From an uncultured Bacteroidota bacterium (GTDB lineage: Bacteria; Bacteroidota; Bacteroidia; JABEUT01), in contig CAIPDV010000062.1 in the NCBI GenBank assembly GCA_903863935.1, positions 1 to 64,000 on the forward strand: DNA of 64,000 nt, written 5' to 3'. Each line of letters begins with the position of its first letter. Within the stretch, counting starts at the first letter, position 1. The notes below the pieces were generated by a model that worked only from the letters and a program-made list of their open reading frames with translations, was not told the origin of the DNA and did no database searches. Shown here piece after piece: positions 1-64,000 of this stretch. A program made the position numbers and the translations under genes.

Positions 1-667
1 ATGGTCGTCCTCTTTAAATCCTTGAAGAAAACCATTGTATTCAAAGTAAAATCTTAAAATGAATTTTCAGGTTATTTAAAGTGATAAAAATGTAACAAAA
101 TAGTTACTTAGTCGTTAAGAAATATGTTAAAGGCAAGCAAAATATACTTTGATATCTTCCAGTCGGAAGGGCATTTTGAATTAAGATGTATTTAAATGTA
201 ATATTTTGCATGTTAAGTTTATAAGTGAAATCAGATATAAATTGCATTTAATTAGAAATTCATACTATGGTGCTAATTTCCAGATAGATGAAAGCCTATT
301 TAAATAAATGGTTTGATTGCTCTAAATGGTAAGAATTGAAAAACAATGATATTAAATATAGTCAGATTATCAGTTATTTATAATTAGAAATGTAAATTAA
401 TCAGTATTTTTCGAATGTAAAATGATCTAACCAAGAAAGTGTGTCGATTAATGACGTATATCAGTTTTTTTTAACACTTACATGTTAATTGTAAAATAAT
501 ATTTCATATATTTGCCTAAGAGAGATGAAAATTGATTTTTTTTAACGTAATTGCTTAATGCAATATTAAGTTTTTGAGTGGTTTTTAGTATAGAAGTTAA
601 CCGAATTGTTTTTTAATTTAAGTATAAATATAAAACGGCCTCAATAGAATTAATAATTATAAATAAT
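1..667. other. AT-rich non-coding leader region
   Basis: No convincing gene is seen in this stretch. It is very AT-rich and rich in stop codons in all frames. The only recognisable signal is the promoter-like TATATTTG at 507-514 upstream of the T9SS protein gene. An 18-codon ATG frame at 1-57 is too short to support. The start of the window may cut off an upstream neighbour. Confidence 0.6.
507..514 (+). promoter_or_regulatory. Bacteroidota -7 promoter (TATATTTG)
   Basis: TATATTTG fits the Bacteroidota TAnnTTTG -7 element, with a TTG at 489-491 as possible -33 element. It would give a leader of about 150 nt for the gene starting at 668. Confidence 0.45.
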
Positions 668-2014
668 ATGAAGAAATTTTTACAAATCGCCTGCTTAATG
701 TTACTGCCATTGAGCTTCACTTATGGACAAACTGGCAGTATAAATTTAAAAAATGGGTATATAGTTGAGCATGGTGGTACTTCTGCTAAGCCTGTGTATC
801 TAGTATTAGCCTATGGGCAGCCGGCGGCCTTAACTTATACAAATGGTTTCATTGTTTCTGAAGGAGAGTTCAACAATGTAAGATGGTATATTAATAACGG
901 TATAGGAACTTATACTGTGCCTTTTGGCAGTTCAGGTACTTATAATCCTGCAAATGGGTTACCTACTTATGCTAGTGTTGGTTCTATTATTCCTGTAATA
1001 CTAAATATAACTGGTGCTGGAACAGGAAGTGGCGGTTCTGGATTTATTGATTTTTCAACCTACCACACACTTCCCTTAAACTCATCTAATTTACCAGTTG
1101 GATATGCTGGAGACCCAACAAATCTAGCACCAATATATCCATTATTAAGCCAGCCAAATACTACTGATAATTCTTGGAACTTAATAGATCGTTTTTGGTT
1201 TATAAATGCTCAATCATATTCTCCTAAGCCTACGTTAGGTAATGTACAACTTTCATATTTAAAAGCGACAAATTCTGAAATTGCGGCTCCCAATGTTTTT
1301 ACAGAAACACAATTACTTGCACAGCGATTTAATCCAGCAAAAGGTTGGGGGGATTGGTTAGGAGGAGGAGGTTTAGACTTTGGTACAGGATTTGGCGGTA
1401 GTGGAACTGTTTCTGCAAGTGATTTTTTCAGGGTATGGACATTATCAAACCAAAATTCCCCGCTACCTATAAAGATTAGTTCTTTCACTACTCAATGTGA
1501 TAATAATGTTGCTTTGGTTCAGTGGACTTCACAATCAGAATTAAATAATGATTATTATACTATTAAGAAAACAATGGATAATGTTCATTTCGAAACTGTT
1601 GGAACGGTGAAAGGTGCTGGAACAAGTAGTTTGGCTAATAATTATTCAATGAATGATAATTCTCCATTTGGAGGTACTTCATATTACTATTTGTATCAAA
1701 CAGATTTTGATGGAAATGTTTCTGAAGTAGGTGCTATTCCTTTCAATGGGTGCGCTGCTCCTAGTTCAACTGCGATAAATAGTTACAACACTATAAATTT
1801 TATAGAAATTCAAATAAATTCAGTTGGAGTTGATAATTTCGATATTTCGTTAGTGAATTTATTAGGACAATCTGTTATTCATGAAAATCATTCAGTTGTT
1901 TTAGGAAATAATGAAGTAAGATTAAATAATAATCTTAGTCCAGGCATATATTTACTTAATGTAAAAAATGCTAAATATAATTACACCAAGAAGTTAGTTA
2001 TTGGTGTAAAATAG
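668..2014 (+). CDS. T9SS type A sorting domain secreted protein
   Basis: This 448-aa protein is predicted to be exported by Sec and then by the type IX secretion system. Residues 1-20 form a signal peptide ending at TYGQ. The middle (about 20-265) is Gly/Ser/Asn-rich and of unknown fold. Residues about 268-360, starting LPIKISSFT, resemble the fibronectin-like module often placed before sorting domains in Bacteroidota. The C-terminus (about 372-448), with motifs LLGQSV, LSPGIYLL and a basic KKLVIGVK end, matches the Por secretion tail (TIGR04183 type). The gene stands alone and is followed by a strong terminator. Its biological role is not recognisable; an adhesin or surface-layer-like role is only a guess. 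Confidence 0.85.
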   Translation: MKKFLQIACLMLLPLSFTYGQTGSINLKNGYIVEHGGTSAKPVYLVLAYGQPAALTYTNGFIVSEGEFNNVRWYINNGIGTYTVPFGSSGTYNPANGLPTYASVGSIIPVILNITGAGTGSGGSGFIDFSTYHTLPLNSSNLPVGYAGDPTNLAPIYPLLSQPNTTDNSWNLIDRFWFINAQSYSPKPTLGNVQLSYLKATNSEIAAPNVFTETQLLAQRFNPAKGWGDWLGGGGLDFGTGFGGSGTVSASDFFRVWTLSNQNSPLPIKISSFTTQCDNNVALVQWTSQSELNNDYYTIKKTMDNVHFETVGTVKGAGTSSLANNYSMNDNSPFGGTSYYYLYQTDFDGNVSEVGAIPFNGCAAPSSTAINSYNTINFIEIQINSVGVDNFDISLVNLLGQSVIHENHSVVLGNNEVRLNNNLSPGIYLLNVKNAKYNYTKKLVIGVK

Positions 2015-2039
2015 TAACACTATTTACGAAATACAAAAT

Positions 2040-2072
2040 GAAAGTCCTGCTATGAGCAGGACTTTTTATTTT
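2040..2072 (+). terminator. Rho-independent terminator
   Basis: The 10-bp inverted repeat AAAGTCCTGC / GCAGGACTTT with a 5-nt loop is followed by a T-rich tract. It lies 25 bp after the stop of the T9SS protein gene. Confidence 0.85.
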
Positions 2073-2284
2073 AGGGGGCTCATATAAAACTCAAAATAGA
2101 ATTCGAACGAATAAGACTTTAATTTAGAATCAAGGGCTTATTTTAGTGTAGTAGTTTCATATTGATACTTAGAAGGGTTGCCCTTCGGGTAATATTTCAA
2201 TTGCCAATAACCAAACAATTTCAAAGTATAATCTAAAAAAATAATAGAGTATTCCCTTTTAATTCGAAATAGCTTTGTGGCAGT

Positions 2285-4336
2285 TTATTTACCAGTTATC
2301 TTGAATTCAGTTCTCCTGTTCTGTTGGCGGCCATCTTCCGTATCGTTAGATGCTATTGGATCCTCTTTACCATATCCTTTGTAAGTTAAACGTCCTGCCG
2401 CAATGCTATGGGCAACTAAATATTCTACAACTGATTTAGCACGTGATTCTGAAAGTTTCTGATTATATTCTGCTGAGCCTTTGTTATCCGTGAATCCTGA
2501 AATTTCAATTTTTAAAGAGGAATAAGTTGTTAGGAGGTTAATAAGCCTGTCCAACTCTGCAGTCGATTCATCACGCAGTGTAGCTTTATTAAAGTCAAAG
2601 AAAATATTACGTAGCACTATGCGACTGCCAATATCCAAAGGTTGCAAGGCTACATTCTTCTCAACAACCATATATTTTGAAGTATCAGGCAAATCAAAGT
2701 TTGCCGAATAAAAGAGGTATCCCTCTGCTTTAACAGCGATACCATAGTTTATTCCAGCCGGAAGTGAAACAAGGTATTTTCCTGTTGTACTGTTTGAAAG
2801 GAAGCTGGCAATTACAATATTTTTTTTATTATCCACCAATTCTATTGAGGCTTCTATAGGTTTATGAGTCATTGAATCTGTAATAATACCTTTCAATAAC
2901 GTAATTTTTGGAGAATTTACAGCCACAGCGGCTGTCATCATAACATCTGCAACGCCACCCATGCCAGCCAGCAGATCATCTTCGTTGCTTTGAACAACTG
3001 GCTTTTCAGGGCCCAAAAATGTAATCATATATAAATCATTTTCACCATGGCCTTCCTTTCGGACAGAGCTATAATATCCATGTTTACCACTGGCAGAAAT
3101 GGAAAAGAATACATCATCATCTGGGGTATTAATAGGATAACCAAGGTTTTCCGGATCGGACCAATGACCATTGCTATAAACTGATTTAAAAATATCATAT
3201 CCACCCATAGAGTTATGCCCCTTCGAGCTGAAATAAAGTGTTTTTCCATCTGCTTGCATAGCCACTCCTTCTTCAGCATATTGTGTATTAATAACCGGAC
3301 CTAAATTCACAGGTTCTTGCCACCGACCTTTAACATCCATAAGTGACATATAAATATCCTTATCGCCAAATCCACCTGGTTTATCACTAACAAAATATAA
3401 CGTTTTACCATCGGGACCAAGACTCACACTCGTTTCCTGAAATTGCGTATTAATCTTATTATTCATCCTCTCCGGTTTTGTCCAGGCAGCTCCTTTTAGA
3501 TGGGTTTCATACAAATCTCCTCCATTACTTCCTCTATAGAGATATAATGTTTGTCCGTCATTCGACAATCCAGCTGTTGCATCATTTTCATCCGTATTAA
3601 TTGGAGTGCCCATGTTTGTTGATTGAGACCAGTTTCCATTCTTAAAATAAGAGATATATAAGTCCTCTGTATATTGGCCTCCATCTTCATCTATCTTGCC
3701 TCCAACATTGGTTGGTCTTTTAGATGTGAAAATAATTTCAGATTCATCGGCAGAAACCAATGCACTGTATTCGGGATTAGCAGTATTTATAGCTCCTCCA
3801 AGATTATCAATAAATACACGGGAAGGTGTTTTTACCAGTATTTCACCATTATTGCATTCCTCAATTTTCTTTTTGGTATCCGCAATCTGGTCTTGGTTTT
3901 TCTTTTGGTCTAAAGTCTGGAGATAGGCACTGTATTCTTGTTTTGCAGTTTCCCATTCCATATTTAAGTGATAGCCCCTGCCAAGCAAATAATGAATGTC
4001 CGGAGTTACTGCCGGGTTTAGTTTATAGGCCTTTTGCAGATAGGGAAGTGCATTTGTTTTGAACGCAGAATTATGCGAAAGCATACATACTCCAATTAAA
4101 TAATTCAATTGATCATTATCCGGATTGAATTTTTCAGCAGCAAGGAAATATGGAATTGCCATATAATATCTTGAAGGCCCCATTTTGTAGAACTTCTGGC
4201 CCGCATCAATAGAATCCATGGCTTGTTTATAGCCCTTAACATTATCCTTGAAATTTTTCTTTTCGAAGGTTATATTTTGTTGTGATGATGCAATAAATGC
4301 AACAAAAAGGACAGGTATGAATAAATATTTTTTCAT
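2285..4336 (-). CDS. TPR/PD40/CRD/OmpA protein, PorE-like
   Basis: A 683-aa envelope protein with the domain order of PorE, a T9SS-associated protein in Porphyromonas. It has a signal peptide (1-18), TPR helices (about 45-160), PD40/WD40-like propeller repeats (about 175-440, recurring GKTLYF and SKR/SDKPGG motifs), a carboxypeptidase-regulatory-like domain (about 480-560) and an OmpA C-terminal peptidoglycan-binding domain (about 570-683, with FDFNKATL and RRTEFKI). I chose the ATG at 4336 over the in-frame ATG at 4366 because it opens directly into the signal peptide and avoids overlapping the upstream TPR gene. It sits 20 bp behind that gene, so the two are probably co-transcribed. The architecture is also found in other OmpA paralogues, so the PorE assignment is tentative. 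Confidence 0.8.
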   Translation of the reverse strand: MKKYLFIPVLFVAFIASSQQNITFEKKNFKDNVKGYKQAMDSIDAGQKFYKMGPSRYYMAIPYFLAAEKFNPDNDQLNYLIGVCMLSHNSAFKTNALPYLQKAYKLNPAVTPDIHYLLGRGYHLNMEWETAKQEYSAYLQTLDQKKNQDQIADTKKKIEECNNGEILVKTPSRVFIDNLGGAINTANPEYSALVSADESEIIFTSKRPTNVGGKIDEDGGQYTEDLYISYFKNGNWSQSTNMGTPINTDENDATAGLSNDGQTLYLYRGSNGGDLYETHLKGAAWTKPERMNNKINTQFQETSVSLGPDGKTLYFVSDKPGGFGDKDIYMSLMDVKGRWQEPVNLGPVINTQYAEEGVAMQADGKTLYFSSKGHNSMGGYDIFKSVYSNGHWSDPENLGYPINTPDDDVFFSISASGKHGYYSSVRKEGHGENDLYMITFLGPEKPVVQSNEDDLLAGMGGVADVMMTAAVAVNSPKITLLKGIITDSMTHKPIEASIELVDNKKNIVIASFLSNSTTGKYLVSLPAGINYGIAVKAEGYLFYSANFDLPDTSKYMVVEKNVALQPLDIGSRIVLRNIFFDFNKATLRDESTAELDRLINLLTTYSSLKIEISGFTDNKGSAEYNQKLSESRAKSVVEYLVAHSIAAGRLTYKGYGKEDPIASNDTEDGRQQNRRTEFKITGK

Positions 4337-4356
4337 TGATGTCAGTTTCAAAATTA

Positions 4357-5439
4357 TTATTGGCAATCCTGTGTATAATCAGATGCAGAAGCAACTCCAA
4401 GTGAAGCAGCTTTGCGCCAGTCACTGCATGCTTCTGTGGAAAGTCTGAGCATTTCTTCGGCAATGCCGCGATTTAAATAGGCATATCCGTAATTTGGATT
4501 CAACGTGATCGCTTTGTCACAATCATTCTTCGCATCCTGGTATTTGTTGAGCTTATATTCAGCAGATGCCCTGTTATTATAAGCAAAGCTATATGCATTA
4601 TTCAATTCAATTGCTTTACTGAAGTCTTTTATGGCTCCATCATAATCCCCTTTGTTGAATTTGGCTGTTCCACGATTGTTATAGGCTTCAAAATAATCGG
4701 GTTTTAGTGCAATTGCAACACTATACGATGCAATGGCATCATCATTGTTCCCAGATTTACGCTGCACACTTCCAATGTTATTGTAGGTGAATGCGGATTT
4801 ATTAATGGTAATAGAATGCGTGTAATCTTCAATAGCACCCTTATAATCCTTTAACTCGGTTTTGCAGCTTCCGCGATCATTATACGCATCTGCATAATCC
4901 TGTTTATTATTAATTGCATTTGTAAAATCGTCAGATGCACCCGCATAATCCTTCAACTGGAATTTTATTTCTCCCCGGTAAAAGTACGACTCCGCATTTT
5001 TGTTATTCGCAAGAATAGCCTTGGAGAAGGCATCCATAGCCAACTCCTTAGTGCCGGCAATATTTTGTGTCATTCCTGCGCCATACCAGGCTTTATCGTC
5101 ATTCGGATTTAACGCAGTTGCTTTGTTGTAATCACTTAAGGCACCTGAATAATCTTTCAATTTGAATTTGGCATTGCCTCTGTTCAAATAAGCTTGTTCG
5201 AAATCTGGTTTTAAAGTAATTGCCTGATCAAAATCTGTGATAGCGGTTTTAAAATCACCTTTGCCAAAATCGGCAATACCGGTATTGTAATTTATTTCAG
5301 CTCCCTGGGCAGGTTGCAAGGTGGTTGCTTTTACCGTATCATTGCCTCCGGCAGCATGATGTGCCGTATCTTTTACCTGAGCAGATACCGAACCTGCAAG
5401 TAGAAGAACAGTAAAAACGGTTGTTGTATTTTTAATCAT
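4357..5439 (-). CDS. Tetratricopeptide repeat protein
   Basis: A 360-aa secreted protein with a signal peptide (1-20, ending SVSAQ) and a short His/Gly linker. About eight consecutive TPRs follow from residue 48 to 350, with the repeating pattern of an A/L-Y-N-RG motif and D-(F/Y)-(S/T)-KAI. Such proteins are scaffolds for protein-protein contacts in the periplasm. The gene lies between glyA (24 bp upstream) and the PorE-like OmpA gene (20 bp downstream) on the same strand. No enzymatic residues are seen, and the partner is unknown; the downstream OmpA/TPR protein is the obvious candidate. Confidence 0.85.
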   Translation of the reverse strand: MIKNTTTVFTVLLLAGSVSAQVKDTAHHAAGGNDTVKATTLQPAQGAEINYNTGIADFGKGDFKTAITDFDQAITLKPDFEQAYLNRGNAKFKLKDYSGALSDYNKATALNPNDDKAWYGAGMTQNIAGTKELAMDAFSKAILANNKNAESYFYRGEIKFQLKDYAGASDDFTNAINNKQDYADAYNDRGSCKTELKDYKGAIEDYTHSITINKSAFTYNNIGSVQRKSGNNDDAIASYSVAIALKPDYFEAYNNRGTAKFNKGDYDGAIKDFSKAIELNNAYSFAYNNRASAEYKLNKYQDAKNDCDKAITLNPNYGYAYLNRGIAEEMLRLSTEACSDWRKAASLGVASASDYTQDCQ

Positions 5440-5463
5440 AATAATTTGAATAAAGTATATTTT

Positions 5464-6735
5464 TTACCAGCCAAATAATTCATAATTTTTCATCAGTGAA
5501 TTTACTTTTTCTCGCACGTTTTTGACCTTCGTTGCGTCGCTGTTATTCATCAAAGCCTCATCTATCAGTTCAACTACCAATGGAATTTCCTTTTCCGTGA
5601 TACCACGAGTGGTGATTGCAGGTGTACCGATACGAATACCTGAGGTCACCATTGGTGATTTATCATCAAACGGAACCATATTTTTATTTACGGTGATATC
5701 AGCCGCCACCAGTGTGTTCTCAGCTAATTTGCCGGTCAGGTTTTTAGAACGCAGATCTATGAGCATGCAATGGTTATCTGTTCCACCTGAAACAATGTTG
5801 TATCCTTTATCGGTAAAGCATTTTGCCATTAGCCTTGCATTGGTAATTACCTGTTTGCAATAGGTTTCAAATCCATCGGTTAAATCCTCGGCAAAAGAAA
5901 TTGCTTTACCTGCTATAACATGTTCCAGCGGACCGCCTTGTGTGCCCGGAAACACAGCAGAATCAAGTATTGAAGACATCATTCTTATTTCACCTTTAGG
6001 GGTAGTTATTCCCATAGGATTAGGGAAATCCTTACCCATCATAACCATTCCGCCACGCGGACCACGCAAAGTTTTGTGGGTTGTAGTGGTAACAATATGA
6101 CAATAGGGTAGGGGATCGTTTAATAATTTTTTAGCAATAAGTCCTGCCGGATGTGCAATATCTGCCATCAGCAATGCACCGCAAGCATCAGCCGCTTCAC
6201 GCAGTTTTTTATAGTCCCAATCTCTGGAATAAGCAGATGCCCCGCAAATAATAAGTTTTGGTTTTTCTTTTTCTGCAAGGGAAATAAGGGAGTCATAATC
6301 TACCAAACCCGTATCTTGTTTTACATTATAGAACAGAGGCTGGTAAAGCTTTCCGGAGAAGTTAACCGGAGAGCCATGTGTAAGGTGTCCTCCATGAGAC
6401 AGATTAAATCCTAATATTTTATCACCGGGTTTTAGCACACCCAACATTACCGATGCATTAGCTTGTGCACCCGAGTGCGGTTGCACGTTCACCCATTCGG
6501 CACCGAATAATTGTTTTGCACGGTCTATGGCTAGTTGTTCTACTTTATCCACTACTTCGCAACCTCCGTAATAGCGTTTCCCCGGAAGTCCTTCGGCATA
6601 TTTATTGGTAAGTACCGAACCCATTGCACTCATTACATTCTGACTAACAAAATTTTCAGAAGCAATAAGTTCTAGTCCCCGCATTTGTCGTTCACGTTCT
6701 TCTTCTATTAACTGGAAAATCACATCTTGTGCCAT
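5464..6735 (-). CDS. glyA: Serine hydroxymethyltransferase
   Basis: Catalyses the PLP-dependent interconversion of serine and tetrahydrofolate with glycine and methylene-THF in one-carbon metabolism. The 423-aa length is normal for the family. Visible signatures are the N-terminal LIASENFVS motif, the HSGAQAN segment, the ADIAHPAGL substrate loop and the PLP lysine K221 in [15 protein letters not shown] chose the ATG at 6735 (MAQDVIFQ) because an upstream in-frame ATG at 6780 would add a non-conserved leader that covers the promoter element at 6759-6766. TPR and OmpA genes follow closely on the same strand and may be read through. Confidence 0.96.
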
Positions 6736-6758
6736 ATAGTGTTGTTTTTTTACAATGA

Positions 6759-6766
6759 CAAACTTA
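6759..6766 (-). promoter_or_regulatory. -7 promoter for glyA (TAAGTTTG)
   Basis: On the minus strand TAAGTTTG fits TAnnTTTG and lies 23 bp before the chosen glyA ATG. This supports the shorter start. Confidence 0.5.
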
Positions 6767-6890
6767 GAAAAAATGCACATAAGTAGAAGTGAGTAAATAA
6801 AAAAGTGTTTAACAAGTTCAGCATGACCGAATAGCTCACATACAATAGGGGTGAGTACATAAAATCCTTACATTTACCCCGTTTTACCCC

Positions 6891-8114
6891 ATGCATAAGA
6901 AATATAACGCCGCTTTAGGTTTCATTTTTGTTACCCTGCTTGTTGATGTAACAGGGTTAGGTGTGATCATTCCGGTTACGCCAAAACTTATCATGTCGTT
7001 AATACATGCCAAAGATGTGAGTGAGGCTGCCCCTTATGGTGTTGGCCTGATTGCCGTTTATGCAGTTATGCAATTCTTTTTCTCACCTATTTTAGGTGGC
7101 TTGAGTGATCGCTATGGCAGAAGGCCGGTATTGCTTTTATCGCTGCTAGGTTTTGGGTTGGATTACATTGTTCTTGCCAATGCACCAACCGTTATGTGGC
7201 TGTTTGTTTTTCGTATATTTTCGGGTATGATGGGTGCCAGCTTTACCACAGCCACAGCCTATATTGCCGACATAAGCCCTCCCGAAAAACGAGCCCAGAA
7301 CTTCGGTATTGTTGGCGCAGCTTTCGGGCTTGGTTTTATTATTGGCCCTGCCTTAGGTGGCATGCTTGGGCATTATGGTATTAGAGTTCCTTTTTATTTT
7401 TCGGCAGGGTTAAGCCTTTTGAATTTTGCATACGGTTATTTTGTTGTTCCCGAATCCCTATCGGCTGAGCACCGCCGCAAGTTTACCTGGAGCCGGGCCA
7501 ACCCGATTGGTACTTTAATGCAGCTAAAAAAATATCCTATTGTTCTTGGAATGATTGGCTCTATCGTTTGTATATATCTTGCCGCACATGCAACGCAATC
7601 TACATGGACTTACTACACCATGGAGAAATTCAAGTGGGATGAAAAAATGGTTGGCTGGTCGCTTGCCTTTGTAGGACTTATGATAGGTATAGTTCAGGGT
7701 GGATTGATACGTGTTGTAAATCCCCGGTTAGGGAATAAAAAGTCGGTTTACCTGGGGTTTATTCTGTATATGATCGGGTTTACGCTATTGGCTTTTGCAT
7801 CTCAAAGCTGGATGATGTTTGCATTCACTATTCCCTATTGCCTGGGTGGAATTACCGGTCCTGCTTTGCAGGGAATTATGACCGGAGAAGTTCCTGCCAA
7901 TGCCCAGGGTGAGTTACAGGGCGGACTTACAAGCCTGATTAGTCTTACCTCTATTGCCGGGCCATTGCTTATGGGTTATTTGTTCCGTTATTATACAAAA
8001 CCCGGACATCCTTATTTTCCGGGAGCTCCTTTTTTAATGGGCGGTTTTCTAACCCTAATTGGGACCATTCTTGCATACAGATCCCTGTCTAAGACAATGA
8101 AAGGTAGTTCCTGA
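6891..8114 (+). CDS. MFS transporter, TetA-like
   Basis: A 407-aa, 12-helix major facilitator of the drug:H+ antiporter type closest to TetA/TCR proteins. The family loop 2-3 motif is present as [14 protein letters not shown], and motif C-like GXXXGP appears as [10 protein letters not shown]. The N-terminal helix carries the D-x-T-G-L-G-x-x-I-P pattern of TetA. It probably exports a hydrophobic drug or metabolite across the inner membrane. Resistance to tetracycline cannot be inferred, because environmental Bacteroidota commonly carry such proteins. It is divergent from glyA. No regulator is adjacent. Confidence 0.88.
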
Positions 8115-8141
8115 TTAACAAACCATTCCTAAGTACAACCA

Positions 8142-8365
8142 AAGTTTTGTTTTACACTTTTTTACACTTTTTAAGGTTTAAACATGTGTAATTAAATCAA
8201 TTTAATATATTGAAAATCAATTAATTGCATAATTATTGGATTGCACCTGTTTTAATAGGTGTAAAACAAAAGGATTAAATAATAAGATAATCAGGGTGTT
8301 ATATCGGTTTTACACTGTAATGGGTTATATGGGGTGTAAAACAAAAGGTGTAAAACAAAATAGGA
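8142..8365. repeat. Non-coding element with inverted TTTTGTTTTACAC ends
   Basis: The left end reads TTTTGTTTTACAC followed by a second TTTTTTACAC. The right end has two copies of GTGTAAAACAAAA in tandem, the exact inverse, and an internal copy lies near 8260. The left end plus the GAAAATCAATTA segment recur at 39711-39780. The pattern suggests a miniature mobile element or an array of recombinase/regulator sites. Confidence 0.5.
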
Positions 8366-8492
8366 ACTAATGGGCTACAAAAGCCTGAATAGGTTTTATT
8401 TTGAGTAACCACCTATGAAATTGAGGGTTCTAAAACTGTATCATCTATAATCCTGAACGGGTTAAATATTACACGCACTCTAATTATTCATT

Positions 8493-8577
8493 CAACCCTT
8501 TCAGGGTTGTAATTGAACTTCATTGTATATACCACCGATTTCATCGGTGGCTACTCATATTTAAGTCCTTCGGACTT
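8493..8577. repeat. Cluster of three REP-like hairpins
   Basis: There are three short palindromes in a row: CAACCCTTTCAGGGTTG (8493-8509), CCACCGATTTCATCGGTGG (8532-8550) and TAAGTCCTTCGGACTTA (about 8562-8578). Each has a tiny loop. This is the form of extragenic palindromic repeats in this phylum. No RAYT transposase is in the window. Confidence 0.6.
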
Positions 8578-9047
8578 ACAAAGCACAGAATTTGTACTTC
8601 TTAGTTTAAGTTGTGCTTAAAAGTATATTACACTTTTGGCAAGTACAACTTATATTTTATTTATCCACAAAATGCAATATCGATGGTTCTGATGGTTTTA
8701 TAAATTCAGAAAATGCAACGGTAAACAAAACTGTCATACCTGTCATTATTTTTAATTTTACAGGTAGTAAACAAAACCCGACTAAACATACACCAAACAT
8801 ATTTGCCATTTTCATATCTGATTCATAGTCGCGAAATGGCATAATGACAATAACTTGATTTTTTTTCATTTGAAATTGAGATTTTTATTAGGTTACGATT
8901 TTAACCGACACCATTAAAGAGGTCTCAGTTTTAACAAATTTCATCAATCATCTGCCTTCAGATAAAAGAGATTTCAGTTGTTTTTAACAGCTTTTTTAAC
9001 AATTTCTCTGAAAGCCAATATGGATGGGCTTTGTGGGCTAACATTTT

Positions 9048-9857
9048 CTACCAGCTCCCGCCGGCACCACCGCCACCAAAGCCGCCGCCGCCGAAACCTC
9101 CAAAGCCACCGCCGCCGCCGAAACTGCTACCACCACCTCCTCCTCCAAAGCCACCGCCCCAGAAGAAGATACCCGGTCCACCAATGGTCATACCGCCTTT
9201 ACCGCCACCGCGCCTGTTGAGAATGAAGATGACAAGGAAAACTAATAGGGCAAATATCAAGCCAATGGCTTTACTTTTTTGTCCGTCTTTTTTAGCGTAT
9301 TCGCCACTGTTGTATTCGCCTTTGGCAAGGCCTATCAATACGTCTACAGCACTGTTGAGCCCTGTGTAATAATCTCCTTTTTTAAAGTTGGGGATCATTT
9401 CCCTTTGCACAATGTCTTCACAGGTTGCATCGGGAATTGCACCTTCAAGTCCATAACCGGTTGCAATAAATACTTTGTGTTTATCGGGTATCAATAGTAT
9501 AACAATTCCATTGTCAAACTTCTTTTGGCCCACCTGCCAGTTTTCTCCAATTTCGGTTGCGAATTCCGACGGGTCGTTATCATGTAACGAGTCGAACGGC
9601 AGTATAACAATAACCATTTGGTTGGAAGTGGCATTGGCAAAACCAACTAATTTCGTTTCCAGTGCATTTTCCTGTTCCGGCGATATTCCGTTAAAACCGC
9701 ACATATTATTTACAAGCCTTTGCGGACTTGGACGCACTGGTATCCCTTGCATCTTCGACTTTTCAGCATGTGCAGTGAAAGAGCTAAGAACGAAAAGAAA
9801 GCTAAGTAACCTCAGCCCCAAACCCGAAAATGATTTTAAATGGCGGAGTCTCGTCAT
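9048..9857 (-). CDS. TPM-domain protein with Gly-rich tail
   Basis: A YgcG-type TPM domain protein of about 269 aa anchored in the inner membrane. It has a signal peptide (hydrophobic LRLLSFLFVLSS, ending AHA), a TPM domain (about 45-170, with MVIVILPFDSL and FDNGIVILLIPDKHKVFI), one transmembrane helix (AIGLIFALLVFLVIFIL), and an extremely Gly-rich C-terminus ending GGAGGSW. The start is uncertain. The frame stays open to 10022, but its first 55 codons run through a palindromic repeat (9852-9919) and other repeat DNA. The ATG at 9857 lies inside that repeat and is the only Met just before the signal peptide. A second TPM gene lies upstream on the same strand, overlapping only the extended frame. 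The usual lemA partner is absent. Confidence 0.8.
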   Translation of the reverse strand: MTRLRHLKSFSGLGLRLLSFLFVLSSFTAHAEKSKMQGIPVRPSPQRLVNNMCGFNGISPEQENALETKLVGFANATSNQMVIVILPFDSLHDNDPSEFATEIGENWQVGQKKFDNGIVILLIPDKHKVFIATGYGLEGAIPDATCEDIVQREMIPNFKKGDYYTGLNSAVDVLIGLAKGEYNSGEYAKKDGQKSKAIGLIFALLVFLVIFILNRRGGGKGGMTIGGPGIFFWGGGFGGGGGGSSFGGGGGFGGFGGGGFGGGGAGGSW

Positions 9858-9919
9858 TGCGAGGAACGAAGCAATCTTACCCAATAAAAGAGATTGCTTC
9901 GGGGAGCCTCGCAATGACG
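9852..9919. repeat. Palindromic MITE-like repeat
   Basis: The left arm CGTCATTGCGAGG plus CGAAGCAATCT is mirrored by AGATTGCTTCG plus CCTCGCAATGACG, giving a near-perfect 68-bp palindrome. A single arm recurs at 31047-31073. It sits at the 5' end of the TPM gene and supplies an ATG there. Confidence 0.8.
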
Positions 9920-9999
9920 GTAATACTCTTCTGGAAGCCCCATTAGAGCCTATCCCGAATTTATTTCGGGAGGTTTGGGGCAGAATTTTTACCTCATTA

Positions 10000-10437
10000 T
10001 TATTTCCCATACGATATTTCATCAGAAAGTTGATTTTTGTCGTGAGCGTTTTTAGGGAAATGGGTCTTCAGCATTTCGCCGGTCATATCAATTCCTTCAC
10101 AAATTCCTTCGGTGAATTTACCTTGTTTGAATTGACCAATAACCTGGTCTTTCACCGTAAGCCAAAAATTATCAGGTACTTTTTTATGAATTCCTTCATC
10201 GCCAACAATGGCAAACTTTTTATGGTTCACCGCAAGGTAAAACAGAATTGCATTACGATGTTTTGTTTTATGCATATGCAGCCGGTGAAAGGCATTCAGG
10301 GCACATTGGTAAGCATCGCCTTCGCAATCGCCTTCCACATGCAAACGTATTTCCCCGGTAGTTTTTAGCTCCAGTTTTTCAACAGCGGCCCTAACTTGCT
10401 GCTTTTGTTCATCACTGAAAAATTCGGTTATATCCAT
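10000..10437 (-). CDS. TPM-domain protein, short form
   Basis: A 145-aa soluble TPM-domain protein without signal peptide or membrane helix. Motifs TTGEIRLHVEG and HRNAILFYLAVNHKKFAIVG correspond to the core beta strands of the TPM fold. In Bacteroidota the short and long TPM proteins are commonly encoded side by side, often with lemA; here lemA is missing and an outer-membrane-like gene and an SPFH gene precede it. It is 4 bp from the upstream gene, so it is co-transcribed. Function is unknown beyond a presumed role at the membrane. Confidence 0.85.
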   Translation of the reverse strand: MDITEFFSDEQKQQVRAAVEKLELKTTGEIRLHVEGDCEGDAYQCALNAFHRLHMHKTKHRNAILFYLAVNHKKFAIVGDEGIHKKVPDNFWLTVKDQVIGQFKQGKFTEGICEGIDMTGEMLKTHFPKNAHDKNQLSDEISYGK

Positions 10438-10441
10438 AGTA

Positions 10442-11194
10442 TTAATGTGTATAAAACTTAGGCCTGTTATCCTGCAATATGGGCAGCATCCAGCCTATCC
10501 TCAGTCCGCTCAGCATTTCGAATTTATAATTGGGATCTTTTGATTTAAGGTCGAAATTGTAACGCAGGCTTTTCGCCATTGCCTCGGTAAATTCAAACCC
10601 GCCAAAAACAGCCAGGAACATTTTTTTGCTGATGTATTGATACCCGATAAACTCGGTAAGGCATGCTCCTGCTGTAAGGCGGTCGTAGCCCTGTAAATAA
10701 TCTCCTGATATTTGTGGTGTCCAGTCACTGGGTGCTTTAATGTCAATATGATGTTGAATGTATCCTGCGCTTATAGAGACGAGTATCCCCGAGTTAAGAT
10801 TTTTAGAAACCGGAAATAATTTTGCTACACTAAGTTGAATATCGAAACCCGACTCCAGGTAACTGATGCCCGGATAGTTGCCGTCATTGGCTATCAGATT
10901 GCCGTTTTTTGTGGCCATACTGTCGAGTATTCCGGTTGCCCTAAGCACATTACCGAAAATGTAACTGAACTCGGCACCAAACTGCCAGTTTGATTGGGTT
11001 TTGTACAACACTCCACCCTGCACATTTGAATTGAACCCAAATACTTTTGCTATTTCTCCTCCGGGAAGCTGAGGAGCGTATGAAAGTTGAAATAAAAAAC
11101 CCGTTGCAGCAGAATCTTTGTGCTTCTGGGCAATTCCGTTAAAAGAGCAGAAAATTAAAAGTGATAGTACTAAAAGTTTTACCCGCCTGTCCAT
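10442..11194 (-). CDS. Putative outer membrane beta-barrel protein
   Basis: A 250-aa protein with a signal peptide (LLVLSLLIFCSFNGIAQ). The body is rich in alternating hydrophobic/aromatic stretches and glycine (for example GGVLYKTQSNWQFGAEFSYI), typical of small porin-like beta-barrels. It has no clear named family. It lies 6 bp after the SPFH gene and 4 bp before the TPM gene, so it probably belongs to one membrane-maintenance operon. The beta-barrel call is from composition only. Confidence 0.65.
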   Translation of the reverse strand: MDRRVKLLVLSLLIFCSFNGIAQKHKDSAATGFLFQLSYAPQLPGGEIAKVFGFNSNVQGGVLYKTQSNWQFGAEFSYIFGNVLRATGILDSMATKNGNLIANDGNYPGISYLESGFDIQLSVAKLFPVSKNLNSGILVSISAGYIQHHIDIKAPSDWTPQISGDYLQGYDRLTAGACLTEFIGYQYISKKMFLAVFGGFEFTEAMAKSLRYNFDLKSKDPNYKFEMLSGLRIGWMLPILQDNRPKFYTH

Positions 11195-11200
11195 TCGAGG

Positions 11201-12163
11201 TTACTGTTTCGTATCCGGAATTTTAGAAAGATCTTCAAACAGCCCTTTGTTGCTCATGGCCATAAACTGTTGAAATACCCTCTGCATTCCTTCCGGTGAG
11301 CCATCCAGGAAAATAACATTTCCTTTACCTACTTCTGCAAAATTCTTAATAGATTCTGTCCACATTGAGAACATTATAACAGACATATCCTGATTAATAG
11401 TTTCCATTTGTTTGGCGGCTTCCAGAATACCACGCGCAACTTCCTGACGGAATAATGCAACACCTTGTCCGCGCAATTGAGCGGCTTGTCTTTCCGCTTC
11501 CGCAGCAATTTTTATCGCGTTACCTTCTGCTTCCGCTGCTTTGGTTTTGGTAATTAATAAGGCTTGTCCTTCGTTTTCTGCAGCCGCTTTCTTGTTATTC
11601 GATGCAACCACGGTCGCCATTGATTTAATAATAATATCATCAAAGGTAATGTCGTTAAGCTGCATATCAATCAAATGATAACCCCAGGAAGCAAGGGTAG
11701 GATCAAGTTGTTGTTTTACATGCACTACAATATCGCTTCTCAAACCAAGAATTTCCGACTGTTTCAAATTAGCTACATAACTTCTTATGGCTCCTTCAAT
11801 GGTGCGGGTTAAAGCTTGCATAAGGTTGCGGTTGTCAATAAATTTGAAGGCAACATTTTTAATTGTCTCTTCATCCTGGTCCACAACTGCAAACAAAAGC
11901 ATGACTTTAAAATTCACGTTAGCCTGATCTTGGGTTATCGCTTGAAATTCTAATTCCTGAGATTGGTTCTGGATGGAAATACGCCTGTAGATAGATTCAA
12001 TAATAGGAACCTTCATATTCAAGCCCGGTCGAAGCAGGCGTTTATATTTCCCGAAAACAGTTATTACTGCTATGTATCCTTGGTTAACTGTAACAAAACT
12101 TGAAAACAGAATAAACAGTCCGATTACAAGAAAAACGATGAGACCAACATTTGCACCTTCCAT
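11201..12163 (-). CDS. SPFH/Band 7 stomatin-like protein
   Basis: A 320-aa membrane-anchored SPFH protein of the stomatin/QmcA type. One N-terminal helix (about 6-25) is followed by the Band 7 domain (about 26-190, with GYIAVITVFGKYKRLLRPGL and IEGAIRSYVANL). An Ala/Glu/Lys-rich coiled-coil follows (about 195-250, with repeated KAAEAEGNA-type segments). Such proteins oligomerise into membrane microdomains and often partner with NfeD or proteases; no NfeD gene is seen here. It is the first gene of a four-gene minus-strand group ending with the two TPM genes. Confidence 0.88.
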   Translation of the reverse strand: MEGANVGLIVFLVIGLFILFSSFVTVNQGYIAVITVFGKYKRLLRPGLNMKVPIIESIYRRISIQNQSQELEFQAITQDQANVNFKVMLLFAVVDQDEETIKNVAFKFIDNRNLMQALTRTIEGAIRSYVANLKQSEILGLRSDIVVHVKQQLDPTLASWGYHLIDMQLNDITFDDIIIKSMATVVASNNKKAAAENEGQALLITKTKAAEAEGNAIKIAAEAERQAAQLRGQGVALFRQEVARGILEAAKQMETINQDMSVIMFSMWTESIKNFAEVGKGNVIFLDGSPEGMQRVFQQFMAMSNKGLFEDLSKIPDTKQ

Positions 12164-12248
12164 ACTAGTTTTATTTTATTGTGCAAAATAACGAAATTTT
12201 TGATAACCAACCATAAACTATATAACAACTTTTTAGGGGTAAAATACC

Positions 12249-12256
12249 TATCTTCG
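12249..12256 (+). promoter_or_regulatory. -7 promoter (TATCTTCG)
   Basis: TATCTTCG is a close match to TAnnTTTG and lies 18 bp before the ATG of the DegT-family gene. It lies inside the upstream in-frame extension, which supports starting at 12275. Confidence 0.45.
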
Positions 12257-12274
12257 CAACCAAAGGAAAAGATT

Positions 12275-13414
12275 ATGACTACCGCTACAAAAAAAATTCA
12301 GATGGTTGACCTGCAGGGTCAATATGAAAAAATAAAAACAGAGATTGACGCAGCTATTGCCGGTGTGCTTCACTCTGCCGCATTTATTAATGGTCCTGAG
12401 GTAAAAGCGTTTCAGGCGGAGCTGGAAAAATATTTGGGAGTGAAGCATGTAATTCCCTGTGCGAATGGAACAGACGCCCTCCAGATTGCCATGATGGCAT
12501 TGGGTTTGAAGCATGGCGATGAAGTTATTACTTCCAACTTTACCTTTGTCGCTACCGCTGAAGTAATAGGATTATTGGGACTTAAGCCTGTGCTAGTGGA
12601 TGTTTACCCGGGTACTTACACATTAAATATTGAAGCAATAGAAAAAGCAATCACTCCTAAGACAAAAGCTATTGTTCCGGTTCATTTATTTGGGCAATCT
12701 GCCGAGATGGAAGAATTAATGACTTTAGCAAAAAAACATAATTTATTTGTAATAGAAGATAATGCACAAGCCATCGGTGCGGATTATAAATATGCTGATG
12801 GAAAGGTTGTGAAAGCAGGTACCATTGGGCATTTTGGAACAACTTCATTTTTTCCTTCCAAGAATTTAGGAGGTTATGGTGATGGTGGAGCATTGTTCAC
12901 TAATGATGATGAACTGGCAAAGAAAGCCCGTTCTATTGCCAATCATGGTTCAACCGTACAATATTATCACGATGATATTGGTGTAAACTCAAGGTTGGAT
13001 AGTATCCAGGCAGCGATACTTAGAATTAAGTTACGTCACCTGGATGAATATTGTGAAGCCAGACAAAAAGTAGCTGCCTATTATGATAAGGCATTTGCCA
13101 ACCATCCGAAAATTAAAACTCCAGAAAGAAGTAAACATTCAACACACGTTTTTCATCAGTATACTTTAGTGTTAAATAATACGGACAGAGCAAAACTGAG
13201 AGAACATTTGGCTTCAAAAGGAATCCCGGCTATGATATATTATCCCGTACCATTACATTTACAAAAAGCTTATTTGGACCCTCGTTATAAGGAGGGAGAT
13301 TTTCCGGTAACTGAAATGTTATGTGCTTCGGTACTGTCGTTGCCCATCCATACAGAAATGGACGAAGAGACACTGAAATTTATTACGGATTCGGTGCTGG
13401 AGTTTGTGAAGTAA
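12275..13414 (+). CDS. DegT/DnrJ/EryC1/StrS aminotransferase
   Basis: A 379-aa PLP-dependent sugar aminotransferase of the kind that aminates keto-sugar nucleotides for polysaccharide or LPS synthesis. Visible motifs are VDLQGQY at the N-terminus, CANGTDAL, TFVATAEVI, the EDNAQAIGA aspartate motif, and the PLP lysine K196 in FFPSKNLGGYGDGG. The ATG at 12275 is preceded by AAAGGAAAA as a weak ribosome site and starts at the conserved N-terminus; an earlier ATG at 12179 would add 32 unconserved residues over the promoter. No other sugar-nucleotide genes are adjacent, so the substrate is not known. Confidence 0.92.
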   Translation: MTTATKKIQMVDLQGQYEKIKTEIDAAIAGVLHSAAFINGPEVKAFQAELEKYLGVKHVIPCANGTDALQIAMMALGLKHGDEVITSNFTFVATAEVIGLLGLKPVLVDVYPGTYTLNIEAIEKAITPKTKAIVPVHLFGQSAEMEELMTLAKKHNLFVIEDNAQAIGADYKYADGKVVKAGTIGHFGTTSFFPSKNLGGYGDGGALFTNDDELAKKARSIANHGSTVQYYHDDIGVNSRLDSIQAAILRIKLRHLDEYCEARQKVAAYYDKAFANHPKIKTPERSKHSTHVFHQYTLVLNNTDRAKLREHLASKGIPAMIYYPVPLHLQKAYLDPRYKEGDFPVTEMLCASVLSLPIHTEMDEETLKFITDSVLEFVK

Positions 13415-13423
13415 AAATAGTTA

Positions 13424-13540
13424 CCACGACCTTCAGGTCGTGGGTTACAATAGCAAAAGAAATTGGCTTTAGCCTAAAACTGCTCTGTTAGGCTAAAGCC
13501 AAAATACAAAATCTGTTTATCCACGACCTAAAGGTCGTGG
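13424..13540. repeat. Composite REP element, three hairpins
   Basis: Two near-identical outer palindromes, CCACGACCTTCAGGTCGTGG (13424-13443) and CCACGACCTAAAGGTCGTGG (13521-13540), flank a central 15-bp inverted repeat TTGGCTTTAGCCTAA / TTAGGCTAAAGCCAA (13463-13502). It lies between two convergent genes and could also stop transcription in both directions. Confidence 0.75.
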
Positions 13541-13579
13541 CAACTAACTAAGGAAATCGGTGAAATCTGTGGCAATATT

Positions 13580-14131
13580 TTAAGCAACTCCTGTCTTACG
13601 AACTGTCTGCTTCAAGCCACCTGCAGCCTTCTGCGGTTTAGGTGCAGCTTGCTTTTGTTGGTGTTTAGGTGCCGCTTTTTTAACCGGTGCATTTTCAGAA
13701 ACAGGTAAATCTGCTTTCCCTTCTTCTCCTTCTGCTGTAGTTTCTTCTTCAAAATCGAGCATGTTGTTCTTTTGAAGGATGTTATACCACATCAGCATTT
13801 TACGGATATCGGACGTATGAACTCTTTCTTTGTCAAAATCGGGAAGTACTTCGCCAAAATATTTAAGCATTTCAGTTTCCGATGATTTGTGGTCAAGGGC
13901 AGGGCCTTTATTTTCCTTTTCTGCCATCTTTTTAAATACATCGGCAAGCGGAATATCCTTATCCGTACAAAATACGCTGATTGCCTCAAGAGTATGCACT
14001 CTTTGAGAAGCATATACAGGCATTCTCTTTTTGTCTTCCAATGATTCCACTATAACGCTGCCTTTTGCCTGTGCTATTGTTTTATATAAGCCGGCCATTC
14101 CGGATACTGCGATGATTTCACTTAACTTCAT
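13580..14131 (-). CDS. DUF5606 domain protein
   Basis: A 183-aa cytoplasmic protein. Its N-terminal 140 residues match the Bacteroidota-specific DUF5606 family as I recall it: it opens MKLSEIIAVSGMAGLYKTI and contains KRMPVYASQRVHTLE. The C-terminal 45 residues are a low-complexity Lys/Ala/Pro/Gln tail (KKAAPKHQQKQ), typical of nucleic-acid-binding extensions. The function of the family is unknown. It is a single gene with its own promoter at 14147-14154, convergent with the aminotransferase. Confidence 0.85.
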   Translation of the reverse strand: MKLSEIIAVSGMAGLYKTIAQAKGSVIVESLEDKKRMPVYASQRVHTLEAISVFCTDKDIPLADVFKKMAEKENKGPALDHKSSETEMLKYFGEVLPDFDKERVHTSDIRKMLMWYNILQKNNMLDFEEETTAEGEEGKADLPVSENAPVKKAAPKHQQKQAAPKPQKAAGGLKQTVRKTGVA

Positions 14132-14146
14132 ATTGCAAATTTTCTA

Positions 14147-14154
14147 CAAAGATA
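14147..14154 (-). promoter_or_regulatory. -7 promoter (TATCTTTG)
   Basis: The minus strand reads TATCTTTG, an exact TAnnTTTG match, 15 bp before the DUF5606 start. Confidence 0.6.
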
Positions 14155-14219
14155 ACAGATAAACTATGAACTATGAACGATAAACTATGAACAATTAATA
14201 ATTGGTAAGTTTTTTCAGG

Positions 14220-15002
14220 CTATTCAATGGTGAATTTATCGGCATCCAGAGCCACAGGAAACTCCTTGCGGTAGTTTTCAAGCTCCTGCCAGGATAATGT
14301 AACTGTTTCAACGGATTCCATATTTGGTTTAGAATTGCTTATGGGTTCACCTTTTGCATTTAAGACTACAGAATGTCCAGTATATTCCACTTCCTTTCCA
14401 TCTTTTCCAATTCGGTTAACACCTATAGTGTAGGCCTGGTTTTCTATAGCTCTGGCAATTAATAAACTCCTCCATGCATAACTTCTTCTTTCGGGCCAGT
14501 TGGCAACATAAATTAAGCAATCGTAGTCTCCGGTATTGCGGCTCCAAACAGGGAAGCGAAGATCATAACAAACAAGCGGACAAATTTTCCAACCTGCTAA
14601 TTCCACTATCAGTTTTTTATCTCCGCTTGCATACGTTTTGTTTTCTTCCGCCATGCGGAATGTATGGCGTTTATTGTAATATTCTGAGGTGCCATCAGGA
14701 CGCATCCAGATTAAACGATTGAAGTACTTATCGCCGTCCATTATTACCATACTTCCAGTTACAACCGATTTTTTTTCAGAAGAAATTTTCGCCATCCATT
14801 CCATTGTTTTTCCGTTCATGGGCTCTGCAATGGCACTTGCATTCATGGTGAAGCCGGTATTGAACATTTCAGGCAATACAATTAAATCAGTGGAGGAGGG
14901 TTCAACTGTTTCAAGTTTATTGCGAAAATTGGAAAGATTTGTATCAATATCTTCCCAGATGAGATTCGTTTGAACTATGGTTACTTTAAGGTCTTTTGTC
15001 AT
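14220..15002 (-). CDS. Omega-amidase-like nitrilase
   Basis: A 260-aa carbon-nitrogen hydrolase of the YafV/NIT2 group, which hydrolyses alpha-ketoglutaramate and related omega-amides of keto acids. The catalytic Glu-Lys-Cys triad is E45 (LPEMFNTGF), K111 (YYNKRHTFRMAEE) and C145 (LVCYDLRFP). The C-terminus (WSRNTGDYDCLIYVANWP, then RIGKDGKEVEYTGHS) matches the subgroup. It sits in one minus-strand cluster with a methionine/glutamine-type transaminase, which supplies the classical partner: transamination with glutamine makes the keto-amide that this enzyme would remove. A DUF4279 gene separates them. Confidence 0.88.
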   Translation of the reverse strand: MTKDLKVTIVQTNLIWEDIDTNLSNFRNKLETVEPSSTDLIVLPEMFNTGFTMNASAIAEPMNGKTMEWMAKISSEKKSVVTGSMVIMDGDKYFNRLIWMRPDGTSEYYNKRHTFRMAEENKTYASGDKKLIVELAGWKICPLVCYDLRFPVWSRNTGDYDCLIYVANWPERRSYAWRSLLIARAIENQAYTIGVNRIGKDGKEVEYTGHSVVLNAKGEPISNSKPNMESVETVTLSWQELENYRKEFPVALDADKFTIE

Positions 15003-15008
15003 AAATAT

Positions 15009-15434
15009 CTAATATCTGTACAAACCGAAAGAAATTTCAAGCCCCAATTCGTCTAAAGCTTTTATACAATAAGAATTTAATCCTAGCAAAGGCCTTTCCT
15101 CATGGCTATATAGATTAATTACAATCTCTAAATATGTTTCAAATCCAATATCCTTAATTTGCAGTAACTGCGCTTTATATGGTAAAAATAGTTTAAGGAT
15201 TGGGACAATGGCATCTTGAATTACTATGATTTTTTCGGCATCAAAACTAAAATCTTCATAGTTCCACCGGCTGGTTCTATATTTTGCGTTTGGAACCGGA
15301 CCATTTAAATTAAACATTTGGCTTCCTTTTTGCCAAAATGTAGTTGGCTCAAAAGGTAGCATTGCTTTAACAGTTTCAATTTTTAATTCATCACTTGAAC
15401 TCTGTATACATAATATAGTTCGTGCTTTAATCAT
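15009..15434 (-). CDS. DUF4279 domain protein
   Basis: A 141-aa protein whose pattern fits DUF4279: an early LPFEPTTFWQKGS motif, SRWNYE in the middle, an ILKLFLPYKAQLLQI helix, and an end reading LGLEISFGLYRY. DUF4279 members are often small stand-alone proteins of unknown function, some near polymorphic-toxin immunity genes. Here it is embedded between the transaminase (start codon of this gene adjoins the transaminase stop) and the omega-amidase (6 bp), so it is probably translated from the same mRNA. No enzyme residues are recognisable. Confidence 0.75.
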   Translation of the reverse strand: MIKARTILCIQSSSDELKIETVKAMLPFEPTTFWQKGSQMFNLNGPVPNAKYRTSRWNYEDFSFDAEKIIVIQDAIVPILKLFLPYKAQLLQIKDIGFETYLEIVINLYSHEERPLLGLNSYCIKALDELGLEISFGLYRY

Positions 15435-16591
15435 TATACTTTACAAAGTTTTTCTGCGGCTTTTTCAAGGGTTTCATTGGTCTTTGCAAAGCAGAAACGT
15501 AATAATTTATTGTCTACAGGTTCGTGATAAAATACGGATGTAGGGACGCTTGCCACGCCTACTTCTTTTGTAAGCCGAATAGCATAATCAGTATCCTTTT
15601 CTTGTGTTATTTTACTGTAATCGAGTGACTGAAAATAGGAACCGGAAGAAGGTGTGAAATTAAATCGTGACCCTTTTATCAGATTATTAAAGTAATCGCG
15701 TTTTTGCTGATAGAAATTCCCGAGTTCCAGGTATTCGCTTTTGTTTTTCATATAATCTGCCAGCGCATATTGAAAAGGAGTGTTCACCGTAAAAATAATG
15801 AACTGGTGCACTCTTCTGAATTCCGTCATTAATTTTTCAGGAGCAAGTACATAACCAATTTTCCAACCGGTTGCATGATATGTTTTACCAAACGAAAACA
15901 CTACAAAACTTCTTTCAGCAAGACCGGGAAACCGTGATACACTTTGGTGTTTCAGCCCATCGAAAATAATGTGTTCATATACTTCATCACTCAAAACAAT
16001 AATGTCACTACCCTTGGTAATTCGTTCCAGTTCCTTCATGTCATTCTCAGTCATCACTGCACCTGTAGGGTTGTGGGGTGTATTGATCATGATCATGCGG
16101 GTACGGTGAGAAACTTTCTTTTTTACTTCATCCCAATCAATACTATAATCGGGAGCTTTTAACTGAATATAAATAGGTATACCCCCTGAAAGTTCAATGG
16201 CAGGAACATAGCAATCATAAGCAGGTTCAAAAACAATTACTTCATCACCTTCATTAATAACCGCTGTAATGGCAGCATAGATGGCTTCTGTTCCTCCGGC
16301 AGTTATATTTATTTCTTTTTCAGGATTGTATTTTGCTCCATATAATTCCTGCATTTTTTCAGCTATGGTTTCCCGCAAAGGCATTATCCCCTGCATAGGG
16401 GCATATTGGTTCATGCCCTTTTTCATATATTCATTTATCAGGCTTACCAATGCTGGGGAGCATTCAAAATTCGGGAAGCCCTGGGAAAGATTGATGGCTT
16501 TATATTCATTTGCGAGTGCTGACATCACTGTGAAGATAGTGGTGCCTACATTCGGCAGTTTACTTCGTATCATTCCATTAAAAACAGGCAT
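15434..16591 (-). CDS. Methionine/glutamine-type aminotransferase
   Basis: A 385-aa class I PLP aminotransferase of the YbdL / glutamine transaminase K group, cytoplasmic. Signatures are INLSQGFPNFE at the N-terminus, AGGTEAIYAAI, the NPTG motif (N174), the cofactor-binding D202 (LSDEVYEH), the PLP lysine K236 (FSFGKTYHATGWKIGY) and the substrate arginine near 366 (LLRFCFAKT). Enzymes of this type transaminate methionine, aromatic amino acids or glutamine, including the last step of methionine salvage. Genomic pairing with an omega-amidase two genes downstream supports glutamine as amino donor. A promoter-like TAGCTTTG lies at 16614-16621. Confidence 0.9.
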   Translation of the reverse strand: MPVFNGMIRSKLPNVGTTIFTVMSALANEYKAINLSQGFPNFECSPALVSLINEYMKKGMNQYAPMQGIMPLRETIAEKMQELYGAKYNPEKEINITAGGTEAIYAAITAVINEGDEVIVFEPAYDCYVPAIELSGGIPIYIQLKAPDYSIDWDEVKKKVSHRTRMIMINTPHNPTGAVMTENDMKELERITKGSDIIVLSDEVYEHIIFDGLKHQSVSRFPGLAERSFVVFSFGKTYHATGWKIGYVLAPEKLMTEFRRVHQFIIFTVNTPFQYALADYMKNKSEYLELGNFYQQKRDYFNNLIKGSRFNFTPSSGSYFQSLDYSKITQEKDTDYAIRLTKEVGVASVPTSVFYHEPVDNKLLRFCFAKTNETLEKAAEKLCKV

Positions 16592-16613
16592 AGGAGGTAT
16601 TTCTTGTTATGAA

Positions 16614-16621
16614 CAAAGCTA
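16614..16621 (-). promoter_or_regulatory. -7 promoter (TAGCTTTG)
   Basis: The minus strand reads TAGCTTTG, 22 bp before the transaminase start. It would drive the transaminase-DUF4279-omega-amidase cluster. Confidence 0.5.
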
Positions 16622-16677
16622 ATAAAAATGAGTAACAATGAGTGTCGAAGACAGCTTTAATTGTTGTAAAGTAAGTT

Positions 16678-17214
16678 TTATTCAACTGGATTTGGCATCC
16701 TGTAAACGTATATATCCATTCCCATCCAATGAATTTGCTTTTCACGCACCAGGCCGTTTTTTTCAGCCACACGTTGAGATTTAAGATTATTTATATCAAT
16801 AATGGAAATGAGGGAGTCGGCCTGATCGTTTTTTAATCCGTAGTCAAAAAACGCTTTAGCAGCTTCAGGTGCATACCCATTACCCCAAAATTTTCTGAAA
16901 ATATGATAACCAACTTCCAATTCAAATGTGCCGTTTACATCTTGTTTAAGTAACCCGCACTGGCCTATAAATTCGTCCGTATCCTTTCTTATTAATGCTT
17001 GCAAGCCATACCTGTTTTCCTTGTAACGTGCAAATTGCTTTTCAATCCATTGCCTGGAGCGTTCCAGGTCTGTTGTATTTTCCACCCAGGGAAAATACTG
17101 GATGGATTCTTTATCGGCGAAGAACGCCATCCATGGCTCTATATCACCCGGTGTTAAAAATCGTGTGTAGAGCCTGTCAGGCACAAGCCCGTCTTCATAT
17201 TTATAGGCTGACAT
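16678..17214 (-). CDS. GNAT N-acetyltransferase, RimJ/RimL-like
   Basis: A 178-aa acetyl-CoA-dependent N-acetyltransferase of the Acetyltransf_3 group. Motifs are the N-terminal YTRFLTPGDIEPW, the central GQCGLLKQDVNGTFELEVGY strand, the acetyl-CoA loop FRKFWGNGYAPEAAKAF (an R/Q-x-x-G-x-G/A variant) and the NLKSQRVAEKNGL motif near the end. The substrate may be a ribosomal-protein N-terminus or a small molecule. It is 11 bp downstream of the AI-2E family gene on the same strand. Confidence 0.88.
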   Translation of the reverse strand: MSAYKYEDGLVPDRLYTRFLTPGDIEPWMAFFADKESIQYFPWVENTTDLERSRQWIEKQFARYKENRYGLQALIRKDTDEFIGQCGLLKQDVNGTFELEVGYHIFRKFWGNGYAPEAAKAFFDYGLKNDQADSLISIIDINNLKSQRVAEKNGLVREKQIHWMGMDIYVYRMPNPVE

Positions 17215-17225
17215 AATGTCGGGAA

Positions 17226-18341
17226 TTATTTTTTGGGAGGCGCAGGAGGAGCAGCTTTCTGTTTGCTGAAAAATTTAAACGGATCGTTTTTCATATCGGT
17301 AAACTCACTTCCTAAAAAGTATCCAAAAGCTTTTGTGTTCGGTCGTGTATCGAGAAGTAATTTAACAATTGCAGTAATGGGGATACTAAGCGCCATACCT
17401 GGTAAACCCCATATTTCCCCTCCAATTATTAAAACTATAATTGCTACAAACGGATTAACACTCACTTTTGAACCTACCACTTTGGGCGTGATGAAATTCG
17501 ATTCAAGGAATTGAACAATCGCCATTACACCTAAAACACCAAGCGCAGGCCATGCATTGTCACGCGTTAACAGGAGATAGACTATTGGCAATGATGCGCC
17601 AATTGAAATTCCAATGTAAGGAATGATAGTAAGCATTGCAGCAAAAAAGGCAAAGAAGATTGCGTGGTTTACACCGAGTAACACAAGCCCGATGCTGTTA
17701 AGCACGCCTATAATGAATATGACAGTTAAAAGGCCTATAAGATAATTCTGTACCAGTTTTTGAATATTGTTTATCAGCGATGCAGCCTGTTCTTGCCTCT
17801 CGCTGCCAAGCAGGGCAAATGCAAAATCGCGAAAGGAACGGTTATATAGCAAAAAACAAAATATGTATATAATGATTAAAGCGAGGTTACCCATGAAATT
17901 GGTGGTAGTGGAAATAGCACCTGAGGCAAAATCACCACCCACGCCCAGCAGTTTATCTTTCGCCTGATTCATATAATTATTTATAGTGACAGTGTCCATG
18001 TTAAGGTGAGCAGAGATGTAGTTTTGCAGGGAGGCAAATTTTTCGTTGATCTTACCACTCTGACTGCCGATATCTGCTATCAGGGTCTTAATTTCGGAAC
18101 TGATGATTAATGAAGTTCCAATAATGAGCACCATTACAAAAAGCATAGTAACAATAACAGATAAAATAGTAGGGAATTTCCATTTTACAAGCCTGTTGAA
18201 AACCGGATATAAAAGCAATGATAGGAGAGCTGCAATGACCATTGGAAGAAGGAAATCTTTTGCATAGATAAGTATTAATGCACCTAATACCAGGCTTAAG
18301 AGGTAGCAGGGAATTCTAATTACAAGCGGAAGTTTTGACAT
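17226..18341 (-). CDS. AI-2E family transporter
   Basis: A 371-aa polytopic inner-membrane protein of the PerM/TqsA (AI-2E) family with about seven or eight membrane helices. The family's conserved PYIGISIGASLPIVYLLL and ESNFITPKVVGSKVSVNPF segments are clear, as is the glycine-rich GGEIWGLPGMALSIPI motif. Members export autoinducer-2, or act as Na+/H+ antiporters or other exporters, so the substrate is not certain. No luxS is in the window. The C-terminal tail is Pro/Ala-rich. A TATCTTTG promoter precedes it and the GNAT gene follows. Confidence 0.9.
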   Translation of the reverse strand: MSKLPLVIRIPCYLLSLVLGALILIYAKDFLLPMVIAALLSLLLYPVFNRLVKWKFPTILSVIVTMLFVMVLIIGTSLIISSEIKTLIADIGSQSGKINEKFASLQNYISAHLNMDTVTINNYMNQAKDKLLGVGGDFASGAISTTTNFMGNLALIIIYIFCFLLYNRSFRDFAFALLGSERQEQAASLINNIQKLVQNYLIGLLTVIFIIGVLNSIGLVLLGVNHAIFFAFFAAMLTIIPYIGISIGASLPIVYLLLTRDNAWPALGVLGVMAIVQFLESNFITPKVVGSKVSVNPFVAIIVLIIGGEIWGLPGMALSIPITAIVKLLLDTRPNTKAFGYFLGSEFTDMKNDPFKFFSKQKAAPPAPPKK

Positions 18342-18363
18342 GTCTCGAAATTTGATTCATAGA

Positions 18364-18371
18364 CAAAGATA
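18364..18371 (-). promoter_or_regulatory. -7 promoter (TATCTTTG)
   Basis: The minus strand reads TATCTTTG, 22 bp before the AI-2E family gene. Confidence 0.6.
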
Positions 18372-18439
18372 GAAATTCGGGGAAATTAAATACTAACAGC
18401 CTGAAATATGGGGTGAGCTTAAGAAATGGGAAGATGATT

Positions 18440-19963
18440 TTACACCAAAGATTTCCCGGTCATTTCGGCAGGTTGTTCAAGGCCCATTAATTTTAAAACT
18501 GTAGGAGCGATATCGGCAAGTTTGCCATCTGAAACTTTGGTAATATCTTTATCTACAATAATGCATGGAACAGGGTTTGTGCTGTGCTGTGTGTTTGGCG
18601 AACCGTCGGCATTTATGGCGTGGTCTGCATTGCCGTGATCGGCAATAATGATGAATGAATATCCTTTAGGCAAACCCGTTTCCACAATTCTTTTAAGGCA
18701 ACTGTCAACCGTTTCAACTGCTTTTACAATAGCATTATAAACGCCGGTATGACCTACCATATCAGCGTTAGCAAAGTTGAGGCAGATAAAATCCACATCC
18801 CCTTTTTGCAATTCGGGTACAATGGCATCGGTTAATTCAATAGCACTCATTTCTGGTTTCAAATCGTAGGTTGCAACTTTTGGTGAGGGAACTAAAATTC
18901 TTTTTTCACCTTTGAACGCATCTTCTCTTCCACCTGAAAAGAAAAAAGTAACATGAGGATATTTTTCGGTTTCTGCAATACGTATCTGCGTTTTCCCTTT
19001 TAATGACAATACTTCACCAAGGGTCATCTTTAAATCGTCCTTATGATACAGCACCTCAACACCTTTGAATTTCTCATCGTAATTAGTCATGGTAACATAA
19101 TGCAGCGGAATGGTTTTCATTCCCTGTTCCGGCATATTCTGCTGTGTAAGCACCTGGGTTATTTCGCGGCAACGGTCGGTGCGGTAATTGAAACAAATTA
19201 CTACATCTCCTTCCTTTATTCTTGGTAAAATAGTGCCATCACTATCCGTAAGTGCTATTGGCTTTATGAACTCGTCAGTAACGCCTTCATCATACGATTC
19301 TTCAATTGCCTGAATTGCATTTTGACTTTTTTTGCCAATTCCACTCACTAATAAATCGTAAGCTATTTTAACCCGTTCCCAACGCTTGTCACGATCCATA
19401 GAATAATATCTGCCAATAACAGATGCAACTTTTGCGGTATCTTTTAAAATATGTGTTTGTAAATGTGCTATAAAACCGGCACCACTATGCGGGTCACAAT
19501 CACGCCCGTCGGTAAATGCATGAATGAACACATTTTTACAATTATTTTCTGATGTTATATCGCACAAAGTTTCCAGATGCGACATGTGTGAATGTACTCC
19601 GCCATCGGAAACTAAACCTATTATGTGAATAGCTTTATTATTCTCATTCGCATAGCGAAGTGATTTCAATAGAACTTCATTTTTTTGAAATACACCGTTC
19701 TTAATATCAAGGCTTATACGAACCAGGTCCTGGTATACAACACGCCCCGCACCAATATTAATATGCCCTACTTCCGAGTTCCCCATTTGTCCATCAGGCA
19801 GACCTACATTCTCACCTGAGGTGTTTAATTTTCCGTGGGCGTAATTTTTATAAAGGCTATTTACAAACGGTGTTTTTGAGTTTGCAATAGCATCTGACTT
19901 TGAGCCATCACCCATGCCCCAGCCATCTAATATTATTAAGGCAACTTTTTTATCGGTGGACAT
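18440..19963 (-). CDS. gpmI: Phosphoglycerate mutase, cofactor-independent
   Basis: Interconverts 3- and 2-phosphoglycerate in glycolysis/gluconeogenesis, using Mn2+ and a phosphoserine intermediate. The 507-aa length is standard. The metal-binding DGWG is at the N-terminus, the catalytic serine is S63 in [14 protein letters not shown], and [23 protein letters not shown] and the C-terminal IIADHGNAD metal site are all present. I chose the ATG at 19963 ([16 protein letters not shown]); the in-frame ATG at 20020 would extend it into the upstream kinase gene. The start overlaps the kinase stop by 14 bp, so the two are translationally linked. Confidence 0.96.
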
Positions 19964-20963
19964 TTGTTTTGGTGGTTGGAAATGAAATTTCGAATATGCT
20001 GCCAGATGGGCTGTTGTCATTTACTACAATGGTTCCATCGTGCGCTTTTACAAAGTAATCTACTAAAAATAACCCGAGTCCGGTGCCTTTATAGCCCGCC
20101 GTAGCGTCAGCCCTGTAGAATTTTTCAAAAACCATTTTCTTTTCTTTATCTGGAATACCAAGCCCCTGGTCTCTCACGGAAAGTTGAATCATATTTCCTT
20201 CCCATTTTAGTCCTACAACTACAGTTTTGTCAGCCGAAGAGTATAGAAATGCATTTTCAAGCAGATTGGAAAGTATGGAATTAAGTGCCCATGGATCTAT
20301 ATGTAAAAATACATCATTCTGAATATTTGTAACTACATTTCTCCTAGGGTAGGATCGGCATATTTGCGGAATAAGTTCTTTCAGTTTTTCAGAGAGATTC
20401 ATAAACTCAACATGCATTGGTAACTCACCGTTATCAATTCGGGCTGCCATTAAAGTTTTTTCTATCAGAATGTCCAATCGTTCCGTATCATCAATAGCAT
20501 TGGCAAGGGCTTTTTCCTGTTGTTCCGATGTAAGAGCACGTTTTTGCAGGGTTTCCAATTGTAAGCGTAAAGAGGCGACCGGTGATTTAAACTCATGCGT
20601 AATGGAATGGAGAAATGTGCTTTGTTTGGCAACCAGTTCTGATTCCTTGCGGAATGAGCGGCGAACCATTAAAACACCAAGTGAAAGAATGCCTAAAAAA
20701 ACGCTTCCTTCCCCGGCAATCATGTACCATTTACTCACCATTTCCTTTCTTAAAATTTCCTGCCTTGCTTTGCTTTGAGCAGGCTCCGAGTATGCCGATA
20801 TCAACTCCATTTTACGGGTATATATTTCATGGCTTTGGTCCACCATCAAATAGGACCACCAAAAAAATTGAATTGCTACATAAATAACCAATACATAGAA
20901 AGTCAGTAAAGCTGCTGACTTTTTTTTCTTCGGCTTGTACATCACGTCTAACTCTGAATCCAC
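19950..20963 (-). CDS. Sensor histidine kinase
   Basis: A 337-aa membrane histidine kinase. Two helices (about 18-38 and 81-100) bracket a short 40-residue external loop, too small for a classical sensor domain. The HisKA domain carries the phospho-acceptor H123 in [15 protein letters not shown], followed by an HATPase_c domain with an N box (LLENAFLYS), a G1 box (VRDQGLGIP) and a G2 box (GTGLGLFLV). No response regulator gene is adjacent, so it is an orphan here. Its partner must be encoded elsewhere. It overlaps gpmI, an unusual neighbour for a sensor. Confidence 0.9.
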
Positions 20964-20984
20964 ACTAATTATTTTTTAAGGATG

Positions 20985-20992
20985 CAAAGGTA
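20985..20992 (-). promoter_or_regulatory. -7 promoter (TACCTTTG)
   Basis: The minus strand reads TACCTTTG, 21 bp before the histidine kinase start. Confidence 0.55.
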
Positions 20993-21071
20993 GCGAAATG
21001 ATAATGAATACGGAATTTTGTAGTTTTGAAAGAATAACGCACGAAATATGTAATGTTTTTAAACTATTCAC

Positions 21072-21329
21072 ATGGAACCCTGGTTCATCTATATTCTTGA
21101 GTGTTCTGATAAAACGCTTTACACAGGCGTTACAAATGATTTGGATAAAAGGCTCGAAAAGCATAACACAAGAAAAGGCGCAAAATATACGCGCGGTCGA
21201 GGGCCTGTCAAGATGCTTTATTCACTCGCTTTTGTATCTAAATCGGATGCTTGCAAGAAGGAATACAGGTTGAAAAAATTAACCCGGGAAGAGAAACTTA
21301 CGTTAATAAAAAATTCTCTACCGGTATAG
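21072..21329 (+). CDS. GIY-YIG nuclease family protein
   Basis: An 85-aa single-domain GIY-YIG protein of the UPF0213/YhbQ type. The GIY-equivalent WFIYILEC and the YIG-equivalent [17 protein letters not shown] are at residues 5-32, with the conserved arginine in DKRL, and the C-terminal [16 protein letters not shown] helix fits. A related group nicks DNA or is linked to repair. It stands alone between the kinase and the M28 peptidase, ending 10 bp from the peptidase stop. Confidence 0.9.
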
Positions 21330-21339
21330 TTTTCTAAAC

Positions 21340-23598
21340 TTAATGATGCGGTGTCAATAACTCCATTGCCGATTCTAACTGGGCGGTATAGGCATCCAAC
21401 ACTTTTGCAGTTTCAGTAATTTGTTGCTGTGCTTCAGCCCATCTGCATCCTTCAATCGCTTCGCGGATACCGGGAAGTGTTTTAACTCCATATCCAGTAT
21501 AATAACCGGGAGCGTAAATAGCGTGCTTGTACCAATTCCTTGCAGGCAAGCCATCCGAAAGTAATAGCTTGCGTTCGCTCTGGTATATCAGCATATTCAA
21601 ATGCTCCTCGACAGAGGCTGATAAGCCCTGATTTGATAGTAACATTCGATGATAAACATCAGCAGATGTTCTAAATTTAATCAGTGCATTTTGTAAACTT
21701 GAAAAATCAAGGAAAGGTATCTTATCTTTTTGAGGAGGAGGAATAAAAGTTTTTGTAGGATCGTTTGCATAGATAAAATACTTATTGGCTAAAAGCTGAT
21801 TGGTCATATCGGTGGATGCCCGCATTTCATCCATTTTTTTTACAAGGTCATTGGTATAATCATTCACCGTTTTATACATATCATTAAAATTAAACGGCAG
21901 AATATCCGCATTGGCAAGCCGCAGGGTCATGCGGCCCGCTGTCTTTGCCATTACCACACCATACGTAAAGTTTGGGTCCTTGAATTTCGAGTACATATCA
22001 TACGAATCATAAATGGAATGATATTCCCCTCCAGGGTCCTCACCACCAAAGGCCACATCAATGGAGGCAATACCAAGGTGCTGAAGAAAACTAGAAAAAT
22101 CGGACCCGGAACCCAAGGGATCGGATTTTAAAATATCACTAGAAAGAATATCGCTTTGTTCCTTCACTGTTGCGGCGTTTACAATATCAAACGCTTTTCT
22201 TCTTTCTTTCAGACTAATGTTCGTTTCAGGGTCGGTAACATCTCCTGCCACTTCATTGATCATATTTTGCAAAGTGTGTGAGCTGCCTGTAAAAAGCAAA
22301 CCGCGCCCGTAACTATCCGAATTAATATACGCGACTGCTTTTTCAGTTAATTCCCTTTCATTGGTTTCTGCCCATTCTGTGGAACCTAACAGCCCTTCTT
22401 CTTCCCCATCCCACGAGCAGAAAATAATGGTACGCTTAGGACGCATTCCTTCTTTAAATAAGGTGCCCATTGCCTTTGCTTCAGCCAGCATAGCTGCTTG
22501 TCCACTTATGGGGTCGTTGGCTCCATTAACCCATGCATCCTGGTGGTTGCCGCGTATCACCCATTGATCAGGGGCTTCGCTTCCTTTCATAACAGCAATA
22601 ACATCATAAACAGGAACGATATTCCAATTGAATTCAAGTTTCAAATGCACCTTTACAGCACCCGGTCCTACGTGATAAGTAAATGGCAAAGCACCTTTCC
22701 ATTTATCCGGAACCACACGTCCGATAATGGCTTCCAGTAAAGGTTTTGCATCGTGCCATGAAATGGGAAGTACTGGTATTTTCGGTAAATCCTTAGCATC
22801 TTTTCTTTCGAGACGTTTGGCATTTTTTGTATCTCCGTATCCTGGTGTCAAAGGATCGCCCGGATAAAGTGGTATATCTGCAATGGATCCACGTTGCACG
22901 CCATATTCATTCCTGAAAGGCCCTTTAGGATAAGCGTCTCCTTCATAATATCCATCATCCTTGGGGTCAGAATAAATGATGCAACCTACCGCACCATGCT
23001 CCTGCGCAAGACGTGGCTTTATTCCCCGCCAGGAACCGCCGTAACGCACAATCACAATCTTTCCTTTTACACTGATGCCCATTTTATCAAGCTCTTTATA
23101 ATCATCCGGCACACCCTGATTAACATAAACAAGTTCTGCTGTTACATCCCCATCAGCAGAATAGCAATTGTAAGTTGGAAGTTGTTCGCTTGTTTGTGAA
23201 GATGTCTTATCTTCATTGAGGGCAGGTTCTTTTAAAACGGCTTTATAAGTAATTGGAGAAACAGCCTCAAGTACCCGGGTCTTAGGAGTTGGGAAGAGTG
23301 CATAAAAAGTATCAATTCGGGCATCAAATCCCCATTCTTTGTATTTCTGAAGGATGAACTGGACATTGGCCCTATCGCCTGCAGAGCCCAAATGATGCGG
23401 GTGTGCAGATAATGTTTTAACAAAGTAATCAATATCGGATGCCTTCAACAAACTGTCGTAACGCAACTCCCAGTTTGCCTGAATTTTTGCATTCGCATCC
23501 GTAAATCCGGTATAATCTTTCTTCGGGTTTTCAGTTGAAAAACTAAGTATAGTAACAACAAGAAAAAGCAGCAATACTTTTGATAGTTTTTGTTTCAT
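21340..23598 (-). CDS. M28 family metallopeptidase, PSMA-like
   Basis: A 752-aa secreted zinc carboxypeptidase resembling glutamate carboxypeptidase II. It has a signal peptide (1-23), a PA domain insert (about 130-300), an M28 catalytic domain (about 320-560) and a C-terminal transferrin-receptor-like dimerisation domain (about 610-745). Zinc ligands are visible as H in RGNHQDAWVNGANDP, D in NDPISGQ, E in WDGEEEGLLGS, D in NSDSYGRG and the late H in GEYHSIYDSYD. It probably trims C-terminal residues from peptides in the periplasm. It is a single gene with its own promoter. Confidence 0.92.
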   Translation of the reverse strand: MKQKLSKVLLLFLVVTILSFSTENPKKDYTGFTDANAKIQANWELRYDSLLKASDIDYFVKTLSAHPHHLGSAGDRANVQFILQKYKEWGFDARIDTFYALFPTPKTRVLEAVSPITYKAVLKEPALNEDKTSSQTSEQLPTYNCYSADGDVTAELVYVNQGVPDDYKELDKMGISVKGKIVIVRYGGSWRGIKPRLAQEHGAVGCIIYSDPKDDGYYEGDAYPKGPFRNEYGVQRGSIADIPLYPGDPLTPGYGDTKNAKRLERKDAKDLPKIPVLPISWHDAKPLLEAIIGRVVPDKWKGALPFTYHVGPGAVKVHLKLEFNWNIVPVYDVIAVMKGSEAPDQWVIRGNHQDAWVNGANDPISGQAAMLAEAKAMGTLFKEGMRPKRTIIFCSWDGEEEGLLGSTEWAETNERELTEKAVAYINSDSYGRGLLFTGSSHTLQNMINEVAGDVTDPETNISLKERRKAFDIVNAATVKEQSDILSSDILKSDPLGSGSDFSSFLQHLGIASIDVAFGGEDPGGEYHSIYDSYDMYSKFKDPNFTYGVVMAKTAGRMTLRLANADILPFNFNDMYKTVNDYTNDLVKKMDEMRASTDMTNQLLANKYFIYANDPTKTFIPPPQKDKIPFLDFSSLQNALIKFRTSADVYHRMLLSNQGLSASVEEHLNMLIYQSERKLLLSDGLPARNWYKHAIYAPGYYTGYGVKTLPGIREAIEGCRWAEAQQQITETAKVLDAYTAQLESAMELLTPHH

Positions 23599-23618
23599 GG
23601 TGGGTGTTTCTGATTTTT

Positions 23619-23626
23619 CAAATGTA
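23619..23626 (-). promoter_or_regulatory. -7 promoter (TACATTTG)
   Basis: The minus strand reads TACATTTG, 20 bp before the M28 peptidase start. Confidence 0.5.
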
Positions 23627-23654
23627 CAAAATAGATTGCATGAAGGTTTTCTGC

Positions 23655-23662
23655 TATTTTTG
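23655..23662 (+). promoter_or_regulatory. -7 promoter for tRNA-Gly (TATTTTTG)
   Basis: TATTTTTG fits TAnnTTTG and ends 11 bp before the mature tRNA 5' end. Confidence 0.55.
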
Positions 23663-23673
23663 TATTACCAAAA

Positions 23674-23746
23674 GCGGAAGTAGCTCAGTTGGTAGAGCAT
23701 CAGCTTCCCAAGCTGAGGGTCGCGGGTTCGAGCCCCGTTTTCCGCT
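23674..23746 (+). tRNA. tRNA-Gly (anticodon CCC)
   Basis: A complete cloverleaf of 73 nt. The acceptor GCGGAAG pairs with TTTCCGC, the D-arm is GCTC/GAGC, the anticodon stem TCAGC/GCTGA encloses TTCCCAA with anticodon CCC at 23707-23709, and the T-arm GCGGG/CCCGT encloses TTCGAGC. The discriminator is T and CCA is not encoded. The next gene starts 6 bp after it. Confidence 0.96.
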
Positions 23747-23752
23747 CACCGT

Positions 23753-24124
23753 ATGAAAAAAATTTCTCTTTATCTGATAGTCTTATTATATGTATTGGCA
23801 GGGATAAATCATTTCTGCAATCCTGACTTCTATGAAGCTATTATGCCTGCCTATATTGGTTTTCATAAGCTACTAATAAGTATAAGTGGCGTTTGCGAAA
23901 TAGTACTTGGTTTGATGATGATTCCAACTTCTACCAGAAAAATAGCGGCTACACTTATTACTATGATGCTTACACTTTTCCTTTGGCTGCATATTCAAAT
24001 GCTGATTGACTTCTCGAAAAACCATGACAAGCATTTATGGATTGCTATTTTAAGGATGCCACTCCAGTTTATTTTGATTGCATGGGCGTATTCCTTTGTT
24101 CGAACACCTCAGCCTGCTAATTGA
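23753..24124 (+). CDS. DoxX-like membrane protein
   Basis: A 123-aa integral membrane protein with four predicted helices (about 4-20, 38-56, 65-85, 98-117), consistent with the DoxX-like family. Motifs AGINHFCNPDFY and IMPAYIGFHKLL near the N-terminus are characteristic. DoxX-like proteins are poorly defined; some are linked to quinone-dependent oxidation or membrane stress. It begins just 6 bp after tRNA-Gly and is probably transcribed through it from the tRNA promoter. Confidence 0.8.
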   Translation: MKKISLYLIVLLYVLAGINHFCNPDFYEAIMPAYIGFHKLLISISGVCEIVLGLMMIPTSTRKIAATLITMMLTLFLWLHIQMLIDFSKNHDKHLWIAILRMPLQFILIAWAYSFVRTPQPAN

Positions 24125-24143
24125 TAAGAATATTCCCTTTTGA

Positions 24144-24449
24144 CTATTCGTATTCCGATGGATGTGTTATATCCTTTTTTGGTGTTTTAAATGCACTACT
24201 TATTTTTTGGATCAAGCTAATATTCTTGTCAACCTTTTCATGATCCCTGACCACATAATTTTTCGTTTTTTCTAAATAGTCTTTGGCGGCATTTATATAA
24301 TGCTTTGCTGCAACCAACAGATAAGTGCTATTGACTTTGTGTTTTTTTGTGACTTTTAGATCTTTGGAGGAAGCTGTATTCATCTTCTTTTCTTCGTTAG
24401 GTAACATAGTAGGTTTCTTGTGTTGTCCGGCGTTATTAAATAATTTCAT
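24144..24449 (-). CDS. Hypothetical Lys-rich protein
   Basis: A 101-aa protein of no recognised family. It is very basic (Lys-rich), with a helical centre (VNSTYLLVAAKHYINAAKDYLEK) and no membrane segment or signal peptide. I chose the ATG at 24449 because the upstream part of the frame (to 24551) is Leu/Arg/Lys-rich AT sequence without coding character. It lies convergent to the DoxX-like gene, at the left edge of the accessory region. Confidence 0.5.
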   Translation of the reverse strand: MKLFNNAGQHKKPTMLPNEEKKMNTASSKDLKVTKKHKVNSTYLLVAAKHYINAAKDYLEKTKNYVVRDHEKVDKNISLIQKISSAFKTPKKDITHPSEYE

Positions 24450-24654
24450 AACAAAGATGAGACTCTTACTTCTTTTAACCCTTACATTGTAAAGGAGCAA
24501 TCTTATACATTTCACGTTTGTAAAAAAACGAAAAGTAATAACATTATTCACTTATTCTGCCGGGTCGGATGAATAGAAGCCTATCATAAGTTGCCATATT
24601 AAGGTTGACATCATGAGAGTAGTAAGGTAGGGGTAGTTATTCCAGGGTTTATTA

Positions 24655-24722
24655 CTTGTCCTTCTTCTTATCCTTATCCTTTTTCTTATCCTTATCCTTG
24701 TCCTTGTCTTTCTCCTTATCCG
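24655..24722. repeat. Hexamer microsatellite, TCCTTA/TCCTTG
   Basis: About eleven imperfect copies of a six-base unit (TCCTTA, TCCTTG, TTCTTA). Read on the minus strand it would encode Lys/Asp repeats, but there is no convincing gene around it. Such tracts are prone to slippage. Confidence 0.75.
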
Positions 24723-24734
24723 TTCCAATTTGCA

Positions 24735-24932
24735 ATGAAGCTGAACGGGAGTGAGCTTCAAAGCAAATCAACAAAAGAAGGAGCAGTGGAAAACGGGGAA
24801 GTGAAAAATGAACACTCCACAAACAAGGATAAGCCAAGCGGGAAAAAAGCGGAGGAAGCCAAAGCAGAGGAGAAGAATCTCTTCAACATGGAAGACTTGG
24901 ATAATGTTCCCGAAATCCGTGATGCAGCCTGA
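24735..24932 (+). CDS. Small hydrophilic hypothetical protein
   Basis: A 65-aa highly charged protein (Lys/Glu/Asn-rich) with no Cys or Trp, probably intrinsically disordered, ending in a short acidic motif NMEDLDNVPEIRDAA. No family is recognised. It starts 13 bp after the hexamer repeat and is the first of a run of plus-strand accessory genes leading to the serine recombinase. It could be a genuine small element-borne gene. A minus-strand frame over the same DNA (24652-24837) is less likely. Confidence 0.45.
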   Translation: MKLNGSELQSKSTKEGAVENGEVKNEHSTNKDKPSGKKAEEAKAEEKNLFNMEDLDNVPEIRDAA

Positions 24933-24978
24933 TGCTTGTGAACTGTAAATAAATGTAACAACCATTTAAAGGAGTATG

Positions 24979-25023
24979 CCAGCCCCGTGCAGGGGTGGTA
25001 GGTTAAACAACCTGCGGGGCTGG
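24979..25023. promoter_or_regulatory. GC-rich hairpin in accessory leader
   Basis: CCAGCCCCGTGCAGG and CCTGCGGGGCTGG form a 13-bp stem with one bulge and a 17-nt loop, far more GC-rich than its surroundings. There is no T-run, so a terminator is unlikely. It may be a processing site, attenuator or DNA site for the element. Confidence 0.5.
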
Positions 25024-25057
25024 GCTTGCTTCCTTTAACGAAACCCACAATAAATAA

Positions 25058-25465
25058 ATGGAAGAAAATAAAGAAGAAGATACAGGAACCGAAAGTAAAA
25101 ATGAAAAACCCTGGCTGGAAAAACAGTTGGAAAAACTCATCGGCAAACAGGAAAATATGCAGCCCATAATCCGGGCTTTATTTTCCATTGCCGGATTTGC
25201 CGCAGGTGTATTAGTCGGTAACTGGCTCTTGGGAAAAGAAAAGGACAGGAGAATAGAATGGCTGGCAAACGAGGTAAGCGAGCTAAGAGAGAAAAAGAAG
25301 GAACAGGAGCAAGAACTGAAGGCAGCCAAAAGCCAGATGGAAGAAAGCAAAGAAAAAGCTCTGCGCTTTGAAGCTGAATTGAAGGTAATAAAGGAAAGAG
25401 GCGAATATGGCAGGGAACTTACTGCCTATGCGCCGGCAAAAAGAACGGGAAGTTTTCTAAACTAA
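25058..25465 (+). CDS. Membrane-anchored coiled-coil protein
   Basis: A 135-aa protein of unknown family. It has an acidic N-terminus (1-35), one hydrophobic helix (about 38-58, with FSIAGFAAGVLVGNWLLG), then a long Glu/Lys/Gln-rich coiled coil (about 62-115). The layout suggests a single-pass membrane protein with a cytoplasmic coiled-coil stalk. It lies 34 bp after the GC-rich hairpin and 41 bp before the next small gene on the same strand. Confidence 0.7.
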   Translation: MEENKEEDTGTESKNEKPWLEKQLEKLIGKQENMQPIIRALFSIAGFAAGVLVGNWLLGKEKDRRIEWLANEVSELREKKKEQEQELKAAKSQMEESKEKALRFEAELKVIKERGEYGRELTAYAPAKRTGSFLN

Positions 25466-25506
25466 TCCATGCAGCACAGACTGACATACAAAATAAAAAA
25501 CAAAAA

Positions 25507-25719
25507 ATGATAAAACAGATTGTTGAAATACCAACCGATATAATGGCGGAGGTAGCCAGAGTTATCCTGCAATCGGGAATAGAACACCGATTAACAGATG
25601 CAGGCAGGGAAAGTATAAAAATGGAACTCCTCATTCCTGAAAATAGTTCAGGGGCAAAACAGAATATAGAGGAATTGATTAACGACTATAATTTCTACCG
25701 CTATGGAGACACTGAATAA
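25507..25719 (+). CDS. Small hypothetical accessory protein
   Basis: A 70-aa acidic protein with no recognised family (MIKQIVEIPTDIMAEVARVI at the start; a helical end NIEELINDYNFYRYGD). Its stop codon overlaps the start of the zinc-ribbon gene by 17 bp, so the two are translationally coupled. This coupling and the lack of stop codons support it as real. Confidence 0.6.
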   Translation: MIKQIVEIPTDIMAEVARVILQSGIEHRLTDAGRESIKMELLIPENSSGAKQNIEELINDYNFYRYGDTE

Positions 25720-26653
25720 GCAGGAACTAATAAACCCTTACATGAATTACCGCAATATGAAAACATGTATTGTATGTGGAAAAGAGTTTGAGCCTAAAAA
25801 TATACGAGGCATTTATTGCGGGAGCTTGTGCCGATGGAGGGCATATTCCATTAAGAAAGCGGGGGAACTCATGGGAATCCCCATTGATGAGGCGTTTTGG
25901 CAAAAGCCTGAATCCAGCCCTTCCGAAGAAACTAACGCAATCCAACGCAAGCTAACGGAAAATGCAACGGAAACCAACGCAAATCCAACGCATACTAACA
26001 GTGAGCTAACGGAAACTAACGCAATCCAACCCAACCTAACGGAAGATGCAGCGGTAACCAACGCAAACCAACGGAAACTAACGGAAGATGCAATGGAGCC
26101 TAACGCAAACCAACGCAGGTTAACGGAGGTTGCAACGGAAACCAACGTAATCCAACTCAAACCAACGGAAAATTTCCCGGTAAGGTTTACGGATGAGAAG
26201 GGAAGTGGTTTTACCGACGCCATAGCTGATATAGTGAATGAAAGAGGTTATGATGAAAAGTTTTGTAATCCTTTGCAAAACTGGTCGCCCCAGCAGGCAG
26301 AAGCAATAACAAAAATAAATACATGTCTGCGCTGCCTTTTGGAAAGCACTTTGAAACTTTCCCGTCAGAGAAAGATACCTGCCTTTGATTTGCGGGACAT
26401 TGCCAATGCTTATCTCTATGTTTTGCAAAGCAAGGCTTTTGAGCGGAGCGGGCATCCATACAGCGAAATTATCTACGAACTGCACAGGAAATTATCCAAT
26501 TACTATAAGCAGTTCAGAAGCAATCCCAAACTAAGGCTGGTGATAAGAAGGGAAGATAAAATTCAAATAATTGCAATGCTTCATGAGATTGGGAACTCCG
26601 TTCCTCTGCGCAGATTCTCCGAATTGTTTCAACCTGAACACGGGCAATACTAA
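25703..26653 (+). CDS. Zinc-ribbon protein with 14-aa tandem repeats
   Basis: A 316-aa protein in three parts. Residues 20-55 carry a zinc ribbon of the type CIVCGKEF-x13-C-x3-CR (C22, C25, C39, C43), common in plasmid and prophage proteins. Residues 76-160 are six 14-residue repeats around ETNAIQRKLTENAT, encoded by 42-bp units that split into four 10-12-bp sub-units with core AACGSAA. Residues 170-316 form an unrecognised helical domain (QQAEAITKINTCLRCLLEST, FDLRDIANAYLYVLQSKAFE). The same short DNA repeats resume directly after the stop codon. It overlaps the upstream small gene by 17 bp. DNA binding is inferred, not shown. Confidence 0.7.
   Translation: METLNKQELINPYMNYRNMKTCIVCGKEFEPKNIRGIYCGSLCRWRAYSIKKAGELMGIPIDEAFWQKPESSPSEETNAIQRKLTENATETNANPTHTNSELTETNAIQPNLTEDAAVTNANQRKLTEDAMEPNANQRRLTEVATETNVIQLKPTENFPVRFTDEKGSGFTDAIADIVNERGYDEKFCNPLQNWSPQQAEAITKINTCLRCLLESTLKLSRQRKIPAFDLRDIANAYLYVLQSKAFERSGHPYSEIIYELHRKLSNYYKQFRSNPKLRLVIRREDKIQIIAMLHEIGNSVPLRRFSELFQPEHGQY
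25928..26175 (+). repeat. Iteron-like 42-bp/10-12-bp repeat array
   Basis: About six 42-bp units, each made of four sub-units with consensus AACGGAAACT or AACGCAAACC spaced 10-12 bp, about one helical turn. It lies inside the zinc-ribbon gene. Confidence 0.75.
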
Positions 26654-26726
26654 TCCAACAGATACCAACGGAAAACTAACGAAGACCAACGCAAATCCAA
26701 CGGAAACTAACGGAAAACAAACACGA
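26650..26726 (+). repeat. Second iteron-like array after the stop codon
   Basis: Seven more sub-units of the same kind (for example CCAACGCAAATCCAACGG) begin at the stop codon of the zinc-ribbon gene, where no protein is encoded. The array is followed by about 160 bp of AT-rich DNA before the next gene. Confidence 0.7.
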
Positions 26727-26888
26727 TGAAGAAAAAGAAAACCAACAAACCTCCATGATATTCCATAACTATTGGATATGTCAAAAGAAATATTTATTTT
26801 TGCAGTACATTGATTTTCAATGTGTATAGTATGACTGCGGAAATAATAAATACGACCATGAGAAATGAAATAATCCTAATACTTTAGA

Positions 26889-27122
26889 ATGAAAGTAATA
26901 TATAGAAAAGACAAACAAGAAGAAACAGAAGATATAACCTTAGAAGAAGCCAAACAATATGAATGCTGCAAAGATTTAACCGATGAACAAATTTCAGAAC
27001 TGCTTGAAACCATCAGAAAATTTACCAAGACTGCCTATTATGTGTATGCCAAAAATTATCCCGATGGCAGAAACACAGTTAAACAGTCCCAAGAAACCAA
27101 TGTTTATAAACTGGCAAGCTAA
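26889..27122 (+). CDS. Small acidic protein upstream of recombinase
   Basis: A 77-aa protein with no recognised family. It is acidic in the first half (KQEETEDITLEEAKQYECC) and helical in the centre (DLTDEQISELLETIRKF). It may act as a recombination directionality factor or regulator, based only on its position 48 bp before the serine recombinase. No helix-turn-helix is obvious. Confidence 0.6.
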   Translation: MKVIYRKDKQEETEDITLEEAKQYECCKDLTDEQISELLETIRKFTKTAYYVYAKNYPDGRNTVKQSQETNVYKLAS

Positions 27123-27170
27123 TACAGAAATCTCTATTAACTCAATTATTAATTCTTATACTTTTAACCT

Positions 27171-28784
27171 ATGACAGACGAACTCTTATTTGAACAATTT
27201 GCCAAAGGCAAAAAACAAACGCTTGTAAAAACAGGCAACTGTGTTATCTATACAAGGGTATCTACCAAAGAGCAAGCGGATAATAATATGAGCCTTGACA
27301 CCCAAAAGAAAACCTGTGAACAATTTGCAGTTAAGAATAACTATACCGTTCTCGGTTGCTTTGGAGGAACGTATGAAAGTGCCAAGACCGATGAGCGGAA
27401 GGAGTTCAACCGTATGCTCCACTTTGTTAAAAAAAGTAAGGAGAAAATTTCTTTTATCATTGTATATAGTGTTGACCGATTTTCACGTTCAGGAGGCAAT
27501 GCCATATATATCACGGAGCAATTGAAAAAGCAGGGTGTCATGGTTCTTGCTGTAACCCAACCAACCGATACCACCACTCCAAGCGGGAGTTTACAGCAGA
27601 ATATTCAATTCATTTTTTCGGAATATGATAACCAACTGCGGAAAGAAAAATGTATGGCTGGGGTGAAAGAAGCCCTATTGCGGGGTGAATGGTGTCACAC
27701 TAGTCCGATAGGGTATGATAAGATTGAGATTAACGGGGAGAAAAAATTAGTTGTGAATGAAAAAGGTAAACTTCTCAAAAAAGCCTTTTTATGGAAAGCC
27801 AATGAAGGAATGGGAACAGAGGAGATAAGAAGGAAGTTATCTGCAATGGGCTTAAAATTATATCCGCAAAAAATAGCCTATATATTTCGTAATCCGTTTT
27901 ATTGTGGTTTAATGGCTCACGATTCCTTAGAGGGCAAATTAGTGGAAGGCAAACATGAAAAGCTAATCTCAAAGGAGATATTCTTAAAAGTAAATGAAAT
28001 AATCAATGAGCGTACACATGGATATACTGTTAAGCATGAAAACGATGCCATCCCCTTGAAAGGCTTTTTAAAATGCGACCACTGTCATACCAACGTACCG
28101 GGTTATATTGTGAAAAAGAAAAAACTATGGTATTATAAATGCAGAACAAAAGGATGTAGCAATAATAAAAGTGCCAGAGAACTGCATGAACTTTTCAAAG
28201 GCTTATTGGACAGGATGAGTATGAACGATAAATACAAGGAACTGATAAAAGCACAGATGATAAAGACCTATAAGAAACTGAATAAGGAGAATGAAGAAAA
28301 TATGCAGCAAATTATCCGGCAACTAAATGAAGCCAATGCAAAATTGGAACGGCTGGAAGAAAGATATGTATTGGAAGAAATCACACAGGATATGTTTTTG
28401 AAATACCAAAGCAAGTTTAAAGCAGAGGTCATTGAAATCAGGCAAAAACTGGAGAAATCATCCGTTCAGGTGTCGAACCTTGAACATTGTGTGGAAAAAG
28501 TTTTAGATTACTCCGTAAACTTGCGTGAAATGTGGGGTTCTGCGGGGTATAAGCAAATGCAGGAACTGCAATATATGATATTTCCGCAGGGTTTGTACTA
28601 TAACAAGAAAATGAACACCTGTCGAACCCCGGAGATTAAAAGTTCCTTTTTGTGGATTGCGCAACAGTCACAGGCTATAACTGGTAAAAAGGTTGGAATA
28701 CCTGAACTGAATTTGACTTACTCAAATTTGGTGGGGGCGGCCGGATTTGAACCTTGGTCTTCCCGCAGTCATTGCGGGATGTGA
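27171..28784 (+). CDS. Large serine recombinase
   Basis: A 537-aa site-specific integrase of the large serine (resolvase/invertase) family. The catalytic serine is S31 in VIYTRVSTKEQ, followed by the family arginines in YSVDRFSRSGGNAIY and SEYDNQLRKEK. A recombinase domain (about 175-290, GLMAHDSLEGKLVEGKHE) precedes a four-Cys zinc ribbon (about 300-340, CDHCH then CRTKGCS) and a coiled coil (about 365-430). It should integrate and excise the accessory segment. The last 16 residues (GAAGFEPWSSRSHCGM) are encoded antisense to a degraded tRNA-Pro copy, so the native C-terminus probably lay elsewhere or the gene has been extended by integration. Confidence 0.92.
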   Translation: MTDELLFEQFAKGKKQTLVKTGNCVIYTRVSTKEQADNNMSLDTQKKTCEQFAVKNNYTVLGCFGGTYESAKTDERKEFNRMLHFVKKSKEKISFIIVYSVDRFSRSGGNAIYITEQLKKQGVMVLAVTQPTDTTTPSGSLQQNIQFIFSEYDNQLRKEKCMAGVKEALLRGEWCHTSPIGYDKIEINGEKKLVVNEKGKLLKKAFLWKANEGMGTEEIRRKLSAMGLKLYPQKIAYIFRNPFYCGLMAHDSLEGKLVEGKHEKLISKEIFLKVNEIINERTHGYTVKHENDAIPLKGFLKCDHCHTNVPGYIVKKKKLWYYKCRTKGCSNNKSARELHELFKGLLDRMSMNDKYKELIKAQMIKTYKKLNKENEENMQQIIRQLNEANAKLERLEERYVLEEITQDMFLKYQSKFKAEVIEIRQKLEKSSVQVSNLEHCVEKVLDYSVNLREMWGSAGYKQMQELQYMIFPQGLYYNKKMNTCRTPEIKSSFLWIAQQSQAITGKKVGIPELNLTYSNLVGAAGFEPWSSRSHCGM

Positions 28785-28790
28785 TACCAG
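28734..28790 (-). pseudogene. Degraded tRNA-Pro 3' fragment
   Basis: On the minus strand this stretch matches the D-loop, anticodon arm, T-arm and acceptor 3' strand of the tRNA-Pro at 28843-28916. The T-arm/acceptor part is a perfect 20-bp repeat (28734-28753 and 28845-28864). The anticodon loop is AATGACT, lacking U33, and the 5' acceptor strand is missing. It overlaps the 3' end of the serine recombinase gene and is probably an attachment-site remnant. Confidence 0.75.
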
Positions 28791-28794
28791 ACTA

Positions 28795-28834
28795 AAACAA
28801 AAAAGAGTGAAAAGGTTTTAAACTCTTCACTCTC
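28795..28834 (-). terminator. Terminator of tRNA-Pro
   Basis: On the minus strand AGAGTGAA pairs with TTCACTCT around a 14-nt loop and is followed directly by TTTTTTG. It sits 9 bp after the tRNA-Pro 3' end. Confidence 0.75.
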
Positions 28835-28842
28835 TTATCTTG

Positions 28843-28916
28843 TCGGGGCGGCCGGATTTGAACCGACGGCCTCCTGCTCCCAAAGCAGGCGCGATACCAG
28901 GCTACGCTACGCCCCG
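28843..28916 (-). tRNA. tRNA-Pro (anticodon TGG)
   Basis: A complete 74-nt cloverleaf on the minus strand. The acceptor CGGGGCG pairs with CGCCCCG, discriminator A. The anticodon stem CCTGC/GCAGG encloses TTTGGGA, giving anticodon TGG. The T-loop is GTTCAAATC. CCA is not encoded. It marks the right edge of the accessory element. Confidence 0.96.
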
Positions 28917-28956
28917 AACTTTCCTTTTTACAGTATGTTTACTTTCAAAAGGGGCG

Positions 28957-28964
28957 CAAATTTA
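28957..28964 (-). promoter_or_regulatory. -7 promoter for tRNA-Pro (TAAATTTG)
   Basis: The minus strand reads TAAATTTG, 40 bp before the mature tRNA end. Confidence 0.4.
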
Positions 28965-28994
28965 ACTATTTAGCCTTACACAGCTATAAGAATC

Positions 28995-30992
28995 TTAAAA
29001 ATCATACAATTTACTTCGGCTTACCATAGCTTTCTTCTTTAGTTTATCCAGATAATCAGGACTAAGCACATGTCCAAGTTGTTGAGATATAAGTGCATAA
29101 CGAATTGCGGCCGAATCATTATTAAGCGAATCACACACCACACTAAGATTATAGGCTGCCGGTTCCGACACCGTTTTATTATTGAATGTCAGCACCATTT
29201 TAAAATCTTTTTCAGCGTCTTTCATATTATCAAGGCTGAATTTTGCCACACCCCTATAAAAATAGTAAAACGGATTCCCAGGCTGAAACTTAAGCAGAAT
29301 TGCAAATCGCGCCTGCGCATCTTTAAAATGTCCCTGCTGAATCTCCCGCTCCCCTTCGCCATCATAATCTTTTTCGGCATCGGGGTTTAGTTGCAGGGCC
29401 GCCACATAATCTCGTATGGCGTTTGCCGAATCCCCCAGATTATATAGACAGGTAGATCGGTCCAGCAAAGTGCGGTAAATATTTCCACCTTTATGCAACG
29501 AAGTATCATAAGCACCCAAGGCCTCCACATATTTGTTTTTATATTTCAGGATGGTGCCAAGGTGATCGTAATCTCTTGGATCGGCGGCGCGGGTGAGTGT
29601 GAGTATGCGGTAACATTTTTCAGCTTCATCATAACGGGCCGAATCCATATAATAATTCCCCAGCCATTTGTACGACAGCCAGGCCATGTAAGGATATTTC
29701 TTTATAGCATCTGTATAGAGTGTTGCCGCATTGTGCCACACTTTGGTACGCTGATAACAGAGGTACGACAGCTCCACGGAAACCAATGTCAGCAGCCCAA
29801 TGACGGTTATTTTACTCGCCGGAACTTTGTCCATTATTTCGCTGATAAAGTATAGAATCATAAAGAACAATCCGAAGTAGGCAACATAACAATATCGGTC
29901 TGCCATAATGGCCGTACCGCAGGAAATAAATTGTAAAATAAAAATCACATTCGCTATAAAGTACATGTACCCGAAAGCAACATACCGGAAATATTCCCGC
30001 TTAAATTTCCATGTGACGAACAGCGGAATACCAACAATAGCAATAGAAAGCACCGGAGCCCAGTAAAATATCCATTGGTACGAACCATCGAGGAAATGGG
30101 CAGGGTAGGGGTAGAAGGTAGAAAGATGCGTAGGGTTGAAAAGTTTGGTTATGTACATTACAAATCCATACGATGCAAACATTATCCGCTCACCCAGACT
30201 CAGCACATTGAACGAGGCAATAGCACCCGTTGCATTTTGCCGGTAAACAGCATATCCCCCGCAGATAAGCGCAACAATTACAAACGGAATTTTATCGGTA
30301 ATTACCTTCCATTGCCATTTACGATTCGCTAATAGGTCGATAGCCAGCAATGACCCCGGAAACACTACCGCCATTGGCTTTGAGAGGCACGATAAAATAA
30401 AACAAACAATGGTAAGCACATACCATTTAGCCTTGCTTCCGTCCAGATACCGAAGATAGGTAAGCAGCCCGAGGAAGTAGAAAAACGCATACAGCACATC
30501 TTTGCGCTCTGCCAGCCAACTCACCGATTCCACATGCATAGGATGCACCCCAAACCACACCCCGCAAAACGCCGCAATAAATAACGATCGGTCCTCTTTA
30601 AACTTTAGCCGCTTGCAAAGCCCCAACGCCAGTAGAAAAACCAGAAGCGAGTTAGCAATATGTATCAGTATGTTGGTAAGGTAATAGGTGCGCGGCTGCA
30701 GTTTGGCAAAGTGATAGTTCACCGCCAGGCTCAGCATTGTTAGCGGGTGATAGTTGTTCTTCGTAATGTCCTCCGTAAGCACCGCTTTCAGGTTTTCCGC
30801 CGAAAAACTTTTTATGTATTTGTCGTTGGTAACATACACATCGTCGTCCCAATTGGTAATCTGGTTATTGAGCGTGTACCGGAAACTCACAAACGTTAGT
30901 ATACAGATACCCGCCATAATGGCCCACTTCATCCAGGGGTAGCTTTTCTCTCCTGCTCTAACAGCACTATTTTTATTCCGGTCCGATGCCAT
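28995..30992 (-). CDS. TMTC-like membrane protein with TPRs
   Basis: A protein of about 665 aa that joins a GT-C-like membrane part to a TPR tail. The N-terminal 430 residues hold about ten or eleven membrane helices and luminal motifs ITNWDDDVYV, NYHPLTMLSL and GVHPMHVESVSWLAERKDVLY, as in the TMTC O-mannosyltransferase-like family. Residues about 435-650 carry four or five TPRs (for example DEAEKCYRILTL). It may transfer a sugar from a lipid carrier to a protein in the periplasm. The frame extends to 31052, but that ATG lies in a dispersed repeat; the ATG at 30992 (MASDRNKN) is preferred. It stands alone. Confidence 0.82.
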   Translation of the reverse strand: MASDRNKNSAVRAGEKSYPWMKWAIMAGICILTFVSFRYTLNNQITNWDDDVYVTNDKYIKSFSAENLKAVLTEDITKNNYHPLTMLSLAVNYHFAKLQPRTYYLTNILIHIANSLLVFLLALGLCKRLKFKEDRSLFIAAFCGVWFGVHPMHVESVSWLAERKDVLYAFFYFLGLLTYLRYLDGSKAKWYVLTIVCFILSCLSKPMAVVFPGSLLAIDLLANRKWQWKVITDKIPFVIVALICGGYAVYRQNATGAIASFNVLSLGERIMFASYGFVMYITKLFNPTHLSTFYPYPAHFLDGSYQWIFYWAPVLSIAIVGIPLFVTWKFKREYFRYVAFGYMYFIANVIFILQFISCGTAIMADRYCYVAYFGLFFMILYFISEIMDKVPASKITVIGLLTLVSVELSYLCYQRTKVWHNAATLYTDAIKKYPYMAWLSYKWLGNYYMDSARYDEAEKCYRILTLTRAADPRDYDHLGTILKYKNKYVEALGAYDTSLHKGGNIYRTLLDRSTCLYNLGDSANAIRDYVAALQLNPDAEKDYDGEGEREIQQGHFKDAQARFAILLKFQPGNPFYYFYRGVAKFSLDNMKDAEKDFKMVLTFNNKTVSEPAAYNLSVVCDSLNNDSAAIRYALISQQLGHVLSPDYLDKLKKKAMVSRSKLYDF

Positions 30993-31027
30993 ACGTAGCG
31001 CAAATGTATTGAAAAAGGGAAATTCTA

Positions 31028-31073
31028 CGTCATTGCGGCTTTTGTTCGTCATTGCGAGGAACGAAGCAATCTC
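31028..31073. repeat. Half copies of the CGTCATTGCGAGG repeat
   Basis: A partial copy CGTCATTGCGG at 31029-31039 is followed by a full left arm CGTCATTGCGAGG plus CGAAGCAATCTC at 31047-31073. The right arm found at 9852-9919 is missing. Confidence 0.75.
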
Positions 31074-31143
31074 TATTCCTAATGCCTGCCTTTGTCATCC
31101 TGAATGAAACGAAATAACCCTCCCCTAAAACTATTTTTTTTCG

Positions 31144-31151
31144 TACCTTTG
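31144..31151 (+). promoter_or_regulatory. -7 promoter abutting a small ORF (TACCTTTG)
   Basis: TACCTTTG is an exact TAnnTTTG match and ends 5 bp before the ATG at 31157, suggesting a leaderless transcript. Confidence 0.55.
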
Positions 31152-31156
31152 TACTT

Positions 31157-31276
31157 ATGAAAACACTTGTAATAAATAATATAGATAAGGCTTTGCTCAA
31201 ATTAATGAAAGAGCGAAAGAAGGAGAGGCCGTTACCCGTGAAAAGTGCCTATAAAATCCTCAAGAAGCTAAAATAA
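31157..31276 (+). CDS. 39-aa basic small protein
   Basis: A very small frame reading MKTLVINNIDKALLKLMKER and continuing to a Lys-rich end (AYKILKKLK). It has 39 residues, a net positive charge and an amphipathic helix pattern. The main support is the perfect core promoter right before its ATG. It could be an antitoxin fragment, a small regulator or chance; no family is recognised. It lies between the TMTC-like gene (divergent) and the broken restriction locus. Confidence 0.4.
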   Translation: MKTLVINNIDKALLKLMKERKKERPLPVKSAYKILKKLK

Positions 31277-31289
31277 CTTTTTCCCATTT

Positions 31290-31362
31290 TACTCATTTGG
31301 GCACATCCCCAAGCTATCGCAAGGGGTCAGGCTTTCCGCTGCTATCCCTCACGCGGAAAGAC
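31290..31362. repeat. Intergenic hairpin repeat
   Basis: Contains CTTTCCGC / GCGGAAAG (31332-31339 and 31353-31360) with a 13-nt loop, preceded by AAGCTATCGCAAGGGGTCAGG. It looks like a dispersed palindromic repeat rather than a terminator. Confidence 0.4.
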
Positions 31363-31408
31363 TTTGTTATTTTAAATTAAATTCGCACCTATTTAGAATA
31401 TACAAATC

Positions 31409-31684
31409 GTGATGCCTAACTATATTAGAGACAAAAGATCGCCCAAGCCTAAGAATGAACTAGTTTCTAAGGTTATGAGTGCTAATAAAAGTAAGGGAAC
31501 AAAACCTGAACTTTTGTTTAGAAAAGCATTATGGGCTATAGGGCTAAGGGGATATCGTTGTAATTACAAGAAAGTACCAGGTCGGCCTGATGTTGCCTTT
31601 CCTAAAAAGAGGATTGCTATATTTATCAACGGATGCTTTTGGCATAGATGTCCTTACTGTGAACTATCTAGTTGCGGACCTTGA
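31409..31684 (+). pseudogene. vsr mismatch endonuclease, truncated 5' half
   Basis: The first about 85 residues match Vsr, the very-short-patch repair nickase that accompanies cytosine-5 methyltransferases. Seen are MSANKSKGTKPELLFRKALW, the catalytic aspartate in VPGRPDVAF and INGCFWHRCPYC with the conserved histidine. It then breaks after CPYCELS and ends at a stop within a few codons. The remaining third (the FW and RD motifs of the C-terminal part) is absent, so it is inactive. Downstream DNA continues directly into the 3' part of a Sau3AI-type nuclease gene in another frame. Confidence 0.85.
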
Positions 31685-32606
31685 CTATATTTTTAAGATC
31701 ATCAAACTTTGGAAATTTCCACCAACAGACTTAAAAATTATTGAAGATGACTGGCATAAGATAATTACAAAAATAAAAGCCGGCAAAGCACATGAAATAT
31801 CGGAAGGTGATACTTTGTATTTAGGAGCGTGTACTAAAGGCGCAAATAAGTCTTCTTTAAGAAAGCAGCCATTCTCTGCTGAATTGGCAATGCAAAGGGC
31901 ATTCTCTCTTAAGTCAAAATATCTGAACTTCATTATCCAGAAAAGTCTCCCGGCTGAACGAATTGTAAAGAATACTAATGAATATAAAAAGGGAGAATCT
32001 TTTGAAGACCTTGTTCTAAAAAAGTTTGCATCTTATTACGGTTTATCTGAAAAGGAGATCCTTAAAAAGTTAAAATTGCCGGATTCTGTTTCTAAAAGCA
32101 AAATATACATATTAGCTAAAGCGATCTTCGGAATAAAAAAAGATAAAATTGAAGAGTTTGAAAAAGCTGATATAGAAATGAAAACGATTACTCTGGAACA
32201 TTCAGGTTCATTGAAAGAAAGTATGTCTTTCAAACAAATTCAATACAAACAAATTGTTAATGAGAGTTGGGAAGAGTCCTACTGGTTCAATACTTTGACA
32301 AAACGGTTCTTGTTTGTAATATTTCAGAGGGATGATAAAGGTCAGGCAAGATTGAAAAAAGTAATCTTCTGGACCATGCCAGTAAAGGACTTGGATGTAG
32401 CAAACCAATTTTGGCTTGATACTAAAAAGAAAATAGCCGAGAATGATTTCAGCCATTTTATAAGAATATCGGATAATAGGATCTGTCATATACGCCCTAA
32501 GGGAGTTAATAGCAGGGATCTAATGGAAACGCCTGCTGGTACTATGGAAAAGAAAATGTGCTACTGGTTAAATTCTTCATATATAAAAGGCATTATTAAT
32601 CAATAA
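31668..32606 (+). pseudogene. Sau3AI-family restriction endonuclease, 3' remnant
   Basis: About 312 residues are homologous to the C-terminal two thirds of Sau3AI-type GATC endonucleases. Recognisable segments are IIEDDWHKIITKIKAGKAHE, the hallmark LGACTKGANKSSLRKQPFS, AMQRAFSLKS, the second MutH-like domain with LKESMSFKQI and ICHIRPKG, and an end like Sau3AI (SYIKG). The N-terminal MutH-like domain that holds the catalytic D-x(n)-E-x-K residues is missing, and the frame upstream of about 31668 is out-of-frame vsr. The locus is therefore a deletion fusion. No methyltransferase gene remains in the window. Confidence 0.85.
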
Positions 32607-32670
32607 TAAAATTACCTACTAAGTTCAACTTAACGGGTATGTTGTAGCTTTAATATTTGCCAGTCGGACC

Positions 32671-32700
32671 TGTCCTACCATTTATCGTCAGGGCTCGAAC
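32671..32700. repeat. Direct repeat flanking fic, copy 1
   Basis: TGTCCTACCATTTATCGTCA plus GGGCTCGAAC; 26-27 of 30 bases match the copy at 33642-33671. It ends on the stop codon of the fic gene. Confidence 0.65.
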
Positions 32701-33494
32701 TAAAAGGTCAATGCTTGAGGTAGCATAATTAAAAAGGGAATTGATTTTTGATAATCCAATTGCTCATAAAACATTCCCAATGCCGCCAGGTTTCCATAAT
32801 AAGCATCTATATTTTTATAATAGTATTTTTCCGAAGCAATGTACCAGGCTTTTTCGCCCAATTTTTCAACAATAAACCATTTTTCCAGTAAGCGGGCGGC
32901 CCTGCCGTTGCCATCGTTAAAGGGATGAATATTTACAAATACCAAATGGATAAGCGAGGCATAATAAAACACTTCCTTTCTATTCAGGCTGGCATGTATC
33001 AGTTCGGTAATATCATTCCACAGTTTATCAAAATCAGCAGTTACCTTGCTCGCAGGTGCGGCCTCATATTGTATTCTCCCTGTTTTGTGTTCCATTACCA
33101 GCATGGCATTTTTCCGGCATGCCCCTCTGTCTTTTTCAGGTAGTAAATGGGTGGTTAAAAGTATATGCGCCTTATAAAAGTTATCTTTTGTAAGCTTTTC
33201 CTTTTGTGCAAACAGGTAGGCTTCAAACAAATCATTAGGCTTTTCGGTTAGGTTGGGCAGGTATTCCACATGCTGCATTTTATGCTGCACATAACTGTCT
33301 ATTTCCATTGTTTCGCCTTCAATTTTTGAAGAAGATATAACAGATACAGAAGTGTAAAACTTAAAATTCTCAGCCGTAAAATTTTTCAACTGCAATTGTT
33401 GAAATGCCGCTTCCACATCCACCGCTATAGCTTGCTCATAGCTGCTGAACAGGTTTATATTTCCGGGAAGTATTTCAAATTGCATGTTTGGCAT
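32700..33494 (-). CDS. Fic family protein, class II
   Basis: A 264-aa Fic-domain protein that would transfer AMP (or another nucleotide) to a target protein. The active-site motif HPFNDGNGRAAR starts at H190. An N-terminal inhibitory motif (S/T)xxxE(G/N) is present as SSKIEG (S55-E59-G60), placing it in the self-inhibited class II. No separate antitoxin is needed or seen. The C-terminal about 50 residues have no named domain. The gene stands alone between two direct repeats, suggesting it was acquired as a unit. Confidence 0.93.
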   Translation of the reverse strand: MPNMQFEILPGNINLFSSYEQAIAVDVEAAFQQLQLKNFTAENFKFYTSVSVISSSKIEGETMEIDSYVQHKMQHVEYLPNLTEKPNDLFEAYLFAQKEKLTKDNFYKAHILLTTHLLPEKDRGACRKNAMLVMEHKTGRIQYEAAPASKVTADFDKLWNDITELIHASLNRKEVFYYASLIHLVFVNIHPFNDGNGRAARLLEKWFIVEKLGEKAWYIASEKYYYKNIDAYYGNLAALGMFYEQLDYQKSIPFLIMLPQALTF

Positions 33495-33641
33495 GTAACC
33501 TATATTTTCAAGTATGTATTCAATTGTTCAGGGTAAAAATAAACAAAACAAAATATACAGAGGGGAATTCTATAATAAATCAATCGCCAGCCTTGTCCGC
33601 CGTAGCTTTAGCGAATGCAAGTAGTGAAGGAGGGTCTGGCT

Positions 33642-33671
33642 TGTCCTGACATTTATCGTCAGGGCTCCGAC
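33642..33671. repeat. Direct repeat flanking fic, copy 2
   Basis: TGTCCTGACATTTATCGTCA plus GGGCTCCGAC, 971 bp from copy 1 at the other side of the fic gene. Confidence 0.65.
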
Positions 33672-33889
33672 ACTAATTCGGTCCCACTAAGTAGTGTCTT
33701 TTCTCCATTGCTAGCAATGGAATTTCAAATATTGAATTTTAATCTGTGAAATCTGTGGCATGGTTTTAATGACTAACTAAATCCTTGGTCAATGACTTGT
33801 TGAGAAACTGCATTTTGATGTTGTAACTTTACAGCATGAAACAAATTATGAGAATAAATCAGGTGCTTTTGGGTGTATTATTTTTATTG

Positions 33890-34050
33890 TTTTATTGCTT
33901 AGCATTGCAAAAAGCAATAGAATATTTTTCAAAATGCTTTAAATCAATATGTTGTAAAATTGAGTTTTATTGCTATCCATTGCAAATTCATTGCTTTTCC
34001 ATTGCTTTTCTATTGCTAAAACCATTGCTCTTTATTGGCAAAATCTGTGG
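33890..34050. repeat. ATTGC-rich low-complexity tract
   Basis: ATTGC or its complement GCAAT occurs about ten times in 160 bp, with sub-repeats such as CCATTGCTTTTCTATTGC. No hairpin or coding role is evident. Confidence 0.55.
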
Positions 34051-34395
34051 CAGTTTTATTTCAGCTTCTTCTCAATCTGGGAATCCTCACCTGAAAGATT
34101 CCCGTCCGAATGGCATAGCCGGGCGGGCATACGGGCAGGTGTGGCATGTCTTTTCTCAGTGGTTAAACCTTCTAAATTATTTGCCGCACACTTGCCTCAC
34201 ATTTATAAGGCAAAAAAAATGTGTCAGTACCCCTCGGGCACTGACATAAAAATAGGGCACTTAAAGTATAGATATTCAATTGTTTATGGCGATATGTCAC
34301 AAACTGTAAATTTTGATTTTACTGACATATTCGGGTTTTCGGTCCTCAAAAAAATTGCCCCAAAAAATGTCATGTTTACATTATCCCAAAGAGCC

Positions 34396-34403
34396 TATAT
34401 TTG
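34396..34403 (+). promoter_or_regulatory. -7 promoter for nuoEF (TATATTTG)
   Basis: TATATTTG fits TAnnTTTG and lies 63 bp before the nuoE ATG, with TTTACA 20 bp further upstream. It would start the nuoE-nuoF transcript. Confidence 0.5.
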
Positions 34404-34466
34404 TCCCCTAATTAAAAGGTCGGGGATTTACCCCGGCAACTGATAACTGAAAACTGACCACTGATT

Positions 34467-35000
34467 ATGAAATTCTCTGATGATGCGTTAGAACTGATAA
34501 GCCGGATAAAGAAGCGGTATCCCGAAGGCAAGCAGAAGTCGGCATTGCTGCCCGTGCTGCACCTTGCCCAGGCTGAGTTTGGCGGCTGGCTAAGCTCCGA
34601 AACCATGGATTATGTGGCATCGGTATTAAATATTTTACCGGTAGAGGTGTATGAAGTAGCCTCGTTTTACAGCATGTTCAACCTGTCGCCAGTAGGTAAG
34701 TGCGTGATAGAGGTATGCCGTACCGGGCCATGCTGGCTGCTCGGCGCAGAGGACCTTGTTAACCACTTAGAAAAGAAACTGAATATAAAAGTCGGGGAAA
34801 CCACGGCTGACGGCATGTTCACGCTTAAGACCGTTGAATGCCTTGCGGCATGCGGCACAGCACCCATCATACAAGTTGGTGAAACCTACCACGAAAATCT
34901 GAACATTGAAAAGGTGGATGCCATGCTGGATAACTACCGCAAAACCGTGAAAGAACCTATATCGCACTGGAGCAAGAAACATATTACAAAGTCAAATTAG
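34467..35000 (+). CDS. nuoE: NADH-quinone oxidoreductase subunit E
   Basis: A 177-aa subunit of the respiratory complex I dehydrogenase module that binds a [2Fe-2S] cluster (N1a). The four ligands are C84 and C89 (VCRTGPCW) and C125 and C129 (VECLAACGTAP). The N-terminal helical part and thioredoxin-like fold are of normal length. It normally sits next to nuoF; here a four-helix-bundle gene is inserted, and its TAG stop lies inside the left inverted repeat of that insert. Other nuo genes are not in the window. Confidence 0.96.
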   Translation: MKFSDDALELISRIKKRYPEGKQKSALLPVLHLAQAEFGGWLSSETMDYVASVLNILPVEVYEVASFYSMFNLSPVGKCVIEVCRTGPCWLLGAEDLVNHLEKKLNIKVGETTADGMFTLKTVECLAACGTAPIIQVGETYHENLNIEKVDAMLDNYRKTVKEPISHWSKKHITKSN

Positions 35001-35025
35001 GAATTAAAAATTAGGAATTAGGAAT
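34995..35025. repeat. 31-bp inverted repeat, left arm
   Basis: AATTAGGAATTAAAAATTAG plus GAATTAGGAAT; the exact reverse complement lies at 35379-35409. It contains the nuoE stop codon and the first two bases of the next ATG. Confidence 0.9.
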
Positions 35026-35386
35026 GAAGACCGAGAATGTGATACAGGAAAAGAGTTATGCTTTTGCAATCCGTATTGTGAAATTATACCGTTATCTTAC
35101 CGGAGAAAAGAATGAATACGTCTTATCAAAACAAATTCTAAGAAGCGGAACATCAATTGGAGCAAATGTAGAAGAAGGGATTGGAGGACAATCTGAAAAG
35201 GATTTTTTTACTAAGTTAAATATTGCATATAAAGAGGCTCGTGAGACACATTATTGGTTACGGATACTTCGTGATACCAGTTACCTTTCTTCCAAAGAAT
35301 CGAAAGATATTATTGATGATTGTAACGAAATAATGAAAATAATAGGTTCTATTATTAAAACAATGAAAATGAAATTCAATTCCTAA
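35024..35386 (+). CDS. Four-helix bundle protein (S23/IVP type)
   Basis: A 120-aa all-helical protein of the four-helix-bundle family (TIGR02436), first known from open frames in intervening sequences of bacterial 23S rRNA. Signatures are YAFAIRIVKLYRYL, LSKQILRSGTSIGANVEEGI and FFTKLNIAYKEARETHYWLR. It lies exactly between perfect 31-bp inverted repeats: its ATG overlaps the inner end of the left arm and its stop TAA lies in the right arm. The insert separates nuoE from nuoF. Its biochemical function is unknown; the family is implicated in nucleic-acid interaction. Confidence 0.93.
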   Translation: MKTENVIQEKSYAFAIRIVKLYRYLTGEKNEYVLSKQILRSGTSIGANVEEGIGGQSEKDFFTKLNIAYKEARETHYWLRILRDTSYLSSKESKDIIDDCNEIMKIIGSIIKTMKMKFNS

Positions 35387-35409
35387 TTCCTAATTTTTAA
35401 TTCCTAATT
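35379..35409. repeat. 31-bp inverted repeat, right arm
   Basis: A perfect 31/31 reverse complement of 34995-35025. It ends on the base before the nuoF ATG. Confidence 0.9.
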
Positions 35410-36735
35410 ATGAAATTGCTACTAAATAATATAAACGTACCGGGAATTGAGACCTACGATGTGTATCGCGCCAATGGCGGATATGCAAGCGTTGAGAAAG
35501 CACTCAAAATGAAACCCGACGATATTGTGGAAGAAGTTAAGAAGTCGGGGCTGAGAGGCCGTGGTGGAGCTGGTTTCCCGACGGGAATGAAATGGAGCTT
35601 TATTGATAAGAAAACCACTAACCCGCATTACCTTGTCTGCAATGCAGATGAGAGCGAGCCGGGTACTTTCAAAGATCGTTACCTGATGCAGAAACTCCCG
35701 CATCTGTTGATTGAAGGGATGATTGTATCGAGCTTTGCGCTGGATGCGCATGTGTCCTATATTTATATCCGTGGCGAGTTGTTGTATGTGTATCATATCC
35801 TGGAAAAGGCTATAGCAGAGGCTTACAAGGCTGGCTGGCTTGGCAAAAATATTATGGGTACCGGCTACGACCTCGACCTGTATATGCAACCGGGCGGTGG
35901 TGCGTATATCTGTGGCGAAGAAACGGGACTGATTGAATCGCTGGAAGGCAAACGCGGAAACCCGCGCATGAAGCCGCCATTCCCTGCTATACAAGGCTTG
36001 TGGATGTGTCCTACTGTGGTGAACAACGTGGAAACCCTGGCAGCAGTGGTTCCTATCATGAATATGGGTGGGGAAGAATATGCAAAAATCGGAATCGGGA
36101 AAAGCACCGGTACCAAGCTTATCTCCGCCTGCGGACACCTGAACAAGCCCGGTGTGTATGAGATTGAGCTGGGTCTGCCTGTTGAAGAATTTATTTATTC
36201 AGAAGAATATTGCGGTGGTATTAAAAACGGAAAGAAGCTGAAAGCCGTGGTGGCAGGAGGCTCTTCGGTTCCAATACTTCCGGCCGATTTAATTATAACA
36301 ACTGCCAAAGGCGAAAAGCGTTTGATGAGCTACGAATCACTTGCTGATGGCGGCTTTGCGACTGGTACTATGTTGGGCTCCGGTGGCTTTATTGCCATGG
36401 ATGAGACTACCAGCATCGTGAAAAACCTGTATAACTTCACCCGCTTCTATCATCATGAATCATGCGGACAGTGCAGCCCTTGCAGGGAAGGCACCGGATG
36501 GATGGAAAAAGTGCTTCACAAAATTCTGGATGGTCATGGCAAAATGAGCGACATAGATTTACTTTGGGATGTACAAAGCAAAATAGAAGGACGTACCATT
36601 TGTCCGCTGGGTGATGCTGCTGCATGGCCTGTAGCTGCTGCAATTCGCCACTTCCGTAAAGAGTTTGAAGAATACATTCAGAACCCGCAAAGCATAAAGA
36701 ATGTTTCGTATTTAGACGAATTGGTAGAGGCGTAA
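35410..36735 (+). CDS. nuoF: NADH-quinone oxidoreductase subunit F
   Basis: A 441-aa subunit of complex I that binds NADH, FMN and the N3 [4Fe-4S] cluster. The Gly-rich NADH/FMN motif is [14 protein letters not shown] (about 50-63), the FMN site includes [10 protein letters not shown], and the cluster cysteines are in [15 protein letters not shown] with the fourth in [13 protein letters not shown]. Length is normal. It starts directly after the right inverted repeat and ends next to a convergent gene, so nuoG does not follow as usual; the rest of complex I must lie elsewhere. Confidence 0.97.
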
Positions 36736-38097
36736 TTACTCTATTACAAACCTTCCGGAGCCAATAAGGGAGCCATTTTCAGAGGTTACCCGGTAGAGGT
36801 AAACGCCTTTGGGATGACCTGAAATATCAATTGAAAGTTGAGAATTAAAAGTCGAAAATTTGGTATATATCTTTTCTCCAAGTAGATTATATATCTCAAC
36901 TGACCACTGATTATTGGCCACTGACGGCTGAATTGTAAAGATTCCCTTATTCGGATTTGGATAAATTAGTACTGAAGATTGCGAATTTAATTGTGGTACA
37001 TTTGTAGGAATAGCCGGAATAAAGCGCACTCTCATATTCTCTTCATCGGAAATATAAACATTACCAACAGCATCCGTGCTTACATCCCATGGGCCGTATA
37101 ATTCCGCGGCAGTAGCGGGTCCTCCGTCCCCACTATATGCGTTAACACCATTACCCGCAAAAGTGGAAATAACTCCAAGTGGAGTAACAAGCCTGATTCT
37201 GTCGTTGCCTTGGTCATCAATAAATACATTTCCGGCAGGATCAACAGCAACTCCAAAAGGACCTGACAATTCCGCAGCAGTAGCGGGACCCCCGTCACCA
37301 TAAAAACCTACAACTCCATTTCCCGCTATGGTTGTAATTATGCCGGATGTGTTCACCATACGCACTCTGTAGTTAGCTCCATCAGCTATGTAGATATTAC
37401 CTACACCGTCCACCGTCATTCCATAAGGGTTCATTAATTCGGCGGCAGTAGCCTGGCCTCCGTCGCCTGAATAGCCTGCTGTTCCGTTGCCTGCAACGGT
37501 TGAAATGATTCCTGAAGTGTTTACCTTTCTAACACAATTATCAGCCTGGTCGCAGATGTAAACATTATTGGCATTATCGAGAGCTACACGATATCCGCTG
37601 CCAATTTCAGCAGCAGTAGCAGGTCCGCCGTCTCCTGTGTAACCGAATTGTCCGTTGCCAGCGAATGTTGAAATAATACCAGATGTATTCACCAGTCGTA
37701 TGCGTCTATTGACAAGATCTGCGATATAAAAATTGCCTACCGCATCACCCCAAACACCTTCCGGTGCGAACATTTCGGCGGCAGTAGCAGGGCCGCCATC
37801 GCCGCTATAACCTGCAACTTTGTTACCAGCTACGGTTGAGATTATTCCGGAAGGATTAACCATCCGAATCATTTCGTTTCCTTCATCGGCTATGTACATG
37901 TTGCCTAAGCCATCAAAGCCAACAGCGTTGGGATAATAAAGTTCCGCATCAGTTGCCTGGCCTCCATCGCCTGAGTATCCTCCGGTAGTAGGTGCACCAA
38001 AGCCATTGCCGGCAATGGTTGTAATTATCTGGGCACTTAACGAAGCTAAGAGTGAAGAACTAAAAGCTAAGAGAAAAGTGAGTAATATTTTTTTCAT
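36736..38097 (-). CDS. NHL-repeat T9SS secreted protein
   Basis: A 453-aa exported protein. A signal peptide (1-22) is followed by about six NHL-type propeller repeats of about 56 residues (30-365), each with GNG-x-x-GYSGDGGPAT-x-AEL and NVYI(A/S)D-x-x-N-x-R-(V/I)R. A C-terminal sorting domain (about 375-453) has VLIYPNPNKGIF, LLGEKIY and HPKGVYLYRV. It is a surface or secreted six-blade propeller of unknown ligand. It is convergent with nuoF, with no gap between the two stops. Near-identical repeats in the DNA can recombine. Confidence 0.92.
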   Translation of the reverse strand: MKKILLTFLLAFSSSLLASLSAQIITTIAGNGFGAPTTGGYSGDGGQATDAELYYPNAVGFDGLGNMYIADEGNEMIRMVNPSGIISTVAGNKVAGYSGDGGPATAAEMFAPEGVWGDAVGNFYIADLVNRRIRLVNTSGIISTFAGNGQFGYTGDGGPATAAEIGSGYRVALDNANNVYICDQADNCVRKVNTSGIISTVAGNGTAGYSGDGGQATAAELMNPYGMTVDGVGNIYIADGANYRVRMVNTSGIITTIAGNGVVGFYGDGGPATAAELSGPFGVAVDPAGNVFIDDQGNDRIRLVTPLGVISTFAGNGVNAYSGDGGPATAAELYGPWDVSTDAVGNVYISDEENMRVRFIPAIPTNVPQLNSQSSVLIYPNPNKGIFTIQPSVANNQWSVEIYNLLGEKIYTKFSTFNSQLSIDISGHPKGVYLYRVTSENGSLIGSGRFVIE

Positions 38098-38118
38098 AAC
38101 ATAATTTTTTTAAGTATT

Positions 38119-38126
38119 CAAATTTA
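38119..38126 (-). promoter_or_regulatory. -7 promoter (TAAATTTG)
   Basis: The minus strand reads TAAATTTG, 21 bp before the NHL-repeat gene. Confidence 0.5.
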
Positions 38127-38148
38127 AGAAATTTCTGAATTTGGAGTA

Positions 38149-39555
38149 TTACGCTTCTACGGCATCTGCATCAATACCTTGTGAACGCAGTACAGAGCGT
38201 ACTTTCCAGCCATAGAAAGCAAGATATGCGTAGCAAAAGAGTGGAATACAATAAGCAACATGGGCATTAAAATAATCCCCAATCTTACCTTGAAGGGGTG
38301 GTATCAATGCACCTCCTAAAATCATCATCACAAGCAGTGAGGAGCCTTGGGTAGTGAATTTGCCAAGGCCTGCAATTGCAAGCGTAAAGATGCATGGCCA
38401 CATTACAGAACAAAAAAGCCCGCAACTGATAAATGAAAACAGGGCAAGAGTGCCTGTGGTGCAGAGCCCTATCACAACCAAAACGATAGCAACACAACTG
38501 AATAAAATAAGTGTGAGGGCAGGTTTATCTCGGCTGATAAAGAAAATAATTATGGCTAAAACAATAAAGGGGATATAATAAATGTAATCTGAAATATCAC
38601 TGTGGCGCATATAATTTACCCCGCAAATAACCCCGAATGCTATGAACGGAACTACTATATTCATTACATTTTTCCACATTTTTGAAAGATTGAAAATAGT
38701 GATAGCCCCTCTCCATCTGCCAATCATCAGGCTTCCCCAGAAAAGTGCAACATATGGGGAAATTTTATCTGTGTCAATCCCTTTGATTGACGGCATTTTT
38801 AATAGTTGAGCTAAGTTACTTCCTATGCTGACTTCCACACCTACATAAAAGAAAATTGCAAGCATACCCAGTGTTAGCTGGGGATATTTTAAAGCACCCA
38901 AACTTTTTTCAGTGTGCTCATGGGTCGTGATGGGAGGTAATTTGGAAACACTTATTACCAAGGCACAAAGCAGCAACATGCAGCAAAGAATTGTGTAGGG
39001 AAGTTTCACCATACTTAGATCAATGTGGATTGTACCTGTGTTCATTTGTCCGAATAGGGCAAAGCTCAGTAATACCGGACCGATAGTGGTACCAAAGGAA
39101 TTTAATCCTCCTGCAAGGTTAAGCCTGTGTGAGCCTGTTGACGAATCTCCCAGGGCAATTACGTAAGGATTGGCAACAATCTGAAGCAGCGTAAAGCCGA
39201 GCCCGACAGTAAATAAGCAAGTAAGAAAAAGCGGATATGAACTTAAATTGGCTGCAGGAACAAAACCGAGGGCACCAATTGCAGAAAGTATTAAACCTAT
39301 TATTAGTCCTTTTTTGTAGCCGATTTTTGCAAGCGGGTCGCCGACAAAATAAGAAATGAGGAAGTAAACTAGCGACCCAATAAAATAAGAAAGGAAAAAA
39401 GCGTGCTGTACTAACTGTGCCCCGAATTGGCTAAGGTGAAAGACCTCTTTAAATAATGGTGTAAGGATATCATTTGATGCAGCCACAAAGCCCCAAAAGA
39501 AGAACACACTGATAAGCGCAATAAGAGAAGATACCCTGGATTTACTCATACTCAA
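38149..39555 (-). CDS. Sugar MFS permease, FucP/GluP type
   Basis: A 468-aa, 12-helix permease of the FHS (fucose/glucose-galactose:H+ symporter) family. Characteristic motifs are FFFWGFVAASNDILTPLFK near the N-terminus, the helix 2 QHAFFLSYFIGSL segment, LQIVANPYV in helix 4, and LNLAGGLNSFGTTIGP. It brings a monosaccharide such as fucose, glucose, galactose or N-acetylhexosamine into the cytoplasm. No kinase or isomerase gene is adjacent to fix the substrate. It is a single gene. Confidence 0.9.
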   Translation of the reverse strand: MSMSKSRVSSLIALISVFFFWGFVAASNDILTPLFKEVFHLSQFGAQLVQHAFFLSYFIGSLVYFLISYFVGDPLAKIGYKKGLIIGLILSAIGALGFVPAANLSSYPLFLTCLFTVGLGFTLLQIVANPYVIALGDSSTGSHRLNLAGGLNSFGTTIGPVLLSFALFGQMNTGTIHIDLSMVKLPYTILCCMLLLCALVISVSKLPPITTHEHTEKSLGALKYPQLTLGMLAIFFYVGVEVSIGSNLAQLLKMPSIKGIDTDKISPYVALFWGSLMIGRWRGAITIFNLSKMWKNVMNIVVPFIAFGVICGVNYMRHSDISDYIYYIPFIVLAIIIFFISRDKPALTLILFSCVAIVLVVIGLCTTGTLALFSFISCGLFCSVMWPCIFTLAIAGLGKFTTQGSSLLVMMILGGALIPPLQGKIGDYFNAHVAYCIPLFCYAYLAFYGWKVRSVLRSQGIDADAVEA

Positions 39556-39992
39556 AGTTTTTTTCGAAGCTAAAAGTAAGCATTATAATATGCGGAAAAG
39601 TCTTAAGAAGATTTTATTTTACACATCTTTTAACCAATCAACTGGAATGGAGTGGGAATAGAGACCCCTACCAATGCGGGTTTTAAGGCAATGCCGGACT
39701 TTTGTTTTACACTTTTTTACACTTTTTCTGGTATTTACAGTATGTAAATGGTATGATAATACATCAGAAAATCAATTAGATAAGTGGTCTTGTCCAGAGT
39801 TTTGTTTTACATTAGGTCAAACAAGCCTGTTCCATCTATTTTTCTAAAATCGTGGGTATAGCCTAACTTTTTTGAGGCTAAAATGGGCAAAACTATTTTT
39901 TTAAATCTACCGACTAAAAATTTATAACCTATAAATCAATGTGATGTAAAATATTTTAGTACTATGTATTGCATGGTATTAAAATATTAACA
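39556..39992. repeat. Second copy of the TTTTGTTTTACAC element
   Basis: TTTTGTTTTACACTTTTTTA plus CACTTTTT at 39711-39738 repeats 8142-8170 almost exactly, followed by GAAAATCAATTA and, near 39800, another TTTTGTTTTACA. The right-end inverse copies seen in the first element are not present. No gene is seen in the stretch. Confidence 0.5.
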
Positions 39993-40000
39993 TATCTTTG
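39993..40000 (+). promoter_or_regulatory. -7 promoter (TATCTTTG)
   Basis: TATCTTTG is an exact TAnnTTTG match, with TTG at 39969-39971. The leader to the ATG at 40076 is about 70 nt. Confidence 0.55.
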
Positions 40001-40075
40001 TACCGCCAATTAGTTAAAACAAGTTGTAACAAAATCGAACTCTCAAACATCATAATCAAAAAACAAACAAACGCC

Positions 40076-40465
40076 ATGAAAAAGTCAATTTTATTATCCG
40101 GAATTTTACTTGCAGGTTTAACCACAAATTTATTTGCAGGTTCACCTTCTCAAATCAGTTTAAAGGTAGAAGATAAATTAAACAACCCTAAAAAAGAAGT
40201 TATAGTTGAACTTCTGAATGCAAAAGATTCAAGTGTGGTTGCTTATGCAGTAAGTGGAAAAGAGAAAGTAATGGAATTTACCAATCTTCCGAAAGGAGAA
40301 TACCTGTTATATGTACCTAATATAGGGCCAAAAGGATACCTTTCTTCAGTTATTAAGGTTACAAACGGAATGACCGCCGTGGTTACCGAAAAGATTTATG
40401 TGAACACCAATACCAATAAAGAAGTAGCTGTGGTTGGTTTCGTAAGGACCTTCAGCAGCAAATAA
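40076..40465 (+). CDS. Exported hypothetical protein
   Basis: A 129-aa protein with a signal peptide (MKKSILLSGILLAGLTTNLF, cleaved near AG/SP) and a single beta-rich domain. The order of motifs (ISLKVEDKLNNPKKEVIVEL, KEKVMEFTNLPKGEYLLYV) resembles a carboxypeptidase-regulatory or CNA-B-like beta sandwich. I chose the ATG at 40076 because an upstream in-frame ATG at 39998 would overlap the promoter. It is probably a small periplasmic or surface protein. No partner is adjacent. Confidence 0.7.
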   Translation: MKKSILLSGILLAGLTTNLFAGSPSQISLKVEDKLNNPKKEVIVELLNAKDSSVVAYAVSGKEKVMEFTNLPKGEYLLYVPNIGPKGYLSSVIKVTNGMTAVVTEKIYVNTNTNKEVAVVGFVRTFSSK

Positions 40466-40468
40466 AAG

Positions 40469-40544
40469 CAGTTATAAGTTATGAGTTATAAGTTATTATC
40501 CAAGAGTAATTCGGACATAACTTATAACTCATAACTTATAACTG
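40469..40544. terminator. 28-bp perfect inverted repeat between convergent genes
   Basis: CAGTTATAAGTTATGAGTTA plus TAAGTTAT (40469-40496) is exactly mirrored at 40517-40544, with a 20-nt spacer. It is built from TTATAA/GTTAT units. It lies between the stops of two convergent genes and can act as a bidirectional terminator or an inserted palindromic repeat. Confidence 0.65.
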
Positions 40545-40549
40545 TTCAA

Positions 40550-41050
40550 TTAGTTTTCGTCTGCACTTGGACCATACATACCCGGTACAGGTACTCCGGC
40601 CAAACGCAGATAAACACTCATCTGACCCCGGTGGTGGTAATGGTGGTTTAAACCCATATTACGAATGGCAGCAGCACGTGGCAAAGTAAATACTACATGT
40701 TCGCCGTTGCGGAATGTCCAGGGTGTCATCATCGCTTCGTCTGATACACTTTCAAAGGCTTTCAAGGTTTCAGCGCAATTTTTATCAAACATTTCCAGCA
40801 ATTCCTGATTGTTCTTGGGAAGCTCTACTTTAGGCAGGGCTCCGGGTTTACTCATATCAAATTCCGGGGAATTTATAATCCGGGGAATCCATGAAATCAC
40901 ATTGGCAATGTGCATGGCTTCATTCGCCATAGCCCGCGATTTTTCGTGCGGTTTGTAACTCGCCTGTTCAAATGGCACACGCTCCAGCATTTTGCGGGTA
41001 TTAGCCATTTCATGTTTGAATTCCATTATCATTCCATCTTTAATTGCCAT
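40550..41050 (-). CDS. DinB-family protein
   Basis: A 166-aa four-helix-bundle DinB/YfiT-like protein, cytoplasmic. Conserved features are an early helix with a PHEKS motif, the metal-site histidine in EAMHIANVISW, and the C-terminal MGLNHHYHHRGQMSVYLRLAG, which supplies two more histidine ligands. Such proteins bind a divalent metal and are linked to thiol-dependent transferases or detoxification. The name does not imply the DinB polymerase. It is a single gene. Confidence 0.9.
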   Translation of the reverse strand: MAIKDGMIMEFKHEMANTRKMLERVPFEQASYKPHEKSRAMANEAMHIANVISWIPRIINSPEFDMSKPGALPKVELPKNNQELLEMFDKNCAETLKAFESVSDEAMMTPWTFRNGEHVVFTLPRAAAIRNMGLNHHYHHRGQMSVYLRLAGVPVPGMYGPSADEN

Positions 41051-41079
41051 AAATAAAAAAGGTATTAATTGTTATTGTT

Positions 41080-41087
41080 CAAAGATA
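41080..41087 (-). promoter_or_regulatory. -7 promoter (TATCTTTG)
   Basis: The minus strand reads TATCTTTG, 29 bp before the DinB-family gene. Confidence 0.5.
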
Positions 41088-41150
41088 ATTAAAAGGATGA
41101 ACGGGTGAGGGGAAGGAATGTTTTAAGATTTCTGAAAGAGCTAATTTTTG

Positions 41151-41158
41151 TATCTTCG
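41151..41158 (+). promoter_or_regulatory. -7 promoter (TATCTTCG)
   Basis: TATCTTCG approximates TAnnTTTG and lies 44 bp before the ATG at 41203. Confidence 0.4.
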
Positions 41159-41202
41159 TAAATGTAAAAAATAAGTACTAAACACTTAAAGAAACCAAAC
41201 AA

Positions 41203-41514
41203 ATGCAATACTCTCCATCATTAGCCAGAGAAATCCACGAACTGATTACAGAATTAAAATTAAACTCATCAGTAGATAAATTTATACAAGATGATATTAA
41301 TTGGGAAAGAGTTTCCAAACACAAACATTTATCGGAAGCTTTTATGGAACAATTTAAAGATAAATTGGATTGGAACTTAATTTCTGAACACCAGGTTTTA
41401 TCGGAAAAAGCTATGGAAGATTTTAAAGATTTACTGAATTGGAAAGTAATTAAGATGCATCAGAAATTTTCAGAGACTTTTGCTGAAGAACATAAGAGTT
41501 TACTGAACGGGTAA
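41203..41514 (+). CDS. Small helical-repeat protein
   Basis: A 103-aa protein made of three to four 22-residue helical repeats with the pattern (L/I)-(D/N)-W-x-x-(I/V)-S-x-H-x-x-L-S-E-x-F-M-x-x-F-K-D (for example LDWNLISEHQVLSEKAMEDF). It has no signal peptide or membrane segment. Similar Trp-repeat arrays occur in phage and plasmid proteins of unknown function. It is 22 bp upstream of the OmpA-family gene but not obviously linked to it in function. Confidence 0.7.
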   Translation: MQYSPSLAREIHELITELKLNSSVDKFIQDDINWERVSKHKHLSEAFMEQFKDKLDWNLISEHQVLSEKAMEDFKDLLNWKVIKMHQKFSETFAEEHKSLLNG

Positions 41515-41536
41515 ATATTTCTTTATTTTTACCTGA

Positions 41537-42775
41537 ATGGTAAAATCATTTTTTTCGGCTCTATTCATTTTATATGTGTCAGTTTTGTTTGCGCAGAATA
41601 CAAAAAATGATAGTGCGCATCCGTTAAAACCTATTGGGTGTGATTGTAAAAAAGCCGTAAAAATTACGGTGGGCTGGAATTCCAAATATGGCCCGACAAT
41701 GGATACAAAGGGCTTTGGTGATATAGAGGAAATTCCCGTAAAAGACAAGCATAGCAAATACTATTTTGAAGCAGAACATAATTCCGCATGGTATCTCTTA
41801 AAGATGAATGCGGATGGAGAATTGGTATTTGATATTGTTCCAGTAGATCCAAAGAATGATTATGATTTTCTTCTGTTCAAATATAGAGATTCGGGTTTTT
41901 GCCGGAATTTTCTGGAAAGAAAATTAATTCCTGTCCGCTCCAATATTTCAAGGGTGAGCGATGAAGATAGTGGTAAGACGGGTCTGTCTATTAAGGCTAA
42001 GGTTGAATATGAAACCAGAGGGAAAGGATTTTCGTATTCCAAATCGATACACGTAAAAAAAGACGAGCAGTATATGTTGGTTCTTGATAATGTAAATGAC
42101 AGTGGGAGGGGGCATACTATCTTATTTCATATTCTGAAAGAATTCAATATTTCGGGAAAAACATTAGATGATGACAGTATGCCTATTGCTGCCGATGTTA
42201 CTATTACAGCTAAGAACGGAACAGTGTTAGCCAAAACTGAAAGCGACAAAACAACAGGAGAATATAATCTAACCGTCCCTCTTCAAATGGTAACTCAATA
42301 CAATTTGATTTGTAATACTCAAAACAGTTTTTTTGATATAAATCCTTTTTTTACAGGGTTAAAACAGAAAGACACTATTCGATATAAGCCGGTTATCCTA
42401 CCGAAATTGATTGCTGGCAAAAAATATAAATTAAAAAACATACTTTTTGAACCGGGATTAGCTGTACCATTGGAAGAATCGTATGTAACTATGGGGGTTT
42501 TGTACACAATCTTAACAAATCATAAAAATATGACAATAATAATCGAAGGACATGTAAATTCACCAGGAGACTCTACAAGTAATGTTGCTTGGAATTTGTC
42601 AGTAGAAAGAGCTAAGACAGTATATAATTATCTAATTAGTAAAGGGATCAATAGGGAAAGATTAAAGACAATGGGTTTTGGAGGGAGACATCCTATTTAT
42701 TTTAATCCTAAGGATTGGAATGAGGAAGAACAAAATCGTCGCGTTGAGATTAGAATAATTTCGTTGGGAGAATAA
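41537..42775 (+). CDS. OmpA family protein
   Basis: A 412-aa outer-membrane-associated protein. A signal peptide (1-18, ending LFAQ) precedes a domain with a CDCKKAV motif (about 30-200) of unknown fold. A carboxypeptidase-regulatory-like domain follows (about 200-270), and an OmpA-like peptidoglycan-binding domain ends it (about 290-410: LKNILFEPG, IIEGHVNSPGDSTSN, LSVERAKTVYNYL, RRVEIRI). It may tether the outer membrane to the cell wall. It ends directly before the first thiL 3'-end copy. Confidence 0.88.
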   Translation: MVKSFFSALFILYVSVLFAQNTKNDSAHPLKPIGCDCKKAVKITVGWNSKYGPTMDTKGFGDIEEIPVKDKHSKYYFEAEHNSAWYLLKMNADGELVFDIVPVDPKNDYDFLLFKYRDSGFCRNFLERKLIPVRSNISRVSDEDSGKTGLSIKAKVEYETRGKGFSYSKSIHVKKDEQYMLVLDNVNDSGRGHTILFHILKEFNISGKTLDDDSMPIAADVTITAKNGTVLAKTESDKTTGEYNLTVPLQMVTQYNLICNTQNSFFDINPFFTGLKQKDTIRYKPVILPKLIAGKKYKLKNILFEPGLAVPLEESYVTMGVLYTILTNHKNMTIIIEGHVNSPGDSTSNVAWNLSVERAKTVYNYLISKGINRERLKTMGFGGRHPIYFNPKDWNEEEQNRRVEIRIISLGE

Positions 42776-42843
42776 TTTATTTCTCCCCAGCAAACACACC
42801 CCAGCCTTTAGCACTCAATGGGTGGAAGGTTCCGGTTTTATCT
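42773..42843 (-). repeat. thiL 3'-end copy 1 (remnant)
   Basis: On the minus strand this reads DKTGTFHPLSAKGWGVFAGEK then a stop, the last 21 codons of thiL with three changed residues. The matching copies are at 43340-43415 and 44164-44236. It bounds the RelE cassette on the left. Confidence 0.9.
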
Positions 42844-43092
42844 GTACACATCTTTCCGATGTGCAATTTTTATAATGCTGACAATTTTTACAACATCTGC
42901 AACAGTATAAATTACTCTGTAATCTCCAATACGTATTCTATATTCATTGGTGCTGCCTTGTAGTTTTTTGCAACCTGACGGGCGTGGCTCTTTCGTTAAT
43001 CCGTCAATTTTAGCCTCAATGGCAAGAATAATTTTATTAGGTAATGAGAGGAGTTCCTTTTTAGCTCGTGATGAAAATAAAATGGAATACAT
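42838..43092 (-). CDS. RelE/ParE-family toxin
   Basis: An 84-aa toxin of the RelE/ParE superfamily. Features are the start MYSILFSSRAKKELLSLPN, the PRPSGCKKLQGSTNEYRIRIG segment with its conserved arginines, YRVIYTV, and a C-terminal IAHRKDVYR, as in ribosome-dependent mRNA interferases of the RelE group. It lies 9 bp after the small upstream gene that is probably its antitoxin. Its 3' end overlaps the first thiL-end copy by a few bases, so the cassette's terminal codons come from the target sequence. Confidence 0.9.
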   Translation of the reverse strand: MYSILFSSRAKKELLSLPNKIILAIEAKIDGLTKEPRPSGCKKLQGSTNEYRIRIGDYRVIYTVADVVKIVSIIKIAHRKDVYR

Positions 43093-43101
43093 AGCTCCCT
43101 A

Positions 43102-43299
43102 TTATTTCTTCGTCTTTTTCTTTATTTCCTTTTTAACCGTTTCCCAAGGAATCATTTCATCCCCTTTTCTTTCCTTTACGGCAAGGCGGTCTTCCATGTC
43201 TTCTAAATACTCCAATAATGCCTGATATTGTTTCATAGGCAATAGAGCCATGGCTTCCTGATGTTTAGTTTTGCGAAGTAGTTTTACGGTAAGTGTCAT
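43102..43299 (-). CDS. Antitoxin, PHD/RelB-like
   Basis: A 65-aa protein encoded just upstream of the RelE-type toxin. It is helical and charged, with AMALLPMKQYQALLEYLEDM as the likely dimerisation/DNA-binding core and a Lys-rich end (VKKEIKKKTKK). The ALLPMKQYQALLEYLED pattern resembles PHD-type antitoxins. It is expected to neutralise the toxin and repress the operon. A close spacing of 9 bp between the two genes supports co-transcription. Confidence 0.85.
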   Translation of the reverse strand: MTLTVKLLRKTKHQEAMALLPMKQYQALLEYLEDMEDRLAVKERKGDEMIPWETVKKEIKKKTKK

Positions 43300-43339
43300 A
43301 TAAGCGATAGATACACAAAGATAGGTAATTTTAAAAATC

Positions 43340-43415
43340 TAATTTATTTCTCCCCCGCAAATGCATCCCAGCCTTTAGCACCAAGTGGGTGCAAGGTTCC
43401 GGTTTTATCGCGGAA
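43340..43415 (-). repeat. thiL 3'-end copy 2 (remnant)
   Basis: On the minus strand it encodes FRDKTGTLHPLGAKGWDAFA then GEK and a stop, differing from intact thiL by a single residue (Ser to Gly) plus silent changes. It separates the two cassettes. Confidence 0.9.
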
Positions 43416-43421
43416 AATAAG

Positions 43422-43598
43422 TTATATAGCAAGTTTCTTTTTACGAGTTGATGGCTTGCGAACTAGCTTACTTCTATTTTGTGTGTTCTTGACCTTATAA
43501 TTTCGTATATATTCACTTATTGCCTTTGTGTCTTCTTTTGTAAGTGGCCCTTCTCCTCCAATAAAATCGACATCCAGTTCAATTTTGTTCTTTTTCAT
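43422..43598 (-). CDS. 58-aa small partner protein
   Basis: A small protein, below common gene-calling length limits. It reads MKKNKIELDVDFIGGEGPLT, continues KEDTKAISEYIRNYK, and ends in a basic tail (STRKKKLAI). The LDVDFIGGEGPLTKED pattern recurs, as I recall, in small antitoxin-like proteins, but I cannot name a family. Its ATG overlaps the stop of the upstream 178-aa gene as ATGA, so the two are translationally coupled. It occupies the space between the second thiL copy and that gene. Confidence 0.7.
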   Translation of the reverse strand: MKKNKIELDVDFIGGEGPLTKEDTKAISEYIRNYKVKNTQNRSKLVRKPSTRKKKLAI

Positions 43599-44131
43599 AA
43601 AGTTTTATTTTGGAAATATTTATTGATTAGATTCATAGCTGCCTCTGTATTAATAATCATGCGACGTCCTCCAATATGAATTGCCCCTAATGATTCTTCA
43701 TAATGATGTAATAGCTGAGTTTTCGAAATAAATGAAACATTACCATCATGTCCTCGCTGAAAAGATAGCTTACATGCAAAGGCAATTAAATTGCCCGGGA
43801 CGCCTGAATAAAATTTACCTCTTCCTTTATTAAAGGGTGCACTTTCTATTAAATGGACAAAAACGTGGTCAATCAATACTTCAGTGCTTATTAAGCCTTG
43901 AATGGCTGATTGATTGGAAATAGTCAACTTGTAGATATCCCTTTCAGGGTGGTTGTATTCATTATTCCAATCAAATTGCCACCCACTTCTTTTCGTAATT
44001 GTTTTAAAATCCAAATGTGAAATTATGGAAATGTCAGTTGGGAAACTATCACCTGTCACAACATTTTCTATTGAGTTGGTAAGTTTATCGACAATAAAAC
44101 TTAGTCCTTGTTTTCTTCGTGCTTTCACCAT
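43595..44131 (-). CDS. Hypothetical protein, possible GNAT-like toxin
   Basis: A 178-aa protein with no certain family. The C-terminal half, with HVFVHLIESAPFNKGRGKFY, VPGNLIAFACKLSFQRGHDG, then HYEESLGAIHIGGRRMIINT and AMNLINKYF, has the strand-helix pattern of a GNAT-like acyltransferase fold, but the acetyl-CoA loop is not clear. The N-terminal half holds a WQFDWNNEYNHPERDIYKL stretch. It is followed by an overlapping 58-aa gene. Together they look like a toxin-antitoxin-type pair, inferred only from organisation and location between thiL-end copies. Confidence 0.6.
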   Translation of the reverse strand: MVKARRKQGLSFIVDKLTNSIENVVTGDSFPTDISIISHLDFKTITKRSGWQFDWNNEYNHPERDIYKLTISNQSAIQGLISTEVLIDHVFVHLIESAPFNKGRGKFYSGVPGNLIAFACKLSFQRGHDGNVSFISKTQLLHHYEESLGAIHIGGRRMIINTEAAMNLINKYFQNKTL

Positions 44132-44163
44132 TCAAAGATAAGAAATAATAAGCAAATAAATTC

Positions 44164-45240
44164 CTATTTCTCCCCCGCAAACGCATCCCAGCCTTTAGCA
44201 CTCAGTGGGTGCAAGGTTCCGGTTTTATCGCGGAAGGAAACACCTTGGGCAGGTGTAACTATTTCTCCAATCCTCGTAATGGAATCAGTGAGTTTTAATT
44301 TTTCAAAATCTTTTGGTGAAACGGTGAAAAGCAATTCATAATCTTCTCCACCACTCAGTGCGTAGGACATAGCTTCTTTCTTAAATTCACCTGCAACTTT
44401 CTTCACATTTTCGTGAATAGGTATGCGTTCTTCATCAATAACAGCGCCAATTCTACCATCTTCGCATAGATGATTAATTTCCGATGAAAGTCCATCGGAA
44501 ATATCAATCATGGAAGTTGGAATAACATTGTGAGTTTTTAAAGTTTCAATAATATCAACCCTTGCATTGGGCATTAATTGCCTTTTCAATACATAATCGT
44601 AGCCTGTTAAATCGGGTCTGGCTTCGGGGTCGTTGGCAAAAATTTCTTTACCTCTGTTCAGCACCAACAGGCCTGAATAAGCTGCTCCCAGGTCTCCACT
44701 AACACAAATAATATCGCCCACTTGTGCAGTATTACGATAGGTAACGTGGTCTTTTTTTGCTTTACCCAAAATGGAAATATTAATCACCATTCCGCTGTTG
44801 GAAGAAGTAGTATCTCCGCCTACTAAATCAACACCGTATTCCTCGCAAGCATAACGGATACCACGGTATAATTCTTCGAGAGCCTCAACAGAGTATTGGT
44901 TTGAAATACCTATGGATACAGTAATTTGGGTGGGCACTGCATTCATGGCACACATATCTGAAACATTTACCGCCACCGATTTGTACCCTAAATGGCGGAG
45001 TGGAGTATAGGTCAAATCGAAATGCACACCTTCAGCCAGCATATCGGTGGAGAAGAGTATCACATAGTCTTTTTCGGGTTCTATAACAGCAGCATCGTCC
45101 CCAACTCCTTTCAGGGAAGAAGGTTGCTTGAGTACAAACTTTTCAGTGAGTTTTTTAATCAATCCGAATTCCCCCAACGCATCTATGCGGGTGTAACTCG
45201 GTTGTGCTTCCTGCTCCGATGATTGGTTTTCAATTTCCAC
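44164..45240 (-). CDS. thiL: Thiamine-monophosphate kinase
   Basis: Phosphorylates thiamine monophosphate to the cofactor thiamine diphosphate. Motifs are GEFGLIKKL, the ATP/Mg loop GVGDDAAVIEP, the FSTDMLAEGVHFDLT and HLGYKSVAVNVSDMCAMNA segments, GDTTSS, and the late ISDGLSSEINHL and LSGGEDYELLFTV. I propose the GTG at 45240, giving about 358 aa with an 11-bp overlap with rfaE2; the alternative ATG at 45294 would overlap by 65 bp and add 18 residues. The last 22 codons (GTLHPLSAKGWDAFAGEK) are repeated twice downstream. Confidence 0.93.
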   Translation of the reverse strand: MEIENQSSEQEAQPSYTRIDALGEFGLIKKLTEKFVLKQPSSLKGVGDDAAVIEPEKDYVILFSTDMLAEGVHFDLTYTPLRHLGYKSVAVNVSDMCAMNAVPTQITVSIGISNQYSVEALEELYRGIRYACEEYGVDLVGGDTTSSNSGMVINISILGKAKKDHVTYRNTAQVGDIICVSGDLGAAYSGLLVLNRGKEIFANDPEARPDLTGYDYVLKRQLMPNARVDIIETLKTHNVIPTSMIDISDGLSSEINHLCEDGRIGAVIDEERIPIHENVKKVAGEFKKEAMSYALSGGEDYELLFTVSPKDFEKLKLTDSITRIGEIVTPAQGVSFRDKTGTLHPLSAKGWDAFAGEK

Positions 45241-45730
45241 CGTCTTTAATTTTTTGTTCAATTGCTGTTGTCGAAAATCCCGGAACGAATTCAATGGAAA
45301 TAACTTCTCCTCCGTTTGCCAACACTGTTTCGTGTCCTACAATTTGCTCAGGTTTCCAATCGCCGCCTTTCACCAGCACATGTGGCTGAACATTCTTAAT
45401 TAATTCGGCAGGAGTTTCTTCATCAAAAATAATTACGGCTGAAACATGATGCAGCGAAGCGAGAATCAGAGCCCTCGAATCCTGATCTTGTATTGGACGG
45501 TTGGCTCCTTTGTTTAATTTCTTTACCGATGCATCGGAGTTTAATCCTACAATAAGTATGTCTCCCAAATCGGCAGCCTGGCTGAGATAAGTAACATGGC
45601 CTTTGTGTAAAATATCAAAGCACCCGTTGGTAAAAACAATTTTGCGGTCTTTGAATTTCCAGATGGCTATAGCCCTTTGCAGGTCTTCCCACTTATATAT
45701 TTTCGACTGTATGAATTCCGGTTTTGTCAT
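45230..45730 (-). CDS. rfaE2: Heptose 1-phosphate adenylyltransferase
   Basis: A 166-aa stand-alone nucleotidyltransferase corresponding to the C-terminal half of HldE. It makes ADP-D-glycero-beta-D-manno-heptose for the LPS core. The cytidylyltransferase-type motifs are FTNGCFDILHKGHVTYL (HxGH), GLNSDASVKKLNKG and the RALILASLHHVSAVIIFDE region, with LVKGGDW near the end. It overlaps the flippase-like gene by 38 bp and thiL by 11 bp. The kinase half is not in the window. Confidence 0.93.
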   Translation of the reverse strand: MTKPEFIQSKIYKWEDLQRAIAIWKFKDRKIVFTNGCFDILHKGHVTYLSQAADLGDILIVGLNSDASVKKLNKGANRPIQDQDSRALILASLHHVSAVIIFDEETPAELIKNVQPHVLVKGGDWKPEQIVGHETVLANGGEVISIEFVPGFSTTAIEQKIKDGGN

Positions 45731-46724
45731 CCTTATTAATTATTGGAAGTAGTAACAATGAAAGTAGCCCCAAAAATACAATTAAAATAAGCTGCGAGCC
45801 CCACATGATCCATGCAAAGGTAAATGCATTGGCTGCGGATATCAGAAGCACGCTTACGAGTACGCTCTTTACAAGATACTGATAGGCTCCCATTCCGCCG
45901 GGAGTAGGCACTATTACACCTACAGTGCCGAAAATTAAAACAATAAGTGCATCCGATATGGTGAGGTGAGAGGTTTCGGCAATACAGAAGAAACATACGT
46001 ATACCATGAGTAAATAACAGATCCAAATAGCAACGGAATAAAACCAGAAAAGCATAGGGCTCTTTAAATGGCCTACGCTTTTAATTCCTCCTAAAAAGTT
46101 ACCGATGAATTTTTTTGCCGAACCAAATAGCTTGTCGCGTTTCTTGTATAAAAACCATGCACCTACTATTAAAACTGCCGCAATGGCAATGTAGATAATT
46201 GGATTAATATGACTATAGGAGTTCCATTTATCTTCGAGAAATGCGGTTCCTTTAGTCTTTACAATGGTATATACTTTACCATTCAGGTTCATTAATATCA
46301 TCAGGATAAATAAGACGAACATAAGGAGTGTGTCAACTACCCTTTCCACAATTACGGTTCCAACCAGGCCCGGTAAATTGACCTTGCCATACTTGGCTAA
46401 TACTACAGCTTTAAAGTATTCGCCAATCCTTGGTAGTCCATAGCTTGCCATATACCCAAGTATTACAGCGCAAAACGTATTAAAAAGCCCCGGTTTTTTG
46501 TCAATTGGCTCAATCAGGAGTTGCCAGCGAAGGGCCCGTAAAATATGGCTCAAAACTCCAATAGCCAGTGAAGCCCCAACCCAAAAATAGTTAGCATCCA
46601 GGGCAGCTTGCTTAATGTTTTTCCAGTCGTCAGGGGTAATTTTCCTGACAATTAAATAAACAAGGCCTACTCCAATGCTTAAAAAAAGCAGGAACTTTAA
46701 AACGTTCTTCAGAATAGGATTCAA
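45693..46724 (-). CDS. LPG synthase-type membrane protein
   Basis: A 343-aa integral membrane protein of the lysylphosphatidylglycerol synthase transmembrane (flippase-like, UPF0104) family, with about eight helices. Family motifs are the GVLSHILRALRWQLLI helix, GYMASYGLPRIGEYFKAVVL, VGTVIVERVVDTLLM, and VPTPGGMGAYQY. It lacks the soluble aminoacyltransferase domain of MprF, so a lipid-flipping or lipid-linked transport role is likely. It is 5 bp after panD and overlaps rfaE2, suggesting an envelope-lipid operon. Confidence 0.9.
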   Translation of the reverse strand: MNPILKNVLKFLLFLSIGVGLVYLIVRKITPDDWKNIKQAALDANYFWVGASLAIGVLSHILRALRWQLLIEPIDKKPGLFNTFCAVILGYMASYGLPRIGEYFKAVVLAKYGKVNLPGLVGTVIVERVVDTLLMFVLFILMILMNLNGKVYTIVKTKGTAFLEDKWNSYSHINPIIYIAIAAVLIVGAWFLYKKRDKLFGSAKKFIGNFLGGIKSVGHLKSPMLFWFYSVAIWICYLLMVYVCFFCIAETSHLTISDALIVLIFGTVGVIVPTPGGMGAYQYLVKSVLVSVLLISAANAFTFAWIMWGSQLILIVFLGLLSLLLLPIINKDDKTGIHTVENI

Positions 46725-46729
46725 ATTAG

Positions 46730-47080
46730 TTATTTGAGTTTATTAGTCTGGTTGTCCGGATATACTAATAGGGGCTTATAGACTTTAGCCTCTTCAGGAG
46801 TCATTATGGCATAGGAAATAACAATAACCAGATCATCCACAAGTGCTTTGCGGGCAGCAGGTCCATTCAGGCAGATGATACCGGAACCGCGGGCTCCTTT
46901 TATCACATAGGTTTCAAGCCTTTCGCCATTATTAATATTGACAATCTGCACCTTCTCATTCTCGAGCAGGCCGGCTGCATCCATTAAATCTTCGTCAATA
47001 GTAATGCTTCCAACGTAGTTGATATTAGCCTCGGTAACCCGAACACGGTGGAGTTTTGATTTTAATATAGTTAATAACAT
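46730..47080 (-). CDS. panD: Aspartate 1-decarboxylase
   Basis: A 116-aa pyruvoyl-dependent enzyme that converts L-aspartate to beta-alanine for pantothenate/CoA synthesis. The self-processing site is G24-S25 ([17 protein letters not shown]), and the substrate residues in [22 protein letters not shown] and [17 protein letters not shown] are all present. I chose the ATG at 47080 (MLLTILKSK); an in-frame ATG three codons upstream is not conserved. It heads the panD-flippase-rfaE2-thiL group. Confidence 0.96.
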
Positions 47081-47086
47081 AGGGCA

Positions 47087-47094
47087 CAAAATTA
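47087..47094 (-). promoter_or_regulatory. -7 promoter for panD (TAATTTTG)
   Basis: The minus strand reads TAATTTTG, 6 bp before the panD ATG, suggesting a very short or absent leader. Confidence 0.45.
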
Positions 47095-47137
47095 GACAAA
47101 ATGCGGGATAATGGAAAATTACCTTAAAAATGCTTCC

Positions 47138-47145
47138 TATATTTG
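47138..47145 (+). promoter_or_regulatory. -7 promoter abutting lipoprotein gene (TATATTTG)
   Basis: TATATTTG ends 4 bp before the ATG at 47150. This supports the later start and a leaderless transcript. Confidence 0.55.
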
Positions 47146-47149
47146 TAAG

Positions 47150-47488
47150 ATGAAGCTATTGTATTTGATGGTTGTTTTGGTTTTATTTAGTTTGCTAACC
47201 GCTTGCGATGCTATACAAAAGGCAGATGGAATTGTGCTTGATAAGCAAAGCCACAAACCGCTAAGGGATGTGGTTATAGGTCAATCTGATCCGGATGGGC
47301 CCAAAAAAGATTTTTACGACAGCGACATACTAAACTCAGATTCCACAGGACATTATCACTATAATCAAATTGGAGGATCGGGCCGGTTTCATCTTTATTT
47401 CAGGAAAAGCGGTTATTTAACCCAAAAGGTTAATTATGAAGGAACACCCAAAGAGGATACCATATTCCTTGCCAGATCAGGCAACTAA
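47150..47488 (+). CDS. Small lipoprotein, CRD-like
   Basis: A 112-aa lipoprotein. The signal peptide ([12 protein letters not shown]) ends in the lipobox LTAC, with Cys at residue 19. The mature part looks like a carboxypeptidase-regulatory-like beta sandwich ([43 protein letters not shown]). It lies divergent from panD. I chose the ATG at 47150 because it directly opens the signal peptide and lies after the core promoter; an earlier ATG at 47111 lies before it. The role is unknown. Confidence 0.75.
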
Positions 47489-47935
47489 AGCTATTTTTTT
47501 AAATCTAATTTATTTCTCGTTTCACCCTACCGGTCCCGCCGCAACATTAAGTTTATGTCATGACTATTCGTTGTGGCAGGGGTATCGGTGAGTCTCACCC
47601 ACACAAGACAACCCTTTTCTTTATACTATTCCCGATGAAGCCCTCACGGGAAATTTCAAAGTCCAGGGGAAACCAATAGTAACCATGGATGAGTGTATTT
47701 TTAATATCAATGTTGTTGAAGTTGCTTCTTAAACGACTGTTATTAAATTCATATACTTTAACGGTAGTTACCATATTCTGAAAAATGCTTCACTACAAAG
47801 AAAAATAATTCCACTATACTTTACTATAGTGAATTATTGAATGGTAGGATTTACTTATTGAATGGTATGTTTTTGCCTGTAACTGGTAAAAAATACCCTT
47901 TTATTGGTATTTTGGCCCGTTTTTAGGGTAACTAT
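47489..47935. other. Intergenic region with thiL-tail-like motif
   Basis: No gene is seen. At 47502-47518 the 17-bp AATCTAATTTATTTCTC matches the outer flank plus last codons of thiL copy 2 (43336-43352). The rest is AT-rich with a few short inverted repeats and no promoter of note. Confidence 0.45.
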
Positions 47936-50875
47936 CTACTCAACAGATATTTCATCGATAAATATCCAGGAATTGCCTCCTGCACCCGGATGCCACGAGG
48001 GTAATTTGCCATAGTTTTTTGCGAACACTTTTACATATCGTGCATTTTGCGGAGTTATATCGCCACCCAACGTTTGAATTGATGCCGAATTATCATTATC
48101 GGCTTGTTTATTTACGCTGTGGATTACAGACCGATAGTTTATGTTATCAGCCGAAAGAGAAATATCCACAGAGCGTGGCATCATGATCCAACTGCCTACA
48201 TCCTGTAGAAATTCGGCAGTTACTTTTTTTACCAATTGAATTTTTCCAAGATCAACAATAGCTTCGAAGTCCATGCCCTGATAGCCTTGCCACTTGCCTG
48301 TACTGAAATCGGTTGTACCATGCTGGTAATCTATTAATGCATCCGCTCCGCCTGCAGTATATTGGTTGTCCGGTTGTGAAATCAATCGGATTGTTCTTCC
48401 TCCGGGAACTTTAACATAACATCCCGAATTTGCCATGCTTCCTATTCCATCCCGGGTAAGCCAGGCCATCACACATCCCGAAGATGTCATATAAAAAGGC
48501 TTTTTATAGAGTTGGGGCATACTTCCATGCACCGAATCAAAAATAGAATAGCGGATAGTGTCGTGTGAAGTGTAGCCTTTTAGTGCAACTTCAACAGAAT
48601 CGGAAAATGTGAAATTCCCGTTTTCGAAATAAGGTTGTGGAACTACATCGTTAAATCCCAGTGAATCTTTTGGAATATCATTTCCTGTTCCCCATTCAGT
48701 TGTGAATTCATTACCAACAGTTAGATTAAGCTTGCCGCCTTTAATCAGATCAGCATAATCAATAAATGATTTCCGGTAATCGGTACCATCCAATTTTGCA
48801 GAGTTAATGTATTTCGCATTTGGTTTTGTGAAATTTGAAACAATCGTAAATGATTTTCCGGATTCAAAATTTATTTTCACGGTATCGAACAAAGGAGTAG
48901 TAATTACCATTTGTCCGTCTCCGGGACATACCTGGTAAAGGCCCATTGCTGCCATTACATACCATGCCGACATTTGTCCGCAGTCTTCATTGCCGCATAA
49001 TCCGTCAGGTCCTGAAGTATACATGGCTTCAATCTGTCTTACATATTCAGCCGTTTTCCAGGGCTGGCCCAAATAATTAAATAAGAAGGCCATGTGATGA
49101 CTCGGTTCATTGCCTTGCGCATACTGACCAATCATACCACTGATGTCAACTTGCTCTCTGCCGGTGGTTTTAGATGAAACATGAAAAAGGCTGTCGAGTT
49201 TTGTTGCCATTTTTTCCTTGCTTCCGTATAGTTTAATTAACCCATTTATATCATCTGGCGGATTGAAAGTATATTGCCATGAATTCGCTTCGGTGTAATT
49301 GAAATCAACCTGTCTCGGGTCGAATGGTTTGTACCATGCACCATTCGATTTAGCGCGCATGAAACCTGTTGTCGGGTCGAAAAGATTTTTATAATTTTCA
49401 GCAAGGAGCATGTATTCTGCATAGTCTTCTTTATTCCCGATAGCCTTTGCGAATTGAGCAATACACCAATCATCATATGAATATTCCAATGTTTTGGAAA
49501 CAGATTCACGCTCCTTATCCGAAGGAATATACCCGTAATGTCTGAATGCCCTCAATCCTCTCCAGCCCGCATTGGCACTATGTTTCATAGCTTTCAATGC
49601 TTCCTGCGCATCAAACCCACGTAGGCCTTTCATATAAGCATCTACAATAACTGGCACTGAATGATAACCAATCATACAATTGGTTTCGTTTGCGGAAAGC
49701 TCCCATATCGGCAGGTTCCCGCTTTGTTCATATTGACGCAAAAAGGTTTGAATGAATTCCTGGTCCAGCGTCGGTTCTATCAAAGTCATAAGAGGGTGTT
49801 CTGCTCTGTAGGTGTCCCACAAAGAGAAAACAGTGTATACATTATACCCTTTAGCAACGTGCTTTTTCAGGTCACGGCCCAGATAATCTCCGTTAACATC
49901 GGTGTACAAACTTGGATGTATCGCAGTATGGTAAAGGGCTGTATAGAAGGTTGCCATAAGTGATTTATCATTTGATGAAACCTGAATTTTATTCAGATAA
50001 TCATTCCATGCAGTTTCTGTTTTATGTTGCGTTCCTTCAAAATCCCAATTAGGAATTTCTGTGGTCAAATTAAGAGCTGCATTGGCAGCACTAACTCCAG
50101 AGATGCCTACTCTTACTAATATTTTATCGCTGTGATTAAATCCAAAAATGACTTTTATATTTTTAGCATTATAAACCTTTTTACATTCTACCTGTTTGTT
50201 ATCGCGGAATAACTCTTCGTTTTTAAAAGGTTTGGAAAAGCGTATATCGAAGTATACAATTTGGTCTTTAGCCCAGGATCTGGAACGGCGAAATCCGCAG
50301 ACTTCCGTATCACTCACAAAAGTGATTTCAGAGCCCAGCACTTCATCTCTGTGTTGCAAATCCAATACAATAAGACAGGAATCTTTTTTAGGATAGGTGT
50401 ACCTGTGAATACCCGCTCTCTGGCTAACGGTCAACTCTGCTTTTATCCAGCCATTGGTGAGCAAAACAGAATAATATCCTGCCGAAGCTTTTTCGTTTTT
50501 GTGCGAAAAGCCCGAAGAATAGGAGCCCAACAGCACACCATCAGGGCTTTTTGCATTATATATCACCGGCACGGGCATTAATGAAATATCTCCCCAATCG
50601 AGGCAGCCGGTACCACTTAAGTGTGTATGTGTGAAACCATAAATTACACTATCGGAATAATGATAACCGGAGCAACCGTCCCAGCCATCTAAGCGTGTAT
50701 CCGGGCTCAACTGCATCATGCCAAAAGGGTAACATGCACCGGGAAATGTATGCCCGTGCAGGGCTGTGCCAACAAATGGATTTACATACGGAACAAGATT
50801 TTTTTGTTGTGCAGCAATGCTTAATGAAAGTATGCAGAGAAACGAAAGGGTTTTTAATTTCTTCAAAATATGCAA
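47936..50875 (-). CDS. GH92 family alpha-mannosidase
   Basis: A 979-aa secreted exo-alpha-mannosidase of glycoside hydrolase family 92 (Ca2+-dependent, typically alpha-1,2). A signal peptide (1-21) is followed by the family start NPFVGTALHGHTFPGACYPF. The catalytic segments include YTVFSLWDTYRAEHPLMTLI, the GNEPSHHMAFLFNYLG motif and NEDCGQMSAWYVMAAMGLY. The last 220 residues hold a bacterial chitobiase-C-like and an F5/8 type C-like discoidin domain (ISLSADNINYR, QNARYVKVFAKNYGKLP). It probably digests host or algal mannans or N-glycans. No SusC/D pair is in the window. Confidence 0.95.
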   Translation of the reverse strand: MHILKKLKTLSFLCILSLSIAAQQKNLVPYVNPFVGTALHGHTFPGACYPFGMMQLSPDTRLDGWDGCSGYHYSDSVIYGFTHTHLSGTGCLDWGDISLMPVPVIYNAKSPDGVLLGSYSSGFSHKNEKASAGYYSVLLTNGWIKAELTVSQRAGIHRYTYPKKDSCLIVLDLQHRDEVLGSEITFVSDTEVCGFRRSRSWAKDQIVYFDIRFSKPFKNEELFRDNKQVECKKVYNAKNIKVIFGFNHSDKILVRVGISGVSAANAALNLTTEIPNWDFEGTQHKTETAWNDYLNKIQVSSNDKSLMATFYTALYHTAIHPSLYTDVNGDYLGRDLKKHVAKGYNVYTVFSLWDTYRAEHPLMTLIEPTLDQEFIQTFLRQYEQSGNLPIWELSANETNCMIGYHSVPVIVDAYMKGLRGFDAQEALKAMKHSANAGWRGLRAFRHYGYIPSDKERESVSKTLEYSYDDWCIAQFAKAIGNKEDYAEYMLLAENYKNLFDPTTGFMRAKSNGAWYKPFDPRQVDFNYTEANSWQYTFNPPDDINGLIKLYGSKEKMATKLDSLFHVSSKTTGREQVDISGMIGQYAQGNEPSHHMAFLFNYLGQPWKTAEYVRQIEAMYTSGPDGLCGNEDCGQMSAWYVMAAMGLYQVCPGDGQMVITTPLFDTVKINFESGKSFTIVSNFTKPNAKYINSAKLDGTDYRKSFIDYADLIKGGKLNLTVGNEFTTEWGTGNDIPKDSLGFNDVVPQPYFENGNFTFSDSVEVALKGYTSHDTIRYSIFDSVHGSMPQLYKKPFYMTSSGCVMAWLTRDGIGSMANSGCYVKVPGGRTIRLISQPDNQYTAGGADALIDYQHGTTDFSTGKWQGYQGMDFEAIVDLGKIQLVKKVTAEFLQDVGSWIMMPRSVDISLSADNINYRSVIHSVNKQADNDNSASIQTLGGDITPQNARYVKVFAKNYGKLPSWHPGAGGNSWIFIDEISVE

Positions 50876-50943
50876 GTGTTTGTAAGGGCGAATTTAGGAA
50901 TAATTAGGCAGTTGCTTCAGATATAAAAGACTAAGAATAGTAA

Positions 50944-51840
50944 TTAAGAATTAGTGTATTTCTTAATATTTACAAAACTACTGAAAGAAACACCACTGCC
51001 GAATTGTTCCAAAGTTTTATAAATTGGCAAGGAATTATATTGCCTTTCCAGTTTGTCTGAATTTTCTTGGCTTAATTTCTTAAGGTTAGGTAATTCATCT
51101 TCAAAATTTTCAAAATAACTACCGAGCTGACTCATAACTGTTTCATAGCCTATAACACCAAAGAATTCAACCGTTTTGAATATTTTTTTTATTTTCTTAT
51201 CAATAATGATATAATCAACTGGAGGGAGAATTATTGGAAGATGTTTAGGCCAAACACAAGCCGTATATAATTGTCCATCGTCTTTGTTTTTTATTACAAA
51301 ATATCCTGGTACAAAGATGTCCTCCGTTATACTATTCTGTAAACTCCCTCTCTTAAATTGAAATGACCATAAATAATTTGATTTTTCAAGCTCTAAATAA
51401 TCCAATTTCAATTCTTCTAAAAGTTTTTTCGCAGCCATGGTATTGAGCCGCATCCATAAATCTTGTAAATTACCAATTGGAAATTTTGTAGGAAATGCTC
51501 CCTCTTGTGGGTCAAAAACAAACAAATCTAAGTCAGATACAAATTTGTCAATAATTGGAAAGGCTTCAAGGCCGAAAAATTGTGGTCTTCCAAAATTGAT
51601 ATTAAAAAGGAAATTTAAATTAGTGAACCCATTAAATTTATCATAAAATTCAATGTCCTCAGGTTCTGAATTAGGCTCATTATTATCAAATGAGAAATAT
51701 ACACCAGTGGCTTCATTATCATAAAACCATTGGTGATTTTCACTTTTAATAAAAGGAATATTGTTTGTTAAGTAGTTGGCAACATCTTCTTCGGTTATCC
51801 TACTTTGATTGCTTTTATAAAAGTATAAATCAAAACTCAT
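50944..51840 (-). CDS. Hypothetical protein
   Basis: A 298-aa soluble protein with no recognised family or catalytic motif. It starts MSFDLYFYKSNQSRITEEDV and is rich in aromatic residues (Phe, Tyr, Trp) and Asn, with a likely alpha/beta fold. The protein has no signal peptide. Related proteins in Bacteroidota often look like SUKH/Imm-type immunity or housekeeping proteins, which is only a weak resemblance. It lies 10 bp downstream of the GT4 gene stop on the same strand; linkage is uncertain. Confidence 0.6.
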   Translation of the reverse strand: MSFDLYFYKSNQSRITEEDVANYLTNNIPFIKSENHQWFYDNEATGVYFSFDNNEPNSEPEDIEFYDKFNGFTNLNFLFNINFGRPQFFGLEAFPIIDKFVSDLDLFVFDPQEGAFPTKFPIGNLQDLWMRLNTMAAKKLLEELKLDYLELEKSNYLWSFQFKRGSLQNSITEDIFVPGYFVIKNKDDGQLYTACVWPKHLPIILPPVDYIIIDKKIKKIFKTVEFFGVIGYETVMSQLGSYFENFEDELPNLKKLSQENSDKLERQYNSLPIYKTLEQFGSGVSFSSFVNIKKYTNS

Positions 51841-51850
51841 AACCTTTCAA

Positions 51851-53185
51851 TTATGAAGTTATCCCATTCAACACCTCCGCCACCTCTCCTGTAAGCATCT
51901 TCCTTGAATATTTTTCAATGTTTACGCTTTCACAGAGTAAATTGCTTTGTTTGTATTTGTTGTAAAAATAAAGGATGTTAGCTTCCAGTGTTTTGCTGTC
52001 TTCGTAACCGGAGATAAGTCCGCCATTGGTTTCTTCCAGAATTTTATCTGCATCTCCGCCTTTTGGTCCAATACAGAGTATTGGGCGTTTTGCCGCAAAG
52101 TATTCAAACAGTTTTCCGGTAGTAATCCCCATTGCATTGGGTGTATTATTAATGAGCAATAACAGCACCTGCGATTTTTTTTGAACCTGGGTTACTTCCG
52201 CATGAGTGAGGTATGGAGTCTTCTCCATGTAGGGTTTCAGCCCATTGTTTTCGATATCTTCGGTAACAGCAATATCAGTCTTACCGACTAATTTCAGTTG
52301 GAAGTCATTTGCAAAATCACTGTTTTCTTTTAAAATCTTAGCCAGTGTTTTCCAAAGTATGCCCGGATTGCGGCTCTTGTCAAGCGTTCCAATGTATACA
52401 ATACTGAATTTTTTATCGGCTTCTACTTTCTCTTCGGTGTAATCATCAGGGTCGTAGCCATTGGAGATGAACTTAAATTTATTGTGAATTTCAGGAGTGA
52501 ATTTTCCACCCATATCCTTTTTCAAAAGTTCCTCCAGCTCATCCAGCCATGTTTTTCCTACACAGGTAACTACATCCGCATTTTTCAAAACATCCAATTC
52601 TAAGCGTTTGTGTTTGTGGTCTGCAAAAGGAGTCAACATCAATTTAGAATAGAAATCAATATTGGTCCATGGGTCCCTGAAATCAGCCATCCATGGGATG
52701 TTCAACTTTCTTTTTAAGCCCAGTGCAATGAGTTGCATACTATGTGGTGGTCCTGTAGAAATTATGGCATCAACCGGATTATCTTTTAAATAATTTACAA
52801 GATAGTTGATAGAAGGTTTCACCCAGAATTTCCGTGCATCGGGTATGAAAAAGTTCCCACGTATCCATACAGCAATCTTTTCAAATTTCTTTGGTTTCTT
52901 TGATTCCGTAAGGAAAGCGGCATTTATTTTCTTATCTTTTTTTTGGCCAATGAATACTTTATAAAAAGTATAAGGCTCCCAAATTTTTGTCTTTATTACC
53001 GTAAGGTTTTTGGGAATATCTTTTTGTAATGAGGGGTCGTTATCCGGCGATTCAGGATTTTCAGGCGTGTAGATAATAGGTTCCCAACCAAAGTCACGCA
53101 GGTACTTGGTAAATTTCAGCCAACGCTGAACACCTGCGCCTCCGCTGGGCGGCCAGTAATAAGTAATGATAAGGACCTTTTTCAT
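51851..53185 (-). CDS. Glycosyltransferase, GT4-like
   Basis: A 444-aa cytoplasmic GT-B glycosyltransferase. The N-terminal domain opens VLIITYYWPPSGGAGVQRWL, with FRDPWTN and VVTCVGKTWLDEL further on. The C-terminal domain carries FVYIGTLDKSRNP-like SIVYIGTLDKSRNPG and the GKLFEYFAAKRPILCIGP nucleotide-binding region. It likely adds a sugar to a lipid-linked glycan. Its start overlaps the stop of the YfhO gene by 4 bp, so the two are co-translated, suggesting a shared cell-surface glycan pathway. Confidence 0.9.
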   Translation of the reverse strand: MKKVLIITYYWPPSGGAGVQRWLKFTKYLRDFGWEPIIYTPENPESPDNDPSLQKDIPKNLTVIKTKIWEPYTFYKVFIGQKKDKKINAAFLTESKKPKKFEKIAVWIRGNFFIPDARKFWVKPSINYLVNYLKDNPVDAIISTGPPHSMQLIALGLKRKLNIPWMADFRDPWTNIDFYSKLMLTPFADHKHKRLELDVLKNADVVTCVGKTWLDELEELLKKDMGGKFTPEIHNKFKFISNGYDPDDYTEEKVEADKKFSIVYIGTLDKSRNPGILWKTLAKILKENSDFANDFQLKLVGKTDIAVTEDIENNGLKPYMEKTPYLTHAEVTQVQKKSQVLLLLINNTPNAMGITTGKLFEYFAAKRPILCIGPKGGDADKILEETNGGLISGYEDSKTLEANILYFYNKYKQSNLLCESVNIEKYSRKMLTGEVAEVLNGITS

Positions 53186-55833
53186 TTCGACGGATTTGGC
53201 TCCCCTTTAGGGGCATGGGGGCCACCCTCTTTCTTCTTCCTGAATTGTATAAACAGGAATCCAATACATCCTCCGAAAAGCAGTATGGAACTTGCCAGCG
53301 AAATTTTTTCTCCGATAAAATAGTGGGAAGGATGGAATTTGAATTCTATTTTATGATTACCGGCAGGTACAAGCAGTCCTCTCAACACATAATTTACACG
53401 AATGTGTTCGACAGGTTGGTCGTCAATATAGGCCTGCCATCCGTCTGCGTAATATATTTCGGAGAATACTGCCAATCTTTGTGTAGTAGAATGAGAAGTG
53501 TAATTCAAATCGTTTGGTTCATATGAATTCATTTTTATAGCGGCAGAAGAATCATGAGCCTGGTGAGCATTTACTTTTAAATAATCGCTAAAGCGTTTGT
53601 CCACAATAGCAGTTGTTGCAGCATCAAAATTATAGAGCGCAACAATTTCAGAATCCGCATCATCCACCTTTCTGTAGTCATCCACAAACCATGCATTGCC
53701 CAAGGCTCCGGGTATAGGCATTGCAGTAGTTGAAGGGTTTTGTTCATCGCCTGCCGGAACGATGGCATATTTAGTATTCAGCATATTCATTACACTTAAA
53801 TACGCAGGTTTATGCTCCAATGCATTTATAACTTGCCTGAACTCTGAATTAGGGTTTTGACGTTCCAGGTGATAGGTCATTAACTCATTGTAACGTTTCA
53901 TTTTTGCGCCGTTATAACCGCTTAATGATTTATGATAATAAGGGGTAATGCCATCCTGATCAAGTGGTGTGGTAAGGTTTAACACACGATAGTCAAGTGC
54001 CGGATCTTGCAAAATTTGCTGGTCTGCCACAGTAGGGACGAATTCCTCACTGGTTGCTCGTTTGGGTTTAAAGTTCGTTTCTGCCAGATAGCGTTTATCC
54101 AACGGAAACATATCTGCTAAAATGAATACGCCCATAACAACGGTGAACCATTTCACATCAATTATTTTCTTCATATACAGCCATGCAAGCAGGGCGGCAA
54201 GCACAATAAAAATGGTACTGCGTGCCGCATCGGAAGAAAATACTTTTGCACGTGCTTGTTTCATGTATGGGAATAACTCTTCAAGCCCTTTTCTTTCCTG
54301 GTTTATTTGACCCTCGGATAGTTTTTTATCAGAATGAGAAACAATTTCACTTAAGCGGGTATTTACTTCATTACTGGTCTTTTCCATGGTTGAAAAAGTG
54401 GTCGGCATAACAAATGCAAGCAGGGTAAATCCGCCAATTACAGCTAATGATCCCCAGAAAACTTTTTTGCCTTCTATTCCATTTTTTAAAAACGGAAGTG
54501 ATATCTTTTCTTCCAGGAATTTTTTACTGTTTAATAACCTGTCCATTGCAAGGACAGCCAGGAGCGGTATAACCAATTCAGCTATCACTAGTATCATAGA
54601 TACTGAACGGAACTTGTTATATCCGGGGAAATAATCGAAAAAGAGATCGGTAAACCACTGCAAATTACTACCCCATGAAAGCATTACCGATAAAAGGGAG
54701 CAAATAAATACAAACCATTTAAGCGGGCCTTTAATAATAAAGAGGCCAAGAAAGGCAAAGAAGCAAATTATTGCACCTACATAAACCGGACCTGATGTGC
54801 CGGGCTGGTCGCCCCAATAGGGGTCAAAATTGCCTGCTACTTCCTGACGATAATTAGGGTCAATGCTATTAATTACAGCCATTTCAGAGGTTCTGTCACC
54901 ACCGCCCTGATAGTTTGGAATCAGGAGTGAAAATGTTTCCGGTTTTCCGTAGCTCCATTGGGTAGCATAACTTACTTCCAATCCGCTTGATTTATTTTCT
55001 CCATTTAAAGTGAGTTCCGATTTTCCACGGGTAGAATATTTGCCATAATCGTAGGTTAGCCAGAGGTTGGTAATATCCGTGCCTACCGCAATAAATGCAG
55101 CGATACACAATACTCCAACTGTTTTAAAATAGACTGAAAGAAGTTTTTCTTTGAACGCTTTGAAAAATTCAATAGCACCATAAATTAACACCATAATAAA
55201 TAAGTAATAGGTAATTTGCGGGTGATCGGAATAAAGTTCAAGTGCAAGCGCAATGCCGGTAAGTACCGCGCCCTGTAAACGTTTTCCCTTAAATGCCAAA
55301 ATTACACCTGCCAGCACCGGGGCCATAAAAGCTATGGCATTGCCTTTGGAATTATGCCCTACGGCAAGAATGATGAAAAAATAAGAAGAGAAACCATACG
55401 CCAGTGAACCAACGATGGAAAGCCATGCATTCACATTTAATACGCGTAATAGGATGTAAAACCCAATGCAGTAAAGGAAGAAAATACTACATGGAAAGGG
55501 CAGCCACTTTAGTAAAATGATAAACAAATATTGAACAAGATTATTTGGGTAAGCCACCGAAATAGGGTAGGCAGGCATTCCACCAAAGTTGGTATTGGTC
55601 CAGAGTGGTTCTGTGTGGTACTTTTCCCGGAAGGTCATTATTTCATGTGCCGAGCCAAGAAATTGGGTGATATCACTTTGTGAAAGAACAAGCCCTTTCA
55701 AAGCCGGGAAAAAGTATACAATACCGATAATTGCAAAGACTAAAACAGCTACAATGTTTGGCAGCCATTTACTAAATTTACTTGGCGGTGGAACAGGTTT
55801 TAGAGATGTTGGCTTGGCGGTGGTACTCTTCAT
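53182..55833 (-). CDS. YfhO family membrane protein
   Basis: An 883-aa multi-spanning protein of the YfhO family (GT-C-like fold). It has a Pro-rich N-terminus, about 13 helices and external loops. Characteristic parts are FREKYHTEPLWTNTNFGGMP, TDITNLWLTYDYGKYSTRG, the QDGITPYYHKSLSGYNGAKM loop and a C-terminal SEIYYADGWQAYIDDQPVEH domain. Such proteins are thought to glycosylate lipoteichoic acid or other envelope polymers; in Bacteroidota the substrate is unknown. It starts after a TATCTTTG promoter and precedes the GT4 gene. Confidence 0.9.
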   Translation of the reverse strand: MKSTTAKPTSLKPVPPPSKFSKWLPNIVAVLVFAIIGIVYFFPALKGLVLSQSDITQFLGSAHEIMTFREKYHTEPLWTNTNFGGMPAYPISVAYPNNLVQYLFIILLKWLPFPCSIFFLYCIGFYILLRVLNVNAWLSIVGSLAYGFSSYFFIILAVGHNSKGNAIAFMAPVLAGVILAFKGKRLQGAVLTGIALALELYSDHPQITYYLFIMVLIYGAIEFFKAFKEKLLSVYFKTVGVLCIAAFIAVGTDITNLWLTYDYGKYSTRGKSELTLNGENKSSGLEVSYATQWSYGKPETFSLLIPNYQGGGDRTSEMAVINSIDPNYRQEVAGNFDPYWGDQPGTSGPVYVGAIICFFAFLGLFIIKGPLKWFVFICSLLSVMLSWGSNLQWFTDLFFDYFPGYNKFRSVSMILVIAELVIPLLAVLAMDRLLNSKKFLEEKISLPFLKNGIEGKKVFWGSLAVIGGFTLLAFVMPTTFSTMEKTSNEVNTRLSEIVSHSDKKLSEGQINQERKGLEELFPYMKQARAKVFSSDAARSTIFIVLAALLAWLYMKKIIDVKWFTVVMGVFILADMFPLDKRYLAETNFKPKRATSEEFVPTVADQQILQDPALDYRVLNLTTPLDQDGITPYYHKSLSGYNGAKMKRYNELMTYHLERQNPNSEFRQVINALEHKPAYLSVMNMLNTKYAIVPAGDEQNPSTTAMPIPGALGNAWFVDDYRKVDDADSEIVALYNFDAATTAIVDKRFSDYLKVNAHQAHDSSAAIKMNSYEPNDLNYTSHSTTQRLAVFSEIYYADGWQAYIDDQPVEHIRVNYVLRGLLVPAGNHKIEFKFHPSHYFIGEKISLASSILLFGGCIGFLFIQFRKKKEGGPHAPKGEPNPSK

Positions 55834-55850
55834 AAGGTGTAATAAAAAAG

Positions 55851-55858
55851 CAAAGATA
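55851..55858 (-). promoter_or_regulatory. -7 promoter (TATCTTTG)
   Basis: The minus strand reads TATCTTTG, 17 bp before the YfhO-family gene; it should drive yfhO and the GT4 gene. Confidence 0.6.
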
Positions 55859-55866
55859 GAATAGTT

Positions 55867-56691
55867 TTATTTCCGTAATTCTTTTAGAACTTCTAAAGCT
55901 TTTGCAGGGTAATCGGTTATGATACCGTCAACCCCCATTTTCAGGTGTTGGATCAAGTCGCTTTTTTCGTTTTCTGTCCATACCAGCGATTTCATTCCCA
56001 AAGCATGAATGCGCTTCACCCAACGCTCTGACGTTAACTTATAATAAGTTCCGCAAGTATAGGGTGTAAAAGTCAACGAATTCAGTCTTCGCCGGATAAA
56101 TCGTGGGCTTCGGACAAGCATTCCCAACTTTATTTCCGGGTTACTTTTATGTATAACGTTCAATGGGCGCATATCAAAAGACTGAATGATTGTGCGGCCA
56201 TTAATGTTGAACCGTTTTAGTTCATTTAATACCAGTTGCACAAATTCTTCCGTTGCAGGGTGTAGCTTATTATCAGTAAGCCAATTGCTTTTTATCTCTA
56301 TAAGGTAGATAGGGAGGGGATTATGAGAATTTTTCAAAGCAGTTTCTACTTTCTCAATTACCTCTGAAAGCAAAGGTTTGATAGCCGCTGTTTTCTTCTG
56401 ATATGGGAAATCAGGGTTACCACGCAGCCCACAATCATATTGTTTAATAGTGGAGTAATCCATACGAAAGAGGTTCTTCCTCCTGAGAAAACTTACCTTG
56501 GTATTATTAGGTTTGGTGCAAGTTTTAGGGTTCATCCAGGGTTCGTGTGATACCACCACTTTTTTGTCTCTGGAGATTACCACATCAAGTTCAATCCCAG
56601 CTAAACCAAGGTTTGCGGCATACAGGAAGCCCTCAATAGAATTTTCAGGGTATACCCCTCTTGCCCCCCTATGACCGTAAATTGTTGCCAT
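55867..56691 (-). CDS. Glycerophosphodiester phosphodiesterase
   Basis: A 274-aa GDPD that hydrolyses glycerophosphodiesters to glycerol-3-phosphate and an alcohol, releasing phospholipid head groups for reuse. The catalytic HRGARGVYPENSIEGF motif is at the N-terminus (H6-R7), then IELDVVISRDKKVVVSHE, QSFDMRPLNVI and the C-terminal VDGIITDYPAKALEVL. There is no signal peptide, so it acts in the cytoplasm. It lies 33 bp upstream of the YfhO gene on the same strand. Confidence 0.93.
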   Translation of the reverse strand: MATIYGHRGARGVYPENSIEGFLYAANLGLAGIELDVVISRDKKVVVSHEPWMNPKTCTKPNNTKVSFLRRKNLFRMDYSTIKQYDCGLRGNPDFPYQKKTAAIKPLLSEVIEKVETALKNSHNPLPIYLIEIKSNWLTDNKLHPATEEFVQLVLNELKRFNINGRTIIQSFDMRPLNVIHKSNPEIKLGMLVRSPRFIRRRLNSLTFTPYTCGTYYKLTSERWVKRIHALGMKSLVWTENEKSDLIQHLKMGVDGIITDYPAKALEVLKELRK

Positions 56692-56826
56692 AAATAGCTG
56701 ATGGCTATTAGCTGAAGGCTGATAGCTAAGACAAACATACCGATTTTTAGCTAATAGCTGTCAGCCAAGCCGTATTAGCTAGTTAGAAGATATTAACTAT
56801 TTTTACGCGTTCAATTTTAAAAAACT
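56692..56826. repeat. TAGCTGA-type intergenic repeats
   Basis: GCTGATGGCTATTAGCTGAA plus GGCTGATAGCTAA (from about 56698) is partly mirrored by TTAGCTAATAGCTGTCAGCC (56747-56766). It lies between two divergent genes. Confidence 0.6.
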
Positions 56827-58254
56827 GTGACAATAGAAGCTAACAGGCGACTGGAATATTTTGAGAAAGCGGCTGGCAAGAAGCCGCGCAAAGGTTGGTT
56901 AAACTCCTATTACTGGAGAGACATAACCTATTACTGCAATTACTTTTCACACGAAGAAATATCAGTGCTGGAAATTGGTTGTGGAAGCGGAGAGCTGATT
57001 GGCAACATAAAAGGCAAACATAAAGTCGGGATTGATTTCAGTCCGGCAATGATTGAAAACGGGAAAAAACAGTTTCCGGATGTTGAGTTTCATTGTATGA
57101 ACGCTGATAACATTACTCTCAATGAGAAGTTTGACCTCATCATTTTATCGAATCTTGTAGGCCATCTGGATGATGTAGAAAACGTATTTCTCGGATTGAA
57201 CAAAGTATGTCATCCGGGAACAAAAATAATTGTGAGTTACTACAATTATTTTTGGGAACCGATATTAAAACTTGCTGAAGCGATCGGTCTAAAATCGAAG
57301 GCATATCAGCAAAACTGGCTCACCTTGCGGGATATTAATAACCTGCTGTATGTATCAGGATTTAATGTATACAGGAATATCAGGCGTACATTAGTGCCCG
57401 TTAATATTCCATTAATTGCTCCATTATTCAATAGGTACATTGCGAAACTCCCTTTGTTCAGGTATTTTTGCATTAACCAGTTTGCATTTGCCAAACCTTT
57501 ACCTGAAATAACAACCGAAGAAGCAGATGCTAAATATTCTGTTTCCATAGTTATTCCGGCGCGAAACGAGAGCGGAAATATTGAAAATGCAATTACTCGT
57601 TTGCCTAAATTCAGTAAGCATCTTGAGGTGATTTTCATTGAAGGAAATTCAACCGATGATACCTGGGATAAAATTCAGGAGATTCAGAAAAAATATGCCG
57701 GAACCCATGATATAAAAATAGACCGGCAAAAAGGAAAAGGCAAAGGCGATGCAGTACGTTTAGGCTTTGATATTGCAACCAGCGACATATTAATGATTCT
57801 GGATGCTGATCTTACCGTTCCACCCGAAGACCTGCCGAAATTCTATAAAGCTATTTCTTCCGGGAAAGGGGATTTTATTAATGGCTCACGCTTGGTTTAT
57901 CCAATGGAAAAAGAAGCCATGCGCTTTTTGAATTTGTTGGGAAATAAATTTTTCAGTTTAGCATTTACATGGTTGCTGGATCAACCTTTTAAAGATACCT
58001 TATGTGGTACCAAAGTAATTTTCAAAAAGGATTACCAGCGACTGATTGAAAACCGCAAATTCTTCGGAGATTTTGACCCATTCGGGGATTTTGATTTGAT
58101 TTTTGGTGCGCATAAGCTCAATCTGAAAATTGTTGAAATTCCTATCCGTTATCGGGACAGGACCTATGGCACTACCAATATTTCCCGCTTCAAGCATGGA
58201 TTTCTGCTTTTACGAATGTGCGCATTCGCAGCAAGAAAAATTAAGTTCGTTTAG
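56827..58254 (+). CDS. Methyltransferase-GT2 fusion protein
   Basis: A 475-aa bifunctional protein. Residues 1-225 form a class I SAM-dependent methyltransferase (motif I VLEIGCGSGELIG, then GIDFSPAMI and LSNLVGHLDD). Residues 235-475 form a GT2 glycosyltransferase of the dolichyl-phosphate mannose synthase type (SIVIPARNESGNIENAI, KGKGDAVRLGF, MILDADLTVPP, RDRTYGTTNISRF). The start codon is GTG. It may synthesise and modify a polyprenyl-linked sugar. It is divergent from the GDPD gene. Confidence 0.92.
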   Translation: MTIEANRRLEYFEKAAGKKPRKGWLNSYYWRDITYYCNYFSHEEISVLEIGCGSGELIGNIKGKHKVGIDFSPAMIENGKKQFPDVEFHCMNADNITLNEKFDLIILSNLVGHLDDVENVFLGLNKVCHPGTKIIVSYYNYFWEPILKLAEAIGLKSKAYQQNWLTLRDINNLLYVSGFNVYRNIRRTLVPVNIPLIAPLFNRYIAKLPLFRYFCINQFAFAKPLPEITTEEADAKYSVSIVIPARNESGNIENAITRLPKFSKHLEVIFIEGNSTDDTWDKIQEIQKKYAGTHDIKIDRQKGKGKGDAVRLGFDIATSDILMILDADLTVPPEDLPKFYKAISSGKGDFINGSRLVYPMEKEAMRFLNLLGNKFFSLAFTWLLDQPFKDTLCGTKVIFKKDYQRLIENRKFFGDFDPFGDFDLIFGAHKLNLKIVEIPIRYRDRTYGTTNISRFKHGFLLLRMCAFAARKIKFV

Positions 58255-58351
58255 TATGGTATATAAAAATGGTATTGAGTATTAGGAGGATTGATATTCT
58301 TAAGCAAATATGAAATATAAGGTATTAGATGTGCAACAATGAAAAAAGTAA

Positions 58352-58359
58352 TAACTTTG
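58352..58359 (+). promoter_or_regulatory. -7 promoter for VapBC (TAACTTTG)
   Basis: TAACTTTG fits TAnnTTTG and lies 14 bp before the ATG at 58374, supporting that start over one at 58329. Confidence 0.5.
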
Positions 58360-58373
58360 TAAAAAGCAATTGT

Positions 58374-58610
58374 ATGATACACACGATTCTAACGCCATCT
58401 AATACAGACCTGCATTTGTCAATCCCTAAAGATTATGTTGGCAAACAGATAGAAATATTGCTTTATACCTCAGATGAAGGTAAAGAAAAGAAGGTGAGTA
58501 AAAAGAAAAACCGTAAACTGCGTGGCACTCTTAAATTGTCAGATAAACAATACAAGGATTTTCAACAGCATACAAAGAATATTCGCAGTGAATGGGACAG
58601 AAGTATTTAA
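58374..58610 (+). CDS. VapB-like antitoxin
   Basis: A 78-aa putative antitoxin. The first half (ILTPSNTDLHLSIPKDYVGK then IEILLYT) has the beta-strand pattern of an AbrB/SpoVT-like DNA-binding N-terminus. The rest is a highly basic, helical toxin-binding tail (KKVSKKKNRKLRGTL, QHTKNIRSEWDRSI). It is followed by an overlapping PIN toxin (19 bp). The promoter lies inside the longer reading frame that starts at 58329, so the later ATG is preferred. Confidence 0.8.
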   Translation: MIHTILTPSNTDLHLSIPKDYVGKQIEILLYTSDEGKEKKVSKKKNRKLRGTLKLSDKQYKDFQQHTKNIRSEWDRSI

Positions 58611-58972
58611 TGGATACCAATGCTGTTATTGATTATTTAGACAATAAACTCCCCAACAACAGTGCTAACTTAATTGATAAGATAGATACTCAAATTTCTG
58701 TTATTACCCGTATGGAGCTTTTATCATGGCATAAAGCTACAAGTAAACAAATACGTATACTTCAGGAATTTATTAGCGAGTCTAATGTTATTGGTTTGGA
58801 GGAAAACATAATTCTTAAAACTATTGAACTACGCAAACAGTATAAAATTAAACTCCCCGATGCCATTATTGCTGCTACCGTATTAACCGACAAAATGTAT
58901 TTAATTTCCCATAATGTTTCTGACTTCATCAAAATTCCCAAACTTAAGGTAATTGACCCGTGGCAAAAGTAA
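58592..58972 (+). CDS. vapC: PIN-domain toxin (VapC)
   Basis: A 126-aa PIN-domain ribonuclease. The acidic active-site residues are visible: D8 (MDTNAVIDYL), E42 (RMELLSW), D90 (KLPDAIIAATVL) and N108/D111 (HNVSDF). VapC toxins cleave specific tRNAs or rRNA. It overlaps its antitoxin by 19 bp and overlaps the GTG start of radA by 13 bp, so toxin, antitoxin and radA may be on one transcript. Confidence 0.93.
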   Translation: MGQKYLMDTNAVIDYLDNKLPNNSANLIDKIDTQISVITRMELLSWHKATSKQIRILQEFISESNVIGLEENIILKTIELRKQYKIKLPDAIIAATVLTDKMYLISHNVSDFIKIPKLKVIDPWQK

Positions 58973-60321
58973 AAAGTGCTTTTTTCTGCCAGAACTGCGG
59001 TGCTCAATCGCCTAAATGGATTGGGAAATGCCCTTCATGCGGGGAGTGGAATACTTATGTGGAGGAAGTTATTCAGGCTACAGAAAAAACTCCTACCGTC
59101 AACGCTTTTACCGCTTCTGTTGATAAGCCACAATTGATATCTGAGATAGAGAGCGGTAACGTTCCGCGCATACCAATGCCTGATAAGGAATTAAACAGGG
59201 TGCTTGGAGATGGCCTTGTACCGGGCTCTTTGACACTATTTGGAGGTGAACCCGGAATTGGAAAATCAACTTTGCTTTTGCAAGTTGCACTTGCGGCAAA
59301 AAATCTGAGGATACTTTATATCTCCGGTGAGGAGAGTGCCGAACAATTGCAAATGCGGGCGAAACGGATTGGTATTAAAAACCAGGAATGTTTCATCTTG
59401 ACAGAAACATTACTGCAAAATATTTTTCAGCAGGCAGAGGTTGTGAAACCCCAATTGCTGATTATTGACTCCATTCAAACGCTTTATACCGGACTGATTG
59501 ATTCTTCACCAGGCAGTATTTCTCAAGTTCGCCAATGCACTGCTGACCTGATGCGGTATGCTAAGACCACTCATGTGCCGGTATTTATCATCGGACACAT
59601 TACAAAGGACGGTTCAATTGCAGGTCCGAAGGTTTTGGAGCATATGGTTGATACGGTATTGCAATTTGAAGGAGACACACATCATTTATATAGATTGCTT
59701 CGCACTACTAAAAACCGTTTCGGTTCTACCAATGAATTGGGGATTTATGAAATGACAGGAACAGGATTACGCGAAGTCAGTAACCCATCGGAAGTACTCA
59801 TCACCGCTCGGGAAGAGCCCGTAAGCGGTGTGGCTATTGCAGCCATTACAGAAGGAGCAAGGCCGCTATTAATAGAAACGCAGGCACTTGTGAGTTCAGC
59901 AGTTTATGGAACTCCGCAGCGATCCTCTACAGGATATGATTTACGCAGGCTTTCCATGATGCTTGCAGTACTTGAAAAACGTTGTGGTTTCAGATTAGGC
60001 GCAAAGGATGTATTCCTGAATATCGCCGGTGGTTTGAAAGTGGAAGACCCTGCAACCGACCTTGCAATTGTTACTGCCATTCTTTCTTCCAACGAAGAGA
60101 TACCAGTTTCCCCTAAGTTCTGCTTTGCAGCAGAAATAGGCCTTTCAGGAGAAATTCGTCCGGTGAACCGCATTGACCAGCGCATATTTGAAGCCGAAAA
60201 AATGGGCTTCGAACAGATATTTATTTCCCGTTACAATAAAAAAAGTATCCCTGAAAAAACTTCAATAAAAGTTGTTACAGTAGGTAAGATGGAAGAGTTT
60301 TTTGGGAAGGTGTTTGGGTAA
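58960..60321 (+). CDS. radA: DNA repair protein RadA
   Basis: A 453-aa RadA/Sms protein that drives branch migration with RecA. It has a four-Cys zinc finger (FCQNCGAQSPKWIGKCPSCG, residues 9-28), a Walker A motif (GEPGIGKSTLLLQ), Walker B (LLIIDSIQTLY), the KNRFGSTNELG motif and a LonC-like C-terminal domain. The start codon is GTG, located inside vapC and 13 bp before its stop. Expression is therefore coupled to VapBC. Confidence 0.96.
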   Translation: MAKVKSAFFCQNCGAQSPKWIGKCPSCGEWNTYVEEVIQATEKTPTVNAFTASVDKPQLISEIESGNVPRIPMPDKELNRVLGDGLVPGSLTLFGGEPGIGKSTLLLQVALAAKNLRILYISGEESAEQLQMRAKRIGIKNQECFILTETLLQNIFQQAEVVKPQLLIIDSIQTLYTGLIDSSPGSISQVRQCTADLMRYAKTTHVPVFIIGHITKDGSIAGPKVLEHMVDTVLQFEGDTHHLYRLLRTTKNRFGSTNELGIYEMTGTGLREVSNPSEVLITAREEPVSGVAIAAITEGARPLLIETQALVSSAVYGTPQRSSTGYDLRRLSMMLAVLEKRCGFRLGAKDVFLNIAGGLKVEDPATDLAIVTAILSSNEEIPVSPKFCFAAEIGLSGEIRPVNRIDQRIFEAEKMGFEQIFISRYNKKSIPEKTSIKVVTVGKMEEFFGKVFG

Positions 60322-60426
60322 GAATAAATTGTCTTGAGTTTCACAAGACTTAAACTATTTGATTTGAATCTGATCAAACCCTAAATTCGAGAATTGTATT
60401 AGATTTGTAATAAATAGCTTGCACCC

Positions 60427-61998
60427 ATGAAAAAATTACTCCCGCTCATAGCCTTCTTTTCAGGAATGTTGTATACTGTTTCAGCGCAAACCACCTACAA
60501 AGATGTAGCTCCTATATTTTATGCTAATTGCACTACTTGCCATAACCCCGGAGGTATTGCACCTGTTTCCTATATGAATTACACTCAAACTGCTTTATGG
60601 ACTCCTACCATTAAAGCGTTTCTAAATAGTAATACCATGCCTCCCTGGCCTCCCGATACAACCTATTGCCGCTTTTTCGATGAAAAAATTATTACGTTAG
60701 CTGAAAAAACAAAAATCATTAACTGGATCGATTCAGGCAGTATGAAAGGAGATACAACACTGGCTCCGCCTGCTCCCATATATACGAATAGTTATAAACT
60801 GCACGGTACGCCTGACCTGATCGTTAAAATCCCAACTTTTACAAGTAACGCAACATCGACCCAGGATGCGTATGATTGTTTTGCTTTGCCAACAGGCTTG
60901 TTACAAGATAGAATTATTCGCGCTTTTGAAATTGTTCCGGGAAACCCTGCAATTGTTCACCATGTTTTATTAAATATTGACTCCACCGCAACGGACTTAA
61001 GCGATGTTTCAGGTGGCTGCTTCACCTTACCGGGTAATGTGGCCGGAGTAGGAGGATATGCACCTGGCTCTAATCCTGCTGTTTTTCCGGGCAGAGCTCC
61101 GTTAAAGATTGGTGTTCGTATTAAAGCGGGTTCAAATATTTATTTGCAAATTCACTATCCTGCCGGTACAGGTGGCAAAGTGGATAGCACGCAAGTACGT
61201 TTGTTTTTCTACCCTGTATCTACTTCCGGTGTTCGTCAGGTATATACTTCAACTCCGTTGCAAAACTGGAGTTTGAATATTCCGGCAAATACAATTGATA
61301 CCTTCACTGCTTCTTATGGTCCTTTGCCTATTGGCATATCTATGTATTCTACTTTCCCTCACCAGCATCTGGTTGGCAAAAGTATTGAGGACTATGCCTA
61401 TAGCGGGATTGATACAATCCCATTAGTTCGTATTAATAACTGGGAGTTTCACTGGCAGGGTTATTATACATATAAAAAACTGCTAAAAGTGCCTGCAGCG
61501 TATACCCTTTTTGCTAAGCATGTGTATGATAATACAACAGCTAACCCGAATAACCCAAACAGCCCTCCAAAACTTATTCAGGCCGGATTAAACTCTACCG
61601 ATGAAATGCTTTTTGATTCATTCCAGTATTTATACTATCAGCCCGGGGATGACACCATAAATATTGCAGCCATTTTGGCAAATGATTCATTGTTGGTTGG
61701 AAGTGTAACAGAAGCAACTCAACGGAAACTCACATCAACAGCCTATCCAAATCCTTTCAATAACCAGATTGCAATTTCGTATTCCTTACCATCCATGACT
61801 AATGTGAATATTTCCATTTATGATATTTATGGGAAGAAAGTCACAACACTTTTAAGCAGACAGCAAACAAATGGCAGTTATCTGGTTATCTGGAATGGCA
61901 CCAATGAAGCCGGTGTGTCAATGCCTTCAGGGGTTTATTTCTATTCTGTTTCTTCCGGAAAGGAAACCAGCAATGGAAAGATTGTGTTGATGAAATAA
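60427..61998 (+). CDS. Secreted heme/copper-type protein, T9SS tail
   Basis: A 523-aa exported protein with an N-terminal signal peptide (1-20). A cytochrome c-like heme site CTTCH (C35, C38, H39) is in DVAPIFYANCTTCHNPGG. The middle carries HHVLLNID, QIHYPAGTGGK and FPHQHLVGKSI, reminiscent of copper type II ascorbate-dependent monooxygenase domains. The end has the FlgD-like/Por secretion tail (YPNPFNNQIAISYSL, IYDIYGKKV, SGVYFYSVSSGK). It may be a secreted oxidoreductase; substrate is unknown. It stands alone. Confidence 0.8.
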   Translation: MKKLLPLIAFFSGMLYTVSAQTTYKDVAPIFYANCTTCHNPGGIAPVSYMNYTQTALWTPTIKAFLNSNTMPPWPPDTTYCRFFDEKIITLAEKTKIINWIDSGSMKGDTTLAPPAPIYTNSYKLHGTPDLIVKIPTFTSNATSTQDAYDCFALPTGLLQDRIIRAFEIVPGNPAIVHHVLLNIDSTATDLSDVSGGCFTLPGNVAGVGGYAPGSNPAVFPGRAPLKIGVRIKAGSNIYLQIHYPAGTGGKVDSTQVRLFFYPVSTSGVRQVYTSTPLQNWSLNIPANTIDTFTASYGPLPIGISMYSTFPHQHLVGKSIEDYAYSGIDTIPLVRINNWEFHWQGYYTYKKLLKVPAAYTLFAKHVYDNTTANPNNPNSPPKLIQAGLNSTDEMLFDSFQYLYYQPGDDTINIAAILANDSLLVGSVTEATQRKLTSTAYPNPFNNQIAISYSLPSMTNVNISIYDIYGKKVTTLLSRQQTNGSYLVIWNGTNEAGVSMPSGVYFYSVSSGKETSNGKIVLMK

Positions 61999-62004
61999 GT
62001 GCAA

Positions 62005-62589
62005 TTAATTCCGTACTATTTTCTGCACTTCGAGTCCTCTTATTGACGTTGTCAGTGTTACTCCCAACTTTCCGCTTGATAATATAGGTGAAGCCAGTTT
62101 ATTATCCATGGCTATAGATATCACAGATGTAGTTAATGTCAATGTTCTGCTTAATGGAACCGTGGTAAGTATGGTGTAATTAACTAATGAATCTCCGGTT
62201 ACATTGTTTTTTCCGGAAAAAGGCCTGTTAATGCGGTCATTCGTATCAGCCACAATTGGTATCCAGTTGCGGTTTATGAAATAATCAAAGTCTACCCTTC
62301 CCGACCAGGTTTTAAAGTCTGCTCCGTTCACATTGCTTAAAGTAATCTTATAACTGGAAAATGTTATTCTTATACTATCTCTTGGATGATAGATCTGAGG
62401 CGTAAAATTCAGTGAGAAACATTGTTTGGCAGCAGTTTTTTCCATTTCCACTTCCCCCGAAGACCATTGCCAGTTCGGCAGACTTATATCCTTGGTTGTA
62501 ATTTGTACCGCATTGTCGTTCTGGGGAGCAAAGGCATTCAAAATACAAACAGAAATTATAGTAATGCCAATAAAAAGATACTTTTTCAT
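62005..62589 (-). CDS. Exported hypothetical protein
   Basis: A 194-aa protein with an N-terminal signal peptide (KKYLFIGITIISVCILNAFA) and no recognised domain. The mature part is beta-rich with many Thr/Ser/Asn residues (TLSNVNGADFKTWSGRVDFD, TTVPLSRTLTLTTSVI). It lies convergent to the preceding heme/copper protein, separated by 6 bp. It may be a secreted or periplasmic protein; no function can be assigned. Confidence 0.7.
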   Translation of the reverse strand: MKKYLFIGITIISVCILNAFAPQNDNAVQITTKDISLPNWQWSSGEVEMEKTAAKQCFSLNFTPQIYHPRDSIRITFSSYKITLSNVNGADFKTWSGRVDFDYFINRNWIPIVADTNDRINRPFSGKNNVTGDSLVNYTILTTVPLSRTLTLTTSVISIAMDNKLASPILSSGKLGVTLTTSIRGLEVQKIVRN

Positions 62590-62724
62590 AATGGAAAATG
62601 AATTAGGGCTTTGTTTGAAATAGCTGTTAAAATTACGAAATAATATGGTCTTGGTTTTTCATTACGCTAACACCAAAACAAAGTTTCATGACAAAACGCA
62701 TGTTTTGGTGGTTATATAAAACCT

Positions 62725-62732
62725 TACTTTTG
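62725..62732 (+). promoter_or_regulatory. -7 promoter abutting DUF420 gene (TACTTTTG)
   Basis: TACTTTTG ends 4 bp before the ATG at 62737, suggesting a leaderless transcript. Confidence 0.5.
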
Positions 62733-62736
62733 CGCC

Positions 62737-63261
62737 ATGAATGACAAACTAGTATCCCGAATAATAATTGGCGTAACGATTGCCATACCCGTTGCCGTAA
62801 CTACGCTCCATTTTTTACCAAAACCGGATAGTGTCCCGGAAATCATTAAGCACTGTCCATTGCTTAATGCTATACTTAATGGTACTTGTACGCTTTTGCT
62901 TATTGCATCATACATCGCTATTCGAAACAAAAAAGTAAACCTTCACAAAAAGTTGAATGTTACTGCGTTTACGCTTTCGGCTATTTTTCTTCTTAGTTAT
63001 GTAGCCTATCATTCATTTGGAAAAGAAACACTTTTCCCAAAGGATAACCCGGTGAGGCCCGTATACTTGTTCATACTTTCTTCTCATATTATACTTGCTG
63101 CCATAGTTTTACCTATGGTGCTTCTCAGTTTTTACCGGGGCCTTACCAATCAGGTAATAAAGCACCGCAAACTTGCCAGGTGGACATTGCCAATCTGGTT
63201 ATATGTTACAACTACCGGAGTTGTGGTCTATTTGATGATTTCTCCTTATTATAATTTCTGA
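62737..63261 (+). CDS. DUF420 membrane protein
   Basis: A 174-aa protein with five membrane helices of the DUF420 (YozB/CtaM-like) family. The sequence has the family's HKKLNVTAFTLSAIFLLSYV and HKRKLA-like KHRKLARWTLPIWLYVTTTG motifs, with conserved histidines that may bind heme or copper. Members are often linked to cytochrome oxidase assembly. No cytochrome oxidase genes are in the window. It ends 18 bp before the next small membrane gene. Confidence 0.88.
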   Translation: MNDKLVSRIIIGVTIAIPVAVTTLHFLPKPDSVPEIIKHCPLLNAILNGTCTLLLIASYIAIRNKKVNLHKKLNVTAFTLSAIFLLSYVAYHSFGKETLFPKDNPVRPVYLFILSSHIILAAIVLPMVLLSFYRGLTNQVIKHRKLARWTLPIWLYVTTTGVVVYLMISPYYNF

Positions 63262-63267
63262 TTTTCG

Positions 63268-63275
63268 TATATTTG
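63268..63275 (+). promoter_or_regulatory. -7 promoter abutting small gene (TATATTTG)
   Basis: TATATTTG ends 4 bp before the ATG at 63280. Confidence 0.5.
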
Positions 63276-63279
63276 CGGC

Positions 63280-63552
63280 ATGAAAGGAATTTCTAAGGTA
63301 TTTATTGCTCTCATGATATTACTCTTGCCAGTTTGGACATCTGCCCAATGTTCTATTTGCGCCGCTGGTGCTGCATCTACTGCACGCACAAATGGTGGAT
63401 ATGGAGCAGGAATTAATTCAGGGATACTGTATCTTCTCACTATTACTTATCTTGTTTTTACCATAGCAGCAATCTATTTTCTGCGTCAGCGTATTCGCTA
63501 TTATTTACGTACTATTGCTTCCCGTTGGCGAATGTTTATAGCTTCTTTCTGA
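63280..63552 (+). CDS. Small membrane protein with CxxC
   Basis: A 90-aa protein with a signal peptide or first helix (VFIALMILLLPVWTSAQ), a short CSICAAGAASTAR segment holding a CxxC pair, and one membrane helix (ILYLLTITYLVFTIAAIYFL) followed by a basic tail. No named family. The small CxxC after a signal peptide and its position behind a DUF420 gene suggest a membrane protein of the same cytochrome/copper context; this is an inference. Confidence 0.75.
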   Translation: MKGISKVFIALMILLLPVWTSAQCSICAAGAASTARTNGGYGAGINSGILYLLTITYLVFTIAAIYFLRQRIRYYLRTIASRWRMFIASF

Positions 63553-63650
63553 GGAGCTTACACAGAAAGGAGCAACAATTTTCCGAAGTTTTTAACGAAT
63601 GGATGTTAGGTAAGCTAACGGAGGCTTTAAAGTCTCCACCGGGAATTATC

Positions 63651-63658
63651 TAATTTTG
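63651..63658 (+). promoter_or_regulatory. -7 promoter for trpS (TAATTTTG)
   Basis: TAATTTTG fits TAnnTTTG and lies 64 bp before the trpS ATG, ahead of a CTGA-type repeat tract. Confidence 0.45.
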
Positions 63659-63680
63659 CAACTATTTTATAACAAGTTGA

Positions 63681-63719
63681 TTAATCAACTGACCACTGAT
63701 AACTGACTACTGACAACTA
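63681..63719. repeat. ACTGA-type tandem repeats before trpS
   Basis: Four or five quasi-repeats of (A)ACTGA(C/T)xxCTGATAACTGA lie just before the ATG at 63723. The same family lies before nuoE (34438-34466). Confidence 0.65.
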
Positions 63720-63722
63720 TTT

Positions 63723-64000
63723 ATGGCACGAATTTTAACAGGCATTCAAAGTACAGGAATCCCCCACTTAGGGAATTTGCTCGGGGCTATTATGCCGGCA
63801 ATTGAAATGGCTAACGATTCAAAGAATGATTCGTTTCTGTTTATTGCGGATATGCATTCACTCACAACCATGCACGATGCAACTATTCTTAGTGAGAACA
63901 CTTATAGCGTAGCTGCTGCATGGCTCGCCTTTGGTCTGGATGTTGAGAAGTCAGTATTCTATCGCCAATCCGATGTACCTGAAGTAGCTGAATTGACTTG
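63723..64000 (+). CDS. trpS: Tryptophanyl-tRNA synthetase (partial)
   Basis: Only the first 92 codons are in the window, cut by its right edge. The class I synthetase start is clear: MARILTGIQSTGIPHLGNLL contains the HIGH-equivalent motif (GIPHLGN), followed by the FLFIADMHSLTTM segment and the VFYRQSDVPEVAEL region. It charges tRNA-Trp. The ATG at 63723 follows a tract of ACTGA repeats that must be part of its leader. Confidence 0.95.
   Translation, partial: MARILTGIQSTGIPHLGNLLGAIMPAIEMANDSKNDSFLFIADMHSLTTMHDATILSENTYSVAAAWLAFGLDVEKSVFYRQSDVPEVAELT

What the first reader, a model, noticed from the sequence alone, without database searches (positions are those of the whole stretch)
34995..35409. 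Four-helix-bundle gene bounded by perfect 31-bp inverted repeats splits nuoE from nuoF
The 415-bp insert runs from one inverted repeat (34995-35025) to its exact complement (35379-35409). The nuoE stop lies in the left arm, the insert's own ATG overlaps the left arm, its stop lies in the right arm and nuoF starts on the next base. The protein family is the one encoded by intervening sequences of 23S rRNA, which also form a long stem from terminal inverted repeats and are cut out by RNase III. Here the same architecture sits in a protein-coding operon. It may be a mobile unit whose stem lets RNase III excise it from the nuo mRNA.
Basis: partly seen in the sequence, partly recalled or inferred. 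Interest (0 to 1): 0.82.

Follow-up and report, generated by a model that had tools for sequence, protein, structure and literature searches.

The report
Small mobile gene bounded by heptamer arrays
A 415-base insert between two respiratory-chain genes is one copy of a widespread, apparently undescribed kind of tiny mobile element (a four-helix-bundle protein gene enclosed by mirrored arrays of a 7-base repeat), which links the long-known insertions in ribosomal RNA genes with the unexplained 7-base repeats scattered through many bacterial genomes.

Summary
Each repeat is a tandem array of a 7-bp unit (AATTAGG-like).

The architecture is general. All 8 PF05635 genes of this genome, 71 of 102 across the class (null 2.8%) and 52 of 85 across many phyla carry inverted arrays with unit sequences that differ between elements. 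Both arms of an element share the unit. Period 7 is best in 164 of 198 arms.

The unit is mobile: four congeners lack it at nuoEF, 10 of 11 other elements have empty orthologous sites, and homologous copies at unrelated sites match only as far as the arms. Gene-less hairpins and single arrays are dispersed through the genome; across 197 genomes their density follows the number of PF05635 genes (rho 0.64) and is near zero without one.

RNase III excision is untested, and arm mismatches show no G-U excess, so the stem does not look selected as sense RNA. The Coxiella 23S rRNA intervening sequence has the same anatomy. How the element moves is unknown; I infer that its protein recognises its own array.

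PD-(D/E)XK "GxxExxY" genes show a parallel architecture with longer units.

The parts
34995..35025 (.). Left arm (L-type array): AATTAGG AATTAAA AATTAGG AATTAGG AAT; supplies the nuoE stop codon and overlaps the insert's ATG
   Evidence: same array type elsewhere in the genome
35024..35386 (+). IVP / four-helix-bundle gene, 120 aa (PF05635, TIGR02436)
   Evidence: purifying selection against relatives
35379..35409 (.). Right arm (R-type array), exact reverse complement of the left arm; ends one base before the nuoF ATG
34467..35000 (+). nuoE (2Fe-2S thioredoxin-like subunit), upstream host gene
35410..36735 (+). nuoF (FMN-binding 51-kDa subunit), downstream host gene; its N-terminus MK.. replaces MSRK../MSKK.. 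of congeners
34435..34466 (.). Gene-less R-type array (AACTGAT-like units) ending directly before the nuoE ATG; unit type of the IVP element on contig C14
40470..40543 (.). Gene-less hairpin: AGTTATR array, 20-nt loop, inverted array; unit type of the IVP element on contig C24, abutting two convergent genes
14158..14188 (.). Gene-less array of AACTATG-type units (unit type of the IVP elements on contigs C54 and C113)
63688..63718 (.). Gene-less R-type array (AACTGAY-like units) just before an ATG

Best explanation
The insert is a recent copy of a minimal mobile element: one gene for a small four-helix-bundle protein (IVP/S23p family) enclosed by inverted arrays of an element-specific 7-bp unit, which act as its terminal inverted repeats. 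SHOWN by comparison: arm + gene + arm is the unit that is present or absent at orthologous sites; copies lie at unrelated sites; the two arms of an element keep the same unit while units differ widely between elements; gene-less hairpins and single arrays of the same units are dispersed between genes; their number follows the presence of IVP genes and their unit type follows that of resident elements. INFERRED: the IVP protein recognises its own array, as duplex, single strand or transcript, and with host enzymes causes array-bounded sequence to be copied into short gaps between genes. Gene-less copies would then be non-autonomous derivatives, as MITEs are of transposons and REPINs of RAYT genes. 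The gene is expressed from the host operon, hence its near-invariable co-orientation. In the window the element separates nuoE and nuoF without breaking either. Its transcript can fold into a long stem that host RNase III probably cuts, but this would be a side effect rather than what maintains the arms.
For: Arms as heptamer arrays in all 8 IVP genes of the genome. 71/102 IVP loci in the class score >=16 against 2.8% for arms paired between elements and 3.7% for control ORFs; 52/85 across phyla against 3.2%; 7/8 cyanobacterial plasmid loci by inspection. Best period 7 in 164/198 arms, 8 in 25. Empty nuoEF sites in G007, G008, G004, G010 and empty orthologous sites for 10 of 11 other elements. 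Homology between copies at unrelated sites ends at the arms: C54/C113 83% over 424 bp; window/G007 C45 78% over 416 bp. Gene-less hairpins and single arrays. IVP count against array density in 197 genomes: rho 0.64, 0.59 after genome size, within-family permutation p 0.0005; median 0.23/Mb without IVP, 5.2/Mb with; an IVP's own arms add only 0.48 matches each. Unit type follows resident elements: AAAGTNN arrays 59 in G005 and 5 in G000; AATTAGG arrays 26 in G000 and 1 in G005; neither in G006, which has no IVP. Similar proteins share units at non-orthologous sites (within-genome permutation p 0.002). dN/dS 0.04-0.23. Co-orientation 77:1 between tandem genes, ordinary genes 225:42.
Against: No catalytic domain was found in IVP, no target-site duplication is visible at about 80% identity between species, and no movement has been observed. 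The link between IVP and gene-less arrays is correlational: 7 of 42 IVP-less genomes still have at least 1 match per Mb (for example G152, 9.1/Mb), though lost or unassembled IVP genes could explain that. About 30% of IVP loci show no clear arms by this score. The gene could be a passenger of another array-spreading activity.
Confidence: 0.7

Rival explanations
1. mRNA intervening sequence: the arms exist to form an RNA stem from which RNase III excises the insert, so that nuoE and nuoF are translated from separate RNAs, as 23S rRNA fragments are.
For: The transcript folds into the whole 31-bp stem (dG -100 kcal/mol, z -4.2). The Coxiella IVS with the same anatomy is excised by RNase III (PMC4990558).
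Against: In sense-strand RNA, arm mismatches giving G-U are not in excess over A-C (147 against 197 at score >=14; 138 against 174 at >=16), whereas selection for an RNA stem should favour G-U. Gene-less single arrays, which form no long stem of their own, are also common.
Confidence: 0.2
2. Regulator and regulon: IVP is a host nucleic-acid-binding regulator and the dispersed arrays next to start and stop codons are its binding sites; the arms around the gene are autoregulatory.
For: R-type arrays sit directly before start codons (34435-34466 before nuoE), as noted for TAACTGA arrays by MacGregor (PMC4679880). Array number follows IVP number. The protein is under purifying selection.
Against: Elements are present or absent at orthologous sites between species of one genus, several carry different units in one genome, and arms co-inherit with the gene at unrelated sites. 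A conserved regulator would not behave so.
Confidence: 0.12
3. Passenger: heptamer arrays are spread by some other activity (a transposase or reverse transcriptase elsewhere, or template switching at hairpins), and the IVP gene is cargo caught between two arrays.
For: IVP has no recognised catalytic domain. A different gene family, GxxExxY, sits between inverted arrays too.
Against: GxxExxY arrays have a different unit and period (mostly 8-10 instead of 7), so array type goes with the cargo gene. IVP-less genomes have few arrays and unit type follows resident IVP elements.
Confidence: 0.2
4. Ordinary or artefactual: an accessory nuo gene, or an assembly error in this metagenome-type genome.
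For: The genome is a 126-contig assembly.
Against: Many independent genomes show the same layout at many loci, including complete cyanobacterial plasmid records. The gene is absent from nuoEF in congeners.
Confidence: 0.01

Closest known systems
23S rRNA intervening sequence with S23p ORF (Coxiella burnetii IVS, 428 nt; PMC4990558)
   Same: Same protein family, nearly the same length (428 against 415), long terminal inverted repeats (28-bp stem against 31 bp), tandem heptamers (GACAGAT) just upstream of the ORF.
   Different: That one lies in helix 45 of 23S rRNA and its ORF is decaying. Here the element lies between protein genes, the ORF is intact and conserved, and dispersed gene-less copies exist.
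Heptamer arrays: TAACTGA arrays of Beggiatoaceae, cyanobacteria and some Bacteroidetes (PMC4679880); GGGAATC arrays of Xanthomonas with 70-75 convergent inverted pairs, and Nostoc arrays (PMC4692102); cyanobacterial STRR (own knowledge)
   Same: Seven-base tandem arrays between genes, often next to start codons, sometimes as inverted pairs.
   Different: In the two papers read, no S23/IVP gene was mentioned and the origin of the arrays was left open. Here they coincide in type and number with IVP elements.
REPIN / RAYT and MITE systems (own knowledge)
   Same: A gene flanked by the repeats that are dispersed, gene-less, as hairpins through the genome.
   Different: RAYTs carry a Y1 (HUH) transposase; IVP has no such domain and the repeats are tandem heptamer arrays of many unrelated units.
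Avd / bAvd of diversity-generating retroelements (PF22296, NF033474)
   Same: Same four-helix-bundle superfamily (weak hits).
   Different: Scores far below the curated cut-offs (22.6 against 40; 16.6 against 80).

Membership tests
23S rRNA intervening sequence (IVS) | Lies inside a 23S rRNA gene | tested here: not met
   Between nuoE and nuoF; Rfam finds only two tRNAs in the window
23S rRNA intervening sequence (IVS) | Encodes an S23p/IVP protein (in the long IVS class) | tested here: met
   PF05635 E 2.3e-30
23S rRNA intervening sequence (IVS) | Terminal inverted repeats forming a long stem | tested here: met
   31 bp, 100%; RNA fold z -4.2
23S rRNA intervening sequence (IVS) | Heptamer repeats next to the ORF (as in Coxiella) | tested here: met
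   Coxiella reference PMC4990558
23S rRNA intervening sequence (IVS) | Excised from the transcript by RNase III | not testable with these tools
   Needs RNA
Transposon / MITE | Terminal inverted repeats | tested here: met
Transposon / MITE | Known transposase or recombinase domain in the element | tested here: not met
   Only PF05635 and a sub-cut-off bAvd hit
Transposon / MITE | Target-site duplication | tested here: inconclusive
   None seen, but empty sites are only 70-88% identical
Transposon / MITE | Copies at unrelated sites and empty orthologous sites | tested here: met
REPIN/RAYT | Dispersed gene-less palindromes of the repeats that flank the gene | tested here: met
REPIN/RAYT | Y1 (HUH) TnpA-type transposase | tested here: not met
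DGR accessory protein Avd | Avd/bAvd model above cut-off | tested here: not met
   22.6 against 40 bits; 16.6 against 80
DGR accessory protein Avd | Neighbouring reverse transcriptase and template/variable repeats | not tested
   No dedicated search was made

The most novel reading that the evidence does not exclude
IVP genes are the autonomous members of a previously unrecognised, pan-bacterial class of mobile element whose ends are element-specific short-tandem-repeat arrays that evolve in concert, and whose protein has no recognised transposase domain. The dispersed heptamer repeats of Bacteroidetes, cyanobacteria, Beggiatoaceae and Xanthomonas, and the 23S rRNA intervening sequences, are all products of it. 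GxxExxY nucleases form a sister class with arrays of longer units.
Probability: 0.5. Interest if true: 0.93.

Novelty: new variant of a known kind. Interest (0 to 1): 0.85.

Why it matters
It offers one origin for two old puzzles, the intervening sequences of 23S rRNA and the heptamer repeats between genes in many phyla, and it gives a testable role to one of the commonest small 'four helix bundle' protein families. If the protein moves its own arrays, it is a mobile element without any known transposase chemistry. It also shapes operons: it adds stem-loops and changes gene ends at junctions such as nuoE-nuoF and, in cyanobacteria, between cas and cmr genes.

Tried and rejected
A first attempt to place insertion boundaries with a cheap-gap local alignment gave nonsense and was replaced by separate flank alignments. 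The idea that period 7 serves to stop translation in all three frames was tested: 0.49 observed against 0.32 for permuted units, too weak to be the main reason. Selection on a sense-RNA stem was looked for through G-U excess and not found. Circularity of the array/IVP correlation was checked by counting matches in the IVPs' own arms (0.48 per gene). The broad protein alignment was too diverse for a collection scan, so a closer three-sequence alignment was used. Literature searches for a link between S23/IVP and dispersed heptamers found none; subscription papers are not held, so this is weak evidence of novelty.

Full report
OBSERVATION. The inverted repeats 34995-35025 and 35379-35409 are exact and far beyond chance. 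They enclose a 120-aa gene of PF05635/TIGR02436, and the insert separates nuoE from nuoF as described. Each arm is not a unique sequence but a tandem array of a 7-bp unit, and arrays of this unit occur at dozens of places in the genome.

A GENERAL ARCHITECTURE. This genome holds eight PF05635 genes, one of them frameshifted. All eight are enclosed by inverted heptamer arrays placed directly at the gene ends, but with different units: AATTAGG, AATTAGC/T, AGCTAAG, AATGAAG, AACTATG (twice), AGTTATG and AGTTGTC. For 102 distinct loci from the class I scored the upstream flank against the reverse complement of the downstream flank. 71 score 16 or more, against 2.8% when flanks of different elements are paired and 3.7% for other ORFs in the same loci (some of the high-scoring control ORFs overlap an IVP gene or are the GxxExxY gene described below). 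In 85 loci from many phyla the figure is 52, of which 35 of 59 are outside Bacteroidetes, against 3.2%. Of eight cyanobacterial plasmid loci, seven show inverted heptamer arms by inspection. The best period is 7 in 164 of 198 arms and 8 in 25. The two arms of an element agree with each other better than same-side arms of orthologous elements in other species do (0.735 against 0.547, p 0.014, 11 non-independent pairs), which suggests concerted change.

IT MOVES. At nuoE-nuoF, four congeners (G007, G008, G004, G010) have the genes adjacent. G005, the closest (95% NuoF identity), has a gene-less (AACTTTA)n array there, and G015 of another family has a gene-less heptamer hairpin. In the window nuoE ends on a stop codon supplied by the arm and nuoF lacks two to three N-terminal codons of its congeners, so the insertion replaced a few bases of the junction. 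Of eleven further elements (six of this genome, five of G005), ten have at least one orthologous site without the element and one gave only a partial comparison; homology resumes just outside the arms. Copies at unrelated sites align only as far as the arms. Similar IVP proteins in different genomes share similar units even at non-orthologous sites (permutation within genomes p 0.002), so gene and arms travel together. The protein is under purifying selection (dN/dS 0.04-0.23 where dS is not saturated) and has near-invariant Q37, R40, S44, N48, E51 and E74 (window numbering).

GENE-LESS DERIVATIVES. Of the AATTAGG-type sites sampled in the genome, many are hairpins of two inverted arrays with a 5-41 nt loop, in the same outer-to-inner order as the IVP arms; the rest are single arrays. 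In the clear cases L-type arrays follow stop codons and R-type arrays precede start codons. The window itself has one hairpin (40470-40543) and three single arrays, all of units carried by resident IVP elements. In 197 genomes array density follows IVP count (Spearman 0.64; 0.59 after genome size; within-family permutation p 0.0005). IVP-less genomes have a median of 0.23 matches per Mb against 5.2. G006, same genus and 99% complete but without IVP, has 3 matches where this genome has 186. The IVPs' own arms contribute about 0.5 match each, so the relation is not circular. Unit type is cognate: AAAGTNN arrays 59 in G005, which carries such an element, 5 here and 0 in G006; AATTAGG arrays 26 here, 1 in G005 and 0 in G006.

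RNA OR DNA. The transcript can form the full stem, and the Coxiella element is cut by RNase III, so cutting of nuo mRNA is likely enough. But selection for a sense-RNA stem should leave G-U pairs among the mismatches, and there is no excess; I therefore regard RNA processing as a consequence rather than the reason for the arms. Between tandem genes the IVP gene points the same way as its neighbours in 77 of 78 cases, against 225 of 267 for ordinary genes. This fits dependence on host transcription, but an RNA-directed insertion would give the same bias; the data do not separate the two.

COMPARISON WITH WHAT IS KNOWN. The Coxiella 23S rRNA intervening sequence (428 nt, 28-bp terminal stem, S23p ORF, GACAGAT heptamers upstream of the ORF) has the same anatomy (PMC4990558). 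By location the window insert is not a 23S rRNA IVS; by anatomy it is the same kind of thing. The heptamer arrays described by MacGregor (PMC4679880) and in Xanthomonas/Nostoc (PMC4692102, including 70-75 convergent inverted pairs) look like gene-less members; neither paper mentions S23/IVP. No paper found makes the connection, but the library lacks most subscription journals.

A SISTER FAMILY. PD-(D/E)XK 'GxxExxY' genes (PF13366/TIGR04256) are enclosed by inverted arrays in 24 of 31 loci (null 5.3%), with CACAGAG-, CGCAGAT- or CGCAAAG-like units and mostly longer periods, 8-10. Array type thus goes with the protein, which argues for recognition of the array by its protein and against a mere passenger.

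LIMITS. Mobility is inferred from comparison, not observed. The agent of movement is unknown and no target duplication is resolved. Correlations across genomes are corrected only by family and size.

Noticed in passing
L345-L374; L067:7075-7464: GxxExxY (PDDEXK_3, PF13366) genes are also enclosed by inverted short-repeat arrays (CACAGAG/CGCAGAT/CGCAAAG-type units, mostly period 8-10) in 24 of 31 loci; hairpins of such units occur without the gene (L296, L320).
   Followed up: partly
L340, L343, L344: In cyanobacterial plasmids four-helix-bundle genes sit between cas6 and cas4 (Anabaena, Pseudanabaena) and between cmr2 and cmr3 (Picosynechococcus); in Pseudanabaena the flanking heptamer arrays look direct rather than inverted.
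   Followed up: partly
L167:763-1492 (genome G036): In another genome of the class the nuoE-nuoF junction holds what looks by eye like a nucleotidyltransferase/HepT gene pair, so this junction has been invaded independently by unrelated inserts.
   Followed up: no
window 31409-32606: A Vsr mismatch endonuclease ORF overlaps, in another frame, an ORF with a MutH domain; possibly a frameshifted or overlapping restriction/repair pair.
   Followed up: no
window 8146-8176 and 39701-39730: The 27-base sequence TTTGTTTTACACTTTTTTACACTTTTT occurs at both places; a dispersed repeat of unknown nature.
   Followed up: no
L067 (G019 C2): Three IVP elements and one GxxExxY element lie within about 6 kb, suggesting clusters of such insertions.
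   Followed up: no
L002:1501-1915 (G000 C81): The IVP copy most like the window element in this genome is a frameshifted gene; its G005 orthologue (L048/L304) lies at the same site and L293, L298 and L305 lack the gene.
   Followed up: partly
window 40470-40543: Gene-less perfect hairpin of 27-bp AGTTATR arrays filling the gap between two convergent genes.
   Followed up: yes
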